Shown here: positions 1 to 64,000 of the stretch, piece after piece
How positions within the stretch are numbered: the first letter of the stretch is position 1
Layout: every line of letters begins with the position of its first letter
Source: Streptomyces sp. AA1529
Lineage (GTDB): Bacteria > Actinomycetota > Actinomycetes > Streptomycetales > Streptomycetaceae
DNA: 64,000 nt
Reading direction: 5' to 3'
Assembly (NCBI RefSeq): GCF_000280905.1
Contig: NZ_ALAP01000083.1
Location: 1 to 64,000, forward strand
Position numbers and translations under genes: made by a program
The notes under the pieces: generated by a model
The model's database searches: none
What the model saw: the letters and a program-made list of their open reading frames with translations, nothing else
What the model was told of the DNA's origin: nothing

Positions 1-47
1 GCCTTACCATGGTGTGTGACGGCTGCGGGAAGGCGCGCGGACTGCGA

Positions 48-970
48 CTAGGCTGTGTCTGACAAAGGGTCTTGGGCGGGTTCGCGGAGCCAGAGGATGA
101 GTGCGGCGAGGTGGACTCCGGCCTTGTAGCGGGCGGCGAGTTTGTCGAAGCGTGTGGCGATCGCGCGGAACTGCTTGAGACGGCCCAAGCAGCGTTCGAC
201 CACGTTGCGGGCCTTGTAGACCTCACGGTCGAAGGCCGGCGGTCTGCCGCCGGCCTTCGACCGCCGCAGGCGGTTGGCCTTTTGATCCGCCCGCTCCGGG
301 ATCACCGCCCGGACACCCCGCCTGCGCAGGGTCTGACGGATCGCCCGGGACGAGTACGCCTTGTCCGCGATGACCGCATCAGGTCTGCGGCGGGGCCGCC
401 CGGCACCGGCCCGGGGCACTCTCACCCCGTCCATGACGGAGTCGAAGACGGTGGAGTCGTTGACGTTGCCGGACGTGACGACCACGGCCAGGGGCAGGCC
501 CCGGCCGTCGCAGGCGAGATGGACCTTCGTCGTCAGCCCGCCGCGGGACCGCCCGAGCGCCTGGCCAGCCGACGCGCGTGCCGGATCTTCCAGTTCGTCC
601 CCCGCCGCCGCCCCCTTTTGCGGGCGCCGGCGGCGTGCTGGTGAGCCCGGCTGATCGTGGAGTCGACCGACACAGCCCATTCCACGGCCCCGACGGAGTC
701 GTCACGGACCCGGACCTCTTCGAGCAGGCGGGCCCAGGTACCGTCCGCTTCCCAGCGGGCGAACCGTTCATAGACCGTCTGCCACGGCCCGTACCGTTCG
801 GGCAGGTCACGCCACGGGGCACCGGTCCGCAACCGCCACAGCACCCCGTTGATCACCTGCCGGTGATCCCGCCACGGCCGCCCACGACCATCCACACCAG
901 GCAACAGCGGGGCTATCCGCTCCCACGCCGCATCCGTCAGCTCACCACGACCCACCACAAGATCAATCAT
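48..970 (-). CDS. IS5-family DDE transposase, made by -1 frameshift
   Basis: The enzyme cuts and joins the IS ends. The first frame starts at ATG 970, only about ten bases inside the terminal repeat, and runs to about 615. It contains the N-terminal IS5 domain (LTDAAWERIAPLLPG) and the first catalytic Asp in SVDSTISRAHQ. The second frame, open from about 680 to 48, supplies the second Asp (VIADKAYSSRAIR) and the Glu (NVVERCLGRLKQF). A -1 shift joins them into 307 residues, normal for this group. A run of A and G at 611-619 (minus strand AAAAGGGGG, zero frame AAA AGG GGG) is the likely slippery site. The TAG stop is formed by the CTAG of the element end. All three catalytic residues are present, so the gene is probably functional. 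Confidence 0.85.
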
Positions 971-984
971 CAGACACGGCCTAG
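48..984 (-). mobile_element. IS5-family (IS427-like) insertion sequence
   Basis: Imperfect 15-bp terminal inverted repeats are visible at 48-62 (ctaggctgtgtctga) and 970-984 (reverse complement ctaggccgtgtctga), one mismatch. Both ends begin with CTAG, matching the CTAG/TA target duplication known for the IS427 group of IS5. The element is about 0.93 kb and holds a single transposase split over two frames. It sits just beyond the cas2 end of the type I-E locus, next to two decayed CRISPR-like repeats. The boundaries are inferred from the repeats alone. Confidence 0.85.
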
Positions 985-1062
985 TGGTCCGCGCGAAGCA
1001 TGTCGACAAGTAGAGCGCCCGGGAGTTGTCCCTGTGGGACATCTCCCGGGCGGACCACCGAG

Positions 1063-1154
1063 CATGAGGTCCCCGCATACGCGGGGAGCACGGAGAGGCA
1101 ATCCGCCCTCAACTCAATGCAGATGGGGGTCATCCCCACGTGAGTGGGGAGCAA
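1063..1154 (-). CRISPR. Two degenerate CRISPR-like repeats beside cas2
   Basis: Read on the minus strand, 1126-1154 and 1063-1091 each contain a type I-E-like core. In the first it is stem CCCCAC, 4-nt loop, stem GTGGGG. In the second it is stem CCCCGC, loop GTAT, stem GCGGGG. Both are preceded by TGCT or its variant. The cores are 63 bases apart, close to one repeat-spacer unit. The second has lost two to three bases in its 3' tail. The 4-nt loop differs from the 3-nt loop of the main array, so this looks like a vestige of a different array downstream of cas2. With only two diverged units, chance is possible. Confidence 0.5.
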
Positions 1155-1240
1155 TGCTGGCGATGGTGCCTCTCCATCTGCCAGGAGGCATGTGTGGCCA
1201 GGTTAAGGGGTAACGCACCAATCGCATCAAGGGTGTCTGC

Positions 1241-1600
1241 TCAACGCCCGTAGCGGCGGCGTTTTGCGGTGGTGCTCCAGCCTTGCCGCGGTGGGCGGGT
1301 TGTGCTGGCGGTGGGGCTGGTGGGTTGTTCGGAGGGTCGACGGATGAGGGTGATGCCCTCATGGTCGAGGGGCTGCCAGTGGTGGTCGTGGGTCTCGAAG
1401 GTGTAGCCCTGTTCGGTGTCGGTGCTGTAGGTCAGGAGCGCTCGACCTTCGTGTGCGTACTCCCGTACTTCCGCCCACAGCGTCTCCCGGATGCGGGCTG
1501 AGGGGCGGCCGACGAAGACACCGGGGGAGACTTCGAGAAGCCAGCGGGTGAGGAAGCCTCTGAGGCCGGTGGGGCAGTTGGTCAGGATGATCACGGTCAC
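1241..1600 (-). CDS. cas2: CRISPR-associated endonuclease Cas2e
   Basis: A 119-residue Cas2 of the type I-E form. With Cas1 it makes the spacer-integration complex. The N-terminal segment MTVIILTNCPTGLRGFLTRW and the following SPGVFVGR are typical of Cas2e. The last ~35 residues are a polar, probably disordered tail. Its ATG overlaps the cas1 stop by four bases, so translation is probably coupled. It is the last gene of the cas operon. Because cas1 just upstream is frameshifted, Cas2 may lack a working partner. Confidence 0.93.
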   Translation of the reverse strand: MTVIILTNCPTGLRGFLTRWLLEVSPGVFVGRPSARIRETLWAEVREYAHEGRALLTYSTDTEQGYTFETHDHHWQPLDHEGITLIRRPSEQPTSPTASTTRPPRQGWSTTAKRRRYGR

Positions 1601-2560
1601 CAGATCTGCCCTTCGCCGAGGTTGCGGCCGGATTCGAACTCTTCGCCGCGGTCGGACTGAAGCCTCATCCGGTCCGGCGTCGGGTCGTCGTCCTGTGCCG
1701 GAATGCTCTCGGCCAAGCCGGGGGCCAGGAGTGTCTTCACGTCGCGGACGCAGCGTTCCAGCAGCCGTGCGGCGTGCACGCGGTCGCGCAGCGCGCGGCG
1801 AACGCGGGCGCCGATGTCTTCTTCGCTCTCCGCTGCGACCTCGAAGGCGACCGGAATGCCGATCTCCGTTTTGTAGAGATCCGCGATGTCGAGTGCGAAG
1901 GACAGCTCATGCCCGGAGTGGACGAACCCCAGCCCTGGGAATGCATCCGAGGGCGGCCACCACGCTTTGCGCGACGCCGTACATGCACTGTCCGGCTGCG
2001 GTGACGGCTTGGTTGGGGGCGTCGCCAGAGGCGAAGTCGCCTTGGACGTAGTGGCGACCGCGCCATCGGATACCGGTTCGGGCTGCCTCGGTGCGGTAGC
2101 ACGATTTGACTCGGTCACCTTCCATGCCGAGCAGCTTCCGGCGGCTGCATCCGGCCGGGTCCTCGTCGGGGAAGCGCAGGGAGTACATGGCGCGGGCGAC
2201 GTTCAGCCGTGTCCGCGGGTTTGCCCACAGACGGGCTTGTGCTTCGGCGAGGGCGGAGGAGTGGGAGAGCGCCCGGCCGCCGGCGTAGTAGCGCACCCCG
2301 TGCTCGCCGACCCAGACGATGCCCACGCCGCTTTCTCCCAGCAGCCGGATCGCCTGCTGGGAAATTTTCATGCCGGGGCCGAGCAGCAGGGTGCCGATGG
2401 TCGCGGACGGGAGGTGACGTACGCCGTCGCCGTCGGCGGCTGTGATCGCGTTGTCCGCGGAGTGGATGACAGCGCGCTCGATGTAGACGAAGGAAAACCG
2501 GTCGCCGATTCGGGTGAGTTCGCGCGGGGAGGAGGCACCGCGCTTGCCGACGGTGGTCAT
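1597..2560 (-). pseudogene. cas1: Cas1e integrase, frameshifted
   Basis: Cas1 catalyses integration of new spacers. The first frame (ATG 2560) encodes the N-terminal beta domain and reaches the helical domain with the first metal ligand (Glu in LLGMEGDRV), then stops near 1907. The rest follows in another frame, with the His and two Asp ligands in GFVHSGHELSFALDIADLYK, ending at 1597. Dropping one base near 1936 (minus-strand ccc-a-ggg) joins CIP to GLGFVHSG and gives 320 residues, the usual Cas1e length. As written, neither piece has all catalytic residues. A true one-base insertion is likeliest. A programmed +1 shift or a sequence error are the alternatives. cas6e lies 4 bases upstream and cas2 overlaps downstream. 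Confidence 0.85.
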
Positions 2561-2564
2561 TGGC

Positions 2565-3314
2565 CTACCTCACCGGGGCCAGGGTAAGCAGGCCGCAGCC
2601 GTATGCCTTGCCCCGGCCGATGCCCTGGGTGAGCGCGCTGCGCAGGGCATCGGGGTCGGTGACCTCCAGCTGGCCGCTGAAGACGGCGGTGACGAGCGTG
2701 ACCGGGCTGCCTGGCCGCCGCCCACGGTTCTGCTGTTCGGTGTCCGGCGCCGGGTGGTCGGGGCGTTTGCGGAAGGAGAGGTCGCGTCGGCCGTGCACGA
2801 TCACGGCGTACTGGTGCAGCGGGTCCTCCGCTTCGGGCGTCGCGCCCGGTGCCAGCTCGAAGCCGTGCCGCGTCTGCTGTTGCAGGAGCCAGCCGAGCTG
2901 GTGGCGGGGGGAGGCGTGTGCGGTGCGCTTGGTGGGTTCTCCGGCGTTGCGGCGGATGGTGTGCACCGGGTTGGCGGTGAGCCGGAACGCCCAGCGGTCG
3001 CCCTTGGCCAGGCGCTGCAGGAACGGCTGGTAGTGGCGGCTCTCCCAGCCGGGGTGGTCGGACTGCGCAAGCGTAGGCCAGCCGGCCTGTTCCACCAGGT
3101 GTGTGAGGTCGGGACGGTCGGGGCTGACGAGGTACAGCTGCAGGTCGGTGCGGTCGCTGTGGTCGAGCCGCCACAGGATGCGGGGCCGCGCAGCAGGGTC
3201 GGTCGGGAGGCCGGGGAAGCCGGCGAGTACCGCCGAGTGCAGGCGCTGGGGGGAAGAGAGCAGGAAACGCGCACCGGCGCGGGCGGTGTTGACGCGGAAA
3301 CGGGTGAGATACAT
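2565..3314 (-). CDS. cas6e: CRISPR RNA endonuclease Cas6e (CasE)
   Basis: Cuts the pre-crRNA within each repeat and stays bound to the 3' hairpin in Cascade. It is 249 residues with two ferredoxin-like folds. It begins MYLTRFRVN, as Cas6e proteins do. His26 in SPQRLHSAV matches the catalytic histidine position known for Thermus Cas6e. The C-terminal glycine-rich loop GIGRGKAYGCGLL is intact. The ATG shares its A with the TGA of cas5e. A larger open frame extends upstream, but that is a shadow of cas5e and cas7e. Confidence 0.93.
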   Translation of the reverse strand: MYLTRFRVNTARAGARFLLSSPQRLHSAVLAGFPGLPTDPAARPRILWRLDHSDRTDLQLYLVSPDRPDLTHLVEQAGWPTLAQSDHPGWESRHYQPFLQRLAKGDRWAFRLTANPVHTIRRNAGEPTKRTAHASPRHQLGWLLQQQTRHGFELAPGATPEAEDPLHQYAVIVHGRRDLSFRKRPDHPAPDTEQQNRGRRPGSPVTLVTAVFSGQLEVTDPDALRSALTQGIGRGKAYGCGLLTLAPVR

Positions 3315-4030
3315 CAGCCGTCCTCCAGCGGCGGCATCGGGTCGTGCGCCGGGATCTTGGGAGTGGGCCGGGCTCCGGCCTCCGGTCGCGGGACGGTCTC
3401 GGTCCGCACCGACCGGTGTCCGTACCGGCGGTGGCGTGGGTCGAAGCTGAGTGGCTGGTCGGCCACGATCTCGCCGGGCGGATCGCCGGGTGCGGACTCC
3501 AGCAGTAGGGGGAGCTGCATGGGGGTGGTGAAGGCGGTCCGCCGCCGATACCAGCCGGAGGCGAGCCACGGGTGCTCCCGGAGCGCTGCCTCCAATCCGG
3601 TCTCGTGCCGTACTCCCACGTCCAGCCGTCGTGCGGGCGGGCAGGCGCGGCGGCCGAGGAACGGCAGGAAGTGCGGGGCCCGGACGGCGGAGTGCAGATC
3701 CTCGATCAGTGTCCGTTCGCCCTCGACAGCGGCCAGGAACACCGCGTCGGCGAGGTAGAAGCGTACGGTGATCGGCATCGCCTTCTCGCTCTCCTGATGG
3801 TGCGCGGCTTGGAAGTCCCGCACGCGCGTTCCGGGTTGATCGACGCGCACGCCGAAGCGGAGCGCCGCGAGGTCGGAGATCTGCATGGTGCGGGGGCGTC
3901 CCTGGGCGGCGGCGAGCAGCCCAATCACTCCGCTTTTGGTCGGCGCGGATTCTGTGGAGCGCCGGGTGTGGCGGGATGCCGAGCCCCAGGACTGGAGCGG
4001 CCCGGCGAGCTGAAGCAGCAGGACACTCAC
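3314..4030 (-). CDS. cas5e: Cascade subunit Cas5e (CasD)
   Basis: Binds the 5' handle of crRNA and caps the Cas7 backbone. The GTG start at 4030 gives 238 residues beginning VSVLLLQLAGPLQSWG, the characteristic Cas5e N-terminus. TKSGVIGLLAAA follows as expected. The open frame continues upstream of the GTG, but that part is out-of-frame cas7e sequence. The start overlaps the cas7e stop by four bases (GTGA), and the stop overlaps the cas6e ATG by one. Confidence 0.92.
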   Translation of the reverse strand: MSVLLLQLAGPLQSWGSASRHTRRSTESAPTKSGVIGLLAAAQGRPRTMQISDLAALRFGVRVDQPGTRVRDFQAAHHQESEKAMPITVRFYLADAVFLAAVEGERTLIEDLHSAVRAPHFLPFLGRRACPPARRLDVGVRHETGLEAALREHPWLASGWYRRRTAFTTPMQLPLLLESAPGDPPGEIVADQPLSFDPRHRRYGHRSVRTETVPRPEAGARPTPKIPAHDPMPPLEDG

Positions 4031-5220
4031 CGCCTGACGCTCCACCGTTCCGTGATCGCCGCGCCGACGCCCTCCACCAGCCCGTCCAGCGTGACCGGGG
4101 TGCCGACGTCGGCGAGCTTGGCGGTGTTGCGCCCGGCGCGTACCACCCAGGTCGCCACGGCCTGCTCGCCGAATGCCTCCTCCACATCGGCAATCTGCTC
4201 CGCCAGCCGTTCGCATGCTTGCCGGACGTGGCTTCCGGACTCGGCCATCGTCGGTTCCTCGAACGCTCCGGCGAAGCTGACCGGCCGGGTCTCGCGCAGC
4301 TTGACCACGATGGCGTCCGGCGGTGTGTGGTGGGCGAAGGTGTTGATCTTCCCAGTCGGCAGGGAGGTAACGAAGCTACGGACGAACGCCTCCACCGCAC
4401 GGCGCACGGGAGTGGCCGCATCGGCGTTCTCGTCCATGCCCTGGCCGAGGTTGTCGGCGAGCCGGTCCACGTCCAGGGCGGCGTACCGGTACAGCGTCGC
4501 GGAGTTGAACTCGACGGTGCCGATCATCCCGGCGCCGGTCTCCTCCTCGGTGTTCTCGTCGTCCACCGCGGTGTAGTAGTCGGACTCGTTCTCCACCGCG
4601 TGCACGCTGAGGGCGTGCGCGACCTGGGCGGCGGCGTCCACATTGATGTCGGCGCCATCAGCGACCATGCGGCCGAAGAGGGCGATATCCACCGAGTGCC
4701 GGGTGTCGGCGATCTCCCGGGCGCGGTCCTTGTTCTCCTTGGTCTTGAGGAAGCCGGCGATGTCCGTCCGGCCCTCGACCGCCAGCTGGGCCAGTCCGCG
4801 CCGTTGCTGGGCGCTGAGGAACATCAGGTACTTCGACTCGGGCGGCAGCGGCTCCGCTTCTTCCGCGCTCTCTTTGTCCTTCTTCGGTTTGCGCTCCGAA
4901 ACGACGAGCTTGGATCCCGTGCCGGCCTCGATCACCGCCTTGGCCAGCTCCCAGGAAGCTTCGGGCGTCACGCCCGGCTCCAACTCCCGGATCATGTCGC
5001 CGATGACCTGGGCGACCTTCTTGGTCCGCACTCCCAACTCGGCCGGGGCGAGCAGTTCCTTGAATCCGTTGCGGGTGGCGCGCTTCCATGCCTGGCTGGA
5101 GACCCGCGAGCGGCGTACCCCGCCGTAGACAGCGGTCTTCGGCGTGCCTGTGTCGTCCCGGTTGAGGTTGCTCGGGGGAACGCTGTGGAGAACGTGGATG
5201 TCGATGATTGTGCGGCTCAC
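4027..5220 (-). CDS. cas7e: Cascade backbone subunit Cas7e (CasC)
   Basis: Forms the helical filament that holds the crRNA spacer. It is 397 residues. The N-terminus IDIHVLHSVPPSNLNRDD and the RRSRVSSQAWKRATR segment are hallmarks of Cas7e, as is PTGKINTFAHHTPPD near the C-terminus. A lysine- and glutamate-rich insert near residues 105-130 is probably a flexible loop. It follows cas11 after nine bases and overlaps cas5e by four. Confidence 0.95.
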   Translation of the reverse strand: MSRTIIDIHVLHSVPPSNLNRDDTGTPKTAVYGGVRRSRVSSQAWKRATRNGFKELLAPAELGVRTKKVAQVIGDMIRELEPGVTPEASWELAKAVIEAGTGSKLVVSERKPKKDKESAEEAEPLPPESKYLMFLSAQQRRGLAQLAVEGRTDIAGFLKTKENKDRAREIADTRHSVDIALFGRMVADGADINVDAAAQVAHALSVHAVENESDYYTAVDDENTEEETGAGMIGTVEFNSATLYRYAALDVDRLADNLGQGMDENADAATPVRRAVEAFVRSFVTSLPTGKINTFAHHTPPDAIVVKLRETRPVSFAGAFEEPTMAESGSHVRQACERLAEQIADVEEAFGEQAVATWVVRAGRNTAKLADVGTPVTLDGLVEGVGAAITERWSVRR

Positions 5221-5229
5221 GGCGAATCC

Positions 5230-5913
5230 TTACTCTGTGCGCTGGTCGGTGGCGGGCGAGCCGCCTTCGTCGGAGGAGTGCGTAGCCACCTCGTCCCTGG
5301 GCGGACGCCAGGAGTGGAACTCCCGGCCCCATTCCTGGCGGACCTTCAGGCGCTTGCCCGGGTCGAGGGTCTGCTCGATCTGGTCGGCGAGCCGGGCGTA
5401 GTCCAGCGGTTCACTCTCGCCCCGCAGCAGCAGGACCAACGCCCGCAGCCGGTAGGCCAGTACTTTTGTAGACGTGGCTCCGGCTACCCGGACGAAATGC
5501 CTGCGCAGCGGCTCGTCGATCTCGCCCTGTGGCATCAGCGCCCGCACCGCGCCGCCGAGACGACGGCCGGGGACGTGCATCCGGACTCTGCGCTGGGACT
5601 GCTGGTGCAGTGCGTACAGCGTGACCGCCAGGTGGACGGCGGTGTCGGCACGCTCGCTGTTTGGGCCGGGGCCCTTCTCGGAATAGAGCCCCTCGGTGCC
5701 GGTCAGGCCGAACAGCTCCGGGACCTCTTCCGGAGCCTTGCCCGCGCCGCGTCGAAGCTGAGCGAGTCGGGCGACCGCCCACGCCTCGTCGTTCGGCAAC
5801 AGGTAGCCACGCTGGATCGGCTCCAGGAACGTGTGCACCGTACGGCCCACGAGCCCTGGCTGGTATCCGTCCCGCCAGGGGGAGGTGGGCACCGGGCTGC
5901 TGGTGCTTGTCAT
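5230..5913 (-). CDS. casB: Cascade small subunit Cas11 (Cse2/CasB)
   Basis: The small helical subunit, present as a dimer in Cascade, stabilises the R-loop. It is 227 residues. The segment LLPNDEAWAVARLAQLRRG and the basic helical stretch RRHFVRVAGA are consistent with Cse2. The C-terminal ~25 residues are polar and probably disordered. The ATG at 5913 overlaps the cas8e stop by four bases. Confidence 0.88.
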   Translation of the reverse strand: MTSTSSPVPTSPWRDGYQPGLVGRTVHTFLEPIQRGYLLPNDEAWAVARLAQLRRGAGKAPEEVPELFGLTGTEGLYSEKGPGPNSERADTAVHLAVTLYALHQQSQRRVRMHVPGRRLGGAVRALMPQGEIDEPLRRHFVRVAGATSTKVLAYRLRALVLLLRGESEPLDYARLADQIEQTLDPGKRLKVRQEWGREFHSWRPPRDEVATHSSDEGGSPATDQRTE

Positions 5914-7652
5914 GCCGCAGGCTCCTCGGGTCGATGCGATGACGGGGCGCCGCCGATGCCGTCGGGCGGCTCGTCTCCCTTCGGCGTCAGGATCCGGCGG
6001 CGCAGCTCGGTGCGGAAACCGCGCTCCACGCTCGCGGAATTCAGCCAGTACCTGCCGCCTTTCGCGGCGGTCAGCACGCGGCCCTCCCAGGCGGCCTCGC
6101 TGGAGGAAGCGACCAGCTCCAGACCGAGAGCGCGCACCAGATCGTGCGCGGTGCGGCGCCAGTTCTCCAGCCGCTCATCGGCGTCCACGCCGGGTTTCAG
6201 CCCGGCCAGCCACTGGCGGAACGCGACGTCCAGTTCGCCGAAACCCCGCTCGCGGGCCTCTTCACGCGGTGTCGCTTGGTCGGCGCCGGCAGCCTGGGCC
6301 AGCCCCGCAGCGAGGTTGCCCAGCAACCAGACTGCGGTCTCGGCAAGTTGCACGGCACGCAGCGCCGCGTCCCGCAACCCGGTGTCGTGCTGCGAGAGCA
6401 GCACCACGGACAGACTCAGACTGTCGTCCACGACGTCGGCGACCACAGACTGCTGGGTGCCGTATACGCATCCGAGTAGGCGGGCCCGGATGAGGCGGTC
6501 CTGGCCCAGTGCTTCGCTCTCTTCGGCCATGCGGCCCAGCCACTCCAGCACGCGTGGCGTGATGCCGGGGGCGGCGTCCTTGCCAGCCTTCCGCACTGAC
6601 TCGGGCGGATAGCCGGTGATCAGCGAGGCCAGGCCCCGCCATGCGGTGCGGGCCGGATCGTGTGTGCGAGGGAGGTAGACCGGGCTTTTGCGCAGCCTCT
6701 TCTCCTGCAGCTCGCTGCGCCGCCAGCCGGTCATCGGCTCGCGACCGTGCATGTCCCGATAGGGGAGCGGATCGCCGTACGCCAGCACCACGCCGTACGC
6801 GTCATGACCGTCGTGATGCAGTCGCACCCGCCGCGCCTGCCAGGTGTAAAGAGCACGCGGACCGGGCAGTCCGGATTCCGCATCCGACAGCGGGCCTGCC
6901 CCGCAGGGCAGGGGACGCCGCCAGACAGGCAGGTCTGCCTCGTCGTGCCGGAGCAGGTCGTCGTCCTCCCGGGGAATGAGATTGAGCAGCAGCGTCTCGC
7001 GCAGACTGTCCCCTTCGGCGAGAACGCCACCGAGCATCCCAGCCGAACCGACGCCTTGCGGGTAGACCTTGCCTGCCTTGACCCGCGAGTCGCCCACGGC
7101 ACCGGACTTGATGCCCGAGACGTCCCAGGCGTGGGCGTGCACCACCCAGCGGGCGGCCTCGGCAAAGGACAGCCGCTGCGCGCCGTGCGCCCGCATGGTG
7201 AGGAAGCGTTCGTTGTTGGGGACGTCGGTGACGATGCGGTCCAGGGGGAAGACCTCGTCCTTGGCCGTACGCAGGTCCGCCACCTGGAAGAAGGGACGCT
7301 CCGGGTGCAGCAGGTCGAACCGCTCCCGGTGCCGCGACAGGTACGCCGCGACTTGATCGGACGGGAAGCCTTCGGGTCCGGCCGCCCACAGCTCCTCCCA
7401 GTCCTCCCGGGTTGACGGACCGCCGTCGAGCGCGTCGTACAGCACCGCCAGCAGCAGCCGGACCAAGGCGAACTCCTGAGTGGGCAGGTCACCCGGCATC
7501 CGCCGGATCTCTTCCGCCCGCTCGAACACCTCGGCCAGTGACAACTCCTTCTCCGCACCATCGCGCAGCAGTACCGGCAGCCAGGGCTGCGAGGTCAAAT
7601 CGAAGGAGGCCGTCTCACGTCTTGGGGCCGCTGCACGGGTGTCACGGGGCAC
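5910..7652 (-). CDS. casA: Cascade large subunit Cas8e (Cse1/CasA)
   Basis: Recognises the PAM and recruits Cas3. It is 580 residues. The opening FDLTSQPWLPVLLRDG, the segment LHPERPFFQVADLR and the C-terminal helical bundle (RAVQLAETAVWLL) match Cse1. A short alanine- and proline-rich tail ends the protein. Its start overlaps the end of cas3 by 11 bases, so the interference genes form one tight transcript. Confidence 0.93.
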   Translation of the reverse strand: MPRDTRAAAPRRETASFDLTSQPWLPVLLRDGAEKELSLAEVFERAEEIRRMPGDLPTQEFALVRLLLAVLYDALDGGPSTREDWEELWAAGPEGFPSDQVAAYLSRHRERFDLLHPERPFFQVADLRTAKDEVFPLDRIVTDVPNNERFLTMRAHGAQRLSFAEAARWVVHAHAWDVSGIKSGAVGDSRVKAGKVYPQGVGSAGMLGGVLAEGDSLRETLLLNLIPREDDDLLRHDEADLPVWRRPLPCGAGPLSDAESGLPGPRALYTWQARRVRLHHDGHDAYGVVLAYGDPLPYRDMHGREPMTGWRRSELQEKRLRKSPVYLPRTHDPARTAWRGLASLITGYPPESVRKAGKDAAPGITPRVLEWLGRMAEESEALGQDRLIRARLLGCVYGTQQSVVADVVDDSLSLSVVLLSQHDTGLRDAALRAVQLAETAVWLLGNLAAGLAQAAGADQATPREEARERGFGELDVAFRQWLAGLKPGVDADERLENWRRTAHDLVRALGLELVASSSEAAWEGRVLTAAKGGRYWLNSASVERGFRTELRRRILTPKGDEPPDGIGGAPSSHRPEEPAA

Positions 7653-10593
7653 GGGTCACCTCAAGACCGTCGTCGGGCGAGTAGCGCAATTCGAAGCCTG
7701 CCAGAGAGCACTGACATTCCTCATCGAGCGCGAGGATCAACTGTCCGGCGAGCCAGTGGCAGTCACGTCCCTGCCATGCCCCGACGTACAGCTCCTCCAG
7801 TTCGGCCACCGCACGGTCCGCGGTCGCGAAACAGAACTGGTAGGGCAGCCGCAGGGCGCTGGCCGCAACGGCTCTGGCGCGGTGCGGGTCCGGCGCGGCG
7901 TCGGTCGGCAGCTCCAAACCCCCTCGGGCCCTGCCGCGTTCGTCCGGTGGCAGGTGCGGCAGCGTGCGCAAGGCGCCGACGGCGGTGCGTTGGACGACCA
8001 GCACTTCCACGCTGTCCTCGGTGTCCCGGACCTGCTGTCGCCCGGCAGGGGTGTCGTCGGCGTCGCCGACCCCCGCATCGATCCAGCCCAGCAGCGATCT
8101 GCCGGCTGCTCTGGGCGCGGGCAGCCGGTACGTCCTGGCCTTCCTCTGCTGCTCGGCCCGGTGTGCCTCGTCGGTCTTCTCCGCCGCCGCCATCGCCTCT
8201 TGCCAACCCGCAGGCCCTTGCGGGACCGAGCTGTAGGCATCCTGGACCAACGGGGCGATGTCCGCCGGTAGCCGCACCGCGTCTCCGCAGTCGGCGAGAT
8301 GCGGACGGAGTACCGCCGCGGCGCGCAGCAGCGGCCACGTCCCGTACACCGCCCGGGAACCCCGGATGGGCACCGGGGGCGGTCCGACAGTCCCGGTCCA
8401 CTCTCCCCCTCCGTCGTCGGGTTCCACGCCGGTGACCAGGCAGCGGGCGGTGCGCAGCCGCGCAGGGCGCTCCCGCTCGTGGCGGTGGAGCCGGCCCATG
8501 CGTTGCAGGATGAGGTCCACCGGCGCGAGGTCGGTGACCAGGAGATCGAAGTCCACGTCCAGAGACTGTTCGGCGACCTGGCTGGCCACCACGATGTGCG
8601 CGCCCTCAGGCCGCTTCCCGGCGCAGATTTCCGGCGGGCCGAAACGCTCCCGAAGATCGGCGTCCTTGGCAGCGCGGTCCAGGTCCACGAAGCGCCCATG
8701 CGCGACCGTCACCGCATCCGCCCCGAAACGCTCACGCAGTACGGCCGCAGTATCCCGCACCCGGTCCACCGTGTTGCGGACAACCAGAGAACACCCTCCG
8801 TCGGCCAGTTCCGCAGCCAAACGGTCGGCGATCACCTCCGGGGCGTCCGCCAGCGTCTCGACGTGCACCTGCGTGCCGCGGCCCGAGGCTGCCGGAGCGC
8901 GCTCTACCGCCGTCCCGCCCGGTGCGACCGCAGTGAGCAGAGGGTAGGAATGCCCGGCCCCGTCCGGTCGCAGCGTGTCCGGGTACGCCTGCGAGCCCGC
9001 GTAGGCACGCGCCAGCTCCCTCCGCCGCGCTGCCGGAAGCGTTGCCGAGAGCACCACGACCGGCACCCGGTAGGCACCCAGCCAGGCCAAAGCTCCGTCC
9101 AGATAGGTATCCATGTACGCGTCGTAAGCGTGGGCCTCGTCGATCACGACTGCCTTGCCCGCCAATGCCAGATGGCGCAGAACGAGATGGCGGGTCTTCA
9201 GCGCCCCGAAGAGAAGCTGATCGATCGTGCCCACGACGAAGGACGAGAGCATCCCCTTCTTCCGCCCCCGCAGCCAGTGGTGCGCCACCAGCTCCGCTGT
9301 GTGTCTGATGTGCCCGCCCTCGCGGTGCGAGCCCCGTTCCCACATGTCGTCGGTCTCCACGGCCAGTGGGCGGGACGGGGCGCCCATCAACGCCGTGTAG
9401 TGCGGATTGAGTGCGGACTTGGCGTGAGCGAGGAACACGGAGTGGGCACCCCGCTTCCCGTCTGCGTCCGGCAACCGGCCCAGCCAGTCCGTGAGCCGGG
9501 GGAACATCGCGTCGCCGGTCGCCCGGGTCGGCAGCGCGAAGAAACAACCACCCGCACCGGACCGCGCGGCGAACACCTCCGCCACGGCGAGCGCCGCCTC
9601 CGTCTTTCCCTCGCCCATCGGCGCCTCGATGATCAGCAGGCCAGGCGCCGGTAGCTCGCGGGCCAACCGGACCGCAGCGGCCTGCACCGGGCGCACCTGG
9701 GCACCCGGCGGAAGGGCGAACCGGCTGCTGTAGTGGGCGTCGGCTTCCTCCGGCGGATTCACCGCCTCCCAGGGGCGGGGGAGTTCGAGTCCACCCCATG
9801 CCGTCTCGACCCGCTCTGCGGAGGTCTGCCCCTGCGCATCGGGGTAGTACGGGAAGAGATCGGGGTTGCTCGCGATCCAGTCCGCCACGATCACCGTCGC
9901 AGACAGCAACACCTGAACAGGCTGCGGAAGCCGTACGTCTCTCCAGGACGGCAACCGCTCTGCTACTTCGCAAGCCGCCGCCGCGGCGTCCAGCAACTCC
10001 GTCTGCACGCTGCGCCAGAGGGCCTCGCTCGTTCCGCGAGTACGGATCAACTCAGTCCTGCCACGCAGATGCCTGACCTGCCCCGCGTCCGGTGGTAGGC
10101 CGTGGTGTCCCCCGACGATCACGGTGAACTGCCCGCGTGCCGACTTGGGCAGCTCTCCCCGCTGCTCCAGCCATTCCTCCAGGAGGATCTGTCCGGCCAG
10201 GCCATGAGGGGACGCGCTGCGCTCGGTGAGTAGACGCCGCGTCGGCATCGTCAGCCCCTGGTCCTGCATCGCGCCTGCGAGGTCCTCCACCTGACAGGCG
10301 AAGGCCGGCGTCGCCTTCCCGATGTCGTGCACTGTCGCCAGCCAGACCGTCAGTAGCCGCGCCTCTGCCTCACCACCCGGCATCGCGGCGGCGATTGAGC
10401 GCCGTACCTGCACGGGCAGCCAGTGATCCCAAAGCCGCCCGGCGACCTCGCCGCTGTCGGCCATGTGTCGCCACAGCGGCAGCCAGGCCCCGCTCCTGCC
10501 GGCCTCGCGCTGGTCGGATTTTGCCCACACCTTCCGAGCGGGCATGGACAGCCCCTGTCCCAGTCGCGCCACCTGGGGCCGCCTGTTATTCAT
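7642..10593 (-). CDS. cas3: CRISPR helicase-nuclease Cas3
   Basis: Degrades target DNA after Cascade binding. At 983 residues it has the usual single-chain HD nuclease plus SF2 helicase layout. HD motif VHDIGK is at about 88-93, with an upstream His in LWRHM. Walker A APMGEGKTE is near 323, DEAH in VIDEAHAYD near 483, motif III VVLSATLP, and motif VI LQRMGRLHRH near 694. No catalytic motif is missing. The start is uncertain: ATG 10593 has a poor ribosome site, and ATG 10545 (MPARKVWAKSD) would fit the family N-terminus better. It is divergent from the CRISPR array across a 238-bp leader region. Confidence 0.95.
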   Translation of the reverse strand: MNNRRPQVARLGQGLSMPARKVWAKSDQREAGRSGAWLPLWRHMADSGEVAGRLWDHWLPVQVRRSIAAAMPGGEAEARLLTVWLATVHDIGKATPAFACQVEDLAGAMQDQGLTMPTRRLLTERSASPHGLAGQILLEEWLEQRGELPKSARGQFTVIVGGHHGLPPDAGQVRHLRGRTELIRTRGTSEALWRSVQTELLDAAAAACEVAERLPSWRDVRLPQPVQVLLSATVIVADWIASNPDLFPYYPDAQGQTSAERVETAWGGLELPRPWEAVNPPEEADAHYSSRFALPPGAQVRPVQAAAVRLARELPAPGLLIIEAPMGEGKTEAALAVAEVFAARSGAGGCFFALPTRATGDAMFPRLTDWLGRLPDADGKRGAHSVFLAHAKSALNPHYTALMGAPSRPLAVETDDMWERGSHREGGHIRHTAELVAHHWLRGRKKGMLSSFVVGTIDQLLFGALKTRHLVLRHLALAGKAVVIDEAHAYDAYMDTYLDGALAWLGAYRVPVVVLSATLPAARRRELARAYAGSQAYPDTLRPDGAGHSYPLLTAVAPGGTAVERAPAASGRGTQVHVETLADAPEVIADRLAAELADGGCSLVVRNTVDRVRDTAAVLRERFGADAVTVAHGRFVDLDRAAKDADLRERFGPPEICAGKRPEGAHIVVASQVAEQSLDVDFDLLVTDLAPVDLILQRMGRLHRHERERPARLRTARCLVTGVEPDDGGGEWTGTVGPPPVPIRGSRAVYGTWPLLRAAAVLRPHLADCGDAVRLPADIAPLVQDAYSSVPQGPAGWQEAMAAAEKTDEAHRAEQQRKARTYRLPAPRAAGRSLLGWIDAGVGDADDTPAGRQQVRDTEDSVEVLVVQRTAVGALRTLPHLPPDERGRARGGLELPTDAAPDPHRARAVAASALRLPYQFCFATADRAVAELEELYVGAWQGRDCHWLAGQLILALDEECQCSLAGFELRYSPDDGLEVTRAP

Positions 10594-10831
10594 AGAGAGG
10601 ATTAGAGCCTTGAGAGCAGGGCGATATTGTGTTCTTGGATGAATCTGGCTGATAAGAGTCGTTACCGATCAGTGTCCATCAAGTGCTGCTCTTCTCGATG
10701 CTGACTCGCGCCTGCCTGCTTCCAGAGGGAGGCGTCGGGGTGTTCCCTTCTACCTGGTGGGAGAAATGTCTGATTCTCAACTTGTTGCTCAGAAGAGTCT
10801 CTTCTCCGGTTAGAACCCCAGGTCAGCAAGA
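10594..10831 (+). promoter_or_regulatory. CRISPR leader and divergent cas3 promoter region
   Basis: This 238-bp stretch between the cas3 start and the first array repeat is visibly richer in A and T than its surroundings (for example 10600-10680 and 10760-10800). The repeats read on the plus strand in the orientation known for type I-E transcripts, so this is the leader side. No clear promoter hexamers can be assigned by eye. Confidence 0.6.
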
Positions 10832-11125
10832 CTGCTCCCCGCGCAGCGGGGATGGACCCGGCGCGAACTCCGCTACCGGCTTCTGGGCCAACTGCTCCCC
10901 GCGCAGCGGGGATGGACCCTGCACTCAGTGCAGCACCAGCGCCGTCTCCGACTGCTCCCCGCGCAGCGGGGATGGACCCTCGTCTCGATAAGGTGAACGC
11001 GTAGAAGATCACTGCTCCCCGCGCAGCGGGGATGGACCCCGGGCGGGCCGACGACCAGCGTGGAGGTTCCGCTGCTCCCCGCGCAGCGGGGATGGACCCC
11101 CAGCCTCGGTCACCTCACCCAGCTA
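10832..11125 (+). CRISPR. Type I-E CRISPR array, leader-proximal half
   Basis: Five identical 28-bp repeats start at 10832, 10892, 10952, 11012 and 11072. Each is CTGCTCCCCGCG followed by CAGCGGGGATGGACCC. The period is exactly 60, giving four 32-bp spacers and the first 26 bases of a fifth (11100-11125). The repeat folds as CCCCGC-GCA-GCGGGG with a 3-nt loop, one base shorter than in E. coli type I-E. The fifth spacer is cut by the IS630-type element and resumes at 12690. Repeat identity suggests a young or homogenised array. Confidence 0.98.
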
Positions 11126-11176
11126 GTGCCGCATCAGGCAACGTTCGCCCTGGGGGCGGTCTGCGACGATGTCTTC

Positions 11177-11509
11177 ATGGACGAAGAAGTCATTCCCATT
11201 CTTCGCGTCGAGGACGCTGCGGCGGCGGTCGCTTGGTACGAACGGCTGGGCTTCGCCAAGCAGTGGGAACACCGCTTCGAACCGGGACTTCCCGCGTTCG
11301 TCGAGGTCGCCTGGGGCGGGGTGCGGTTGTTCTTGTCGGAGCACAAGGGCGATGCCCGCCCTGACACGTTGGTCTACCTCCGCGTTCGTAATGTCGAGGC
11401 CATCGCCTCCGAGTTCGGTGTGCAAGCGAAGGATGCTCCGTGGGCGCGTGAGATTGAGCTGCGCGACCCTGATGGCAACCGGCTGCGGATCGGCACGCCG
11501 ACGGAATGA
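11177..11509 (+). CDS. VOC-family bleomycin-resistance/glyoxalase-like protein
   Basis: A 110-residue protein of the vicinal oxygen chelate fold. Known members bind bleomycin-type drugs or catalyse metal-dependent reactions. It shows the usual ILRVEDAAAAVAWYERLGF start, the central VRLFLSEHKG strand and the C-terminal ELRDPDGNRLRIG. The size and the absence of an obvious second metal-ligand set favour a drug-binding (Ble-like) role, but this is inference. ATG 11177 begins 24 bases inside the left inverted repeat, so the gene is passenger DNA of the IS630-type element. The open frame extends back into the array, but that part is not coding. Confidence 0.82.
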   Translation: MDEEVIPILRVEDAAAAVAWYERLGFAKQWEHRFEPGLPAFVEVAWGGVRLFLSEHKGDARPDTLVYLRVRNVEAIASEFGVQAKDAPWAREIELRDPDGNRLRIGTPTE

Positions 11510-11539
11510 CGCTCGTCGGCAGCGTGCGGCAGGGAAGCT

Positions 11540-12679
11540 GTGCTGGTGGCTGAGCGAGTACGCGTCCGCGAGATCGATGACGACGAGGGGCACCGCCTGC
11601 TGCGGATCATCCGCCGGGGCAGCGGGTCGGTGGTGACCTGGCGGCGGGCGCAGATGGTGCTGCTGTCCGCACAGCGCATGTCCGTGGCGAAGATCGCCGA
11701 GGTGACGTTCACCAGCGCGGACCGGGTCCGGGATGTGATCCACAACTTCAACGCCGACGGCTTCGACTCCCTCTGCCCGAAGTACAAGGGCGGTCGACCC
11801 AGGACGTTCACCCTCCCCGAGCGGCGCGAGATCAAAAAGATCGCCAAGTCCAGGCCGGCCGAGCACGGTCTGCCGTTCTTGACCTGGAGCCTGGCCAAGT
11901 TGGCCGACTTCCTGGTCGCCGAGGGGGTGGTCGACGACATCAGCCACGAGGGCCTGCGGGTCCTGCTCCGCGAGGAGGGCGTGTCCTTTCAACGCATAAA
12001 GACTTGGAAGACCTTCCGCGACCCCGACTACGCCGCCAAGAAGGCCCGTGTCGAACACCTCTACGCGATCGCCGACGGCGAGGTCATACCCGAGGACGGC
12101 GAGCCCGACGTCGTCGCATGCCTGGACGAGTTCGGCCCGCTCAACCTCCAGCCCCACCCCGGCCGGCAGTGGGCCGAGCGCGGCGGACGGCATAAGGACC
12201 CCGACCGGGAGCCCCGGCCCCGACGGCGGGCGACCTACACCCGCACGCACGGGGTCAGGCATCTGTTCGCCGCCTACGACCTTGCCCGGGACAAGCTCTA
12301 CGGCCACATCAAGCCGAGGAAGAACCGGACGAGGTTCCTGGAGTTCTGCCGCTACCTGCGCAGCCTCTACCCGCCCAAGATCCGCATTGCGATCGTGCTC
12401 GACAACTTCTCCCCGCACCTGACCACGAAGAAGGACAGCCGGGTCGGCGACTGGGCCGCGGCCAATAACGTCGAGCTCGCCTACACGCCCACGAACAGCT
12501 CGTGGCTGAACCGCATCGAGGCCCAGTTCACCGCCCTGCGCTACTTCGCTCTGGACGGTACCGACCACGCCAGCCACAGGGAGCAGGGCAGCATGATCCG
12601 CCGCTACGTCATCTGGCGAAACCGTCACGCCGCCGATCAACGCCTACGAGCCGTGGTCGACAGGGCGAACGTTGCCTGA
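11540..12679 (+). CDS. IS630-family DDE transposase
   Basis: A 379-residue transposase from GTG 11540. An N-terminal helix-turn-helix (about 30-100, KIAEVTFTSADRVRDVI) precedes the DDE nuclease domain. The catalytic residues appear in VACLDEFGPL, AIVLDNFSPH and WLNRIEAQF, the IS630 pattern. The stop codon lies inside the right inverted repeat. The open frame is intact, so the element may still move. A gap of 30 bases separates it from the VOC gene and both could share a transcript. Confidence 0.93.
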   Translation: MLVAERVRVREIDDDEGHRLLRIIRRGSGSVVTWRRAQMVLLSAQRMSVAKIAEVTFTSADRVRDVIHNFNADGFDSLCPKYKGGRPRTFTLPERREIKKIAKSRPAEHGLPFLTWSLAKLADFLVAEGVVDDISHEGLRVLLREEGVSFQRIKTWKTFRDPDYAAKKARVEHLYAIADGEVIPEDGEPDVVACLDEFGPLNLQPHPGRQWAERGGRHKDPDREPRPRRRATYTRTHGVRHLFAAYDLARDKLYGHIKPRKNRTRFLEFCRYLRSLYPPKIRIAIVLDNFSPHLTTKKDSRVGDWAAANNVELAYTPTNSSWLNRIEAQFTALRYFALDGTDHASHREQGSMIRRYVIWRNRHAADQRLRAVVDRANVA

Positions 12680-12689
12680 TGCGGCACTA

Positions 12690-12963
12690 GGGCTTCTGCT
12701 CCCCGCGCAGCGGGGATGGACCCTTCGTACCTTGAAGTCAGTCGGGTACGAAAATCTGCTCCCCGCGCAGCGGGGATGGACCCATCGCAGCGAACGCGCC
12801 GGGCCCGAACCGGCGCTGCTCCCCGCGCAGCGGGGATGGACCCAAGGAGTTCCGGAAGGTGGCCGAGGCGATGGGCTGCTCCCCGCGCAGCGGGGATGGA
12901 CCCCACGTCGGCCAGTGGGGCGGAATCAACGGCGTCTGCTCCCCGCGCAGCGGGGATGGACCC
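12690..12963 (+). CRISPR. Type I-E CRISPR array, leader-distal half
   Basis: The last six bases of the interrupted spacer (12690-12695) are followed by five repeats at 12696, 12756, 12816, 12876 and 12936. All are identical to those before the insertion, with four 32-bp spacers between them. The whole array therefore has ten repeats and nine spacers. The distal repeat is not degenerate, which is unusual for the old end of an array. Sequence after 12963 shows no further repeat. Confidence 0.98.
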
Positions 12964-13215
12964 TACGACGTCGACCGAGTCCTGTTGCTTCGCAGCCTGG
13001 TCGGTCGCTACACCAAGGCTGATCGTTCTATTGGAAGGCAACAACACGGAGTACGGGTCGTGTCAGGTTCACCGGTTCGGGGTGTCGTTAGACGGCGGTT
13101 GGACGAACGCCTTCGGACGATGCAACACGAGACTGAAACAGACGGACGTGCACACGTACCCTGATCAGGAATGATGTCACTCTCCGATACGAGCGGGTAC
13201 GAGCCAAACGAACGC

Positions 13216-13247
13216 CCGCGTGCTCGTAATGCGTAGGTCGTAGGTTC
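13216..13247 (+). pseudogene. tRNA-Thr(CGU)-like 3' fragment
   Basis: The stretch ending tgctcgtaatgcgtaggtc and then gtaggttc resembles a tRNA from the anticodon stem-loop (loop CTCGTAA, anticodon CGT) through the variable loop to the 5' side of the T arm. The D arm before it and the T-stem and acceptor after it are absent. Partial tRNA 3' halves are typical attachment-site scars of integrative elements. No integrase gene is present nearby. It could be chance resemblance over about 27 bases. Confidence 0.35.
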
Positions 13248-13379
13248 TGTGTGCAGCAGAGATGCGGCACGCGCTGGGGCCAGCGAGTCACGTGCCCAGG
13301 CCCCCTCCGGGCAGGCTGAGGAAGGCGGATGAGCGTGGCGCCGGACCTTTCCCCACCAGGGCTGGAGGCGGAGTCCGCC

Positions 13380-13430
13380 AGGGACTTTTCAGGGACTTTC
13401 AGCTCTGTCCGAGGGACTTGTGAGGGACTT
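13380..13430 (+). repeat. Four phased direct repeats AGGGACTT
   Basis: AGGGACTT occurs at 13380, 13391, 13412 and 13423. The start-to-start spacings are 11, 21 and 11 bases, about one or two helical turns, so all copies face the same side of the DNA. This pattern suits cooperative protein binding, such as a regulator or integrase arm sites. The region 12964-13461 otherwise contains no convincing gene on either strand. Confidence 0.6.
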
Positions 13431-13461
13431 CGAGCCGCGTAAAGCAGTAAGGGTGTGAAAG

Positions 13462-13503
13462 CCTGGAAAGGGCCTCCGTCGCTGGTCAGAGGCCCTTTCC
13501 AGG
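13462..13503 (-). terminator. Strong hairpin after rnpB
   Basis: A perfect 15-bp inverted repeat, cctggaaagggcctc at 13462-13476 and gaggccctttccagg at 13489-13503, with a 12-nt loop. It lies about 20 bases beyond the 3' end of rnpB on the minus strand. There is no long U run, as is usual in high-GC actinobacteria. A terminator role for rnpB is inferred. The stem could also act on the plus strand. Confidence 0.7.
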
Positions 13504-13523
13504 GTGAAGCCCCAGGTGGGGGC

Positions 13524-13937
13524 GGACGAGTCGGCCTGTACGCCGGGTTCTGTGGCCTCGGCCGCCTCGCGGCGGCCGGGGTGGCGGCCATCCATCTGGG
13601 ACCGGTGTCGCCACCGGCCTCGTGCGGTCCACCCGCGGACTCGGACGGGTCGCCCTCGAACATCCGCGCAGGGCCGCGTCGCGGCCCCTCTTGACCTTGC
13701 TCCGGATGGGGTTTACCGAGCCGCCCAGGTCACCCTGGGCGCTGGTGGTCTCTTACACCACCGTTTCACCCTTACCGGACTGCCGTCCGAAGACGGGTCC
13801 GGCGGTCTGCTTTCTGTGGCACTGTCCCGCGGGTCACCCCGGGTGGGCGTTACCCACCATCCTGCCCTGTGGAGCCCGGACGTTCCTCGGCGAGGGTGCT
13901 CGGCACCCCCGACGCGGCCGCCCGGCCGGCTCGTCCG
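13524..13937 (-). ncRNA. rnpB: RNase P RNA (class A)
   Basis: The RNA subunit of RNase P, which matures tRNA 5' ends. On the minus strand the universally conserved blocks appear in order: GAGGAACGTCCGGGCTCC near 13890-13873, a CAGGGCAGGATGGTGGGTAA block, and GACAGTGCCACAGAAA near 13825-13810. The 3' part reads AGAACCCGGCGTACAGGCCG near 13551-13532. The P1 helix arms near 13937 and 13527 are complementary with one mismatch. The length of about 410 nt suits an actinobacterial class A RNA. The exact ends are approximate. Open frames over this region are spurious. Confidence 0.95.
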
Positions 13938-14057
13938 CCGTGTGCCCCATCGTACCCGCCGCCCGGCCCGGAGGCGGTGCACGCGCGGGGGCCCCGGGAC
14001 CGCCGGGGACACCCCGGGCGGTCCCTGCGCGGCGCCGCGGGCTCGGCGCCTCGGGGG

Positions 14058-15242
14058 TCAGCGGTGCCAGAGGTCGTCCGGGCTCAGCTCGTCCGGTGTG
14101 CGGTGGCCGGACAGGCCCAGGGTGAGGTGCAGGTCGGCGAGGAAGGAGCGCAGCACGTGCCGGACGCCGTCCTCGCCGCCGTGCGCCAGCCCGTAGGCGA
14201 ACGGGCGGCCGAGCAGGACCGCGCGGGCGCCGAGCGCGAGCGCCTTGAGGGCGTCGGAGCCGGTGCGGACGCCGGAGTCGAACAGGACCTCCGGCCCGGT
14301 GCCCTCCACCGCCCGGACCACGCCGGGGAGCGCGTCGAGGGAGGCCATGGCGCCGTCCACCTGGCGTCCGCCGTGGTTGGAGACGATCACGCCGTCCATG
14401 CCCGCGTCGGCGGCCCGGCGGGCGTCGTCGGGGTGCTGGATGCCTTTGAGGGCGATCGGACCGTCCCAGTGCTGCCGCAGGAACGGCAGCCGGTCCCACG
14501 ACTTGTCGGTCCCCGTGAACATCGGGACCCACCGCAGCACCGCGGCGCCCAGGTCCTCCTCCGGGGACTTGTCCAGGCCCGCCCGGAAGACCGGGTCCGA
14601 GAACGGGATCGCGGTGCCGACCCCGCGGATGAAGGGCAGATACGCCTGGTCCAGGTCCTGCGGGCGCCAGGCCAGCGTCCAGGTGTCGAGGGTGACGACC
14701 AGCGTGCTGTAGCCGGCCTCCCGCGCCCGCCGCAGGATGCTGACGCACACCTCGTCGTCGTTCGGCCAGTAGAGCTGGAACCAGCGCGGAGCGCTCCCGC
14801 CCGCCTCCGCCACCTCCTCGAGCGAGTAGGACGAGGCGGTGGACAGGGCCGCTGTCAGGCCGAGCGAGGCGGCGGCGCGGGCTGTCGCCGTCTCGCCGTC
14901 CGGGTGCAGGATCGACTGGACGCCGACGGGGGCGAGGACGACCGGTGCGGGCATGGCGGTGCCCAGCACCCGCGTCCGCAGGTCGCGGTCGGTGGCGTCG
15001 GTGAGCATGCGCGGGACCAGGCGGTAGTGGTCGAACGCCTCGCGGTTGGCGCGGTGCGTGGCACCGGAGCCCGCGGCTCCGGCGACGTAACCGAAGGCAC
15101 CCGCGTCCAGCCGGGCGCGGGCCGAGGCGCCGAGCCTGGTGGCGTCCGTGGTGAAGGGCGGTACCCGGTCCTCGAGGCCGTGCAGGTATATCTCGTTCTG
15201 GTAGCCGGCGAAGTTCTCCGGCGGGGGCGCGGGGTCGGTCAC
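14058..15242 (-). CDS. FMN-dependent lactate 2-monooxygenase-like enzyme
   Basis: A 394-residue member of the FMN alpha-hydroxyacid oxidase family. It most resembles mycobacterial lactate 2-monooxygenase, which converts L-lactate and oxygen to acetate, CO2 and water. Visible features are the N-terminal YQNEIYLHGL, ARLDAGAFGYVAGAAG, the substrate-binding LDTWTLAWRPQDL, LKGIQHPDDA, catalytic SNHGGRQVDG and the FMN-phosphate segment LFDSGVRTG. The GTG start at 15242 is preceded by GAAGGAG at good spacing. It could instead act on another 2-hydroxyacid. It follows no operon partner closely. 15243-15425 shows nothing clear. Confidence 0.88.
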   Translation of the reverse strand: MTDPAPPPENFAGYQNEIYLHGLEDRVPPFTTDATRLGASARARLDAGAFGYVAGAAGSGATHRANREAFDHYRLVPRMLTDATDRDLRTRVLGTAMPAPVVLAPVGVQSILHPDGETATARAAASLGLTAALSTASSYSLEEVAEAGGSAPRWFQLYWPNDDEVCVSILRRAREAGYSTLVVTLDTWTLAWRPQDLDQAYLPFIRGVGTAIPFSDPVFRAGLDKSPEEDLGAAVLRWVPMFTGTDKSWDRLPFLRQHWDGPIALKGIQHPDDARRAADAGMDGVIVSNHGGRQVDGAMASLDALPGVVRAVEGTGPEVLFDSGVRTGSDALKALALGARAVLLGRPFAYGLAHGGEDGVRHVLRSFLADLHLTLGLSGHRTPDELSPDDLWHR

Positions 15243-15425
15243 GTGCGGGCTCCTTCGCGGGTCGCTGCGCGCCGAGTCTCTCCGCCCCGGCCGCCGATGG
15301 CCACACCCCGGACGGCACCGGCGGCAGCCGCGCACGTCCGCGGGGCGCGGCCGGGCGCGGCACGGTTCCGCCGGTGTCTCCGCCGGCGGGCCGCCCGCGG
15401 TGCCGCGGCCGGTCCCGGAAGCCGC

Positions 15426-16283
15426 TCAGCCCCGGCCGATGTACGGCATCTTCGTGGCCAGCACGGTGGCGAACTGGACGTTGGCCTCCAGCGGCAGGGA
15501 GGCCATGTGCAGGACGGTGCGTGCCACGTCGTCGGCGTCCATGGTCGGCTCCGGGGCACGGTTCCCGTCGGCCTGGGGCACGCCCTGGGACATGGCGGCC
15601 GTCATCTCGGTGGCGGCGTTGCCGATGTCGATCTGACCGCAGGCGACGTCGTGGGCGCGGCCGTCCAGGGACAGCGACTTGGTGAGGCCCGTCATCGCGT
15701 GCTTGGTGGCGGTGTAGGCGATCGAGTCGGGCCGCGGGGTGTGGGCGGAGATCGAGCCGTTGTTGATGATCCGGCCGCCGCGCGGCCGCTGGTCCTTCAT
15801 CAGCCGGAAGGCGGCCTGGGCGCAGAGGAAGGCGCCGTGCAGGTTGACGTCCACGACGGCGCGCCAGTCCTCGAAGGAGAGGTCCGCCAGCGGTACGGCG
15901 GGACCGAACGTGCCCGCGTTGTTGAACAGCAGGTCGAGCCGGCCCTCGTGCTCCCGTACGGAGTCGAACAGCGCGGTGACGGCGGCCGGGTCGGTGACGT
16001 CCGCCGGGACGCACCGGGTGGCGGCGCCCCCGGCGAGCTGCGCGGTCTGCTCCAGCGAGCCCCGGCGGCGGCCCGCGAGCACGACCGTCCAGCCCGCGTC
16101 GGCGAGGGTGAGGGCGACGGCCCGGCCGATCCCGGAGCCGGCTCCGGTCACCACGGCCGTGCCGGCGGTCCGGGGCACCCTCTCGGCGGTCGGCGCGGCC
16201 CGCTCGGCGGTACGGGAGCCCGGTGCGTCGCCCGCCTGTGCCGCCTCGTGTGCCCCGTGGGTCGGGTGGTTCTCGCGCGTCAT
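15426..16283 (-). CDS. Short-chain dehydrogenase/reductase (SDR)
   Basis: A 285-residue NAD(P)-dependent oxidoreductase. After a ~40-residue polar N-terminal extension come the cofactor motif TGAGSGIG, the NNAG motif in [10 protein letters not shown], an active-site Ser in [11 protein letters not shown] and YTATK. The C-terminus [12 protein letters not shown] fits classical SDRs. The substrate cannot be told. ATG 16283 lacks a clear ribosome site, so a later start just before the Rossmann fold or a leaderless transcript is possible. It is divergent from the Bcr/CflA transporter, with 180 bp between them. Confidence 0.88.
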
Positions 16284-16463
16284 GGGCGCAGCGTACGCGG
16301 GCCGGCCCGGCGGGCGGCGCCGGCTGCGCGGCGATCCGGTCCCGCGCCCGGGAGCGGAACGGGAGGAGGGGAGCGGGGGTGGGGAGCGGCGAACAAACGT
16401 GTGGGCCCGTACCGGAATTCCTGGGAGAATGTTCGGGTCCGTGACAAACTCCTGGAGAGGTGC

Positions 16464-17939
16464 ATGACCAAGACCGGCCCCCAGCAACCGGCCGCCGTAC
16501 CCGCCGACACCCCGCAGCACCGGCACCACCCGCAGCATCCGCAACACCCGCACCCCGCGGCACCGTCCGCGATCGGCGCCCGCACCGTCCGGGAAGCAGC
16601 GTCCGCCACCGCCCCGGCCGCGGCACCCGAAGGCACTGCCCTCGAGGGCACGGCACCCGAGGGCGCGCAGTCCGATCCCCCGGGGTCCGCCTCCACCGGG
16701 TCGGGCACCGCCGCGGCCGCCGCTCCCGAACTGACCCGGCGCCGGCGTGCCGGGCTGCTGCTCACCCTCATCCTCGGCGGGCTGACCGCGCTCCCGCCCC
16801 TCTCCATCGACATGTACCTCCCGGCCCTCCCGGAGGTCAGCGGGGCGCTCCACATCCCCGCCGCCGGCGCGCAGCTCACCCTCACCGCCTGCCTGGTCGG
16901 GCTGGCCGTGGGCCAGCTCGTCGCGGGGCCGATGAGCGACCGCTTCGGCAGGCGCCGCCCGCTGCTGGTCGGCATGGGCTGCTACATCCTGGCGAGCCTC
17001 GCCTGTGCGCTGGCCCCCACCGCCGCCACTCTCACCGGCTTCCGGCTCGCCCAGGGACTCGCGGGCGCCGCCGGGGTGGTGATAGCCCGCGCCGTGGTCC
17101 GCGACCTGTACGACGGGCTGGCCATGGCGCGGTTCTTCTCCACCCTCATGCTGATCTCCGGCACCGCACCGGTCCTCGCCCCCGTCCTGGGCGCCCAGGT
17201 GCTGCGCTTCACCGACTGGCGCGGTGTCTTCTGCATCCTTGCCGGGATCGGTCTGCTGCTCGTCCTCGTCGTGCTGCGCAAGCTGCCCGAGACGCTGCCG
17301 GCCGCCCGCCGGCACAAGGGCGGGCTGCCGGACGCGCTGCGCACCATGCGCGGACTGCTCGCCGACCGGGTCTTCAGCGGGTACCTGCTCGCCTCCAGCC
17401 TCGCGTTCGCGGCGCTGTTCTCCTACGTCGCGGCCTCGCCGTTCGTCGTCCAGGAGATCTACGGCGCCTCGCCGCAGACCTTCAGCCTGCTGTTCATGGT
17501 CAACTCCCTCGGGCTGGTCGCCTTCGGGCAGCTCAACGGGAAGGTCCTGGTCGGCCGGGTGTCCCTGGACCGGGTGCTCGCCTTCGGACTGTGCATGGTC
17601 GGCGCCGCGACCGTGGCGCTGCTGGTGATGACCACCGGCGTGTTCGGGCACGTGGGGCTGGCGCCGCTGGCCACCGCGCTGTGCGTGCTGATGTCCGGGA
17701 TGGGGCTGATCATGCCGAACGCCAACTCCCAGGCCCTGATGCGCACCCCGCACGCGGCGGGCTCGGCCTCGGCGCTGCTGGGCACCTCGCAGTTCCTCGT
17801 CGGCGCCGTCGCCTCCCCGCTGGTCGGCGTGGCGGGCGAGCAGACCGCCGTGCCGATGGCGCTGGTCCAGTTCGGCGCCGTCGCCCTCGCCGCTCTCGCC
17901 TTCGTGGCACTCTGCCGCCCATGGCGCGTACGAGACTGA
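16464..17939 (+). CDS. Bcr/CflA-family drug efflux MFS transporter
   Basis: A 491-residue proton-driven exporter with 12 predicted membrane segments. A ~95-residue histidine-, proline- and alanine-rich cytoplasmic N-terminus precedes TM1 ([17 protein letters not shown]). The family motif [10 protein letters not shown] follows TM1, and MFS motif A appears as [17 protein letters not shown] 16464 has GGAGAGG upstream. The serine hydrolase gene downstream overlaps its 3' end, suggesting one transcript. Likely substrates are small drugs or metabolites, as in Bcr and CflA, but specificity is unknown. Confidence 0.9.
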
Positions 17940-19093
17940 GGAGCGTGGCCTCCCTGGACGGTGCCGAGGCGCGGCGCCGCTTCCGGGAGAAGGCCGGGCT
18001 CGACCACGGACGGCTGGCCGCGCTGGCCGACAGCACCGACGCACTGCCCGCCGCGGGCTGGTGCGCCGGTGCCGTCGTGCTGGCCGGCCGCGGGCCCTGC
18101 GTCGCGCTGGAGCACGCCACCGGCTGGGCGCTGCGGTACGCCGCCTGGGATCCCGCCGCCGGGCTCCCGGTCGAGCTGCCGCGCCAGGAGTGGCTGCCCA
18201 TGCGGGTGGACACGGTCTTCGACCTCGCCTCGCTCACCAAGCTGTTCACCGCCATCGCCGCCCTCCAGCAGATCGAGCGGGGCACGCTCGCACTGGACGC
18301 GCTCGTCGCCGACCACCTCCAGGCGGGCGCCGCGCCGGTCACCGACCACGGCATCACCGTCCGCCAGCTGCTGACCCACACCTCCGGGCTCCGTGCCGAG
18401 CTGCCCTTCTACGAGCACAACACCGCCGAGCACGCGGAGCTGCTGTGGGCCGAGAAGCCGCTGACCGAGCCGGGCTCGACCCACCTGTACTCCGATCTCA
18501 ACCTGCTGCTGCTGGAGAGCGTGCTGTACCAGGTGACGGGCCGGACGCTGGACGTGCTGGTGCGGGAGGGCATCACCACACCGCTCGGGATGCGGCACAC
18601 CCGCTTCAACCCGCCCCGCACCTGGCGCACCCGGATCGCCGCGACCGAGGACATGCGAAGACCCTGGGCCAAGCTCAACCGGGGCCTGGTCCACGGCCGG
18701 GTCCACGACGAGAACGCCTACGCCATGGGCGGGGTGGCCGGGCACGCCGGGCTCTTCTCCACCGCCCGCGACCTCGCGGTCCTGTGCCGCACCCTGCTGT
18801 CGGGCGGCTCCTACGGGCCCGCCCGCATCCTGGCGCCCGCCTCGGTCGCCCAGCTCCTGGAGCCGCCGGGCCTCGGCTTCCGCACCGGCGCCCCCTGGTT
18901 CATGGGCGAGCTCGCCGGGCCCGGCTCCCGGGCCGCCGGGCACACCGGCTTCACCGGGACCAGCCTGGTGCTCGACCCGGTGACGGACACGTTCCTGGTG
19001 CTCCTCGCCAACACCGTCCACCCGGTGCGCCGGCCGCCCGACAGCGCTCCGCGCGCCGCCGCGGCCAGCCTGCTGGCCCGCGCCGTGCGGTGA
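17921..19093 (+). CDS. Serine beta-lactamase-like hydrolase (class C fold)
   Basis: A 390-residue member of the beta-lactamase/transpeptidase-like family that includes esterases and D-aminopeptidases. The active-site SxxK is SLTK in [12 protein letters not shown]. The second motif is YSDLN, and GHTGFTG takes the place of the KTG box. No signal peptide is seen, so it is probably cytoplasmic and more likely an esterase or amidase than a true beta-lactamase. ATG 17921 overlaps the transporter gene by 19 bases. GTG 17945, just after that gene, is an alternative with a GAGGAG that is rather close. Confidence 0.85.
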
Positions 19094-19166
19094 GCGCCCC
19101 CGCCGGGCCCCGGCGGCGCCCGGCGCCGCCGGAGCCCGCCGCCGGCGGACTTCCTAGACTGGAGGG

Positions 19167-20168
19167 GTGATCGAGCAAGAACTGCGCGGCGCGCTCGCCG
19201 CAGCGCTGGACGGGCTGCCCGCGCGGCGGGCGTCGGGCGCCGTCGAGCGGCTGATCGCCCACTACCGCGGGGAGACCCCCACCGGCGCGCCCGTGCTGCG
19301 GGACGCCGCCGACGCGGCCGCCTACGCCGCCTACCGGATGCCCGCCACCTTCGCCGCCGCCTCCGCCGCGCTGGCCGAGCTGGCCGACCGCGCCGGGGAC
19401 TGGACGCCCGGCAGCCACCTGGACGTGGGCGGTGGCACGGGCGCCGCGGTGTGGGCGGCCGAGCGCGTGTGGCCGACTGAGCGGGCGGCCCGTGCGACGG
19501 TCGTCGTCGACTGGGCGGAGCCGGCCCTCGCGCTGGGCCGCGGGCTGGCGTCCGGGGTGGCGGCGCTGCGCGGGGCCGAGTGGCGCCGCGGCTCGCTGCG
19601 CGGTGGCGGCGGTACGGCCGGTGGCGGCTTGCCGGAACCGGCGGCCGCCGATCTGGTGACCGTCTCCTACGTGCTGGGGGAGCTCGCCGAGGCGGACCGG
19701 CACGCCGTGGTGGACGCGGCGGCGCGTGCGGCGCGGGGCGCCGTGGTGCTGGTGGAGCCCGGCACCCCGGAGGGCTATCTGCGGATCCGTGCGGCCCGGG
19801 ACGCGCTGCTGGGGGCGGGGCTGCGGGTGCTGGCGCCGTGTCCGCACGACGGGGCCTGCCCGCTGGTGCCCGGCCAGGACTGGTGCCACTTCGCGGTGCG
19901 GGTCGCCCGCTCCTCGCTGCACCGCCGGGTGAAGGGCGGGGAGCTGCCGTACGAGGACGAGAAGTTCAGCTACGTGGCGGCGGTGCGGGAGACGGTGCCG
20001 GGTGCCCCCGCGGGCGCCCGGATCGTCCGCAGGCCGCAGCTCCGCAAGGGGCAGGTGCTGCTGGACCTGTGTGAGGACGGCGGCGCCGTGCACCGCCGTC
20101 CCGTCACCAAGCGGGCGGGCGCCGACTACCGCGCGGCCCGCAAGGCCGCCTGGGGCGACCCGTGGTGA
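19167..20168 (+). CDS. Rsm22-like small-subunit ribosomal RNA methyltransferase
   Basis: A 333-residue protein of the Rsm22/METTL17 family, SAM-dependent methyltransferase-like proteins linked to ribosomal small-subunit assembly. The SAM-binding loop is LDVGGGTGAA. Four cysteines in CPHDGACPL, DWCHF and LDLC match the family's Fe-S cluster ligands. SYVLGEL is the family's post-I motif. GTG 19167 follows GGAGG. It stands alone, convergent with ddaH. Whether bacterial members methylate RNA is not settled. Confidence 0.88.
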   Translation: MIEQELRGALAAALDGLPARRASGAVERLIAHYRGETPTGAPVLRDAADAAAYAAYRMPATFAAASAALAELADRAGDWTPGSHLDVGGGTGAAVWAAERVWPTERAARATVVVDWAEPALALGRGLASGVAALRGAEWRRGSLRGGGGTAGGGLPEPAAADLVTVSYVLGELAEADRHAVVDAAARAARGAVVLVEPGTPEGYLRIRAARDALLGAGLRVLAPCPHDGACPLVPGQDWCHFAVRVARSSLHRRVKGGELPYEDEKFSYVAAVRETVPGAPAGARIVRRPQLRKGQVLLDLCEDGGAVHRRPVTKRAGADYRAARKAAWGDPW

Positions 20169-20185
20169 CCGCGCGGCACGGTTCC

Positions 20186-20200
20186 GCGGCCCGGGGCCGC
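20186..20200. terminator. Small hairpin between convergent genes
   Basis: gcggcc-cgg-ggccgc, a perfect 6-bp stem with a 3-nt loop, lies between the ends of the Rsm22-like gene and ddaH. It is a candidate bidirectional terminator. The stem is short and has no U run. Confidence 0.35.
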
Positions 20201-20219
20201 TCAGCAGGCCCGGAGCCGG

Positions 20220-21026
20220 TCAGGACCGCAGTTCGGCGGTGACGCACTTGACGCTGCCGCCGCCCTTCAGCAGTTCGGTCAGGTCCACCGGCACGGGCTC
20301 GTAGCCGCGGTCCCGCAGGGGCGCGAAGAGGCCGGTGGCGGCCTCGGGCAGGAAGACGTGCCGCCCGTCGCTGACGGCGTTGAGGCCGAGGGCGAGCGCG
20401 TCGGGCTCCTCGGCGAGCAGCGCGTCGGGGAACAGCCGCGCGAGCACGGCCCGGCTGCCGGGGGAGAAGGCCGCGGGGTGGTACATCACGTCCTCCGCCT
20501 CGGGGTCCAGTACGCACAGCGCGGTGTCGAGGTGGTAGTAGCGCGGGTCCACCAGGTCGAGGCCGATGACCGGGCGCCCGAAGAACTCCTGGGCCTCGCC
20601 GTGGGAGAGCGGACTGCTGCGGAAGCCGCGCCCGGCCAGCAGCCAGGAGGCGGTGACGGCGAAGTCGCCCTCGCCCTCGTTGATGTGCGTGGGTTCGGTC
20701 ACGTCGCCGAAGCCGTGCGCGCGGTACCAGTCGCGGTGTGCGGCCGCCTCCCCGGCGCGTTCGGGGTGCGCGAACCGGGCGCCGAGCACGCGGCCGTCGA
20801 CGACGGTCGCACCGTTGGCGGCGTACACCATGTCGGGCAGCTCCGGTACCGGGTCGAGGAGTTCGACGGTGTGCCCGAGGGCGCGGTAGCGGTCGCGCAG
20901 CGCCTCCCACTGGGCGAGCGCGAGGGGCAGGTCCACGGGCTTGCCGGGGTCCATCCAGGGGTTGATGGAGTAGGTGACGCGGAAGTGGGACGGAGGACAC
21001 ATCAGATAGCGACGGGTTGCGTACAT
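20220..21026 (-). CDS. ddaH: N(G),N(G)-dimethylarginine dimethylaminohydrolase
   Basis: Hydrolyses methylated arginine to citrulline and a methylamine. It is 268 residues of the amidinotransferase/pentein fold. NPWMDPGKPVD near the N-terminus, the conserved EGEGDFAV, the catalytic His in YYHLDTALCVL and the catalytic Cys in GGSVKCVTAEL are all present. ATG 21026 has GAGGAG eight bases upstream. That ribosome site is the 3' arm of a perfect 10-bp inverted repeat with the upstream leader, and a 21-codon leader ORF overlaps the start. Translation may therefore be controlled. Confidence 0.88.
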   Translation of the reverse strand: MYATRRYLMCPPSHFRVTYSINPWMDPGKPVDLPLALAQWEALRDRYRALGHTVELLDPVPELPDMVYAANGATVVDGRVLGARFAHPERAGEAAAHRDWYRAHGFGDVTEPTHINEGEGDFAVTASWLLAGRGFRSSPLSHGEAQEFFGRPVIGLDLVDPRYYHLDTALCVLDPEAEDVMYHPAAFSPGSRAVLARLFPDALLAEEPDALALGLNAVSDGRHVFLPEAATGLFAPLRDRGYEPVPVDLTELLKGGGSVKCVTAELRS

Positions 21027-21087
21027 CTCAGGCTCCTCGGGGAACGTGCGTGATGCGGTGCGCCCATGGTGCTCCCTGAGGAGCCTG
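21002..21087 (-). promoter_or_regulatory. ddaH leader: RBS-sequestering repeat and leader ORF
   Basis: On the minus strand CAGGCTCCTC (21087-21078) is exactly complementary to GAGGAGCCTG (21038-21029), which contains the ddaH ribosome site. Between the arms an ATG at 21067, with GGGAG before it, opens a 21-codon frame that ends at 21002 inside ddaH. The peptide has three Arg codons in a row of eight residues (CGT, AGG, AGA). The last two are rare in high-GC genomes. Translation of the leader would run through the hairpin. A link to arginine-type sensing is inference. Confidence 0.45.
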
Positions 21088-21235
21088 TTCGTGTGGATTG
21101 CCGGTCAAGTACGTGTGAGTGCCCGGCGGCGGGCGGGTCACCTGCGGGACTCCCGGAGCCTGCACGGCAGTTCGCGCTGCTGCGCCGACGGGTCGTCCCC
21201 GCCCGCGGGAGCCCCTGCGCCGCCGCCTCCTGTCA

Positions 21236-21266
21236 AGACGGTTCGTCTCGAATCGCTGCTAGATTC
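21236..21266 (+). promoter_or_regulatory. Putative TetR operator and promoter
   Basis: AGACG-GTT-CGTCT (21236-21248) is a perfect palindrome just upstream of the TetR start. A second inverted repeat, gaatc at 21250-21254 and gattc at 21262-21266, follows. TAGATT at 21260-21265 could be a -10 hexamer. That places transcription close to the ATG and suggests a short or absent leader. Autoregulation by the adjacent TetR protein is inferred. Confidence 0.45.
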
Positions 21267-21271
21267 GGTGC

Positions 21272-21886
21272 ATGCCCTCCCCGACCCCGAGGAATCCCGG
21301 CGTCTCCCGCCGCAGCGCGCACTCCCGCACCGCGATCCTGCGGGCCAGTGTCGAACTGGTCGGCGAGGTCGGGTATCCCAGGCTGACCATCGAGGCGATC
21401 GCGGCGCGGGCCGGAGTCGGCAAGCAGACCATCTACCGCTGGTGGCCCTCCAAGGCGGCCGTGCTGCTGGAGGCGTTCACCGACCTGGTCCACACCGAGG
21501 AACACGGCGGCCTCCCCGACACCGGAGACCTCGAGGCCGACCTCAAGTCGGTGCTGCGGGCCACCGCGGACGAGTTCTCCGACGCCGGGTTCGAGGCGCC
21601 CTACCGCGCACTGGCCGTCGCCTCGGCCGCCGATCCGGAGCTGGCCGAGCAGTTCGCCGCCCGGCTCCAGGACCCCGGCCGGGAGCTGTACGCGGAGCGG
21701 TTGCGCGCCGCGCAGCGTGCCGGGCAGATCGACCCCGACGTGGATCCCGGCCTCGCCGTCGAGCTGCTGCTCGGCCCCTTCCAGCAGCGCTGGCTCAACC
21801 GCACCGGCCCGCTGACCCACGAGTTCACCGACGGGCTGGTCGAACTGGTCCTGCGGGCGCTCACCCCGCGGCCCGCGGCGGACTGA
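21272..21886 (+). CDS. TetR/AcrR-family transcriptional regulator
   Basis: A 204-residue repressor. The helix-turn-helix lies at about 35-60 (LTIEAIAARAGVGKQTIYRWWPSK), preceded by RTAILRASVELVGEVGYP. The C-terminal domain matches the group with a TetR_C_16-like helical ligand pocket; its ligand is unknown. ATG 21272 has no good ribosome site, in line with a very short leader. It is divergent from ddaH and convergent with the glycerophosphodiesterase, so ddaH or itself are the nearest candidate targets. Confidence 0.9.
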   Translation: MPSPTPRNPGVSRRSAHSRTAILRASVELVGEVGYPRLTIEAIAARAGVGKQTIYRWWPSKAAVLLEAFTDLVHTEEHGGLPDTGDLEADLKSVLRATADEFSDAGFEAPYRALAVASAADPELAEQFAARLQDPGRELYAERLRAAQRAGQIDPDVDPGLAVELLLGPFQQRWLNRTGPLTHEFTDGLVELVLRALTPRPAAD

Positions 21887-21975
21887 ACCCCGCGCCGCGC
21901 CGGGGACCGCACGGCGCACGGAACTCCCGCCGCCGGTCTCCCGCCGCCGGTCTCCCGGCTCGGCACCCGCCGCCG

Positions 21976-22857
21976 CTACGGCTCCACCCCGGTGGGCGCC
22001 AGGCTGCCCGGCCGGTCGGTGACGATGCCTTCGCAGCCCAGCCGCAGCATCCGGTCCCGGGCCGCGCGGGTGTTGACCGTGTGCGACCACACGTAGCCGA
22101 TCCCCGAGCGCACGGCCCTGCGCACGTCCCCGGCCGCGGCCCGGTGGTCGATGCTGAGCATCGTCACATAGTCCTTCCAGCGCTCGGGGCGGTCGCCGGC
22201 CGCCTGGCGTGCCGAGCGCCACACCGCCGTCAGCAGCCCCTCCTCGTGCGCGGCGGCGGCCACCCGCGGATCGTTGGACTCCACCAGCACCGAGCGGGTC
22301 AGATGCCGCTCGCGGATCAGCCGGGCGAGCCGCGGCAGCCCCTCGGGGTCCTTCAGCTCCAGCATCAGCAGGATGTCCCCGCCGAACCGGTCGAGGATCT
22401 CGCGCGCGGCCGGCGGACGCTCCGGCCGCCACTGCCCCGGCAGGCTGCTCTTCGGGGTCAGGCGCACCTTCTGCCACGCCTTCCAGTCGAGTGCGCCGAC
22501 CCTGCCGTGCTGGTCCGTGGTGCGGTCCAGGGTGTCGTCGTGCATCGCCACCAGCGTGCCGTCGCGCAGTCGGCGGATGTCGGCGTCCAGGACGTGTGCG
22601 TAGCCGCGCCGCCGGGTCGCGGTCATCCCCTGCATGCTGTTCTCCGGGACCTCCAGGGCGCCGCCGCGGTGTGCCGTGACGGTGGTGCCGGACAGCCGGG
22701 AGAGCCGCGGTGCCACCGTGCGGCCGACCCCCTGCTCGGGGGCCGAGGGACCGCTGCGGCCGGCGGGCGCGGCCGAGGCGGCCGGTGCGGCCGGTACCGC
22801 GACGAGAGCCAGGGTGAACAACGAGACCATCGGTGCAAGAGCCGCCTTTGTCGCCAT
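21976..22857 (-). CDS. Secreted glycerophosphodiester phosphodiesterase
   Basis: Cleaves glycerophosphodiesters to glycerol-3-phosphate and an alcohol. It is 293 residues. A signal peptide covers about residues 1-29 (hydrophobic VSLFTLALVAVPAAPAASAA). The GDPD barrel begins VTAHRGGALEVPENS, with metal ligands in DADIRRL and HDDTLDRTTD and an acidic strand LLMLELKD. GIVTDRPG closes the domain. It probably acts outside the membrane on phospholipid or teichoic-acid breakdown products. It is convergent with the TetR gene. Confidence 0.92.
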   Translation of the reverse strand: MATKAALAPMVSLFTLALVAVPAAPAASAAPAGRSGPSAPEQGVGRTVAPRLSRLSGTTVTAHRGGALEVPENSMQGMTATRRRGYAHVLDADIRRLRDGTLVAMHDDTLDRTTDQHGRVGALDWKAWQKVRLTPKSSLPGQWRPERPPAAREILDRFGGDILLMLELKDPEGLPRLARLIRERHLTRSVLVESNDPRVAAAAHEEGLLTAVWRSARQAAGDRPERWKDYVTMLSIDHRAAAGDVRRAVRSGIGYVWSHTVNTRAARDRMLRLGCEGIVTDRPGSLAPTGVEP

Positions 22858-23058
22858 GATCCCAAACTAGGGGCGAAGCGGGCGGACCGCCGGGCAGCGC
22901 GTCCGGCCGGGTGGCGTCCCGACCCCGGCTGCCGCGGCCGCCGCCGGGAGGAGCAGGATGGCGGGGGGACGTCGGCGATCCGTGGAATCCGCCGCAGCGC
23001 GCCGCGGGGCTGCGTACCCTCGGAGTTCATGGTTCCCGGTCGCGGAGTGAGGCGGTAG

Positions 23059-23889
23059 ATGGAACGCGAGAGCAGGATCGCCCGATGGCTGCGCCGCCGG
23101 GCCGGGCACGGCACGACCGAGCCGTCCGGCACCGGCTCCCCGGCGCAGGGCCGCGGCGCGGGGGGACGGCGCTGGGGCGGCCGCGGAAACCGGCCGGCCG
23201 CCGCGGCGGAAGCGGCCCGGGACCGCGAAACGCTCCTGCTCGCGGCCGCCGGGGCCGGGTTCCCGCTGGCCCCCGCCGCTCACCCGTCCGGGTACGGCTG
23301 CTCCTGTGTGCGGATCGGCTGTCCGACGCCCGGCAGGCACCCCGTCTCCTTCGCCTGGCAGACCCAGGCCACCACCGACCGCGCCCAGGTCGAACGCTGG
23401 CTGCGGGCCGAACCGGAGGCCAACTTCATCACCGCCACCGGCCGCGCCCACGATGTGCTGGACGTCCCGGCCGAGGCGGGGTACGCGGCGCTGGCCGTGC
23501 TGGAGGAACGGGAGCGGGCGGCGGGCCCCGGCGCCGAACCGGAGCTGGGACCGGTGGCGCTGCACGGCGGCGACCGGATGCTCTTCTTCACCAAGACCCG
23601 GGGCACCCCCGAGGACGAGGACGAGTGGTGGCCCTGCGAGCTGGACAGCCACCCCGAGACGATGGAGGAACACCCCGGACTGCGCTGGCACTGCCGGGGC
23701 AGCTATGTGCTGCTGCCGCCCTCGCGGCTGCCCGACACGGCCGAAGGCGTCCACTGGCTGCGCCCCCCGCAGGAGGGGGACGCGCTCCCCGAGCCCCTCG
23801 CCCTGCTGGAGACCCTCACCGACGCCTGCGCGGAGTACGCCGTGACGGTGGAGGGTCTGGAGCAGCACACCCCCTGGCCGGTGCGCTGA
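23059..23889 (+). CDS. Bifunctional primase/polymerase (prim-pol)-like protein
   Basis: A 276-residue chromosomal protein of the type annotated as bifunctional DNA primase/polymerase in streptomycetes. After a basic N-terminus, GFPLAPAAHPSGYGC, the cysteine cluster CSCVRIGCPTPGRHP and WQTQATTDRAQVERWL follow the Prim-Pol pattern. The catalytic acidic motif is unclear: DVLDVPAEAG may hold it. FFTKTRGT and LPPSRL are also family-like. It has no helicase domain. It stands alone, so its role in replication or repair is unknown, and catalytic activity is not assured. Confidence 0.75.
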   Translation: MERESRIARWLRRRAGHGTTEPSGTGSPAQGRGAGGRRWGGRGNRPAAAAEAARDRETLLLAAAGAGFPLAPAAHPSGYGCSCVRIGCPTPGRHPVSFAWQTQATTDRAQVERWLRAEPEANFITATGRAHDVLDVPAEAGYAALAVLEERERAAGPGAEPELGPVALHGGDRMLFFTKTRGTPEDEDEWWPCELDSHPETMEEHPGLRWHCRGSYVLLPPSRLPDTAEGVHWLRPPQEGDALPEPLALLETLTDACAEYAVTVEGLEQHTPWPVR

Positions 23890-24012
23890 GGTCCGGCGCC
23901 GACCGCCACCGGGCGGCACCCCGTTCCGGCCGGTGGCCCCGCGGCTCCGCGGCCCGGTGTGGTGCGCATGCCGCACCCGGGCCGGGGGCGGCCCCGGTCC
24001 GGCGGTGCGGGC

Positions 24013-25032
24013 TCACTCGCCGCGCGCGGCGGTCAGCCCTTCGATGCGGCTCAGGAAGTCGACCTTGCCGCCGGAGCCGTCGCCGGACTTCCCCCGCGCC
24101 TGCTCGGCCGGAACGGTGACGGCCTGCTCCGAGACCCGCACGAAGGTCACCGACTGCTTCGGCGTGCCCGACATCATCGCCTTCACCAGCGGGTCCTTGA
24201 TCTGCGGTTTGTATCCCCGCGGCAGCGTCTGCTTGTGGTGGTGCAGGGTGGTGAAGAAAACCAGTGCCCCGCCGTCCTTCGTGCGCAGCCCGAACGGCGC
24301 GTACTGCGGCGGCTGCGCGGCCCGGTCGGCGAACTCGTTGCGCACGTTCTCCTGCTTGAGTGCCTTCTTCCGCTTCTCGCGCAGCGCGGTCGTGTGCCGC
24401 CCGGCGGCGAAGTCGTCGCCCGCGCCCTCCTGCAGATAGCGGGTGTAGCGCTTGCTCAGTTCGTCCGGCGGGACGGTCAGCCCGGAGCCGCCGCCGACCG
24501 GCACTGCCTTCACCCGGCCGTGTTCGTCCCGCGCGAAGCGGGGGATCCGATCGGGTGCCACGACCGAGAGGTAGGACGCTTTCCACGGCCCGTCGGCCCG
24601 CTGGCGCTGGAAGACGAAGAGCCAGCGGCCCTGCCCCTTGCGGTTGCTGCGCGAGTCGGTGACGAAGAACTTCGGCCAGCCCGCCTGTTCGGGGATCAGA
24701 TAGCGGGTGTCGGTCAGCTTCAGCGGCTGGTAGTCCGGGTTCCCCTTCGGGCGGACCTCCTTGCGGGACTTGAGGCCCGCCTGGTCGATGGCGCCGAGGG
24801 CGCCCGTCTCGATCCGGGCGTTCAACCCGGCGTCGTAGGCGGTGTTGGCGCGGTTGTTCTTCGCCACGAAGGTCTTGAGCACCTTCGCCGCCTCGGCTTG
24901 GCTCAGCGCGGGGACCACGGCGCTCTCGCCGTGCACGGTCACACAGCCCGTGAGCGAGGCGAGCAGTGCTCCGGTCGTCACGGCCGCTGCCAGCGGTATG
25001 CGCGGGGGCTTGCCAGCCCTCAACCCCTTCAC
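24013..25032 (-). CDS. Secreted lipoprotein of unknown function
   Basis: A 339-residue protein from GTG 25032, with GGGAGGGTGG upstream. The lipobox LLASLTGC places the lipidated Cys near residue 24, so it is anchored to the outer face of the membrane. No enzymatic domain is recognised. The mature part has WLFVFQRQRADGPWKASYLSV and repeated Lys-rich helices (REKRKKALKQEN), and its fold looks like an NTF2-like secreted family. The open frame upstream of the GTG is not coding. It is divergent from the CDP-alcohol phosphotransferase, with 110 bp between the starts. Confidence 0.8.
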   Translation of the reverse strand: MKGLRAGKPPRIPLAAAVTTGALLASLTGCVTVHGESAVVPALSQAEAAKVLKTFVAKNNRANTAYDAGLNARIETGALGAIDQAGLKSRKEVRPKGNPDYQPLKLTDTRYLIPEQAGWPKFFVTDSRSNRKGQGRWLFVFQRQRADGPWKASYLSVVAPDRIPRFARDEHGRVKAVPVGGGSGLTVPPDELSKRYTRYLQEGAGDDFAAGRHTTALREKRKKALKQENVRNEFADRAAQPPQYAPFGLRTKDGGALVFFTTLHHHKQTLPRGYKPQIKDPLVKAMMSGTPKQSVTFVRVSEQAVTVPAEQARGKSGDGSGGKVDFLSRIEGLTAARGE

Positions 25033-25142
25033 CTGTTCCCACCCTCCCGGTGCTGTCGGCGAAGGCACCCTACCCTGCGGGGTCTGGCATGCCGCGCGGT
25101 GCCTGGCCCAGTATGCGCGGCAGGACGACCGAGGGGGCGTAC

Positions 25143-25892
25143 ATGGTCCAGGCCACGGAGGCCGACGCATTCGGTACGGCGCTGCGCCGGTTACAGGGCG
25201 CGCAGAAGACGGCCAAGGGGGTCTCGCTCTATTCGCGGTACCTCAACCGGCCGCTCGGCGGGGTCTTCGCGGCCGCCGCGTACCGCGCCGGACTCGGCCC
25301 GAACCAGGTGACCCTGCTGAGCGCGGGGTGCAGCTTCGCCGGGGTGGCGGGCGTGGCGCTGGTGCGGCCGTCCTGGGCGCTGGGCGCGGCCGTGTGGGCC
25401 GCGCTCTTCGTCGGCTTCGCGCTGGACTCCGCCGACGGGCAGCTCGCCCGGCTGCGGGGCGGCGGCAGCCCGGCGGGGGAGTGGCTGGACCACGTGGTGG
25501 ACTGCGCCAAGATCACCGGGCTGCACTCGGCCGTGCTGATCTCCTTCTACCGCTTCGCGGAACTGCCGCACCCGAGCTGGCTGCTGCTGCCGCTGGGCTT
25601 CCAGCTGGTGGCGGTGCTGATCTTCTTCGGCGGGCTGCTCACCGACAAGCTCCGGCCCCGGCCGGACCGTCGTGCTGCCGCGCCGCCGCCGGACGCCGCG
25701 CCGCCCTCGACGCTGCGGGCCGTGGCGCTGCTCCCGGTGGACCACGGGGTGTTCTGCGCCGTCTTCCTGCTGCTCGGCGCCCCGGGGCTGTTCCGCGCCG
25801 GGTACGCCGCCCTGTTCGCCTGCTATGCGCTCTTCCTCGCCGCGTTCGCGGTCAAATGGTTCCGGGAGCTGTCCGCCCCGCCTCCGGGGTGA
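25143..25892 (+). CDS. CDP-alcohol phosphatidyltransferase family protein
   Basis: A 249-residue integral membrane enzyme that transfers a phospho-group from a CDP-activated donor to an alcohol. The signature D-x2-DG-x2-AR-x8-G-x3-D-x3-D appears as DSADGQLARLRGG and then GEWLDHVVD. About six membrane helices are predicted. ATG 25143 follows GAGGGGG. A TTA codon at 25191-25193 makes translation dependent on the rare bldA tRNA if this is a streptomycete. Its 3' end overlaps the convergent cytidylyltransferase by 41 bases. Together they suggest a CDP-linked polyol or lipid step in the surface-polymer island. Confidence 0.88.
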   Translation: MVQATEADAFGTALRRLQGAQKTAKGVSLYSRYLNRPLGGVFAAAAYRAGLGPNQVTLLSAGCSFAGVAGVALVRPSWALGAAVWAALFVGFALDSADGQLARLRGGGSPAGEWLDHVVDCAKITGLHSAVLISFYRFAELPHPSWLLLPLGFQLVAVLIFFGGLLTDKLRPRPDRRAAAPPPDAAPPSTLRAVALLPVDHGVFCAVFLLLGAPGLFRAGYAALFACYALFLAAFAVKWFRELSAPPPG

Positions 25893-26334
25893 CCGGCGCG
25901 GCCGGGCCGGACGGGGCGGCCAGCGCGTCGAGTGCGCGCCGCAGCTGAGTGCTGGAGGTATGCATGGTGTACGGGAAGTAGACGACCTCTACGCCGACCG
26001 TACGGAAGTCGGCCTCCAGCTTCTCGCCCTTCGGCGTACCCCGCCAGTCGTCCCCCTTGAACAGCACATCGAATCTGACCTGCTGCCAGGTCTCCAGCTT
26101 GTCCGGGACCGTCTCCACGAACGCCGCGTCCACGAACCGGATGCTGCGGACGATCTGCAGCCGCTCGACGAGCGGGATCACCGGCGGGCGCCCCTTGGCG
26201 CGCTCGGCCATCCCGTCCGAGACCACGCCCGCGACCAGGTAGTCGCACCGCGAGCGGGCGTGCCGCAGCAGATTCAGATGGCCGACGTGGAACAGGTCGT
26301 AGGCGCCGGGTGCGTAGCCGACCGTGTGGGTCAT
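25852..26334 (-). CDS. TagD-like cytidylyltransferase
   Basis: A 160-residue nucleotidyltransferase resembling glycerol-3-phosphate cytidylyltransferase (TagD). The HxGH motif is in YDLFHVGHLNLL. KGDDWRG and the C-terminal MHTSSTQLRRAL match the TagD GDDW and RTEGxSTT regions. ATG 26334 follows GGGGGGA. A product such as CDP-glycerol is plausible but the alcohol is not certain. It converges with, and overlaps by 41 bases, the CDP-alcohol phosphotransferase gene. It is divergent from the first glycosyltransferase. Confidence 0.85.
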   Translation of the reverse strand: MTHTVGYAPGAYDLFHVGHLNLLRHARSRCDYLVAGVVSDGMAERAKGRPPVIPLVERLQIVRSIRFVDAAFVETVPDKLETWQQVRFDVLFKGDDWRGTPKGEKLEADFRTVGVEVVYFPYTMHTSSTQLRRALDALAAPSGPAAPVTPEAGRTAPGTI

Positions 26335-26505
26335 GTGAAGTCCCCCCAGGACGCATGCCGTTGGCCGCGCCGCGGCCCTCCCCGGCCGCCGCGCATCGCA
26401 GCATGCAACCACAACCGGCGGGAATCAGGCACAGGTCGGCGAATGCACGCACGGCAGGCGTTACGCTGCCCCGGGGGAACGAGCGGCGGACCTGTGGGGG
26501 GATCC

Positions 26506-27894
26506 ATGGTGAACGGCGACGCGGTGCCCGGGGACGGGACCGCGCCCGGTGGGCTGCGCGAGGAGGCAACCGGGCGCCGGGTGCTGCTGGTCTCCACCAA
26601 CTACGCACCCGAGCAGGCCGGCATCGGGCCCTACGCGGCCCAGCTCGCCGAGCACTGGGCCGCGCGCCCGGACTGGGACGTGCACGTCCTGGCCGGTATG
26701 CCGCACTACCCCGCCTGGCGTACGGACCCCGCCTACCGGGGCGTCTGGCGGGCCACCGAGGAGCGGGGCGGAGTCCGGGTGCACCGCCGCAGGCACACCG
26801 TCCCGCCCCGGCAGACCGCCGCGCGCCGGGCGCTGTACGAGGCATCCGTGCTCGCCCACGGGCTGCTCGCCCCGCCCCGGCTCGGCGGCCCCCCGGACGC
26901 CGTCGTCGCCCAACTCCCCAGCCTCGCGGGCGGACTGCTGGGCGCCCGGCTCGCCCGCCGGGCCGGAGTGCCGTTCGTGCCGGTCGTCCAGGACCTGATG
27001 GGTGCCGGGGCGGCGCAGAGCGGCATCCGCGGCGGCGACCGGGCAGCCGCCCTCGCCGGTTCCGTGGAGCGCCGGGTGCTGGCGGCGGCCACCCTGGTCG
27101 GCGTCATCCACGAGAGCTTCACCGAACGGGTCACCGCGCTGGGCGTCCCGGCCTCCCGCATCCGTACCGTGCCCAACTGGACACACATCTCCGCCCCGTC
27201 CCGTCCCCGCGAGGAGACCCGCTCCCGGCTCGGCTGGCGGCCGGACGAGACGGTGCTGCTGCACTCCGGCAACATGGGCCTCAAACAGGGCCTGGACGTG
27301 CTGATCGGGACCGCCCGGCTGCTCCGCGGCGAGCGGTTACGCATCGTCCTGATGGGCGACGGCAACCAGCGCCGCCACCTCGACCGGCTGGCGGCCCCGC
27401 TGCCCGGCGTCGAACTGCTGCCGCCCGCCGACGAGGCGGACTTCCCCGAGGTGCTGGCCGCCGCCGACGTGCTGGCCGTCACCCAGCGGGCCTCCGTGCT
27501 CGACATGAGCGTCCCCTCCAAGCTCACCTCCTACTTCGCCGCCGGGCGCCCGGTCCTCGCCTCCGTCGCCGGGAGCGGCGGCACCGCGGGCGAGATCCGC
27601 CGCTCCGGCGCCGGGGTCCTGGTACCGCCCGAGGACCCCGCGGCGCTCGCCGACGGCCTCCGCGGCCTGGCCGCCGACCCCGCCCGCGCCGCCGCGCTCG
27701 GCGCCGCGGGCCGCGCGTACGCCACCGGCCACCTGGGGCGCACCGCTGCGCTGGTCCGGCTGACCGCGCTGCTCGAAGAGGCCCGCGCCCTGGCCCCCGC
27801 ATCCGGCGGCCACCGCACCGGCCCCCGCGCCCGGCCCGGTCCGCGGCGGGGCGCCGCGGCGGGCGCCGTCCGGCAGCAGGGCGGGCCGGCGTGA
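26506..27894 (+). CDS. GT4-family glycosyltransferase (WcaI-like)
   Basis: A 462-residue GT-B glycosyltransferase. The N-terminal domain starts VLLVSTNYAPEQAGIGPY, typical of the colanic-acid WcaI group, with GMPHYPAWR. The C-terminal donor domain has LLHSGNMGLKQGLDVL and SVPSKLTSYFAAGRPVLAS. ATG 26506 follows GGGGGGAT. A TTA codon lies at 27337-27339. Its stop overlaps the next gene by four bases (GTGA), so it is translationally coupled to the Wzz-like protein. It probably acts at the membrane on a lipid-linked oligosaccharide. Confidence 0.88.
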   Translation: MVNGDAVPGDGTAPGGLREEATGRRVLLVSTNYAPEQAGIGPYAAQLAEHWAARPDWDVHVLAGMPHYPAWRTDPAYRGVWRATEERGGVRVHRRRHTVPPRQTAARRALYEASVLAHGLLAPPRLGGPPDAVVAQLPSLAGGLLGARLARRAGVPFVPVVQDLMGAGAAQSGIRGGDRAAALAGSVERRVLAAATLVGVIHESFTERVTALGVPASRIRTVPNWTHISAPSRPREETRSRLGWRPDETVLLHSGNMGLKQGLDVLIGTARLLRGERLRIVLMGDGNQRRHLDRLAAPLPGVELLPPADEADFPEVLAAADVLAVTQRASVLDMSVPSKLTSYFAAGRPVLASVAGSGGTAGEIRRSGAGVLVPPEDPAALADGLRGLAADPARAAALGAAGRAYATGHLGRTAALVRLTALLEEARALAPASGGHRTGPRARPGPRRGAAAGAVRQQGGPA

Positions 27895-29597
27895 GCGGCC
27901 ACGCCGCGCCCGGCGGCGACGAGCGGGATCCGGCCCCGGCCGTCCACCCCGACGACGAACCCGACCTGCTCCGCGACCAGTTCCGCCAGCTCCTGCGCTA
28001 CCGCTGGCTGATCGCGCTCGGCATCGCCCTCGGCGTCCTGGGCGGCGGCTGGCTCGGCGTCAGCGGCGCCGACTCCTACACCGCCACCACCGAGATCACC
28101 GTGCGCCCGCTGCCCCTCGACAGCAGCGGCGCCGCCTCGGCCGCCGGCGGCACCAGCATGGGCTCCGAGCGGCGCACCGCGCTCAGCAGCGTCGTCGCCG
28201 AACGCGCCGCGGACGCCCTGGACTCCGGGCGCCGTCCCCAGCAGCTGGCCGCCGATCTCCAGGTCACCAACCCGCCCGACACCCGGATGCTGCGCTTCTC
28301 CTACACCGCGCACAGCCCGCGGGCCGCGGCGCGCGGCGCCAATGCCTTCGCCGCCGCCTACCTCGGCAACCGCGAGCAGGACGCCGAGGCGCGCGCGGCG
28401 AGCATGGTCGACTCCTACGAGAAGCAGCGCGAGCCGCTGCTGAAGGAGCGCGACCGGCTCGCCGAGGAGATCGCCTCCTCCGGCCGGGAGGGCGCGCTCG
28501 ACGGCACGCTCTCCGCGCACTCCTCCGTCGTCAGCCGCATCGCCGAACTCAACGGCAGCATCAGCGACCTGCGCGCCGAGGACACCACCCCGGGCCGCGT
28601 CGTCACCGAGGCCGTTCCGCCCGACGCGCCCGCCGGTCCCGGACTGCCGCTGCTGCTCGGCCTCGGTGCCGCCGTCGGTGTCGGCCTCGGCCTGCTCGCC
28701 GCCTGGGTACGGCTCGTCTTCGACCCCGCCGTCCGCACCCCCGGCGACGTGGTGCGCGCCCTGCACGCGCCGGTACTGGGCACCCTGCCGCGCCGGCGCG
28801 GGCGCCGCCGCGAGAAGCGGGCCGAGCGCCGTGCGCGCTCCCGTCCGCTGCTGGCCGGCGGCCGGCTCGCCGAGGAGTACCGCTCGGTCGCCTTCCGGCT
28901 CGCCTACGACGAGACCTTCGCGCGGCGCCGCCGCGTCCTGGTCGTCCCGCCGCGCGGCGGCATCGGCACCGCGCTGGCCGCCTCCGTGAACCTGGCCGCC
29001 TCCTTCGCCGAGATGGGCAAGGAGGTGCTGCTCCTGGAGGCCGATCTGCGCACCCCCTCGCTCACCGAGCGGCTGCGGCACGCGGACGGCCTCCGGCCCG
29101 GCTGGGCCCGGGCGCCCGGCCACGGCACCATCGGCTGGCCCGCCGGGTACCGCGTCCCGATCGACGCGGGCGAGTCGGGCGTCTTCGACCTGGTGCCCGG
29201 ACACCGCGTCAGCAAGGTGCCGCGTGCGCTCACCTCCTCGGCCGTCAGCCGGCTCATCGGGCACGCCGACGACAGCGACTCCGTGCTGCTGGTGCTCGCG
29301 CCCGCCGTGCTGTCGTACGCCGACGCCATCGCGCTCATCGACCGGGTCGACTGCGTTCTGCTCGTCTGCGACCCGCGCGAGGTGCGGCGCGACGACCTGG
29401 CCCGGGTGCGGGAGCTGGTCGCCGGCGCGGGCGGCTGCGTGCTCGGTGCCCTCCTGCACTCCGAGGGCACCGGCGGCGACTCCGGGCGCGGCGGTGCGTC
29501 CGGCCCCGCCTCGCCGCCGGACCGGGGCCTGCCACCGCGCCCCCACCCCGCGGAGTTCGTCCGCGAGGGCGTCGGTCTGCGGGTGCTGGACCGTTGA
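27891..29597 (+). CDS. Wzz-like chain-length protein with degenerate BY-kinase domain
   Basis: A 568-residue membrane protein of the polysaccharide co-polymerase type. TM1 is at about 36-58 (WLIALGIALGVLGGGWLGV). An extracytoplasmic coiled region of about 190 residues follows, then TM2 at about 245-270 (LPLLLGLGAAVGVGLGLLAAW). The C-terminal half is like a bacterial tyrosine kinase: Walker A' (VLLLEADLRTPS) is present. The Walker A site reads PPRGGIGTALAAS, with no Gly-Lys-Ser/Thr, and there is no C-terminal tyrosine cluster. It likely regulates polymer length without kinase activity. It is coupled to the upstream glycosyltransferase by overlap. Confidence 0.83.
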   Translation: MSGHAAPGGDERDPAPAVHPDDEPDLLRDQFRQLLRYRWLIALGIALGVLGGGWLGVSGADSYTATTEITVRPLPLDSSGAASAAGGTSMGSERRTALSSVVAERAADALDSGRRPQQLAADLQVTNPPDTRMLRFSYTAHSPRAAARGANAFAAAYLGNREQDAEARAASMVDSYEKQREPLLKERDRLAEEIASSGREGALDGTLSAHSSVVSRIAELNGSISDLRAEDTTPGRVVTEAVPPDAPAGPGLPLLLGLGAAVGVGLGLLAAWVRLVFDPAVRTPGDVVRALHAPVLGTLPRRRGRRREKRAERRARSRPLLAGGRLAEEYRSVAFRLAYDETFARRRRVLVVPPRGGIGTALAASVNLAASFAEMGKEVLLLEADLRTPSLTERLRHADGLRPGWARAPGHGTIGWPAGYRVPIDAGESGVFDLVPGHRVSKVPRALTSSAVSRLIGHADDSDSVLLVLAPAVLSYADAIALIDRVDCVLLVCDPREVRRDDLARVRELVAGAGGCVLGALLHSEGTGGDSGRGGASGPASPPDRGLPPRPHPAEFVREGVGLRVLDR

Positions 29598-29629
29598 GCG
29601 CTTCCGGCGGCTGACGAGAGGGGATCCGG

Positions 29630-31045
29630 GTGCAGCACCCCGGCGGCGGTCCGGCGCGGGAGCCGCAGCGGCGGATGCCGCGGGCCCGCACCGCGCTGGT
29701 CTGCTCCGTCGCCGACCAGGGCGTGGCGGCGGCGACGAACATCGCCGTGCTGGTGGTGGCGGCGCGCCGGTCGGACGTGCACGCCTTCGCCACGTTCTCC
29801 CTCGTCTACACCGTCTTCACCGTGCTCCTCGGCCTCACCGTCGCCTATGTGGGGCAGGCCCTCGTCCTGGAGCGGGGCGCGCCGGAACGCGTGGCGCGGG
29901 CCTGCCGTTCGGGGGTGGCCTTCACCGCGCTGGCCGCGGCGGCCCCGGCCGTGGTCGCCGCGCCCGTGCTGTGGGCGGTCGGCGGCCGCACCGGCACCGC
30001 GCTGGCCGCGCTGGCGCTGGTGCTGCCGCTCGCGCTGACGCAGGAGACCACCCGCTACGCCTTCGCCACCCTGCACCGGCCCCAGTACGCGCTGCTCGCC
30101 GACGTGCTGCGGCTGGCGGCCGTCCTGCCCGCGCTCGCCGCCCAGCCGTCCGGGGCCGGTGCGGCGCGGCTGCTGCTGGCCTGGGGGGCCTCGGCGCTGC
30201 CCGCGCTCGCGGTGGCGCTGTGGCTGCTGGGGCGGCACACCCGGGGCGCGGGCCAGGACCCGGCCCGCTGCCTGCGCCGGGACCACCTGGGCCGCCGGTT
30301 CGCCGTCGAGTTCGGGGTGGGCAACGCCGGCAGCCAGCTGGCCGTCATCGGCCTGGGGCTGCTCGCCGACCCGCTGGCGGTGGGCGCGCTGCGCGGCGCC
30401 GGCACGCTCTACGGGCCGATGAACGTGCTGTTCAACGCCGCCACCGGGTTCGGCCCGCCGCTGCTGAACCGGACCGGCAGCGGACGACGAGCGGCCCGCG
30501 CCGCGGCCGCCGCGGGAGGCGTGCTCGCCGCGGTCGCCGCCGCCTGGACGGCCGTTCTGCTGCTGCTGCCGGACGGCTACGGGCGCGCGCTGCTGGGCGA
30601 CACCTGGGCCTCCGCGGCCCGGCTGCTGCCCGCGACCGGCAGCCAGTACGCGGCGATGGCCCTGGGCACCTGCGGGCTGCTGACGCTGCGGGTGCTGCGG
30701 CCGCGCACGACGCTGCCCCTCCAGCTCGTCTTCTCCCTCGCCTCCGTCTGCTGCCTGCTGGGCGGCTACGCGCTGGGCGGGGTGCCGGGCGCGGCCTGGG
30801 GACTGTGCCTGGGCTCCGCGGCGAAGGGGACGGCCAGTTGGCTGCGCGCGGCCCGGCTGCTGCGCACGGCGGCGGCCCCGGACGGTATCAGCGCGCCCGG
30901 TCCGGCTCCGTCCGCTCCCGGCCCCGACCGGGCCCCTGGGGCGGCCCGGGCCGACGAGGGGCCGGAAACCGGTCCCGCCGGGGCGGGGGAACCTGCCGGT
31001 CCCGTGGACCCTGCCGGTTCTGCCGGTCCTGCCGGAACGAGCTGA
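29630..31045 (+). CDS. Polysaccharide flippase (Wzx-like, MOP superfamily)
   Basis: A 471-residue membrane protein with about 12 hydrophobic segments. It probably translocates lipid-linked repeat units. The N-terminal VCSVADQGVAAATNIAVLVV and YAFATLHRPQYALLADVLRL resemble oligosaccharide flippases. The last ~60 residues are a Pro/Gly/Ala-rich tail. GTG 29630 follows GAGAGGGG. Its 3' end overlaps the convergent polymerase gene by 158 bases, and both overlapping parts encode low-complexity tails. Confidence 0.82.
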   Translation: MQHPGGGPAREPQRRMPRARTALVCSVADQGVAAATNIAVLVVAARRSDVHAFATFSLVYTVFTVLLGLTVAYVGQALVLERGAPERVARACRSGVAFTALAAAAPAVVAAPVLWAVGGRTGTALAALALVLPLALTQETTRYAFATLHRPQYALLADVLRLAAVLPALAAQPSGAGAARLLLAWGASALPALAVALWLLGRHTRGAGQDPARCLRRDHLGRRFAVEFGVGNAGSQLAVIGLGLLADPLAVGALRGAGTLYGPMNVLFNAATGFGPPLLNRTGSGRRAARAAAAAGGVLAAVAAAWTAVLLLLPDGYGRALLGDTWASAARLLPATGSQYAAMALGTCGLLTLRVLRPRTTLPLQLVFSLASVCCLLGGYALGGVPGAAWGLCLGSAAKGTASWLRAARLLRTAAAPDGISAPGPAPSAPGPDRAPGAARADEGPETGPAGAGEPAGPVDPAGSAGPAGTS

Positions 31046-32519
31046 CGAACAGCAGGCACAGCACCGCGATGGCCACCCGGCCCATGGCCTGGAGCAGCGA
31101 GCCGCGCAGCAGGATGAAGCTGTAGCCGGCGACCAGCGGCACCGCCACCGCCGCCACGCTTCCCGGCCCGGCCCCCTCCCGCCGCCTTCGCGGACCGGGG
31201 CCCGCCGCGGCCTCCTCGGCGGTGCGCCGTGCGTAGCGCCGGTCGGCGCGGGCGGCGCCGTAGCCGACGGCGGCGAAGCCCAGCGCCATGCCCAGCGGAC
31301 CGAAGTCCAGCCACAGTTCGGCCCACAGCGGCGAGGAGAGGTTCGGGTAGGGCATCCCCATCCAGGTGCCCACCCGGGTGCCCGGGTCGTGCGGCTTGCC
31401 GTCCCACACCGAGCGCGGCACGAAGAACAGTGCGGTGCCCGCCAGTTGGCGCCCGTAGCTGTGGCCCTCGCCCGACTCGGCGAAGGTGACGGTGTTGGCG
31501 AACATGCCCGCCTGGTCGTAGTCCTTCATCGTCAGCGGTTCCAGCAGCGAGTCCGTCGCCTGCCGCGGCCGGTCGGCGCCCTCCTCGTAGCGGAACCGGT
31601 CGGCGAACGGGAACACCACCAGAGCCACCGCCACCCCGGTCGCCAGCGCGGCCCGGTACATCACCGGGCTGCGCGGGAAGGCGGTGAACAGCAGCGAGAA
31701 CAGCACTGTCAGGAACCAGTACCGCGGGTTGGAGACCGGGTTGTTGACGACGGCGTTGAGCGCCAGCATCACCAGCCACAGCACCGGGACCAGCGGTCTG
31801 CGGCGCGCCGCGCGGGAGACCACCAGCCGCCGGGTGAGGAAGAGCAGTGCCAGCAGCGCCGGTACGGTGCCGAACCCGCGCAGGAACGCCGAGCCCGCCT
31901 GCGAGGCGGCCTCCGCACCGCCGAGCGTCTCGCTGATCTCCTGCCGGTTGCTGAAGAAGACGCCCGGCCCGTCCAGCCGGGCGATCAGCAGTCCGCTGCC
32001 CGCCAGCGCCAGCGCGCACAGCGCGTACAGCCTGCGCGGCCGTACGACCGCCGCGGGCCGGCGGCGCTCGTGCATCCGGCTGCGCAGCGGCGGCCGGTGG
32101 CGGGCCAGCAGGGCGCCCACGTCGAAGGCGACGAGGCCCGCCAGCACCAGCGCCGAGGCCAGCACGGTGTCCGCACGCGGTCCGACCACCGGGGTCGGCG
32201 TGCTGTCCAGCACCGTCTGGGCCAGCGGCGCGATCCCCATGGCGATGTAGCAGAACAGCCAGAACGCGCCCTGGATGAGCCGGCGGTGCGCGGTCAGCAC
32301 CATGGCCGCCAGCCGGGTGCCGGAGTAGGCGCAGGTGGCCGACTGGAGCCAGAAGGCGGCGTCGTGCGGTCCGGGCCCGGGCTGGGTGGCGACCGCCGCG
32401 GGCAGGACCGCGACGAGTGCCGCCACCAGTGGGACGGCCAGCGCCCGGGACAGCACCGCGCGGGGCGCCGTCGCGGCGAACCGCTGCCGCGGCGCGGGGG
32501 CCGAGGTGCCCGCGCTCAT
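30888..32519 (-). CDS. Polysaccharide polymerase-like membrane protein (Wzy-like)
   Basis: A 543-residue protein with about 11-12 membrane segments and a large loop around VFFSNRQEISETLGG. The segments NPVSNPRYWFLTVLFSLLF and SLLEPLTMKDYDQAGMFANTV resemble oligosaccharide repeat-unit polymerases. ATG 32519 is chosen because GGGAG lies eight bases upstream. A longer frame to 32633 would add a Pro-Thr-Gly-Ser repeat and has no ribosome site. It is convergent with, and overlaps, the flippase gene. Function is inferred from topology and context. Confidence 0.72.
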   Translation of the reverse strand: MSAGTSAPAPRQRFAATAPRAVLSRALAVPLVAALVAVLPAAVATQPGPGPHDAAFWLQSATCAYSGTRLAAMVLTAHRRLIQGAFWLFCYIAMGIAPLAQTVLDSTPTPVVGPRADTVLASALVLAGLVAFDVGALLARHRPPLRSRMHERRRPAAVVRPRRLYALCALALAGSGLLIARLDGPGVFFSNRQEISETLGGAEAASQAGSAFLRGFGTVPALLALLFLTRRLVVSRAARRRPLVPVLWLVMLALNAVVNNPVSNPRYWFLTVLFSLLFTAFPRSPVMYRAALATGVAVALVVFPFADRFRYEEGADRPRQATDSLLEPLTMKDYDQAGMFANTVTFAESGEGHSYGRQLAGTALFFVPRSVWDGKPHDPGTRVGTWMGMPYPNLSSPLWAELWLDFGPLGMALGFAAVGYGAARADRRYARRTAEEAAAGPGPRRRREGAGPGSVAAVAVPLVAGYSFILLRGSLLQAMGRVAIAVLCLLFVSSFRQDRQNRQGPRDRQVPPPRRDRFPAPRRPGPPQGPGRGRERTEPDRAR

Positions 32520-32561
32520 CGCCGCTCCCGGCTCCGGCGCCGCCCCGCGACGGCGGGAGGC

Positions 32562-32615
32562 GGAACCCGTGGGGGCCGCAGAACCCGTGGGGGCCGCGGA
32601 ACCCGTGGGGGCCGC
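32562..32615. repeat. Three tandem 18-bp repeats
   Basis: GGAACCCGTGGGGGCCGC is repeated at 32562, 32580 (one mismatch) and 32598. The repeats lie upstream of the chosen polymerase start and 85 bases upstream of the divergent glycosyltransferase. In one frame they would encode Ala-Pro-Thr-Gly-Ser units. Confidence 0.85.
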
Positions 32616-32699
32616 GCAGGCCGGGAAAACCATGAAAGACCGGGGCGAAAGCAGCTGTACCGGCTAATATCATCGGCACGGCCAGGGGAGGGGACACCG

Positions 32700-33896
32700 T
32701 TGAAGGTGCTGCACATCGTCACGCTGCACACGCCCACCCACGACTTCGGCGGCCCCACCCGGGTCGCCCTGAACCTGTGCCGCGGGCTGCGGGCGCGCGG
32801 CGACCGGGCGGCCCTGGTGGCGCTGGGCGACGGATTCCCCACGGACCGACCGCTGCCGCGCACCGTGGACGGGGTTCCGGCCCGCCTCTTCCAGGCCCGC
32901 CATCTGCTGCCGCGGTTCGAGGTCAGCGGTATCACCTCGGCGGCGCTGCTGGCGGCGGCGCCGCGCATGCTGCGCTCGGCGGACGTGGTCCACGTCCACC
33001 TGATGCGCGACCTGGTCACGCTCCCGGTCGCGCTGCTGGCCTCCGCGCTGGGCCGCCCGCTGGTGCTGCAGACGCACGGGATGATCGACCCCACCGAGAA
33101 GCGGGTGGCCCGGGCCGTGGACGTGCTGGGGCTGCGCCGGGTCCTGCGCAAGGCCGACGCCGTGCTCCACCTCACCGGGCAGGAGCGGGAGCTGACCGAG
33201 GCGGTGGTGGCGCCGGAGCCGATGGGGCCGGCGTACCGGCTGGTCAACGGTGTCACCCCGCAGCCCGCCCGCGACTCCGGGCGGGCGCCGGGCCGGCCGC
33301 CCACGGTGCTGTACTGCGCCCGGGTGCAGGAGGGCAAGCGCCCGCAGGACTTCGTCGGGGCGATGCCGACGGTGCTGGCGAAGTACCCCGGGGCGCGGTT
33401 CGTGCTGGCCGGGCCGGACACCGGCGCGCTGGCCGGGGAGATGCTGGCGCGCGCCCGCTCGCTGGGGGTCGGGCACGCGCTGGAGTACGTGGGCGCGCTC
33501 GACCACGCGGGTGTGCTCGCGCGGCTGCGCGAGAGCGAGGTGTATGTCCTGCCGTCCATCAAGGACGCCTTCTCCGTCTCGGTGCTGGAGGCGCTGTCGG
33601 TGGGGCTTCCGGTCGTCGTCACCCGCACCAGCGGGCTGGCGCCCGACGTGGCCGCGGCGGGCGCCGGGCGGGTGGTGGACAGCGCGCCGGACGACCCGGG
33701 GAACGGGGCCCGGATCGGCCGCGCCGTGCTGGAACTGCTGGACGAGGAGGCCGGTGCCGCCGCGTCCCGGGCCGCCTGGCAGTTGGCGCGCGAGAGCTTC
33801 ACCCTCGACGCGGTGGTCGGGACCCTGCGGGAGGTGTACGGGCAGGTGCGGGACCGGGCCGGGGCCGCCGCCCGCCCGGTGCCGACGACGCGCTGA
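32700..33896 (+). CDS. GT4-family glycosyltransferase
   Basis: A 398-residue GT-B enzyme. The start is TTG 32700 (alternative GTG 32706), preceded by GGGGAGGGG. The N-terminal domain reads VLHIVTLHTPTHDFGGPTRV. The donor domain has the GT4 E-x7-E motif in EVYVLPSIKDAFSVSVLEAL and PVVVTRTSGLAP. The 3' end overlaps the convergent GT2 gene by 98 bases. It is probably one of three sugar transferases building the repeat unit of the surface polysaccharide. Confidence 0.88.
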   Translation: MKVLHIVTLHTPTHDFGGPTRVALNLCRGLRARGDRAALVALGDGFPTDRPLPRTVDGVPARLFQARHLLPRFEVSGITSAALLAAAPRMLRSADVVHVHLMRDLVTLPVALLASALGRPLVLQTHGMIDPTEKRVARAVDVLGLRRVLRKADAVLHLTGQERELTEAVVAPEPMGPAYRLVNGVTPQPARDSGRAPGRPPTVLYCARVQEGKRPQDFVGAMPTVLAKYPGARFVLAGPDTGALAGEMLARARSLGVGHALEYVGALDHAGVLARLRESEVYVLPSIKDAFSVSVLEALSVGLPVVVTRTSGLAPDVAAAGAGRVVDSAPDDPGNGARIGRAVLELLDEEAGAAASRAAWQLARESFTLDAVVGTLREVYGQVRDRAGAAARPVPTTR

Positions 33897-34776
33897 CCGC
33901 GCCCGGCTCCCCGGGACCGCCCGGCCCTGCGGCATCGCCCCGCCCTGCGGCGGCCGCCTCGCGGGCCTTGAGGCCGATCTGCCAGCGGTAGAAGCTCATC
34001 GCCAACGCGTAGTCCAGCCCGGCCCGGCCGTCGAGGAACCCCCGCTTCCAGCCGTAGGCGTAGGCGAAGGACACCAGCGGCTTGAGCGGGGCCCGGTGGA
34101 AGAGCCGGCCCTGCCGCGTCTTGGCCTGCCGGATCTGTTCGCGCACCACCGGGTGCGCCTCCAGCCACGCCTCCCAGTCCGAGTACCGGTTGTGCCGCTC
34201 GAACCAGGTACGCACCGGATCCAGGTCCCGGTGCTCGATGGGGGAGCGCAGCCGCACCACCGGGTCGGCCAGCGGCTGGTAGTGGCCCTCCTGTTCGCCC
34301 ATGCCCGGTGCGGCCAGGTCGTCGGGCTCGGGGAAGCGGCAGCGGGTGCGGTCCAGCAGCACCCGTTTGACGATGGTGTGGCCGTGTCGGAGCCGGCGTC
34401 CGGCGAACCAGTAGCCGAGCGGGATGTCGAACGCGGCCGGACGCAGCGTGCGCCCGGGCGGCGGGCTGAAGAGCTGCCGCAGCTCGGCCAGCAGTTCCGC
34501 GCTCGGCGTCTCGTCGCCGTCGAGGAAGAGGATCCAGTCGGTCCGCGGGTGGACGTGCTCCAGGCACCACTGCTTCTTCTTCGGGTATCCGCCGTCCCAG
34601 GTGTAGGGCAGCACCTCGGCGCCCTCCGCCGCGGCGAGCGCGCGGGTGTCGTCCGTGCTGTCCGAGTCGACCACGACGACGTGCGCGAAGTGGTCGATCA
34701 CCGACCGGACGGTGCTGGCGATGTTCTCGGCCTCGTTCCGGGTCGGTATCGCGACCACGACGGGCAGTTTCTGCAC
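33799..34776 (-). CDS. GT2-family glycosyltransferase (WaaE-like)
   Basis: A 325-residue GT-A enzyme of the type resembling LPS core beta-1,4-glucosyltransferases. PVVVAIPTRNEAENI and VVVDSDSTDDT form the nucleotide-binding part, and FLDGDETPS holds the DxD metal site. GYPKKKQWCLEHV is family-typical. GTG 34776 is chosen for GGAGAG upstream; GTG 34809 would add 11 residues. A Pro/Gly-rich tail of about 45 residues overlaps the convergent glycosyltransferase gene. Confidence 0.85.
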   Translation of the reverse strand: MQKLPVVVAIPTRNEAENIASTVRSVIDHFAHVVVVDSDSTDDTRALAAAEGAEVLPYTWDGGYPKKKQWCLEHVHPRTDWILFLDGDETPSAELLAELRQLFSPPPGRTLRPAAFDIPLGYWFAGRRLRHGHTIVKRVLLDRTRCRFPEPDDLAAPGMGEQEGHYQPLADPVVRLRSPIEHRDLDPVRTWFERHNRYSDWEAWLEAHPVVREQIRQAKTRQGRLFHRAPLKPLVSFAYAYGWKRGFLDGRAGLDYALAMSFYRWQIGLKAREAAAAGRGDAAGPGGPGEPGAVSASSAPGGRRPRPGPAPARTPPAGSRPPRRG

Positions 34777-34849
34777 GGGGGCTCTCTCCGTAGCTTCCTG
34801 GGACGGCACTTCTCGGGTTCTCGGGTGGCATCCGGGGGCCGGCGGCGGG

Positions 34850-35380
34850 TCACTTCCGGCCCGCCGCCTCGAGCAGCGGCTCGAACCGCGGGCACAGGTG
34901 GTGCACGGCGGGCCCGGCGTTGTCGATCTCGCCCGCCTTCAGCGCGCTGATCGCGTCCTTCCTGCTCGCCTCGGCAGTGCTGCGCAGCCGGGCGCAGGCG
35001 GTGCGCCCGGCCTCCAGCACCGCGGCCGGCTCCAGCCCCTGCGGCACCCTGCCGACCAGATACTCCTTCTCCTTCTCGGTGAACGAGCCGGTGGCCGGGG
35101 AGAGCGAGGCGCGCGGGACCTTCGGCACGTCCTCGTCCCCGGGCTCTTCCGGGTCCTGGGTGTCCTTCGGGTCCTCCGGCCGCCCCTCCCGCCCGTCCCC
35201 GGGCGCCGGCTCGTCCTCCGGCGCGGCGGAGGTGTCCTCGCCGGCTCCTGCGCTCTTCTCGGCCCGGGGGCGTTTCGCGGCCTCCCCGCCGTCGTCGCCG
35301 CCCGCGCCGCAGCCGGCCGTCAGCACCAGGACGGCCGCCACGAGGGCTGCCGCCGCCGGTGCCGCCCTGCGGGCGCTCAC
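34850..35380 (-). CDS. Small lipoprotein linked to the surface-polysaccharide island
   Basis: A 176-residue protein from GTG 35380. It has a lipoprotein signal (VAAVLVLTAGCGAG). An acidic, Pro-rich linker (about 30-85) is followed by a helical domain, FTEKEKEYLVGRVPQGLEPA. Two further cysteines (TACARL and HLCPRF) may pair. The start overlaps the stop of the secreted propeller protein by four bases (GTGA), so they are coupled and may act together at the cell surface. No family function is recognised. Confidence 0.78.
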   Translation of the reverse strand: MSARRAAPAAAALVAAVLVLTAGCGAGGDDGGEAAKRPRAEKSAGAGEDTSAAPEDEPAPGDGREGRPEDPKDTQDPEEPGDEDVPKVPRASLSPATGSFTEKEKEYLVGRVPQGLEPAAVLEAGRTACARLRSTAEASRKDAISALKAGEIDNAGPAVHHLCPRFEPLLEAAGRK

Positions 35381-37464
35381 GGCTTCCTGAAGGTCAGCGT
35401 GAGCTTGGGGCCGGTGCCCCCGGACTCGCGGGCCGCCAGCCACAGGCTGTCGCTGCCCGTACCGGTGAGCGCCAGGTCGAGGTTCTCGCCCTCCGCGTCG
35501 CTGACGGCGTCGGTGCCGAGCGGAATGTCGTAGGCCGTGCTCCGCTCCGGCGCGCCGTCCAGCGAGCCCAGTGCCGTCGAGCCGACCGAGGGCCGCTCGG
35601 CCCAGGTCACCCCGGTCTCGCTCCAACTGCCGGTGACGGGGCGGACCGTGACCGTGTCCGTGCTGGCAGCGTAGCTGTCGCCGCTGGTGGTGACGGTGAG
35701 CCGGGCCTTGGCCAGCTCCATTCCGTCGGGCGCGGACGGCACCGCGAAGCGCGCGTAGCTCTCGTAGGGGGCGGAGCCGCGGACGGCGAGCTGCATATGG
35801 GTGCCGTAGGCGGAGTTGACCGAGGAGCCGTTCACATAGGCGTCGGCACTCGCCTCCCGCTCCACGGTCGTCTCCGAGGGCGTGCCCGGGGTCCGCACCT
35901 CCGCGCCCGCGGAGCGGGAGCTGGTGTTGGCGTCCCCGTCGTCGCTCGCGGTGACCCGGTAGGTGTAGTCCGTGCCGGAGTCGGTGGTGGTGTCGGTGAA
36001 GCTGACCGTGGGCCGGTCCCAGAACGCGGAGTTCGCCCGCACGGTGCCCACCGGTTCGGAGCCGCCGTTGCGGTAGACGCGGTAGGTGAGGGTGCGGTCG
36101 TCCAGGTCGGTACTGGCCGGCCAGGACACCCGCACGCCGCCGAGGACGTTGGCCGCGTTCACGTCCTCCGGGACGGTCGGGGCGCCGGTGTCGGGCCCGT
36201 TGGCGAACCGCACCAGGCCCTGCTGCGGTGTGTTGCCGTTGCTGGCGATGCGCGAGAACGCGCCGCCCACCCACATGTAGTCCTTGCCGCCCCGGGAGGA
36301 GACCACCATGGCGCGCGGCCCCACCTGCTCCACGTTCAGCGGGCCGTCGTCGGTGTCCGGGAACCAGGACAGCAGCGGGGTGGGGTCGTCCACCGACTCG
36401 GCGAGCAGGTGCTGGCGCTCGTGGAGTTCGCCGAACTCGCCCATGCTGGAGCAGTCGTGCGCGTGCGAACTGCTGTAGAGCACCTTCTTGTAGACGGTCA
36501 CGTCCTGGGTGGCGCCCAGACAGGTGTCCCGCCAGCGCTGCGAGAAGTCGTCCAGGTTCAGCGCGATCCGGCCGTCGAACACACCCCCGCCGGTGCCCTC
36601 GTTGGCGGTGTAGATCCCGGTCTCGTCCGCGTACAGCCCCTTGACCACCGAGTTGCGCGGCACGAAGGAGCGCCCGTAGCCGTGCTTGAGCGCGCCGGAG
36701 TCCGCGTCCACGACGGCCAGCGCGTGCGAGTCGGTGTTCCGCACGCGGGCGAAGTCGCCGCCGAGCACGACGCTGCGCCCGTCCGGGGTGACCTCGACGG
36801 CCCGTCCCGTCGCGTCCGCGTCCGCCTTCCAGGACCGCAGCTCGCCGTCCGTGCTCAGCGCCGCGAACTTGCCGCGGCTCTGCCCGTCCACCGAGGTGAA
36901 GGCGCCGCCCAGGTAGACGGTGTCGTCGGTGGCGGCCAGCGCGTGCACGGTCGCGGAGACCGACACGTTGAACTCGGGCTTCACCGTGCAGCTGGGGATG
37001 TCGATCGCGGCGACCCGGCTGACGTAGGTGCCGTTGACGGCGGCGAAGTTGCCGCCCGCGTAGAGGGTCTCGCCGTCCGGCGAGACGGCCAGCGCCCGGA
37101 CCGTCGCGGTGCCGCTGCCCACGGTGAAGTCGAGCCGGCAGTCGGTGGGGGCGCCGGTCGCGGCGTCGAACGCCGCGAAGTTGACGGCCTGCCGCTCGTC
37201 GGTGCCCGCTTCCGCGCCCGGCGGCCGGACGGCGGAGAAGGTGCCGCCCGCGAAGACGACGCCGTCGGACTGGGCCATCGCCCACACGACGCCGTTCGTC
37301 TGCCAGGTCGGTAAGTCGTCGGCCGTCATCGCCACCGGCGGGGTGAGCGCGTGCGCCTGCGGGGTGCCGCGCTCGGTGAGGGCCGGGCCGATCAGCGCGG
37401 CGGCCGCCAGGGCCAGGACCGCTGCCGCCGCCGTGACCGTGCGCGGGGCCGTACGTCGTTTCAT
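35377..37464 (-). CDS. Secreted beta-propeller, FN3 and DNRLRE-domain protein
   Basis: A 695-residue exported protein. The signal peptide spans about 1-39 and ends in a QAHA-like site. Residues ~50-410 contain delta-60/propeller-type repeats (GVVFAGGTFSAV, TLYAGGNFAAV, TVYLGGAFTSV, SVVLGGDFARV). An FN3 domain follows at about 415-510, then a C-terminal DNRLRE (CBM96-like) module, ADAYVNGSSVNSAYGTHMQL, to the end. No catalytic residues are recognised. A TTA codon lies at 37314-37312. ATG 37464 follows GGGGAAC. Likely roles are matrix attachment or polymer binding, inferred from domains and neighbours. Confidence 0.87.
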   Translation of the reverse strand: MKRRTAPRTVTAAAAVLALAAAALIGPALTERGTPQAHALTPPVAMTADDLPTWQTNGVVWAMAQSDGVVFAGGTFSAVRPPGAEAGTDERQAVNFAAFDAATGAPTDCRLDFTVGSGTATVRALAVSPDGETLYAGGNFAAVNGTYVSRVAAIDIPSCTVKPEFNVSVSATVHALAATDDTVYLGGAFTSVDGQSRGKFAALSTDGELRSWKADADATGRAVEVTPDGRSVVLGGDFARVRNTDSHALAVVDADSGALKHGYGRSFVPRNSVVKGLYADETGIYTANEGTGGGVFDGRIALNLDDFSQRWRDTCLGATQDVTVYKKVLYSSSHAHDCSSMGEFGELHERQHLLAESVDDPTPLLSWFPDTDDGPLNVEQVGPRAMVVSSRGGKDYMWVGGAFSRIASNGNTPQQGLVRFANGPDTGAPTVPEDVNAANVLGGVRVSWPASTDLDDRTLTYRVYRNGGSEPVGTVRANSAFWDRPTVSFTDTTTDSGTDYTYRVTASDDGDANTSSRSAGAEVRTPGTPSETTVEREASADAYVNGSSVNSAYGTHMQLAVRGSAPYESYARFAVPSAPDGMELAKARLTVTTSGDSYAASTDTVTVRPVTGSWSETGVTWAERPSVGSTALGSLDGAPERSTAYDIPLGTDAVSDAEGENLDLALTGTGSDSLWLAARESGGTGPKLTLTFRKP

Positions 37465-37483
37465 CTGCTGTTCCCCACTGTTC

Positions 37484-37532
37484 GCTGGTGCCTGGTGCCT
37501 GGTGCCTGGTGCCTGGTGCCTGGTGTCCGGTG
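37484..37532. repeat. 7-bp tandem repeat (CCTGGTG) upstream of secreted protein gene
   Basis: Five perfect CCTGGTG copies fill 37491-37525, flanked by one variant copy on each side (GCTGGTG and TCCGGTG). The run ends about 20 bases before the ATG of the secreted protein on the minus strand, so it is in its leader or promoter. Slippage here would change spacing without altering the protein. Confidence 0.9.
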
Positions 37533-37637
37533 CGTCGCCGTCGCCTCTTCCGCGGGCTTCGGCAGTGCCGCGCGGTGCGCTCTGCCGGCCGGCCGCCGCG
37601 GTGCGCGGCGGGCGCGGGGTGTCCCGCGGCGCGGGCG

Positions 37638-38654
37638 TCAGCCGCGGTCGACGCGCACCGCCTCGCCCGAGAGTTCCGCCGCGAGCGCGGAGATGTCGGC
37701 CTCGACCATGATCCGCGCCAGCTCCCCCCACGTCACCCGCGGTTTCCAGCCCAGTTCGGCCTCCGCTTTGGCCGCGTCGCCGACCAGCGCGTCGACCTCG
37801 GACGGCCGCTGGTACTTCGGATCGAACCGCACATGCTCCCGCCAGTCCAGACCGCCCGCCCGGAACGCCTCGTGCAGGAACTCCCGTACGGTGGCGGCGA
37901 CTCCGGTGGCGACGACGTAGTCGCGGGGCTCGTCGGCCTGCAGCATCCGCCACATCGCCTCGACGTACTCCGGCGCGTACCCCCAGTCCCGTACCGCGTC
38001 CAGGTTCCCCAGGTACAGGTGCCGCTGGAGCCCGGCCCGGATCCGGGCGACGGCCCGGGTGATCTTGCGGGTCACGAAGGTCTCGCCGCGGCGCGGCGAC
38101 TCGTGGTTGAACAGGATCCCGTTCACCGCGAACAGGTCGTACGCCTCGCGGTAGTTGACCGTCGACCAGTAGCTGAAGACCTTCGCGCAGCCGTAGGGGC
38201 TGCGCGGGTGGAACGGGGTGGCCTCGTGCTGCGGAGGCGGCGCCGTGCCGAACATCTCCGAGGACGACGCCTGGTAGATCCGGGTGTCGATCCCGCTGGC
38301 CCGGATCGCCTCCAGCAGCCGGACGGTTCCCATGCCGGTGACGTCGCCGGTGTAGAGCGGGGAGTCGAAGGAGACCCGCACATGGGACTGTGCGCCCAGG
38401 TTGTAGACCTCGTCGGGCCGCAGGTCGCGCAGCAGGTTGACCAGGGCGACGCCGTCGGCGAGGTCCGCGTGGTGCAGCACCAGCGAGCGGCCCTCGTCGT
38501 GCGGGTCCTCGTACAGGTGGTCGATGCGGCCGGTGTTGAAGGACGAGGAGCGGCGCAGCAGGCCGTGCACCGTGTAGCCCTTTCCGATCAGGAGCTCGGT
38601 CAGGTACGACCCGTCCTGCCCGGTGATGCCGGTGATCAGTGCGCTCTTGGCCAT
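37638..38654 (-). CDS. gmd: GDP-mannose 4,6-dehydratase
   Basis: Converts GDP-D-mannose to GDP-4-keto-6-deoxymannose, the first step to GDP-L-fucose. It is 338 residues with the extended SDR fold. [16 protein letters not shown] is the NADP site. Catalytic Ser/Glu lie in QASSSEMFG and the Tyr-x3-Lys in [28 protein letters not shown] and [14 protein letters not shown] are diagnostic. ATG 38654 follows AGGA. It is divergent from fcl, which carries the second step. Confidence 0.97.
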
Positions 38655-38825
38655 CTGCCGTCCTGGTGGGATCGGTGGTGCTGACTGGTGAGGGGCGGTG
38701 AGTGGTGGTGACGGGGCGAGGAGAGGGAGGGGGAGCGGTCGCTTCCGCCGGAATCGGCCGATGATTTCCAGGCTTTTGTCTGTCACCTCCCGCAATGGGA
38801 GTGCCGACTGGCAGAATCCGGCAGC

Positions 38826-39815
38826 ATGGAGCCGACGCCGCACCCCGCCACGCCCGCCCGCACCCCGGCCCCGGCAGGCGCTCTGCTGCCGCCCGGTGCC
38901 CGGGTGTTCGTCGCCGGACACCGCGGTCTGGTGGGCTCCGCCGTGGTCCGCCGGCTGGCCGTCGAGGGATACGAGGCGCTCACCCTCGACCGCGCGGCGC
39001 TCGACCTGCGGGACGCGGAGCACACCCGGCGCCGGCTGCGGGCACTGCGCCCGGATGCGGTGGTGCTGGCGGCGGCCAAGGTCGGCGGCATCATGGCGAA
39101 CGCCACCCGGCCCGTGCCCTTCCTGGAGGACAATCTCCGCATCCAGCTCAGCGTCATAGCCGGGGCGCACGCCGCGGGCGTGCCGCGGCTGCTCTTCCTG
39201 GGCTCGTCCTGCATCTACCCCAAGCACGCGGCGCAGCCGATCACCGAAGAGGCCCTGCTCACCGGCGCCCTGGAGCCGACGAACGAGCCGTACGCGCTGG
39301 CGAAGATCGCCGGTATCAGCCAGATCCGCGCCTACCGGAGCCAGTACGGGGCCGGCTACATCTCGGCGATGCCCACCAACCTCTACGGGCCCGGCGACAA
39401 TTTCGACCCGGAGACCTCGCACGTGCTGCCCGCCCTCGTCCGCCGCTTCCACGAGGCCGCGCGGGACGGCGCGGAGCGGGTGGTGCTGTGGGGGAGCGGC
39501 ACGCCGCGCCGGGAGTTCCTGCACGTCGACGACCTGGCGCGGGCCTGTGTGCTGCTGCTGCGGGAGTACGACGACGCGATGCCGGTCAACGTCGGCTGCG
39601 GCGCGGATCTGACCATCGCCGCGCTCGCCGAGAGGGTCCGCGACGTGGTCGGCTACCGCGGTGCCGTCGAGTGGGACACCGCCCGCCCGGACGGTACGCC
39701 GCGCAAACTGCTGGACGTCTCCCGGCTGTCCGCACTCGGCTTCCGTCCCTCGATCCCGCTGCGGGAGGGCATCCGCTCCACCTACGAGTGGTGGTTGCGC
39801 ACCGCCGCTTCCTGA
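38826..39815 (+). CDS. fcl: GDP-L-fucose synthase
   Basis: Epimerises and reduces GDP-4-keto-6-deoxymannose to GDP-L-fucose. It is 329 residues. [18 protein letters not shown] is the NADP-binding site. GSSCIYP holds the active Ser and Cys, and [10 protein letters not shown] the Tyr-x3-Lys. [13 protein letters not shown] and EFLHVDDLA are typical. A 20-residue Pro/Ala-rich extension precedes the Rossmann fold. With gmd it implies fucose in the surface polymer. No mannose-1-phosphate guanylyltransferase gene is seen in the window. Confidence 0.96.
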
Positions 39816-39963
39816 CGCCTCCCGTCCGCACCCGACCGGGCGCGCGGACGGCGGCCGGTCCGCACCGGCGCGCGGCGCGGCCGCCGTCCGTCGGCGGCGT
39901 GCCGGCGCACCCGCGGACGGCCGTGCCGCCGCTCCTCCCCGCTGTGCTTCCGGTGGCCGCATC

Positions 39964-41511
39964 TCAGTACGCACCCCGCCCGTCGACCACGGCGCGCACC
40001 GTGCGGGCCAGCAGGTCCAGGTCCGTGGTCAGCGACCAGTTGTCCGTGTAGCGCAGATCCAGCGCGAGGCTCTCGTCCCAGGACAGATCCGAGCGTCCGC
40101 TCACCTGCCACGGCCCCGTCAGGCCGGGCTTGACCAGCAGCCGCCGCAGCGCCGTCGCACCGTAGGCCGCCACCTCGTCCGGCAGCGGGGGCCGCGGGCC
40201 CACCAGCGACATCTCGCCGCGCGCCACGTTCACTAACTGCGGCAGCTCGTCCAGGGAAGTGCGGCGCAGTACGCGTCCCAGCCGGGTGATCCGGGGGTCG
40301 GCGCGCACCTTGAACAGCGGCCCGTCCCCCTCGTTGGCGGCGGCGAGCTGCGGGCGCAGCCGATCGGCGTCCACGACCATGGAGCGGAACTTCCACATGG
40401 TGAAGGGCGCGCCGCGGTGGCCCGCGCGGGTCTGCCGGTAGAGCGCGGGGCCCGGTGAGTCGAGCCGTATCGCCAGGATGAGCAGCGCCAGCAGCGGTGC
40501 GAGGAGCACCAGCCCGAGCACGGCTCCCGTCCGGTCGAGCGCCGACTTGAGGGCGAGTTGCGGGCCGCGCCGCGGCGGCGGGTCGACGTGCAGCAGGTGC
40601 AGTCCCGCCGCGGTGGACGGGCGCACCCTGCGCAGGGCGACGTCGGCCAGCCCCGAGGAGATCATCAGCGGCAGTCCCGCGTCCTGCACCGCCCAGGTCA
40701 GGGTGCGCAGCCGCTGGCCGGACAGCAGCGATCCGGGGGCGACCAGCACGGTGTCGGCGGCGTGCTGCCGGGCGGCGGAGACCACGGCGGCGCCGTCCTG
40801 GCCGCCGTCGTCCGGGCCGCGCGGGACGCTCTCCAACCGCCCGGTCTCCGGTACCCCGCTCCGGTTGCCGCCCGGGCCCACCGGAACGGCCCCGATGACG
40901 ACGTACGGATGGTCGGTGCGGCTGGCGAGCTGTTCGACCACGCGGTCCACGGCGCTGCCCTCGCCGACGACCAGCGCCCGCTGCACCACGTGGGCCTCCC
41001 GGCGCCGGCCGAGGAGATGGCGGTGGGTCAGCGCGCGGCAGACCGTGGTGAGCAGCGGCGCGGGGGCGAGCGCCAGCAGGGCGACGGCGGGCGGCGAGTC
41101 CTCTCCCGTCAGCACCCGGACGACGGCGAGGAGCCCCAGCAGGGTCAGCCAGTCGTGCAGGGCGGTCAGCGCTCCGCGGCTCTCGCCGAGCCAGCGGCGC
41201 CCGTACCGCCGGTGGGCGGCCCGTACCGCCAGCCACATCAGGGTGGCCGTCGCGGTGGCCGGCCCGGTGTGGGGGAGCCCGGCCCGGTGGAAGCAGAGCG
41301 CCACCGGGAGAGCGATTCCCGCGGTGTCGACCGTCAGCGCCACCGGCCCGTACCAGCCGGATTTGTCCCGCTCGCCGTTCCGGTTGCCGTCCCGGCCGTC
41401 CCGGCCGCCGCGGAGGGCGTGCCGACCCGGGACCGTGTCGCTGCCGCCTCTTCCGGCTCCCGGCCCGGCCGGTCTCCCCACCTCGGACACGAACGCCGCG
41501 TCGCGCCGCAT
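39964..41511 (-). CDS. Polyprenyl glycosylphosphotransferase (initiating enzyme)
   Basis: Transfers the first sugar-1-phosphate to undecaprenyl phosphate at the membrane. It is 515 residues. Four to five N-terminal membrane segments and a central CoA-binding-like domain precede the Bac_transf domain (from about 320). That domain has [39 protein letters not shown] and [15 protein letters not shown] 41511 with GGGGGG upstream is preferred over GTG 41547. A TTA codon lies at 40236-40234, in the catalytic domain. The sugar cannot be told. Confidence 0.92.
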
Positions 41512-41804
41512 GAACCCCCCCAGGTACGCGGAACCCCCACAGCGCACCGAAACCTCCCCGGGCGTACGGGGATGCGCCGACCACCCAGACCTTAAGTCAT
41601 ATGAGCACTCTGTGTGCCCGAGTGTTCACTTCACCATGAGAAGTGCGGAGAGTGTGGAGGGGGTTGTCAGACGGTGCGCGTATTTTGCGGGTGATTCGCC
41701 GAGGAATATCCCCTCCGGGCGACACCGTCCGCCGCGCCCGCCGCACGGAGACCGGCGCCGCACCGGAGGGATCCGCCCGGACGCCCCGGCCGCGGCCCCG
41801 GCTT
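41512..41804 (-). promoter_or_regulatory. Divergent promoter region upstream of the glycosylphosphotransferase
   Basis: This stretch up to the MerR-type operator holds no convincing gene. 41590-41720 is clearly richer in A and T than the neighbouring DNA and contains several short inverted repeats, for example cacttc at 41627-41632 and gaagtg at 41640-41645. It most likely carries the promoter of the minus-strand glycosylphosphotransferase gene. No exact hexamers are assigned. Confidence 0.45.
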
Positions 41805-41828
41805 GACCTTGACGCAGGCGGCAGGGTC
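41805..41828 (+). promoter_or_regulatory. MerR-type operator upstream of the SDR
   Basis: GACCTTG (41805-41811), ten bases, then CAGGGTC (41822-41828) forms an inverted repeat with one mismatch, of the size bound by MerR dimers between promoter elements. TTGACC at 41803-41808 could be the -35 element. A MerR-family gene lies just after the SDR, so control of the SDR by that protein is inferred. Confidence 0.5.
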
Positions 41829-41841
41829 CGAGGATGCGGGC

Positions 41842-42624
41842 ATGGACGAGAGCACCGACCCGAGCACCCCGCAGCAGCCCCGCACCGTCGTCGTCACCGG
41901 CGCCGGCACCGGTATCGGCCGGGCCACCGCACGGGCCTTCGCCGCGCGCGGCGCACATGTACTGACCGTCGGGCGCCGCCCGGAGCCGCTCCGCGAGACC
42001 GCCGCGGAGCCCGGCGCCGGTGCCATCACCCCGTACCCGGCCGACCTCACCGAGGAGGACGCGCCCGACCGGATCGTGGTTGCCGCGCTGGAGCTGACCG
42101 GGCGGCTCGACGTCCTCGTCAACAACGCGGGCATCGTCGGCGGCGAGAGCCTGGGCAGCCACACCCGTGCGGGCGTCGAGGCCCAGTTCGCCACCAACCT
42201 CACCGCGCCCGTCCTGCTGACCCAGGCCGCGCTCCCCGCGCTGGAGGCCGCTGCCGGGCAGGGCGTTGTCGTCAACGTCAGCACCTCCGTCGGCCAGCGC
42301 GCCTGGCCGGGCAACCCGCTCTACGCCGCCTCCAAGACCGCCCTCGAACTGCTCACCCGGAGCTGGGCCGTGGAACTGGCGCCGCGCGGTGTCCGGGTGG
42401 TCGCCGTCGCGCCGGGGGCGGTCGACACCCCCATCGGCGAACACCGGGGGCTCGACCCCGAGCAGCGCCGCCGGATACGCGCGTGGCAGATCGCCCGCAC
42501 CCCGCTCGGCCGCGTCGGCAGGCCCGAGGAGGTGGCCTGGGCCGTGGTCGGACTGGCCGCACCCGAGGCGTCGTTCGTCACCGGCGCCGTGCTGCCGGTG
42601 GACGGCGGCGCGGTGCTGGCGTGA
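41842..42624 (+). CDS. Short-chain dehydrogenase/reductase under MerR-type control
   Basis: A 260-residue classical SDR. TGAGTGIGRATARAFAARGA is the cofactor site. VLVNNAGIVGG, the Ser in VNVSTSVGQRA, and YAASK form the active site. The C-terminal SFVTGAVLPVDGGAVLA is typical. ATG 41842 with a GAGG nine bases upstream is preferred; TTG 41803 lies inside the presumed operator. The MerR gene follows 95 bases downstream in the same direction. Confidence 0.9.
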   Translation: MDESTDPSTPQQPRTVVVTGAGTGIGRATARAFAARGAHVLTVGRRPEPLRETAAEPGAGAITPYPADLTEEDAPDRIVVAALELTGRLDVLVNNAGIVGGESLGSHTRAGVEAQFATNLTAPVLLTQAALPALEAAAGQGVVVNVSTSVGQRAWPGNPLYAASKTALELLTRSWAVELAPRGVRVVAVAPGAVDTPIGEHRGLDPEQRRRIRAWQIARTPLGRVGRPEEVAWAVVGLAAPEASFVTGAVLPVDGGAVLA

Positions 42625-42719
42625 GGGGGCTGCGTGAGGCGGCCGGGGAGCGCGCGCCGGCTGCCCGCGCCGTGCCGCCACCCGCTGTGGTACTACTCCC
42701 TCCGGGAGGTGGCGGTGCC

Positions 42720-43082
42720 ATGCGGATCGGCGAACTGGCCCGGCGGACCGGGACGACGGCGCGGGCGCTGCGCCACTACGAGCAGGCCGGGCTGCTCACC
42801 TCCCGCCGCGCCCCCAACGGCTACCGCTGCTACGACACGTCCGCCGAGGTCCGCGTCCGCAACATCCGCCACCTGCTCCAGGCCGGGCTGACGCTGGAGG
42901 ACGTCGGCTGCTTCGCCGCCTGCCTGGACGGCGACATGGCCACGGCCCCGCCCTCGCCGGAGGGGCTGCGGATCGCCGAGCAGCGGCTCGCCGTCCTGGA
43001 GGCCCGGATCGCCGCGCAGGCCGAGGTGCGCGACCGGCTGCGGGCCGCGCTGCGCGGCACGGCGGCAGGGGCGGCGGGCTGA
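42720..43082 (+). CDS. MerR-family transcriptional regulator
   Basis: A 120-residue regulator. The winged helix-turn-helix is intact at the start (MRIGELARRTGTTARALRHYEQAGLL) and followed by the NGYRCYD wing. A dimerisation helix follows (LEARIAAQAEVRDRLRAAL). The short C-terminus has one cysteine pair (VGCFAACLDG), so metal or redox sensing is possible but unproven. ATG 42720 follows GGGAGGTGG. The likely target is the operator in front of the adjacent SDR. Confidence 0.9.
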   Translation: MRIGELARRTGTTARALRHYEQAGLLTSRRAPNGYRCYDTSAEVRVRNIRHLLQAGLTLEDVGCFAACLDGDMATAPPSPEGLRIAEQRLAVLEARIAAQAEVRDRLRAALRGTAAGAAG

Positions 43083-43102
43083 CGCAGGCGCCGCGCCGTT
43101 CC

Positions 43103-43120
43103 CCGGCCCGCGGGGGCCGG
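43103..43120. terminator. Hairpin between convergent MerR and MBL genes
   Basis: CCGGCCC at 43103-43109 pairs with GGGCCGG at 43114-43120 in the 57-base gap between two convergent genes. It could stop both transcripts. There is no U run. Confidence 0.4.
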
Positions 43121-43139
43121 AGCCCGGCCCCGCTCCCGG

Positions 43140-44066
43140 TCAGTCGGCGCCCGGACCGTTGTCCGGGGGGACGGGGATCAGCCGGTGGTGGCCGGCTCCG
43201 CCGGTGACTCGTCCGGCGGTGGGCGGCGGGAAGTGGGTGCCCAGGACCAGCGTGCCGGTGTCGGCGAGGGCGGCCAGCAGGGTGCGCCGGGTGGCCTCGG
43301 ACTGCCGGGGGTCGATGTCCACGCAGCTCCCGATCCCGGGCTCCGGCAGCTGCACGGGGTGGTGGACGCAGTCGCCGGTGAGCAGCGCGGCTTCTCCGGC
43401 GCTGTCGAGCCGGACCGCGAAGTGGCCGGGGGTGTGCCCGGGGGTGGGGAGCAGCCGCAGGCCGGGGGCGAGGTCGAGGCCCGCTTCCGGGAGGTCCACC
43501 AGGTCGAGCTGCCCCGCCTCCTCGACGGGGTGCACCGAGTCGCGGAACATCCGGGTCCGTGCCTCGTCCATGGGGTGTCCGGCCCAGAACTCCCGTTCGG
43601 TGCGGGAGGTGACATAGCGGGCGTTGGGGAAGGTGGGTACCCAGTCGCCGTCCTGTGCGCGGGTGTTCCAGCCGACGTGGTCGGTGTGCAGGTGGGTCAG
43701 GAGTACCAGATCGACGGAGTCGGGCGGGAATCCGGCGGCTTCGAGGCGTTCCGGGTAGTCGGTGCGCAGGTCGTGCCAGGCCGGGTTGGCGCGGGGCTTC
43801 CCGTTGCCGATGCCGGTGTCGACGAGGACCCGCAGCCCGCCGACCGAGAAGGCGAAGCTGTGGCTGGCCAGGCGCAGCGTGCCGTCGCGGTCGGCGAAGT
43901 CGGGTCGCAGCCAGTCGTGCCGGGCGACGACCTCGGCGGTGGCGCCGGGCAGCAGCCAGCGGCCGGTCGGGGCGGGCAGCGGGGCCTCGTCCACGCGGTG
44001 GACCGCGAGCTCGCCCACGGTCCAGGAGGGGACAACCTCGGCAGAGTTAAAGCTAACCGTTTGCAT
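43140..44066 (-). CDS. MBL-fold metallo-hydrolase
   Basis: A 308-residue metallo-beta-lactamase-fold hydrolase resembling the lactonase-like group. Metal ligands are in TALLTHLHTDHVGW-like sequence (seen as VLLTHLHTDHVGW), LPTPGHTPGHFAV and ALLTGDCVHHP, with VLGTHFPPP at the end. LVDTGIGNGK is the usual early strand. The ATG at 44066 lies inside a 12-bp palindrome, so transcription or translation start is directly accessible to a regulator. It is divergent from the AtzG-amidase-TetR operon. The substrate is unknown; a lactone or amide product related to the amidase pathway is possible. Confidence 0.9.
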   Translation of the reverse strand: MQTVSFNSAEVVPSWTVGELAVHRVDEAPLPAPTGRWLLPGATAEVVARHDWLRPDFADRDGTLRLASHSFAFSVGGLRVLVDTGIGNGKPRANPAWHDLRTDYPERLEAAGFPPDSVDLVLLTHLHTDHVGWNTRAQDGDWVPTFPNARYVTSRTEREFWAGHPMDEARTRMFRDSVHPVEEAGQLDLVDLPEAGLDLAPGLRLLPTPGHTPGHFAVRLDSAGEAALLTGDCVHHPVQLPEPGIGSCVDIDPRQSEATRRTLLAALADTGTLVLGTHFPPPTAGRVTGGAGHHRLIPVPPDNGPGAD

Positions 44067-44091
44067 TAATGCACCGTAGCTTCTACGGTGC
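44062..44091. promoter_or_regulatory. Twin palindromes in divergent promoter
   Basis: TGCATTAATGCA (44062-44073) is a perfect 12-bp palindrome. It overlaps GCACCGTAG-CTT-CTACGGTGC (44071-44091), a perfect 9-bp inverted repeat. Both lie between the MBL gene, whose ATG is within the first, and the amidase operon. The TetR-family gene at the end of that operon is the obvious candidate to bind here. Confidence 0.65.
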
Positions 44092-44193
44092 AGCTAACGC
44101 AAAGGATTCGCTTTTGCTGTCGGTGCCGCACCCCGGCCGCCGGCCGCACCCCGGGCCCGACCGCCGCCCCGCCCCGACCTGAGGAGAGCGCTG

Positions 44194-44427
44194 ATGCCGA
44201 CCGACGGACTCACCCCGCCCGAAGCGGCCCGCTGGGCCGCCCGCACCGGACTGCCGCTGCCCGGCGACCGCCACGCCCAGGTGGCGGCCACCGCCGAGCA
44301 CATCCACGCCGTCGTCTCCGTCCTGCGCGAACTGGACTTCGCCGACACGCCGCCCGCGGCCGACTACCGCCCCGAAGCCGGCCATCCGGACACGCACGCC
44401 GCGGGGGAGCACCGTGCAGCCGTATGA
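44194..44427 (+). CDS. AtzG-like small amidase partner protein
   Basis: A 77-residue protein of the AtzG/DUF4089 type. AtzG forms a complex with the amidase AtzE in cyanuric acid breakdown. The hydrophobic helix HAQVAATAEHIHAVVSVLREL is typical of the family. ATG 44194 follows GAGGAGAG. It overlaps the amidase start by 14 bases, so the two are translated together. Confidence 0.75.
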   Translation: MPTDGLTPPEAARWAARTGLPLPGDRHAQVAATAEHIHAVVSVLRELDFADTPPAADYRPEAGHPDTHAAGEHRAAV

Positions 44428-45823
44428 ACTCACCCTCACCGACGCCGCCGAGCAGCTCCGCACCCGTGCGCTGTCCCCCCTGGAACTGGTGGACTCGGTG
44501 CTGGACCGGATCGCGGCGACCGAACCCCGGCTGGGCGCCTATGTGACCGTCACCGCCGAACGGGCGCGCCGGGCCGCGCGCGAGGCCGGGCACCGGCTCG
44601 CCGCCGACCCCGCAGCGGTCCCCCTGCCGGGCATCCCCGTCGGGCTGAAGGACCTGATCGACGTGGCCGGTGAACCGACGACGGCGAGCTCCCGGGTGCG
44701 CTCCGGGCACCGGGCCGGAACCGACAGCACGGTCACCGCGCGGGTGACCGCCGCAGGAGCGGCCCTGGTCGGCAAGACCCACACCCACGAGTTCGCCTAC
44801 GGCCTCACCACCCCGCAGACGCGGAACGCCTGGGACCAGCGGCGCGTCGCCGGGGGATCGAGCGGCGGTTCCGCCGTGGCGGTGGCCGCCGGCGCTGCGA
44901 CCTTCGCACTGGGCACCGACACCGGCGGATCCATCCGGGTGCCCGCCGCGCTGAACGGCGTGGTCGGCCTCAAACCGACCTTCGGCCTCGTCCCCCGGCA
45001 CGGTGTCACCCCGCTGTCCTGGTCGCTGGACCACGTCGGCCCGCTCACCCGCACCGTCGAGGACTCCTCCCTGGTCCTGGCCGTGCTCACCGGAAACGCC
45101 CCGCGCGACCCCGGCCTGTCGCCCCGGCCCGCCCACGACCTCACCGGGATCCGCGTCGGGGTGCCGGGCAACTACTTCTTCGACCGCGTCGACCCCGAGG
45201 TCGAGACGGCCGTCCGGCAGGCGATCGGCCGGCTGGCGGAGCTGGGCGCGCGACTCGTCGACGTCGAGATCCCGATGGCCCGCTACGTCCAGGCCGTCCA
45301 GTGGGGACTGATGGTCCCCGAAGCCACCGCGTACCACGAGCGGACGCTGCGCACCGTCCCCGAGCTGTACGCCCCGGACGTGCGGATCCTCCTGGAAGCC
45401 GGCGCGCTGCTGCCCGCGGCCGACTACCTGCGCGCCCAACGGGCCCGCACCCTCATGCGGCAGAGCTGGCTGCGCATGCTGGAGACGGTCGACCTCGTCG
45501 CGGCGCCGACCGTCCCCACCACCGCGGCCGAAGCCGGCCGGGCGGACCGCAGCCGGCCCGACGGCACCGTCGAGAGCGTCTCGGACAGTTACGTACGCCT
45601 CTCCGCTCCCGCCGACATCACCGGGGTACCCGCGCTGACCGTGCCGGTCGGCCACGACCGGGCCGGACTGCCGATCGGGATGCAGCTGATGGGCCGCCCG
45701 CTGGAGGAGGCGGTGCTCCTGCGCGCCGGGCACGCCTACGAGCGGACCCGGCAGCCCGGCACCCTCGCCCCGGTCGGCCGCGCCCCGGGCGGAGCCGGCA
45801 CTCACGCAACGACTGTGCTTTAG
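44414..45823 (+). CDS. Amidase-signature hydrolase (AtzE-like)
   Basis: A 469-residue amidase of the GatA/AtzE group. The catalytic Lys lies in GLKDLIDVAG, the cis-Ser in VAGGSSGGSAVAV and the nucleophile Ser in GTDTGGSIRVPAA. GTG 44414 is inside the end of the AtzG-like gene. It probably hydrolyses an amide or biuret-like substrate in the cytoplasm. No other GatCAB gene is close, so this is not the tRNA amidotransferase. TetR follows one base after the stop. Confidence 0.92.
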   Translation: MQPYELTLTDAAEQLRTRALSPLELVDSVLDRIAATEPRLGAYVTVTAERARRAAREAGHRLAADPAAVPLPGIPVGLKDLIDVAGEPTTASSRVRSGHRAGTDSTVTARVTAAGAALVGKTHTHEFAYGLTTPQTRNAWDQRRVAGGSSGGSAVAVAAGAATFALGTDTGGSIRVPAALNGVVGLKPTFGLVPRHGVTPLSWSLDHVGPLTRTVEDSSLVLAVLTGNAPRDPGLSPRPAHDLTGIRVGVPGNYFFDRVDPEVETAVRQAIGRLAELGARLVDVEIPMARYVQAVQWGLMVPEATAYHERTLRTVPELYAPDVRILLEAGALLPAADYLRAQRARTLMRQSWLRMLETVDLVAAPTVPTTAAEAGRADRSRPDGTVESVSDSYVRLSAPADITGVPALTVPVGHDRAGLPIGMQLMGRPLEEAVLLRAGHAYERTRQPGTLAPVGRAPGGAGTHATTVL

Positions 45824-45824
45824 C

Positions 45825-46400
45825 ATGGCGCCCATGGCCAGAGCGATGGCGCGCCCGGGCGGGCGCAGTGCCCGGGTCCAGCAGGCGGTGCACGACGCCG
45901 TGCACGCACTGGAGGCGGAGGTGGGCCGCGGCGCGCTGACCGTGCCGCTGATCGCCGCCCGCGCCGGGGTCACCCCCTCCACCGTCTACCGCCGCTGGGG
46001 CGACCTGCGGGAACTGCTCTCCGATGTCGCCGTGGAGCATCTGCGGCCCGAGACGGACCCGGCGGACCATGGCACCCTGGCCGCCGATCTGGCCGCCTGG
46101 GCCGAGCAGTTCCTGGACGAGATGGACTCGCCCCCCGGCCGGGCCTACCTCCGCGACGCGCTGCTCGGCGACCCGGACGGGGACAACGCGGGCCGCTGCT
46201 CGGCCTACGCGGCCGAGCAGATCGACGTCGTCCTCCGGCGGGCCGACGCGCGCGGGGAGCACCGGCCGCCCGACGTGGAGACGGTGCTCGACCAGATCGT
46301 GGCACCGATGATGTATCGCATCCTCTTCCGGCCCGGCGGCCTCGACGCGGCCTACGCGCGCCGCCTGGCGGCCGCGTGCGTGGCGGAGGACCGGCCGTAG
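45825..46400 (+). CDS. TetR-family regulator of the amidase operon
   Basis: A 191-residue repressor. The helix-turn-helix is at about 40-65 (LTVPLIAARAGVTPSTVYRRW). The C-terminal domain is helical with VETVLDQIVAPMMYRILFRP, as in TetR_C_16-type proteins. ATG codons at 45825, 45834 and 45846 are all possible starts. It begins two bases after the amidase stop and is probably cotranscribed. Its likely operator is the palindrome pair at 44062-44091. Confidence 0.88.
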   Translation: MAPMARAMARPGGRSARVQQAVHDAVHALEAEVGRGALTVPLIAARAGVTPSTVYRRWGDLRELLSDVAVEHLRPETDPADHGTLAADLAAWAEQFLDEMDSPPGRAYLRDALLGDPDGDNAGRCSAYAAEQIDVVLRRADARGEHRPPDVETVLDQIVAPMMYRILFRPGGLDAAYARRLAAACVAEDRP

Positions 46401-46425
46401 TCCCCTCGCCGGTTCCGCAGCCGGT

Positions 46426-46451
46426 CCGCCGGGCGGCGGCCCGCCCGGCGG
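46426..46451. terminator. Bidirectional terminator hairpin
   Basis: ccgccgggcgg (46426-46436), loop cggc, then ccgcccggcgg (46441-46451) is a perfect 11-bp stem between the convergent TetR and rtcB genes, ending one base before the rtcB stop. Confidence 0.65.
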
Positions 46452-46452
46452 G

Positions 46453-47646
46453 TCAGCCCTTCACGCACACGACCTGCCGCAGCTTGGCGACGACCTCGAC
46501 GAGGTCGCGCTGCTGGTCGATGACCTGCTCGATCGGCTTGTAGGCGCCCGGGATCTCGTCCACGACCCCGCCGTCCTTGCGGCACTCCACCCCGCGGGTC
46601 TGCTCCGCGAGGTCCCGCTCGGTGAAGCGCCGCTTGGCCGCGTTCCGGCTCATGCGCCGCCCGGCACCGTGCGAGGCGGAGTTGAACGAGGCCGCGTTGC
46701 CGAGCCCCTTGACGATGTACGAGCCGGTGCCCATCGAGCCGGGGATGATCCCGAACTCGCCGCTGCCCGCGCGGATCGCACCCTTCCGGGTGACCAGCAG
46801 GTCCAGCCCGTCGTACCGCTCCTCGGACACGTAGTTGTGGTGGCAGGAGATGGTCTCCTCGAAGGTGGGCCCGGCCTTCTTGAACTCCTTGCGCAGCACG
46901 CCCTGCAGCAGCCCCATCATCAGCGCCCGGTTGTGCCTGGCGTACTCCTGGGCCCAGAACAGGTCGTGCCGGTAGGCCGCCATCTGCGGGGTGTCCTTGA
47001 CGAACACGGCGAGATCGCGGTCGACCAGGCCCTGGTTGTGCGGGAGCTGCTGCGCCCGGCCGATGTGGAAGTCCGCGAGCTCCTTGCCGATGTTGCGGGA
47101 ACCGGAGTGCAGCATCAGCCACACCCGGTCCTCGGTGTCCAGGCACACCTCCACGAAGTGGTTGCCCCCGCCGAGCGTGCCCATCTGCTTGGTGGCCCGC
47201 TCCTGCCGGAACCGCACGGCCTCGGCGACGCCGTCGAAGCGCGCCCAGAAGTCGTCCCAGCCGGAGGTCGGCAGCCCGTGCACCTGCCCGGGCTCCACCG
47301 GCTCGTCGTGCATACCGCGCCCCACCGGGATGGCCTGCTCGATCTTCGAGCGCAGCCGTGCGAGGTCACCGGGCAGGTCGTTCGCCGTCAGCGACGTGCG
47401 CACCGCCGACATCCCGCACCCGATGTCCACGCCCACGGCCGCCGGGCAGACGGCGCCGTGCATCGCGATGACGGAACCGACGGTGGCGCCCTTCCCGTAG
47501 TGCACGTCGGGCATCACCGCCAGGCCCTTGATCCAGGGCAGCGTGGCGACGTTCTGGAGCTGCCGCAGTGCGACGTCCTCCACGGCGCCCGGATCCGCCC
47601 ACATCCGGATCGGTACCCGGGCACCGGGCATCTCCACGTGTGTCAT
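46453..47646 (-). CDS. rtcB: RNA ligase RtcB
   Basis: Joins 2',3'-cyclic phosphate (3'-phosphate) RNA ends to 5'-OH ends using GTP and Mn. It is 397 residues, the shorter bacterial form. Metal-site segments GVDIGCGMSAVR, LGGGNHFVEV and MLHSGSRNIG, and the guanylated His in SHGAGRRMSR, are all present. No rtcA, rtcR or archease gene is nearby. ATG 47646 is preceded by a region with a 16-bp palindrome and a hairpin, so its expression may be controlled separately. Confidence 0.95.
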   Translation of the reverse strand: MTHVEMPGARVPIRMWADPGAVEDVALRQLQNVATLPWIKGLAVMPDVHYGKGATVGSVIAMHGAVCPAAVGVDIGCGMSAVRTSLTANDLPGDLARLRSKIEQAIPVGRGMHDEPVEPGQVHGLPTSGWDDFWARFDGVAEAVRFRQERATKQMGTLGGGNHFVEVCLDTEDRVWLMLHSGSRNIGKELADFHIGRAQQLPHNQGLVDRDLAVFVKDTPQMAAYRHDLFWAQEYARHNRALMMGLLQGVLRKEFKKAGPTFEETISCHHNYVSEERYDGLDLLVTRKGAIRAGSGEFGIIPGSMGTGSYIVKGLGNAASFNSASHGAGRRMSRNAAKRRFTERDLAEQTRGVECRKDGGVVDEIPGAYKPIEQVIDQQRDLVEVVAKLRQVVCVKG

Positions 47647-47675
47647 GGCTGTTCAACTCCCCCGTAACAGAACAT

Positions 47676-47691
47676 CGATGAGATCTCATCG
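47676..47691. promoter_or_regulatory. 16-bp perfect palindrome upstream of rtcB
   Basis: CGATGAGATCTCATCG is perfectly symmetrical. It sits 30 bases upstream of the rtcB start and about 180 bases upstream of the divergent cassette. It looks like a dimeric regulator site; the protein is not identified. Confidence 0.55.
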
Positions 47692-47699
47692 AGAAGAGG

Positions 47700-47730
47700 G
47701 GGAAGCCCGCTCCCCCGTACCGGGCTTCCC
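47700..47730. other. Hairpin in the rtcB upstream region
   Basis: gggaagcccg (47700-47709) and cgggcttccc (47721-47730) form a perfect 10-bp stem with an 11-nt loop. A second small stem, ggccc at 47731-47735 and gggcc at 47743-47747, follows. It may fold in the rtcB leader RNA or end read-through transcription. Confidence 0.45.
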
Positions 47731-47869
47731 GGCCCTCATTGTGGGCCGGGAGGCCCCCGCGGCGGCAAAGGTTTTTCGCGTCGCCGGGCGCACGGACCGG
47801 GTTGCTGCGCACAGGGCGCCCCCCTACGTTGAATCCTTCACCATGCACAGATCGAACGGGGGTGCGGAC

Positions 47870-48304
47870 GTGACGTTCACCGAATGGGAAGAGGCGAAGG
47901 CACACGCGGCGGGCGACACCAGGATGCGGCTGAACGGCTACCCGGCGGCGGACCATCCGGGGTGCGGTACGGGCAGTGCCCTGGATCTCGTCGTCGAGGA
48001 CGACGAGTTGGGCAAGCTCGGCAATCTGGCCTACGGCCTGCGCCAACAGCTGGGCAGCGACGGCGGGCACGCGGCGGCCGCCTCGGGCGAGGCGGCGACC
48101 TCGCTGACCGGCGAGGGCCTGGACATGGGCGCGGCCCTCGGCGACCTCAACGAGGCGTGGGAGACCAAGCTCAAGACGCTCAAGGACGCCTGCGGGCAGC
48201 TCTCCGACCACCTCGACTACACCAGGGCCGCGCACCACAAGGACGAGGACAAGATCACCGGAGCCATGTCCTCCATCGCGACGCTGGACGACCGGATCAA
48301 GTAG
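47870..48304 (+). CDS. Small WXG100-like helical protein
   Basis: A 144-residue, mostly helical protein without a signal peptide. FTEWEEAKAHAAGD at the start and NEAWETKLKTLKDACGQLSDHLDYT near the end resemble the paired-helix WXG/EspC-like type VII secretion group, but no exact WXG turn is seen. GTG 47870 with GGGGG upstream is preferred over ATG 47843. It is the first of a three-gene cassette. Function by similarity only, with moderate certainty. Confidence 0.62.
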   Translation: MTFTEWEEAKAHAAGDTRMRLNGYPAADHPGCGTGSALDLVVEDDELGKLGNLAYGLRQQLGSDGGHAAAASGEAATSLTGEGLDMGAALGDLNEAWETKLKTLKDACGQLSDHLDYTRAAHHKDEDKITGAMSSIATLDDRIK

Positions 48305-48326
48305 GCACCCGACGGGGGACGGCACT

Positions 48327-50489
48327 GTGGCCGAGACGGAGAAGATGGGCTTCGCGCAACTGCGCGATCTGAAGCTGGGGAAGCTGCACACCGCGGTCAC
48401 CGACTGGAAGGCCATGGTCGAGAAGCTGCGCGACCTGTACGACGGCAGCGGGAAGGGGCCGGCGGCCAAGGGCACACCCGGCACCACGGCACAGGACTTC
48501 CTGGCGGCCGTGCTCGGCGCGGACTGGGCAGGGAACAACGCCACGGCGACCGGTGAGTTCGCCCAGAAGACGGCCAGGCAGTTCCGTGAGCTGCGCAGGG
48601 AGGCGGAGGACGTGCACGGGCTGCTGAAGACGGCACACAGCGCCTTCACCGACCATCAGAGCGATCTGGAGAAGATCGTCGACGAGGTCGCCAAGGACAA
48701 CATCTACATCAACGACAAGGGCCTCGGCGTCGCCTCGGTGCCCCCGCCCGCGGTCGCCGGCGACGCGGAGATCGAACCGCCCACCGACGCGCAGATCCGT
48801 GCGGCCGAGAAGCGGATCCAGCGGGTGCTGTGGGACGCGGGCGAGACCGATCGCATCGTCTCGCAGGAGCTGCGGTACATAGCCAACCGTAAGTACGACT
48901 TCTCCGGCACGGGCGCGGACAGCGTCAAGGACGCCGACGCGCGCCAGGGCAAGGCCGCGGCCGACTACTGGGCGAAGAAACTCAAGGGCGGCGACGTCAA
49001 GGTCTGGGAACTGCCCGACGACCAGCTGGAGCGCTTCAACACCGCACTGGAGAACCAGCGCGACAACCCGGCCTTCACCACCCGCTTCGCGACCGAGATG
49101 GGCGGCGAGGGCACTCTGCAGTTCTGGCGGGACCTGGTCGACCCCGGCCACGGCGACACCCCCGAGGGGGAGCGGGCCACACTGCTCGACCACATCCAGG
49201 GCAACCTGAGCATGACCCTGGGCAACGCGACCCGTCAGGACACCCCCGGGATGCGCGCCTGGGAGACGGAGGTGATCAACGCGGGTACCAAGCAGTTCGG
49301 CCACGAGGGCATCATGGCCAAGCCCTACGGTTTCCAGATCATGAGCAGCCTGATGGGCAAGGGCAAGTTCGACCAGGGCTTCCTCGACCGGTACGGCGAC
49401 GAGATGTACAAGTTCGAGAAGAGCAAGCCGGACGCGCCCTCGGCCTGGGGGCTCGTCGGCATGGGCACCGACCTGGACCCGGGCGACAAGTCCACCGGCG
49501 CCGACCCGATGACGGGCTACCTGAAGGCACTGAGCCACAACCCCGACGCCTCGACCGAGTTCTTCAACGACCCGGAGAAGGCCGACTACTTCCTCAAGGA
49601 CATGGACCACGGTGGACGGACGTGGTTCGACGAGGACCAGCCCGACAGCACGGGACCCGACGACGGGGTGAAACTGCCCTCCCGGGAGGCCCTGGGCGAC
49701 GCCCTGTTCGCGGCGGGCAGCGGCATGAACCCGGACGACCCGACGGCCACCTACGTCGAGCACACCGCGGAGCACGACAACGTGCTCGACAACGCGCTGG
49801 AGCGGCTGGCCGGCCAGAAGGACGAGATGCCCGCGGAACTCCGCGACGACATGGCCAAGCTGCTGGGCAACCACGGCCCTGACGCGCATATGACGATGGG
49901 CGGGTCGCCGCAGGAACAGGTGCTGGACCGGGCCGACCTGCTGGAGGTCAGCAAGCAGATCTCCCGTGACCCGGACAGCTACCAAGTGCTCAACGAGTCC
50001 ATGAACGCCGCGATGGTCGACGACATCCACACCGAGAAGAAGGACCCCGAGGACAGCCTCAACCGCGCGGGCCGTACGGTGGGGTTCCTCGAAGAGGCCC
50101 GCTACCAGGCGATCGGCGACAAGAAGGCCGACGACCTCAGGGCGGCGGGCTGGGGCCACGCGGGTACGGGCACCTACCTGGTGGTTGCCGAAGGAGTGTC
50201 GTTCCTGCCGGGAGGCGGCCATATGGCCAACGCGGCGTTCGGTCTCAGCAAGTACTTCACCGAGGACGAGAACGCCCGTATCGAGGCGGGGGCGACCGAC
50301 GACAACAAGGACGTCTCCGCCTACCAGAAGAACCGCCTCGTGGGGCTCCAGCAGGAGTGGAGCAGGACCAACTCCGAGTACGCCGAGAACACCCCCGGCT
50401 TCTCCGCGGACCACGGTGCCTGGAACAAGATCGACGGTGCGGCGAACGACGGCAAGGGCAATGCCCGCGAGGAGTGGGGAGACCAGTGA
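48327..50489 (+). CDS. Large helical protein of WXG/secretion-associated type
   Basis: A 720-residue soluble, very acidic and helical protein starting at GTG 48327 (GGGGGAC upstream). The N-terminal ~130 residues (LRDLKLGKLHTAVTDW, HGLLKTAHSAFTDHQSDLEK) look like the long-WXG helical hairpin of type VII secretion substrates. The rest has no recognised toxin or enzyme motif, though a short hydrophobic stretch, YLVVAEGVSFLPGGGH, lies near residue 625. It lies between a WXG-like gene and a lipoprotein, the latter overlapping by four bases. A role in secreted or envelope complexes is inference. Confidence 0.65.
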   Translation: MAETEKMGFAQLRDLKLGKLHTAVTDWKAMVEKLRDLYDGSGKGPAAKGTPGTTAQDFLAAVLGADWAGNNATATGEFAQKTARQFRELRREAEDVHGLLKTAHSAFTDHQSDLEKIVDEVAKDNIYINDKGLGVASVPPPAVAGDAEIEPPTDAQIRAAEKRIQRVLWDAGETDRIVSQELRYIANRKYDFSGTGADSVKDADARQGKAAADYWAKKLKGGDVKVWELPDDQLERFNTALENQRDNPAFTTRFATEMGGEGTLQFWRDLVDPGHGDTPEGERATLLDHIQGNLSMTLGNATRQDTPGMRAWETEVINAGTKQFGHEGIMAKPYGFQIMSSLMGKGKFDQGFLDRYGDEMYKFEKSKPDAPSAWGLVGMGTDLDPGDKSTGADPMTGYLKALSHNPDASTEFFNDPEKADYFLKDMDHGGRTWFDEDQPDSTGPDDGVKLPSREALGDALFAAGSGMNPDDPTATYVEHTAEHDNVLDNALERLAGQKDEMPAELRDDMAKLLGNHGPDAHMTMGGSPQEQVLDRADLLEVSKQISRDPDSYQVLNESMNAAMVDDIHTEKKDPEDSLNRAGRTVGFLEEARYQAIGDKKADDLRAAGWGHAGTGTYLVVAEGVSFLPGGGHMANAAFGLSKYFTEDENARIEAGATDDNKDVSAYQKNRLVGLQQEWSRTNSEYAENTPGFSADHGAWNKIDGAANDGKGNAREEWGDQ

Positions 50490-51025
50490 ACGTGCGCATC
50501 GTCCGGCGGGCGGGAGCGGCCGCGGCCGCCGTCTCGCTGCTGGCCGTCGCCGGATGCTCCGGCGGCCGGGAGTACGCGGTGCCGGAGAAGTTCTGCGGGG
50601 TCCGGATGCCTTCCGAGGCGGTGGAGCCGCTGCTGCCGGACGGTGCGGAGCTGCACCGGTCCCGGCAGCCGCTCGACGGGACCGCGACCTCCTGCGGGAT
50701 GAACGTCGTCGACGGTCCCGCCGTCGTGGACGTCACGGTCACCGAGCTGGACAAGCCGCTCACCGCCGACGACAAGCGGGTCTCCCTGAAGTCCCTGGAG
50801 CACGCGAAGAGCGTGCGCGTCGCCGGCACGCACTGGGCCGTGCAGGGGGACCGCCGCATCCAGTTGTCCGCGCCGTGCGGTGCCGACTGGGCCGACTCGC
50901 TGTCCTTCCGCTTCTCCTTCACCGAGGGCGGCGAAGGCGCGGAGCCCACCCGGCGCAACACCCTCCGCTTCGCGAAGGCGTTCGTCCGCGGTGAGAAGAA
51001 GGAGGAGGTCTGCACCGCGAAGTGA
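50486..51025 (+). CDS. Small lipoprotein of the WXG-like cassette
   Basis: A 179-residue lipoprotein. The signal segment AAAAVSLLAVAGC ends in the lipobox, with Cys near residue 24. Three further cysteines (EKFCGV, TSCGMN, SAPCGAD) and a fourth near the C-terminus (EEVCTAK) may form two disulfides. GTG 50486 overlaps the preceding stop (GTGA) with GGAGTGGGGA upstream. It is coupled to the large helical protein and may be its membrane-anchored partner. No family function is known. Confidence 0.78.
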   Translation: MNVRIVRRAGAAAAAVSLLAVAGCSGGREYAVPEKFCGVRMPSEAVEPLLPDGAELHRSRQPLDGTATSCGMNVVDGPAVVDVTVTELDKPLTADDKRVSLKSLEHAKSVRVAGTHWAVQGDRRIQLSAPCGADWADSLSFRFSFTEGGEGAEPTRRNTLRFAKAFVRGEKKEEVCTAK

Positions 51026-51099
51026 ACGCGGCGCGGTGCGGACCCCGGGGGCGGTCGGCCCGGTGCCCGGCGGCGGCCGGGCCCCGGGTCCGGGGCGGG

Positions 51100-51798
51100 C
51101 TACGCGGCGTTCGGGAAGCGTTCTTCCAGCTCCTCGAAGACGGCGGCGTTGAGCGCGTAGGCGTGCCGGCACTCGTCCACGACGCGGTGCTTCTCCGCGT
51201 CGTCGCAGGGCAGGGCGTCCAGCAGGGCGCGGTATTCGCGTTTGAAGGCGGCGGGGTTGCCGATGGCGTCGAAGACGTAGAACCGGACGCCGTCGCCCTT
51301 GCGGGCGAAGCCCCAGGTCTTCTCCGCGGTGTCGCGGACGATCTGGCCGCCGGAGAGGTCGCCGAGGTAGCGGGTGTAGTGGTGGGCGACGTACCCGGCG
51401 GGCCAGGTGCGGGCGACCTCGGTGACGCGGGCCGCGTAGGCGGCGGTGGCGGGCAGCGGGGCGGTCTCCCGGCGCCAGCGGTCCGAGCCGCCGTGCAGAT
51501 GGGTCAGGTCCCGCTCCAGTGCGGGCAGCCGCAGCAGCTCGCCGCGCACGAAGGGCCCGGCGACCGGATCCTCGGCCAGGGTCCGGGCGGGTTCCTCGAG
51601 TGCGGCGTAGAGGAACCAGAGCTGCTCGGTGTAGCGCGTCCAGGCCCCGACGCCGAGCCTGCCGCCGAGCAGCTCGCTCATGAAGGAGGAGGTCCGGACC
51701 TCGGAGTGCTGGTCGTGGGAGGCGGCGCGGAGGAGTGCGGAGAAGTCCGTCGGGGTGTCCTGGGAGGGGGATGCGGTGGACGGCAAGGCTGACTCCAA
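51100..51798 (-). CDS. Biliverdin-producing heme oxygenase
   Basis: Splits heme to biliverdin, CO and iron in the cytoplasm. It is 232 residues. The proximal-His region is LRAASHDQHSEVR and the distal helix is YTRYLGDLSGGQ, with the flexible glycines. The start is TTG 51798, the only in-frame start near the family N-terminus; its ribosome site is poor. A perfect iron-box palindrome lies 50 bases upstream, so transcription is probably repressed when iron is plentiful. It likely provides iron from heme. Confidence 0.93.
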   Translation of the reverse strand: MESALPSTASPSQDTPTDFSALLRAASHDQHSEVRTSSFMSELLGGRLGVGAWTRYTEQLWFLYAALEEPARTLAEDPVAGPFVRGELLRLPALERDLTHLHGGSDRWRRETAPLPATAAYAARVTEVARTWPAGYVAHHYTRYLGDLSGGQIVRDTAEKTWGFARKGDGVRFYVFDAIGNPAAFKREYRALLDALPCDDAEKHRVVDECRHAYALNAAVFEELEERFPNAA

Positions 51799-51847
51799 GG
51801 GTGGACGGCAGCGGGCGTGCGGGGCTCCGACACGGTGCGATCCTGCT

Positions 51848-51865
51848 ACTTAGGTTTACCTAAGT
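51848..51865 (-). promoter_or_regulatory. DtxR/DmdR-type iron box
   Basis: ACTTAGGT-TT-ACCTAAGT is a perfect 18-bp palindrome and closely matches the TTAGGTTAGSCTAACCTAA iron-box consensus. It lies just upstream of the heme oxygenase gene, between it and the end of map. Confidence 0.85.
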
Positions 51866-51913
51866 CAAGCAGTTGCCGACACCCTGTCGGAAAACCCCTG
51901 CCCCGTTCGTCCG

Positions 51914-52771
51914 CTACGGAAGCGTCAGGATCTCCACGCCCGTCTCCGTCACCACCAGCGTGTGCTCGAACTGCGCGGTGCGCTTGCGGTCCTTGGTCAC
52001 GACCGTCCAGCCGTCCTCCCACATGTCCCACTCGTGGGTGCCCAGCGTCAGCATCGGCTCGATGGTGAAGGTCATCCCGGGCCGCAGCACCGTGGTGGCC
52101 CGCGGGTCGTCGTAGTGCGGCACGATCAGCCCGGAGTGGAAGGAGGTGTTGATCCCGTGCCCGGTGAAGTCGCGGACCACGCCGTATCCGAAGCGCTTCG
52201 CGTACGACTCGATGACGCGGCCCACGATGTTGAGCCGGCGCCCCGGCTTGACCGCCTTGATCGCCCGGTGCAGCGCCTCGCGGGTGCGCTCCACCAGCAG
52301 CCGGGACTCCTCGTCCACGTCGCCGCACAGATAGGTGGCGTTGTTGTCGCCGTGCACCCCGCCGACGAACGCCGTCACGTCCAGGTTCACGATGTCGCCG
52401 TCGCGCAGCACCGTGGAGTCGGGGATGCCGTGGCAGATCACCTCGTTCAGCGAGGTGCACAGCGACTTCGGGAACTTCCGGTAGCCCAGCGTGGAGGGGT
52501 AGGCCCCGTGGTCGATCATGTACTGGTGCGCCACCTCGTCCAGTTTGTCCGTGGTGACGCCGGGGGCGATGTGCTCGGCCGCCTCTTCCATGGCGCGGGC
52601 GGCGATGCGCCCCGCGTGGCGCATCTTCTCCACCGTCGCGGCGTCCTGCACCTCGGGCCCGTCGTAGGGCGTGGGTGCGGGCTTGCCGACGTACTCGGGG
52701 CGCGGGATCGAGGCGGGAACGGCCCGGGGCGGAGAGACCGTGCCGGGAACGAGGAGTGACTGGCCAGACAT
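51914..52771 (-). CDS. map: Type I methionine aminopeptidase
   Basis: Removes the initiator methionine. It is 285 residues. The five metal ligands are present: two Asp in [19 protein letters not shown], His in [11 protein letters not shown], Glu in FTIEPML and Glu in AQFEHT. The His in [10 protein letters not shown] is the substrate-site one. A 40-residue Pro-rich N-terminal extension ([22 protein letters not shown]) matches the actinobacterial MetAP1c class that contacts the ribosome. ATG 52771 lacks a clear ribosome site. Confidence 0.95.
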
Positions 52772-52873
52772 GTCCGCGAGTCTAATCCGGGCCGTCCATC
52801 CTGTTCCGGGCCGCCGGGTGCTCCCGACCCCCGCGGTGCTGCGTCCGGCGCGCGGGTGCGGGACGATGAGGCC

Positions 52874-53107
52874 ATGGCTCTGTTCAAGCGCAAGACGGTC
52901 GGCAAGCCCGGAGAGTGGTTCTTCAACATCGAGACCGGCACCGTCGAGGAGGGGCCGCAGTCGCCCGGCAAGAGCCGGATGGGCCCGTACGCCAGCCGTG
53001 AGGAGGCGGCCCACGCCCTGGAGACGGCCCGGGAGCGCACCTCCGAGTGGGAGAACGACCCGCGCTGGCAGGACGGCGGCCGCGGCCGGGACGAGCCCGA
53101 GAGCTGA
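52874..53107 (+). CDS. Small conserved actinobacterial protein
   Basis: A 77-residue protein without membrane segments. It reads [19 protein letters not shown], then [17 protein letters not shown] and WENDPRWQD, which is a familiar pattern for a small methionine-aminopeptidase-neighbour family in actinobacteria. It is divergent from map, with 102 bases between the starts. ATG 52874 follows GATGAGG. Its function is unknown; the compact GPYxSREEA part resembles a SPOR-like peptidoglycan-binding fold, only weakly. Confidence 0.72.
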
Positions 53108-53179
53108 CCCGCGGACGAGCCCGAGGGCCGGCCCGCGGGCGAGTCGGAGGCTGACCCGCGGGGGGTGCGCCTCACCGGA

Positions 53180-54544
53180 TCAGGCCCGCGCGCCGGGCGC
53201 TCCGTCCACCGGGCGCTCCCCGGCCGGTCCGCCCCCGGCAGCGGTGTCCTCCGGGGGCTCCGGGCCGTCGTCGGCCTCCCGGGAACTCCCGGCCGTACGG
53301 GAGCCCCGGGCCTCCCGTACGGCCCGCGCGTACCCGCTGGTGCGTGCGTCGTAGGCCAGCAGCTGCGGCAGGGCGGCGGCCAGCAGCGCCACGCCCGCGA
53401 CGCAGGCCAGCCCGCCCGACCACACGGAGGTGCGGACGGAGGTGAGCGACGCCACCCCGCCCGAGCGGACCTGTCCCAGTTGCGGGCCCGCGGAGAAGGA
53501 CAGCAGTTCGATGCCGGCGAGCCGGCCGCGCAGCGCGTCCGGGACGGTCTGGTTCCACATCGTCGAGCGGAAGATCCCGCTGACCATGTCGAAGGCACCG
53601 GACAGCACGAGGAAGAACAGCACCAGCCACACGTTGCGCACCAGCCCGGCGGCCGTCATGGCCGCGCCCCAGCCCGCGGCGGCCAGCAGCACCGCGCGCC
53701 CGTGCCGGTGCACCCGCGAGGACCAGCCGCTGGTCGCGCTCACCAGCATCGAGCCGAACGGCAGCGCCGCGTACATCAGGCCCAGCGCCCACTCCGCGTC
53801 CAACTGGTCGGCCAGGAAGGGGAAGAGCGCGAGCGGGAACGCGAACAGCATCGCCACCACGTCCACCGCGTAGGTGCCCAGCAGATCCTTGCGGCGCCAC
53901 GCGTACCGCGCGCCCTCCGCGATCCCGCGCAGCGACGGCTTCTCCGCGTCGTGCCCCGGCGGCGAGGCGGCCAGCCGCAGCGCCATCAGCACGGACAGCA
54001 GATAGGTCGCCAGGTCGATCGCGTACGCCGCCTCCAGCCCCGCGTACGCGAGCAGCACCCCGGCCAGCGCCGGGCCCGCCACCCCGCCCACCTGCCAGCG
54101 CAGCGCGTTGAGCGCCGCCGCCGCGCTCAGCTGTTCGTGCGCGACGATCCGCGGCAGGAGCGCGTCCAGCGCGGGCCGCTGGATGCCGTTCAGTGCGCTG
54201 CTGAGCGCCGCCGCGACATACAGCGGCCACACCATCGGGTGCGGGAGCAGGGTGTTGACCAGCAGCCCCAGGGCCACCGCGCCCATCGCGATCTCGCTGC
54301 CCAGCACCAGGGTGCGCCGGTCGAACGCGTCGGCGAGCGCTCCGCCGTACAGCCCGAAGACGATCAGCGGTACCAGCTCCACGGCGCCCAGCGCGCCCAC
54401 CGCGGTCGCCGAGCCGGTCAGCTCCTTGACCTGGAGGGGCAGCGCGACGAACGTCAGGAAACTGCCGAAGGTGGTGACCAGACCCGCGGTCCACAGGATG
54501 CGGAAGTCGCGGGACTCCCGCCAGGGGGAGAGATCGGGCAGCAC
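53180..54544 (-). CDS. MFS transporter (EntS/DHA3-like)
   Basis: A 454-residue exporter with 12 membrane helices. LTFVALPLQVKELTGSATAVG and the motif ALADAFDRRTLVL are of the EntS/drug exporter type. A Pro/Gly-rich, acidic tail of about 50 residues ends it. GTG 54544 with GGAAGGAT upstream is chosen; a longer frame to 54694 lacks support. It is convergent with the small gene and near the iron-controlled heme oxygenase, but no iron box is seen before it. Substrate unknown. Confidence 0.85.
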   Translation of the reverse strand: MLPDLSPWRESRDFRILWTAGLVTTFGSFLTFVALPLQVKELTGSATAVGALGAVELVPLIVFGLYGGALADAFDRRTLVLGSEIAMGAVALGLLVNTLLPHPMVWPLYVAAALSSALNGIQRPALDALLPRIVAHEQLSAAAALNALRWQVGGVAGPALAGVLLAYAGLEAAYAIDLATYLLSVLMALRLAASPPGHDAEKPSLRGIAEGARYAWRRKDLLGTYAVDVVAMLFAFPLALFPFLADQLDAEWALGLMYAALPFGSMLVSATSGWSSRVHRHGRAVLLAAAGWGAAMTAAGLVRNVWLVLFFLVLSGAFDMVSGIFRSTMWNQTVPDALRGRLAGIELLSFSAGPQLGQVRSGGVASLTSVRTSVWSGGLACVAGVALLAAALPQLLAYDARTSGYARAVREARGSRTAGSSREADDGPEPPEDTAAGGGPAGERPVDGAPGARA

Positions 54545-54641
54545 GAGGGGGCATCCTTCCGCCGCCCGAACGGCGTCGGCAACCGGATTTCCCCCGCGGG
54601 GCGTCGTCGGCGGACCGCCCCGGGTACGGTCCCCGGCCCGG

Positions 54642-55652
54642 TCAGGCCAGGAGCTCCTTGCCGTCGGGCGGCACGGCGTGCGCGAAGCCCTCACCCGCCG
54701 CCCAGCGCCGTACCTCCTGGAGCGCCGTCTCCGCCAGCCGGTCCAGCTCGTTGCCCTGCGAACCGGCCAGATGCGGGGTGATCAGCGCGTTCTCGCACTC
54801 CCACAGCGGGTGGCCGGGCGGCAGCACCTCGGGCTCGGTGACGTCCAGCACCGCCCGCAGCCGGCCGCCGCACACCTCCTGGGTGAGCGCCTCCTGGTCG
54901 ACGACCGCACCGCGCGCGGTGTTGATCAGGGTGCCGCCGTCCCGCAGCAGCGCGAGCAGCTCGGCGCTCACCAGGCCGCGGGTGGCGGGCAGCAGCGGAG
55001 TGTGCACGCTGACGACGTCCGACGCGGCGAACAGCTCCGCCAGGTCCGTGCGAACCGCGCCGAGCGCCGCCGCCTCGGCCTCGTCCACGTACGGGTCGTA
55101 CAGGAGCACCCGCAGCTCGTGGGCGCGCAGCAGGGCCATGACGCGCCGGCCGATCAGGGAGGCGCTCAGGATGCCCACGGTACGGCGGTGGTTGCCCAGC
55201 AGCGGGTCGGTCAGCAACAGCTCCCCGCGGGCCCGCCGCTGCCGGTAGGCCCGGGCCGCGGGCAGCACCTGCTTGTTCGCCAGCAGGATCATCGCGAGCG
55301 TGTACTCGGCGACGGGGACGGCGTTCGCGGCCGCCGCGGTCGAGACCTCGATGCCGCGGGCCCAGCACGCCGGGGTGAGGTGCCCCCGCACGCTGCCCGC
55401 GGTGTGCACCACCGCGCGCAGTTCCGGGGCGCGCGCGAGGACGGCGGCGTCCAGCGGCGGGCAGCCCCAGCCGGTGATGAGGAGCTCCACCTCGGGGAGG
55501 ACTCTGCGGGCCGCCTGAGTGGTGAAGTCGCTCAGCACCGGTTCGGCGAGGTTTACCACCTCGCCGAACCGGAGCCGTGTGGCGGGCTTCAGCACGGCCT
55601 CCGCCGCCCTCTCGTCCATCGCGAGCGCGGCGACTGGCTTGGTGCGGGGCAT
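54642..55652 (-). CDS. D-isomer-specific 2-hydroxyacid dehydrogenase family protein
   Basis: A 336-residue NAD-dependent enzyme of the phosphoglycerate-dehydrogenase family. The Rossmann segment VGILSASLIGRRVMALLR has a Gly-to-Ser change in the usual GxGxxG, so cofactor binding may be altered. Catalytic Arg (INTARGAVVD), Glu (LDVTEPEVLPPGHPL) and His (ITPHLAGSQG) are in place. ATG 55652 follows GGGAGC. The substrate is not clear. It lies between the MFS gene and the DUF397/XRE pair. Confidence 0.88.
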   Translation of the reverse strand: MPRTKPVAALAMDERAAEAVLKPATRLRFGEVVNLAEPVLSDFTTQAARRVLPEVELLITGWGCPPLDAAVLARAPELRAVVHTAGSVRGHLTPACWARGIEVSTAAAANAVPVAEYTLAMILLANKQVLPAARAYRQRRARGELLLTDPLLGNHRRTVGILSASLIGRRVMALLRAHELRVLLYDPYVDEAEAAALGAVRTDLAELFAASDVVSVHTPLLPATRGLVSAELLALLRDGGTLINTARGAVVDQEALTQEVCGGRLRAVLDVTEPEVLPPGHPLWECENALITPHLAGSQGNELDRLAETALQEVRRWAAGEGFAHAVPPDGKELLA

Positions 55653-55677
55653 TCTGCTCCCGAGGTGTCGGTGGTGG

Positions 55678-55878
55678 TCAGCGCCCGGAGGTCTGCACAC
55701 CTTCGACAAACGCCCGCCAAGCGTCGGGCGAGAACGCGAGGGGGGCGCGGGCGGTGTCCTTGCTGTCACGCACTGGGACGATCCCGTCGCCGGACGCGAG
55801 CGCCGGGGCCCACTCGACGCAGTTGCCGCCCCCTCCGTCGCTGTAGCTGGACTTGATCCATACGGGCTTCTCGCTCAT
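55678..55878 (-). CDS. DUF397 protein
   Basis: A 66-residue protein of the DUF397 family. It begins VWIKSSYSDGGGGNCVEWAP and ends AFSPDAWRAFVEGVQ, both diagnostic. DUF397 proteins are encoded beside XRE-DUF5753 regulators in streptomycetes and act with them in development. The upstream XRE gene reads 113 bases into this gene in another frame, which is far more than the usual short overlap. Confidence 0.92.
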   Translation of the reverse strand: MSEKPVWIKSSYSDGGGGNCVEWAPALASGDGIVPVRDSKDTARAPLAFSPDAWRAFVEGVQTSGR

Positions 55879-56710
55879 ATGCTTCCCTCACGGTCTCGAT
55901 GAAGTCCAATGAAGCATGCGGGCTGAGAGAACATGCCCGCAAGTGATCATAGACACCGCGCGACATGGTCACCGCTCCCCTGTCGTCATAGGGGCGCCCA
56001 CCTTGCGGCCCTTCCACATGAACCGAGAGCTGCCCGCTCTCGAAGCCCAGCAGCGTGAAGGGAGTTGCTCTTGCCGCGGCCGCCACGGAGAACGGCAGGA
56101 CTTGCAGTGTCAGCGTCGGGTAACGCGTGACTGCGTCCCGGAGGAAGCGAAGTTGGGCAGCCATTACGTCCGGCCCTCCGACGTTTGCGCGCAAGCAGGC
56201 TTCATGCAGCACAACCCAGATCCGGGGCGATGCCTCTCGGTTCATCGCGTCGCGGCGCCGTATGCGGCCCGCCACCTTGGCATCCAGATCCCGAGGATCT
56301 GCCCCAGGCGTGACTGCCTCCAACGCTGCCCGCGCGTACTCCGGAGTCTGGAGCAGGCCGTAGATGAAGAGGGTTGAGTAGTCCTCGATCACCTCGGCTT
56401 CGTGCTCTGCGTCGATGAAGGGCGCGAACCACGACGGATGCTCGCCTTCGATGATGCGGCGAAGCTGTCGTGCGAAGAGTCCTCCTGTGCCGAACACCTT
56501 GTCGCACCCCTCCGCGAAGCGCTGCGAGGGGATGAGCGACCCGGATTCGACCTTGCTCACATAGCTCTTGCTGTAGCCCGTCGCGTGCCCTAACGCTTCC
56601 TGCGACATGCGCCGGGCTTCCCGGAACCGCAGCACGTCTTCACCGAACGCGCCGCTTGGCTCGTGGTTCAACCTTGGTTTCCCAGGCTGACTCTTCCTCG
56701 TGCGTGACAT
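55766..56710 (-). CDS. XRE-family regulator with DUF5753 domain
   Basis: A 314-residue DNA-binding regulator. The helix-turn-helix is at about 30-80 (RMSQEALGHATGYSKSYVSKVESG). The DUF5753 domain follows from about 90 (WFAPFIDAEHEAEVIEDY, LLQTPEYARA, RIWVVLHEACLRANVGG). The usual end is near DFIETVREAYERE. The frame then runs another ~36 basic residues through the DUF397 gene, suggesting the normal stop was lost. ATG 56710 is chosen over TTG 56737. A TTA codon at 56593-56591 lies in the recognition domain. Together with DUF397 it looks like a developmental regulatory pair. Confidence 0.9.
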   Translation of the reverse strand: MSRTRKSQPGKPRLNHEPSGAFGEDVLRFREARRMSQEALGHATGYSKSYVSKVESGSLIPSQRFAEGCDKVFGTGGLFARQLRRIIEGEHPSWFAPFIDAEHEAEVIEDYSTLFIYGLLQTPEYARAALEAVTPGADPRDLDAKVAGRIRRRDAMNREASPRIWVVLHEACLRANVGGPDVMAAQLRFLRDAVTRYPTLTLQVLPFSVAAAARATPFTLLGFESGQLSVHVEGPQGGRPYDDRGAVTMSRGVYDHLRACSLSPHASLDFIETVREAYEREARMDQVQLQRRRGRQLRRVGPGARVRRRDRPSA

Positions 56711-56847
56711 GCAAGTTGCCCTTTCAGACAGGGGCAATCGAAGGCTTCCAACGTTGAATACTTCCGCTCAACCCGCGCCATCTTAGATCCTTCCGTGTTC
56801 TTCTCACCACAGAAAGTAGCCAGCAACTACCGCAGCAGGTGGGAAGC

Positions 56848-57027
56848 ATGGAGCAAGAGGGTTCTCAGCAGGAGCAGTCGGTGCCCTGTCAGGACTGTGA
56901 ATGGTTCCGAATGATGATCAGCAGGGCTGCCTGGGACCCGAAGTCGCGGGCTGACCTCGAAGCGCTCTTTGGCGCACATTTGCACCGGAAGCACGCGCCG
57001 ACCGAATCACGGCTCCGGAGTGTGTGA
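56848..57027 (+). CDS. Small protein of unknown function
   Basis: A 59-residue protein from ATG 56848, with AGGTGGGAAG upstream. CQDCEWFRMMISRAAWDPKSRADLEALFGAHLHRKH contains two Cys and a His-rich tail, consistent with a small metal-binding fold. It is divergent from the XRE regulator gene, with 137 bases between the starts, and one base before the next small gene. Similar small genes often accompany XRE-DUF397 pairs. Function unknown. Confidence 0.68.
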   Translation: MEQEGSQQEQSVPCQDCEWFRMMISRAAWDPKSRADLEALFGAHLHRKHAPTESRLRSV

Positions 57028-57028
57028 G

Positions 57029-57226
57029 ATGTGGGCCGTGGGTGACGCGGCGCAGGACAGGAAGACCGGGAGGACGGGGGAGATCATCCAGGTGACGGGA
57101 CCCGCGCCGTTCATCTACCGGCTCAAGGTCCAGGAGGACGGCCAACCACCCCTCGTCGTCTACCGGTACGGCGACCAGTTGCAGGCCGTTCACCGGCCCG
57201 AGCCCGTCGCCGTGCGTCGTACGTGA
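57029..57226 (+). CDS. Small beta-rich protein of unknown function
   Basis: A 65-residue protein that starts one base after the previous stop. MWAVGDAAQDRKTGRTGEIIQV has the shape of a small SH3-like barrel (KOW-like), with YRLKVQEDGQPPLVVYRYGDQL. No enzyme motif is seen. It is probably cotranscribed with the small gene before it. Confidence 0.68.
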   Translation: MWAVGDAAQDRKTGRTGEIIQVTGPAPFIYRLKVQEDGQPPLVVYRYGDQLQAVHRPEPVAVRRT

Positions 57227-57289
57227 AGGGACACCGCAGGTCCGGCGGGAAACCGAGGCCGCACCTGACCACAACGCTCACCGCAACCC

Positions 57290-60283
57290 CTACCGCTGCC
57301 TGCGCACCAGTTCGTGGAACAGTCCGTCCGGGTCGGCCAGCAGCTGCGCCGGTGCGCCCTGCTGGACGACCCGCCCCCGCGACATGACGATCACCCGGTC
57401 GGCGTCCAGCACCGTGGACAGCCGGTGGGCGATGACGATCCGGGTGGCCCGCAGCTCCCGGGTGGACTCGGTGACCACGCGCTGGGTGGCGTTGTCCAGC
57501 GCGCTGGTGGCCTCGTCGAAGAAGAGCAGACGCGGGCGCCGCACCAGCGCCTGCGCGATCATCAGGCGCTGCCGCTGGCCGCCGGAGACGGTGCCGCCGC
57601 CGTCGGACAGCATGGTGTGCAGCCCCATCGGCATGGCCTTGATGTCCTCGGCGACGCCCGCCCTGCGCGCCGCCTCCCACACCTCCTCCAGCGGGAAGGT
57701 CTCGGCACCGCAGATGCACTCCAGGATGGAGCCCGCGTGCGGCTGCGCGTTCTGCAGGACGACCCCGCACTGGCGGCGCACCGCCGCCTGGTCCAGCGAG
57801 GAGAGGTCCTGCCCGTCGTAGCGCACCTCGCCGGAGACCGGCCGCTCGAAGCCGATCAGCAGCCGCAGCAGTGTCGACTTGCCGCAGCCGCTCGCCCCCA
57901 CGATCGCCACGAACTCCCCGGGCTCCACCCGGAAGGAGACGCCGTCCAGGACCGGCGGCCCGTCCTCGGAGTAGCGGAACGCCACGTCCCGCACCTCCAG
58001 CGCGCCCGACAGCGTGCCCGGCTGCACGCTGCCGCCGCGCACCTCGGGCAGCTCCCGCAGCACCGGCTTGAGCTGCTCGTACATCGGCAGTACGGCCGCA
58101 CACGAGATGAGCGCGTTGGTCAACTGCGTGACGGAGGTCAGCAGCAGCGTCATGGCGGTGGTGAAGGTGAGGAACCCGCTGGGGGACAGGGTGCCCCGGG
58201 CCGGACCCGCCAGCAGCACGAACAGCAGCAGCATCGCCAGCGGCAGATAGACCGCGTTGACGACCGTGCTCAGATTGCGGATGCGCCCGGCCCGCCGCTG
58301 CAGCTCCCGGCTGCGGGCGAACTCCGTGGCCCAGGCCGCGTACGCGAACGACTCGGCCGCCGCCACCCGCAGCTTCGGCAGCCCCCGCAGCGTCTGGAAC
58401 GCCTGATTGTTCAGCTTGTTGTTGAGCTTCACCAGCCGGCGCTGCCAGCGCAGCTGCCACAGCCCGGTCGCGGCGAACACCGCCGCGACGACCGTCAGCA
58501 CCCCCAGCGCCGCGAGGGCGAGCGGCACGCTGTAGGCCAGCAGCAGCACCAGGTTGACCGCGGCCAGGGTGCCGGACTGCACGACGGTCGAGCTGATGCC
58601 CGACAGCACCCGTCTGATGGCGCTCACCCCCATGGCGGCGCTGGCCAGCTCCCCGGTGGAGCGCTCGGCGAAGAACCGCGTGGGCAGCCGCAGCAGCCGG
58701 TCCCACACCGCGGGTTGCAGACTCGCCTCGATCCGGCCCTCCAGCCGCAGCAGTGCCGTGTTCTGCAGCAGCATGAACGCCGCCGCCACCACCGCCGTGC
58801 CCACCAGCCCGAGGGCGGCCTGCACGATGAGACCCTTCTCCGCGGCCGGTACGTACGCGCCGAGCACCTGCCCGGTGGCCACCGGCACCAGCGCACCGAG
58901 GCCGACCGCGACGAGCCCGCTCAGCACCAGCGTGAGCAGGTCGCCGCGGGCGCCGTGCAGCGCGAACCGCAGCAGCCGCCGGGCGGGCAGCGGCTGTTCG
59001 GGCAGCGGCCGGTAGAACATCACCGCGCGCGGCGCGAAGGCGCCCGCGTTCGACGGGCCGATCCGCCAGCGGCTGCCGCTGCCGGGCTGCACGGCCTCGT
59101 ACCGGCCGCGCCGCCACAGCAGCGCCACCGGCGCGCCGCTCGCGGCACGGTGGCCCACCAGCGGTCCGGCGTTCTCCTTCCACCAGTCCCCGGACAGCCT
59201 CACCGGGCGGGTACGCAGCCCCGAGGTGAGCGCCAGCCGCTCCACGGGGTCCATGCGGTCGTCCCGGGAGAGCCCTTCGGGGGGTGGCCGCAGGGTGACT
59301 CCGGCCGCCTCGGCGACCGCCCGGCACACCGCGAGCGTGCTGTCCTCGGTGCGCTCTCCCGCGCCGCCGGGACCGCTCCGTGCCGAGGTGTCGATCGAGG
59401 CGAGCAGCGCCTCGTCGGCCTCGGCGCGTACCGTCTCGCCCGCCTCCATCCCGGCGGCCGTGCGGTCCTCGTGGGCGCGCTCCAGCTGGTCGATCCAGCG
59501 GTCCAGGGTGGACAGCAGCCGGGCGAGCTGGTCGACCATGAGCTGCCAGGTCGCCCCGTCGACCAGCAGCTCGCCCGCGGTCCCGTACCGCACGCTGCCC
59601 GGTGCCACCGGCATCCACAGGATGTCGTCGTCGGTCGCCGGGTCCTGCCCGGCTCCGGACCGCTCGTGCCCGGGGCGGCCGTCCAGCGGGGCCTCGAACA
59701 GCGCCCGCAGCCCGCGCCCCACGCCCCGCACGAAGGCGTCCTCCAGCGGGCCGAGCCCGGCCTGGTCGCCGTACGCCGCCGCACCGGCGGTGCCGTAGGC
59801 CGGGTACGCGCCGGTGTCGTGGCCGGCGTATCCGCCGGGGCCGTACCCCTCCTGATACTGCGGGAACAGCTCCAGCAGCGGGATCCGGCGCAGCACGGCG
59901 CCGCGCACCGGGCGTCCCACCAGCGTGTGCCGGGGTCCCTGGACGGGGCCGAGCAGCAGGGTGCCCGCCGCCAGCCGTCCCAGGAAGTGCCAGTGGCCCT
60001 GCCCGGCGGCGTCCACCGCGAACACGTCCATGGCGCCGCCGGCCACCAGCCACAGCACGTGCGGCCCCTCCAGCTCCGGTCCGCCGCCGGGCGTGTGCGC
60101 CACCGCCTCGCCGAGCTGCCCGAAGTGCGCGATCACCACGTCGGTCACCGTGCCGGTGCCGGTACCGGTGCCGGTACCGGTGCCGGGCGCCGTGTGGTGC
60201 GGCGCGCCGTGCACCGCGGGGTCCGCGGCCGGGTCCACCGCGGGGTGCCGCGGCGGGCCCCCGGCCGGATGGGCGTACGTCAC
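57290..60283 (-). CDS. NHLM-type bacteriocin export ABC transporter, second subunit
   Basis: A 997-residue protein of the TIGR03797-like type. A ~420-residue cytoplasmic N-terminal region with a cupin-like sequence precedes six membrane helices and an ABC ATPase: Walker A IVGASGCGKST, signature VSGGQRQRLMI, Walker B LLFFDEATSALD, and switch His in IAHRLST. No C39 peptidase domain is present. The start is GTG 60283, with GAGG upstream, nine bases after the C39 transporter. A Gly-Thr repeat near residues 34-45 comes from hexamer tandem repeats. It likely pairs with the upstream C39 transporter to export the Gly-Gly peptide. Confidence 0.92.
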   Translation of the reverse strand: MTYAHPAGGPPRHPAVDPAADPAVHGAPHHTAPGTGTGTGTGTGTVTDVVIAHFGQLGEAVAHTPGGGPELEGPHVLWLVAGGAMDVFAVDAAGQGHWHFLGRLAAGTLLLGPVQGPRHTLVGRPVRGAVLRRIPLLELFPQYQEGYGPGGYAGHDTGAYPAYGTAGAAAYGDQAGLGPLEDAFVRGVGRGLRALFEAPLDGRPGHERSGAGQDPATDDDILWMPVAPGSVRYGTAGELLVDGATWQLMVDQLARLLSTLDRWIDQLERAHEDRTAAGMEAGETVRAEADEALLASIDTSARSGPGGAGERTEDSTLAVCRAVAEAAGVTLRPPPEGLSRDDRMDPVERLALTSGLRTRPVRLSGDWWKENAGPLVGHRAASGAPVALLWRRGRYEAVQPGSGSRWRIGPSNAGAFAPRAVMFYRPLPEQPLPARRLLRFALHGARGDLLTLVLSGLVAVGLGALVPVATGQVLGAYVPAAEKGLIVQAALGLVGTAVVAAAFMLLQNTALLRLEGRIEASLQPAVWDRLLRLPTRFFAERSTGELASAAMGVSAIRRVLSGISSTVVQSGTLAAVNLVLLLAYSVPLALAALGVLTVVAAVFAATGLWQLRWQRRLVKLNNKLNNQAFQTLRGLPKLRVAAAESFAYAAWATEFARSRELQRRAGRIRNLSTVVNAVYLPLAMLLLFVLLAGPARGTLSPSGFLTFTTAMTLLLTSVTQLTNALISCAAVLPMYEQLKPVLRELPEVRGGSVQPGTLSGALEVRDVAFRYSEDGPPVLDGVSFRVEPGEFVAIVGASGCGKSTLLRLLIGFERPVSGEVRYDGQDLSSLDQAAVRRQCGVVLQNAQPHAGSILECICGAETFPLEEVWEAARRAGVAEDIKAMPMGLHTMLSDGGGTVSGGQRQRLMIAQALVRRPRLLFFDEATSALDNATQRVVTESTRELRATRIVIAHRLSTVLDADRVIVMSRGRVVQQGAPAQLLADPDGLFHELVRRQR
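60149..60187. repeat. Hexamer tandem repeat inside the second NHLM transporter
   Basis: GGTGCC and GGTACC alternate about six times in 60149-60187. In the gene frame they encode alternating Gly-Thr. Repeat number could vary without changing frame. Confidence 0.8.
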
Positions 60284-60291
60284 CGGATGCC

Positions 60292-62598
60292 TCAGTGCTC
60301 CTCGACCAGTCGCGCGTACGGGCCCCGCGCGGCCAGCAGTTGTTCGTGCCGTCCCCGCTCCACCGCCGTGCCGCGGTCCAGCACCACGATCTCGTCGCTG
60401 TCCCGCACGGTGCTCAGCCGGTGCGCGATCAGCACGCAGGCGCAGCCGCGCCGCCGCAGGTTGTCGATGATGACGGCCTCGGTCTCCGCGTCCAGCGCGC
60501 TGGTCACCTCGTCCAGCACCAGGATGCTGGGCCGCCGCACCAGTGCGCGGGCGATCTCCAGCCGCTGCCGCTGGCCCCCGGAGAAGTTGCGGCCGTCCTG
60601 CTCGACCCGGCTGTGCAGGCCGCCGGGGCGGCGCGCCACGTCCTCGTGCAGCGCGGCGTCCCGCAGCGCCTCCGCCACCGCGTCGTCGCTGATCGAGGGG
60701 TCCCACAGCGCCACGTTGTCCCGCACGGTGCCCTCGAAGAGGAACACGTCCTGGTCGACGAAGGAGACGGAGGCGGCCAGCGCCCCGCGCGGCAGGTCCT
60801 CCAGCCGCTGCCCGTCGATGCGGATGGCGCCCTCCCACGGCGTGTACAGACCGGCGATCAGGCGGGAGACGGTGGATTTGCCGCTGCCCGAACCGCCGAC
60901 CAGCGCGAGCTGCCGACCGGGGCCCACGGCCAGCGACAGCCCGCTCAGCAGGGGCTTGTCCAGCGGGTTGTAGCCGAAGGTGACGTTCTCCAGCGTCACG
61001 TGCCCGGCCAGCCGCCGGGTGCTGGCGGGCGGCTCGCGCCGGGTGTAGAGCGGATCGGCGGGAAAGGTCTCCACGTCCTTGAGCCGGGCGACGTCAGCGG
61101 CGAAGTCCTGGATGCGGCCCGCCACCGAGTTCAGCCGCGTCAGCGGCGCGGTGAAGCTGGTGACCAGCGCCTGGAACGCGACCAGCAGCCCCGCCGTGAT
61201 GGCTCCCTCCACCGCCCGCGTCCCGCCGATCAGCAGGATCAGGGCGCTGTTGAGGGTGGCCAGGGTGGGCGCGGTCACGGCCAGCGCGGCGCTCGGCACG
61301 CCCAGCCGCTGCTGCACGTCGAGGGTGCCGGCGTGCCGCCCCGCCCAGCGGCGGAAGTAGCCGCTTTCCCCGCCGGTCGCCTTCATCGTCTCGATGAGCT
61401 GCAGACCGCTGTAGGAGATGTTGGTCAGCTTGGCCCGTTCGGCACGCAGCTTCTGCGTGCCGGTGGCCCGCATCCGCACCACCACCCGCATCGCCACCAC
61501 GTTCAGCAGTGCCACACCCACGCCGACGAGGGTCAGCTGCGGGTCGTAGGTCCACAGCAGCGCCGCGTAGCCCACCACGACCACCGCGTCCACCCCCGCC
61601 GCCGCCAGGTCCCGGGCCAGCGTCTCGGCGACGGTGTCGTTGGACTGCAGGCGCTGGACGAGATCGGCCGGGTTGCGCTGCGCGAAGAAGGTCACCGGCA
61701 GCCGCAGCAGATGCCGCAGGAACCGGGCGCTGCTGAGTGTGGAGGAGATCAGCCGGGCACGCAGCAGGTTGCCCTGCTGGATCGCGGTCAGCACGCCGGT
61801 CAGCAGGACGGCGGCGCCCATGGCGGTGAACAGCACCTTCAGCAGCGAGTCCTGCCCGCCGAAGACGAAGCTGTCGATGTAGGTGCGGCTGAGCGCGGGC
61901 ACCGAGGCGCCGACGACGACCAGCAGGAAGCTGGCCACCAGCGCCGCGAGCATCGCGCCCGAGGTGCCGCGCAGCCGCGCGGGCAGCGCGGCCGTCACCC
62001 CGGGCCTGCGGCCGCCCCGGCGGAAGTCCTCGGCGGGCGTGAAGGTCAGCACCACGCCGGTGAAGGAGGAGTCGAACTCCTCCATGGGCACGAATCTGCG
62101 CCCGCGGGCCGGGTCGTTGATGTGCACGCCGCGGCGGCCGAAGCGGCGGCCGAGCCCGTCGAGGACGACGTAGTGGTTGAACTCCCAGAACAGGATGGCC
62201 GGCGCCCGCACCTCGGCCAGCGCCGCGGGCTCCATCTGCATCCCCTTGGCCGTCAGCCCGTAGCCGCGTGCCGCCTTCAGCAGGCTGCTGGCCCGGGAGC
62301 CGTCCCGGGAGACGCCGCAGGCGATGCGCAGCTCCTCCAGCGGTACGTGCCGCCCGTGGTGTCCCAGCACCATGGCCAGCGCCGCGGCGCCGCACTCGAC
62401 GGCCTCCATCTGGAGCACGGTGGGCGTCCGTACGCTGCGCTGCCCGCCCTTGGGCGCCGTCCGCGACCGTCCGGTGCGGGGCGCGGGCGCCGTGCCGCCG
62501 CCGCGGTGCCTGCGCCGGTGCTGCTGCGCGCGCTGCCGCGGGCCCGGCTCCGGGCCCGGTTCGGGGGCCTGTTCGGCGGCCTGCTGACGAGCGGTCAC
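60292..62598 (-). CDS. NHLM-type C39 peptidase-ABC transporter
   Basis: A 768-residue PCAT-type exporter that cuts double-glycine leaders and exports the core. The C39 peptidase is near 65-195 with catalytic Cys in QMEAVECGAAALAMVLGHHG and His/Asp in EFNHYVVLDG. The membrane domain follows from about 215, and then the ATPase: Walker A LVGGSGSGKST, signature NFSGGQRQRLEIARAL, Walker B ILVLDEVTSALD. GTG 62598 overlaps the HlyD stop by four bases. The first ~55 residues are Pro/Arg-rich and variable. Confidence 0.95.
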   Translation of the reverse strand: MTARQQAAEQAPEPGPEPGPRQRAQQHRRRHRGGGTAPAPRTGRSRTAPKGGQRSVRTPTVLQMEAVECGAAALAMVLGHHGRHVPLEELRIACGVSRDGSRASSLLKAARGYGLTAKGMQMEPAALAEVRAPAILFWEFNHYVVLDGLGRRFGRRGVHINDPARGRRFVPMEEFDSSFTGVVLTFTPAEDFRRGGRRPGVTAALPARLRGTSGAMLAALVASFLLVVVGASVPALSRTYIDSFVFGGQDSLLKVLFTAMGAAVLLTGVLTAIQQGNLLRARLISSTLSSARFLRHLLRLPVTFFAQRNPADLVQRLQSNDTVAETLARDLAAAGVDAVVVVGYAALLWTYDPQLTLVGVGVALLNVVAMRVVVRMRATGTQKLRAERAKLTNISYSGLQLIETMKATGGESGYFRRWAGRHAGTLDVQQRLGVPSAALAVTAPTLATLNSALILLIGGTRAVEGAITAGLLVAFQALVTSFTAPLTRLNSVAGRIQDFAADVARLKDVETFPADPLYTRREPPASTRRLAGHVTLENVTFGYNPLDKPLLSGLSLAVGPGRQLALVGGSGSGKSTVSRLIAGLYTPWEGAIRIDGQRLEDLPRGALAASVSFVDQDVFLFEGTVRDNVALWDPSISDDAVAEALRDAALHEDVARRPGGLHSRVEQDGRNFSGGQRQRLEIARALVRRPSILVLDEVTSALDAETEAVIIDNLRRRGCACVLIAHRLSTVRDSDEIVVLDRGTAVERGRHEQLLAARGPYARLVEEH

Positions 62599-63401
62599 GG
62601 CAGCAGCCAGTCGACGGGCCGCTGTGCCGCGAGATGCACGGCGCCGCGCACCGGCGTCGCGGACTCGGGCGCCGACTCGGGGCCCCCGCCCCGGGACCAG
62701 ACGTACCCCGAAGCCGACGAAGCGGAGCGGTCCAGCCGTACCTGGACGGCCAGCGGACGGCCCCCGCGGGTGAAGGTGCGCGCCAGCTCCTCGTCCCCCA
62801 GGAAGCCGCTGATCTGCTCCCGGCTCTGCGGAGTCCGGCCCACGGCCCGCACCGTGCCGCGCAGCAGGCCGTACCGTTCCGCGGACACGGAGCCCACGGT
62901 CAGGTCGACCGCGGCGCCCACCCGCACGGTCGTGCCCTTGTCGGCCGGTACGTAGACCATCGCCACCAGCGGATCGTCCGGCCCCTCGACGCGCTCGACG
63001 GTCGCCACGTCCGCGCCCGTGGTCACCACCGCACCGGTCTCGGCGGCCAGGGACGTCACCCGTCCGCGCGCCACCGCGCGGACGGCGCGTACACCGCGGG
63101 CCGTGTGCACGCTCACCACCGGCGCCCCCTTGTCCACCCGCTGCCCGGCCTCCGCGTGCACGGCGGTCACCTGGCCGGAGACGGGGCTCTGCAGCAGATA
63201 GCTGCCCTCGGCACGGGTCAGGACGCCGGGTGCGGTGAGCTTGGACGAGACGGTTCCGGTGACGGCCCACACACAGCCCGCCGCCATCACCACGAGGGTG
63301 ACGACGAGGACGAGCAGGCCCTGCGGCCGTGCGAAACGCACCGGAACGTCGAGTTCTTCGGGCGACTGCAACTTGGCAAGCGCCTTCTTGCGGAACTCCA
63401 C
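62595..63401 (-). CDS. NHLM-type HlyD-like secretion subunit
   Basis: A 268-residue membrane-fusion-type protein. GTG 63401 (GGGAAGG upstream) is chosen. VEFRKKALAKLQSPEELD is family-typical, followed by one membrane helix (LLVLVVTLVVMAAGCVWAV). A biotinyl-lipoyl-like fold (LQSPVSGQVTAVHAEAGQRV) then follows. The longer frame upstream runs into the hairpin region. It sits between the precursor peptide and the two ABC genes and probably links the exporter to the cell surface. Confidence 0.92.
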   Translation of the reverse strand: MEFRKKALAKLQSPEELDVPVRFARPQGLLVLVVTLVVMAAGCVWAVTGTVSSKLTAPGVLTRAEGSYLLQSPVSGQVTAVHAEAGQRVDKGAPVVSVHTARGVRAVRAVARGRVTSLAAETGAVVTTGADVATVERVEGPDDPLVAMVYVPADKGTTVRVGAAVDLTVGSVSAERYGLLRGTVRAVGRTPQSREQISGFLGDEELARTFTRGGRPLAVQVRLDRSASSASGYVWSRGGGPESAPESATPVRGAVHLAAQRPVDWLLP

Positions 63402-63478
63402 GGCACCTTCCCTTACCTTTCCTTCACGCGATTTCCGCGATCGTTCACCGGGATGTCGAAAGCGGCACGTGACCGTGC

Positions 63479-63513
63479 GCATAAGCCCCGGAACGAGGTT
63501 CCGGGGCTTATGC
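63479..63513 (-). terminator. Hairpin between precursor and transporter genes
   Basis: gcataagccccggaac (63479-63494), loop gag, gttccggggcttatgc (63498-63513): a perfect 16-bp stem. It lies about 90 bases after the precursor stop and 78 before the HlyD start on the minus strand. It may act as a partial terminator that gives more precursor than transporter mRNA. No clear U run. Confidence 0.7.
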
Positions 63514-63600
63514 ATGGCCCCACGTCAGAAGAATTGGGAACACTTCCGGGATGACGCGGGAAAGGTGTCGGTCAAGGACACCTGTCTCCTGGCCGAGAGG

Positions 63601-63795
63601 TCAGGACTGAGCGCCGAGGGAGACGCCGACGCTCGGCAGGCCGTCGGTGCTCACACCGTTGACGGTGTTGCCGACCAGGCCCTCGACGCCGTCGACGGTG
63701 CCGGCGGCCGAACCGAGGGTCTCGTTCAGCAGGCCGCCGGAGACGGCGTCCAGCTCGGCGTCGGCAAGCTCGGCGGTCTCGATCTGGTGACGCAT
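63601..63795 (-). CDS. Double-glycine-leader secreted peptide precursor
   Basis: A 64-residue precursor. ATG 63795 with GAAGGGAAG upstream is preferred over the upstream ATG. The leader, MRHQIETAELADAELDAV and then SGG, ends in the Gly-Gly cleavage site at 20-21. The predicted core is 43 residues, rich in Gly, Val, Ser and Thr, with no Cys and only one Pro. The core repeats the pattern DG/NG with Val (TVDGVEG, TVNGVSTDG). It is followed by a hairpin and by an NHLM-type export operon. No LanM, LanB/C, YcaO or radical-SAM gene is in the window, so the peptide may be unmodified, or modified by enzymes encoded beyond 64000. Confidence 0.83.
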   Translation of the reverse strand: MRHQIETAELADAELDAVSGGLLNETLGSAAGTVDGVEGLVGNTVNGVSTDGLPSVGVSLGAQS

Positions 63796-63892
63796 GAATG
63801 CGCTTCCCTTCATTGCTTTCGGGTTATGAGGGGGACTCGCCCCGGGCGGCACAAAATGCCGATCGGGGCGCTCATCAACCGGGCGTTGGGCA

Positions 63893-63934
63893 CGTCCGGA
63901 AAACCGGACGAACACGAACCGGTAGCACCGGTTC
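63893..63934 (-). promoter_or_regulatory. Two tandem inverted repeats upstream of the precursor gene
   Basis: CGTCCGG-AAAA-CCGGACG (63893-63910) and GAACCGG-TAGCA-CCGGTTC (63916-63934) are perfect 7-bp inverted repeats, about 100-140 bases upstream of the precursor ATG. Both share CCGG half-sites. They look like paired operator sites or a structured leader. No regulator gene is seen in the window. Confidence 0.55.
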
Positions 63935-64000
63935 CGCCCGACTGCCCAGAAAGACAAACACGCCGCCGCAGTTGCTCGCCACTTGAGGCGCCACTCGTCT

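Follow-up and report, generated by a model that had tools for sequence, protein, structure and literature searches.

A predicted secretion system for unmodified double-glycine peptides in Streptomyces, of the SCO0753–SCO0756 type

The four-gene operon near the end of the analyzed window, which comprises bases 1-64000 of a 137-kb contig from the 7.28-Mb genome of Streptomyces sp. AA1529, encodes a small cysteine-free double-glycine peptide together with an NHLM-type exporter. We propose, with a probability of roughly 0.7, that the peptide core is exported unmodified, that the exporter probably also serves stand-alone peptides in much of the genus and that the secreted peptides have a role at the hyphal surface or in development. 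This reading draws on sequence, namely gene content, protein families, leader conservation, co-occurrence, a shared upstream element and the lack of conserved linked tailoring genes among the screened families. In a large part of Streptomyces, unmodified double-glycine peptides quite probably form a dedicated regulon, in which one NHLM-type exporter and unlinked leader peptides (one to several, in many species) are tied together by the element TGG-N15-17-CRTGCTTTGATC, used almost only here. Much effort has gone into mining the genus for modified peptides, and earlier labels for this export system were 'bacteriocin' or 'lanthipeptide-like' cluster. In about 70% of the sampled species the evidence speaks for a system that secretes unmodified peptides, has dispersed cargo and is under a control element of its own. 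The operon as such is not new, because PMC6629963 already describes SCO0753–SCO0756; new here are the extra stand-alone leader genes and the shared upstream element.

Organization of the export operon

All features lie on the minus strand in the order precursor, stem-loop, HlyD-type subunit, C39 ABC exporter and second ABC protein. The SCO0753-type precursor gene (63601..63795) encodes 64 residues, MRHQIETAELADAELDAVSGG|LLNETLGSAAGTVDGVEGLVGNTVNGVSTDGLPSVGVSLGAQS, in which the bar separates the leader (coding part 63733..63795) from the core. The ribosome-binding site GAAGGGAAG (63803..63811) is located 7-8 nt before the precursor ATG and is common to operonic and stand-alone homologues. In profile searches the HlyD-type adaptor (62595..63401) matched NHLM_micro_HlyD (TIGR03794) with 162.5 bits against a cut-off of 156.2, the C39 peptidase/permease/ATPase exporter ABC1 (60292..62598) matched NHLM_micro_ABC1 (TIGR03796) with 988 bits against 853, and the second permease/ATPase ABC2 (57290..60283) matched NHLM_micro_ABC2 (TIGR03797) with 880 bits against 709. 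With all three above the NCBIfam equivalog cut-offs the exporter is of the NHLM type, which confirms the initial annotation of a double-glycine precursor, a C39 exporter, a second ABC protein and an HlyD-like subunit lying together. The Peptidase_C39 domain of ABC1 scored 122 bits and its C, H, D triad is legible in QMEAVECG, NHYVVL and NDPARG.

The HlyD reading frame is open from 63515. Its start is most likely the GTG at 63401 rather than the ATG at 63515, since the alignable part of most homologues begins only at about residue 26-39. The start of ABC1 is at 62598, where GTGA overlaps the HlyD stop, and that of ABC2 is at 60283. Between the precursor and HlyD genes lies a perfect 16-bp stem-loop without a T-run (63479..63513). 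An Rfam search of 57000-64000 returned no RNA family match, and a stem of at least 9 bp precedes the HlyD gene in 71 of 103 operons, compared with 3.5% in random sequence. The stem-loop is likely a processing or attenuation site, through which the precursor would be made in excess over the exporter encoded behind it. The C39 domain of ABC1 would then recognize the leader and cleave behind GG, a site predicted from the adjoining C39 peptidase and the homologue alignment, and the acidic, hydrophobic core would leave the cell through ABC1/ABC2 and the HlyD subunit, without tailoring.

By gene order, homologous leader and Cys-free hydrophobic core, compared with a S. violaceoruber locus and the S. 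coelicolor literature, the operon is of the SCO0753–SCO0756 type. Four genes in the same order, comprising an HlyD protein, two ABC proteins and a small hydrophobic Cys-free peptide, are reported in PMC6629963, which also remarks on the hydrophobicity of the SCO0753 peptide, its lack of Cys and the conserved gene order. The precursor at the S. violaceoruber locus belongs to the same family, and an exopolyphosphatase-like gene lies downstream, as SCO0757 does. Unlike the SCO0753–SCO0756 system, the window has a short, diverged core and an upstream region without the shared element.

Precursor family and the search for tailoring enzymes

Precursor matches were found in 193 of 296 sampled Streptomyces genomes; in a class-wide sample of 297 genomes from 114 genera, only the window's own genus had one. 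A sister operon that is 95% identical also exists. In related alleles of the S. coelicolor clade dN/dS is 0.20 for the leader and 0.52 for the core, so that both are under purifying selection in this clade. Because of the sister operon, the 193 matching genomes and this selection on both parts, the precursor is more than a chance reading frame. One precursor homologue is also present on a plasmid record.

The four genes precursor-HlyD-ABC1-ABC2 occur together in all 103 related loci carrying the exporter, and HlyD followed by ABC1 comes after the precursor homologues examined. Leader and exporter also co-occur at genome level: of the 145 genomes in a 199-genome sample whose ABC1 exceeds the cut-off, 141 have a leader gene, as do 3 of the other 54, counted with kinship ignored. 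The four leader-less exporter genomes have the lowest best ABC1 scores (861-943 bits, all others at least 971). Among the three leader-positive genomes below the ABC1 cut-off, one assembly (G001) is 79% complete, and in another (G179) an NHLM operon adjoins the peptide and ABC1 was matched in three pieces. At that locus (L253, G179:C2:9702400-9714400) the ABC1 matches are separate, as frameshifts would make them; the genome still has three leader peptides.

In the leader alignment the pattern T..E..D..LD...GG is invariant. The core was translated to 43 residues without Cys, as initially annotated, with a pI of 4.05, a mass of 4013 Da and a computed monoisotopic mass of 4011.03 Da if unmodified. 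It is acidic, hydrophobic, rich in Gly, Val and Thr, and 45% identical to the majority Streptomyces type. None of the 91 unique operonic cores contains Cys, Lys, Trp, Tyr or Phe; the net charge is -2.5, Ser and Thr make up 16-19%, and GxxxG motifs number about three per core. AlphaFold, given the precursor alignment, produced no interpretable structure (mean pLDDT 52).

The export subunits pass TIGR03794, TIGR03796 and TIGR03797 like those of the NHLM/NHLP systems (Haft et al. 2010, PMC2887384), for which a conserved leader for handling by the transport cassette has also been proposed (PMC2887384). The precursor itself falls outside the NHLM/NHLP RiPP families. It matched neither the nitrile-hydratase-like (TIGR03793) nor the Nif11-like (TIGR03798) leader at E values up to 1, and a single homologue matched the Nif11 leader, with 15.8 bits, below the cut-off of 32.3. 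Unlike NHLM/NHLP precursors with their long nitrile-hydratase or Nif11 leaders, it has a bacteriocin-type leader of 21-24 residues, and the system has no tailoring enzyme and no Cys for heterocyclization.

The initial annotation had reported no modification enzyme in view and had suggested that the product may be an unmodified secreted peptide of an actinobacterium, to be checked beyond the end of the window. No tailoring gene was recognized in the following 11 kb (64000-75000), where the translations point to small secreted or lipoprotein-like genes, one oxidoreductase-type gene, one transporter and a divergent rRNA-methyltransferase-like gene. For the relatives we used composition-corrected tblastn with queries from the window genome (E 1e-6, about 10 kb). 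YcaO, ATP-grasp and radical-SAM genes gave no match within about 10 kb of the 103 exporter loci at this threshold; homologous clusters are thus not tied to LanM or YcaO, as all 103 loci have the same four genes and no YcaO match.

That the product is a modified RiPP, tailored by an enzyme from elsewhere in the genome, for example through Ser/Thr dehydration or ATP-grasp ester or amide links, is an unlikely explanation. The genome does encode three LanC-like proteins, two YcaO proteins and two graspetide-type ATP-grasps elsewhere, the cores have the Ser and Thr for it, and the precursor scored 22.4 bits against GRASP_targ_2. That score is below the cut-off of 32, as it is in all homologues tested, the operon of related loci contains no tailoring gene, and neither Cys nor Lys occurs in the operonic cores. 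In the window genome, LanC-like, YcaO and radical-SAM genes were found on other contigs only. The nearest tailoring gene found on the contig, a graspetide-type ATP-grasp (C82:97676-98605, TIGR04187, 387 bits), is 34 kb off and none is near the homologues, which places the system outside the graspetides; with no lanthionine synthetase in the cluster and no Cys in the core it is not a lanthipeptide either. The unmodified-peptide reading is well supported, because the cores are free of Cys, Lys and aromatics and no screened tailoring family is conserved nearby. Absence of modification would be the simplest interpretation, and the linked genes and core composition support what the initial annotation had suggested.

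In 20 S. coelicolor-clade loci a LanKC gene lies 8-10 kb upstream of the operon. In the three loci examined we rejected it as a tailoring enzyme of the operon: LanKC sits there in a SapB/RamS-like cluster that has its own Cys-containing precursor. The three class III lanthionine synthetases, each accompanied by a RamS/SapB-like precursor, are at L057:883-3546, L072:6-1695 and L039:12-2244; at the latter two loci a RamS-like paralogue (MALLDLQTMES...) is also present, followed downstream by two more large ORFs. SapB/RamS is a class III lanthipeptide morphogen of Streptomyces that is linked to the hyphal surface and development. Like it, the window peptide is predicted to be small and secreted; SapB needs LanKC and Cys/Ser, whereas the window operon has no LanKC and its core no Cys. 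The SCO0753 peptide is compared with SapB in PMC6629963.

Stand-alone leader peptides and a shared upstream element

At least two leader genes are present in 61 of the 145 exporter-positive genomes, and the extra genes whose places were listed are on another contig or far away, with no exporter nearby. Their cores are distinct and form several types that recur across genomes; Cys occurs in 4 of 36 unique stand-alone cores. Radical-SAM genes were seen near two stand-alone peptides (L242, L246), about 5 kb off and close to the limit of the 12-kb region analyzed, and none near the other 28. In two genomes (L163, near 9832; L179, near 10107) one recurring type has a phosphoglycerate-mutase-like gene close by, as well as an MFS-like transporter. 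In one genome two leader peptides with different cores are found within the exporter neighbourhood (L155, G144:C1:144300-164200).

Upstream of most operonic and stand-alone leader genes, mostly 50-180 bases ahead of the start codon, we found TGG-N15-17-CRTGCTTTGATC or close variants. A looser pattern gave 27 sites in 23 genomes, and 24 of these sites lie ahead of a leader gene. The strict form has 21 sites in these 23 genomes and 22 in another 17-genome set, and all of them precede a leader gene; since both sets include S. naganishii, one of the 43 strict sites was counted twice. No site was found in six exporter-less genomes, nor any occurrence of the reversed pattern. The element resembles a dedicated promoter or operator, and it suggests a dispersed, co-regulated peptide set served by one exporter. 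Across much of the genus, this one exporter would probably also handle stand-alone leader peptides elsewhere on the chromosome that carry the same upstream element. Neither stand-alone cargo nor the element is mentioned in the available text of PMC6629963 on SCO0753–SCO0756.

The stand-alone genes could instead be non-functional relics of duplicated precursors and not cargo. Duplicates would have the leader, ribosome-binding site and upstream element in common with the operonic gene, as is observed. Yet the frames are open, several core families recur across genomes, the element is kept while the remaining upstream sequence has diverged, and stand-alone genes are rare where the exporter is missing, which together make relics very improbable and leave service by the shared exporter as the preferred reading.

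The strict form is missing from 4 of the 17 second-set genomes, the window genome and its sister. Upstream of the window precursor (63796-64000 and beyond) and of its 95% identical sister no shared element was found, and the window genome has one leader peptide only. The evidence for dispersed cargo thus comes from relatives and not from the window strain, whose own genome has a single leader and no shared element. Since this precursor and its sister lack the element that most relatives keep, the window lineage may be regulated differently.

Predicted role of the secreted peptides

The initial annotation had named a signal, a surfactant or a bacteriocin as possible roles. The bacteriocin is the least likely of the three, given the absence of an immunity gene, the acidic Lys-free cores and the purifying selection on the core. 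A core that kills or inhibits related bacteria, like class II double-glycine bacteriocins, would fit the double-glycine leader, the C39 exporter, the GxxxG motifs, the 'bacteriocin cluster' annotation of SCO0753 and weak, sub-threshold leader matches to bacteriocin families. The conserved operon, however, contains no extra immunity-capable gene in 103 loci, and one conserved type in about two thirds of the genus also argues against killing, which we hold to be improbable. Cyanobacterial C39/HlyD bacteriocin clusters (PMC3140520) similarly combine double-glycine precursors, a C39 ABC protein, a second ABC protein and HlyD; in that study precursors were sought up to 20 kb from the clusters, some of which have LanM or other enzymes (PMC3140520). 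The window leader matched the CTB family (NF038167) only below threshold (16.8 bits, cut-off 32).

We favour a hyphal-surface or developmental role over a bacteriocin, on account of the published expression pattern and of cores that are acidic and hydrophobic, unlike cationic bacteriocins. Most probably, the secreted peptides would work at the hyphal surface or in the development of the colony, through adhesion or surface properties or as a signal. In other systems, small unmodified Gly-Gly peptides exported via C39 transporters are pheromones. An extracellular, pheromone-like signal that a receptor detects, the dispersed set supplying several such signals, is a tentative alternative that we think rather unlikely: this precedent, a sub-threshold leader similarity to VP1 and the tight dedicated regulation favour it, but the conserved operon has no receptor or kinase, and cores of 43-50 residues, low-complexity and hydrophobic, are more like a structural or surface peptide. 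The link of expression to a two-component system, as reported in PMC6629963, is a further point for a signal.

According to that study, SCO0753 was the most induced gene (>60-fold) in a strain that grows dispersed and has an activated Sco5282 kinase, the exporter genes of SCO0753–SCO0756 were up about 20-fold in the same strain, and all four genes were nearly silent in the null mutant (PMC6629963). The induction of SCO0753 with dispersed growth is a correlation. From expression data only, Sco5282/Sco5283 is a candidate regulator of the element. Two questions become testable, the action of the peptides on hyphae and the regulator that reads the element, for which Sco5282/Sco5283 is the first candidate. 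SCO0753 is also upregulated in an aor1 mutant (PMC5733086).
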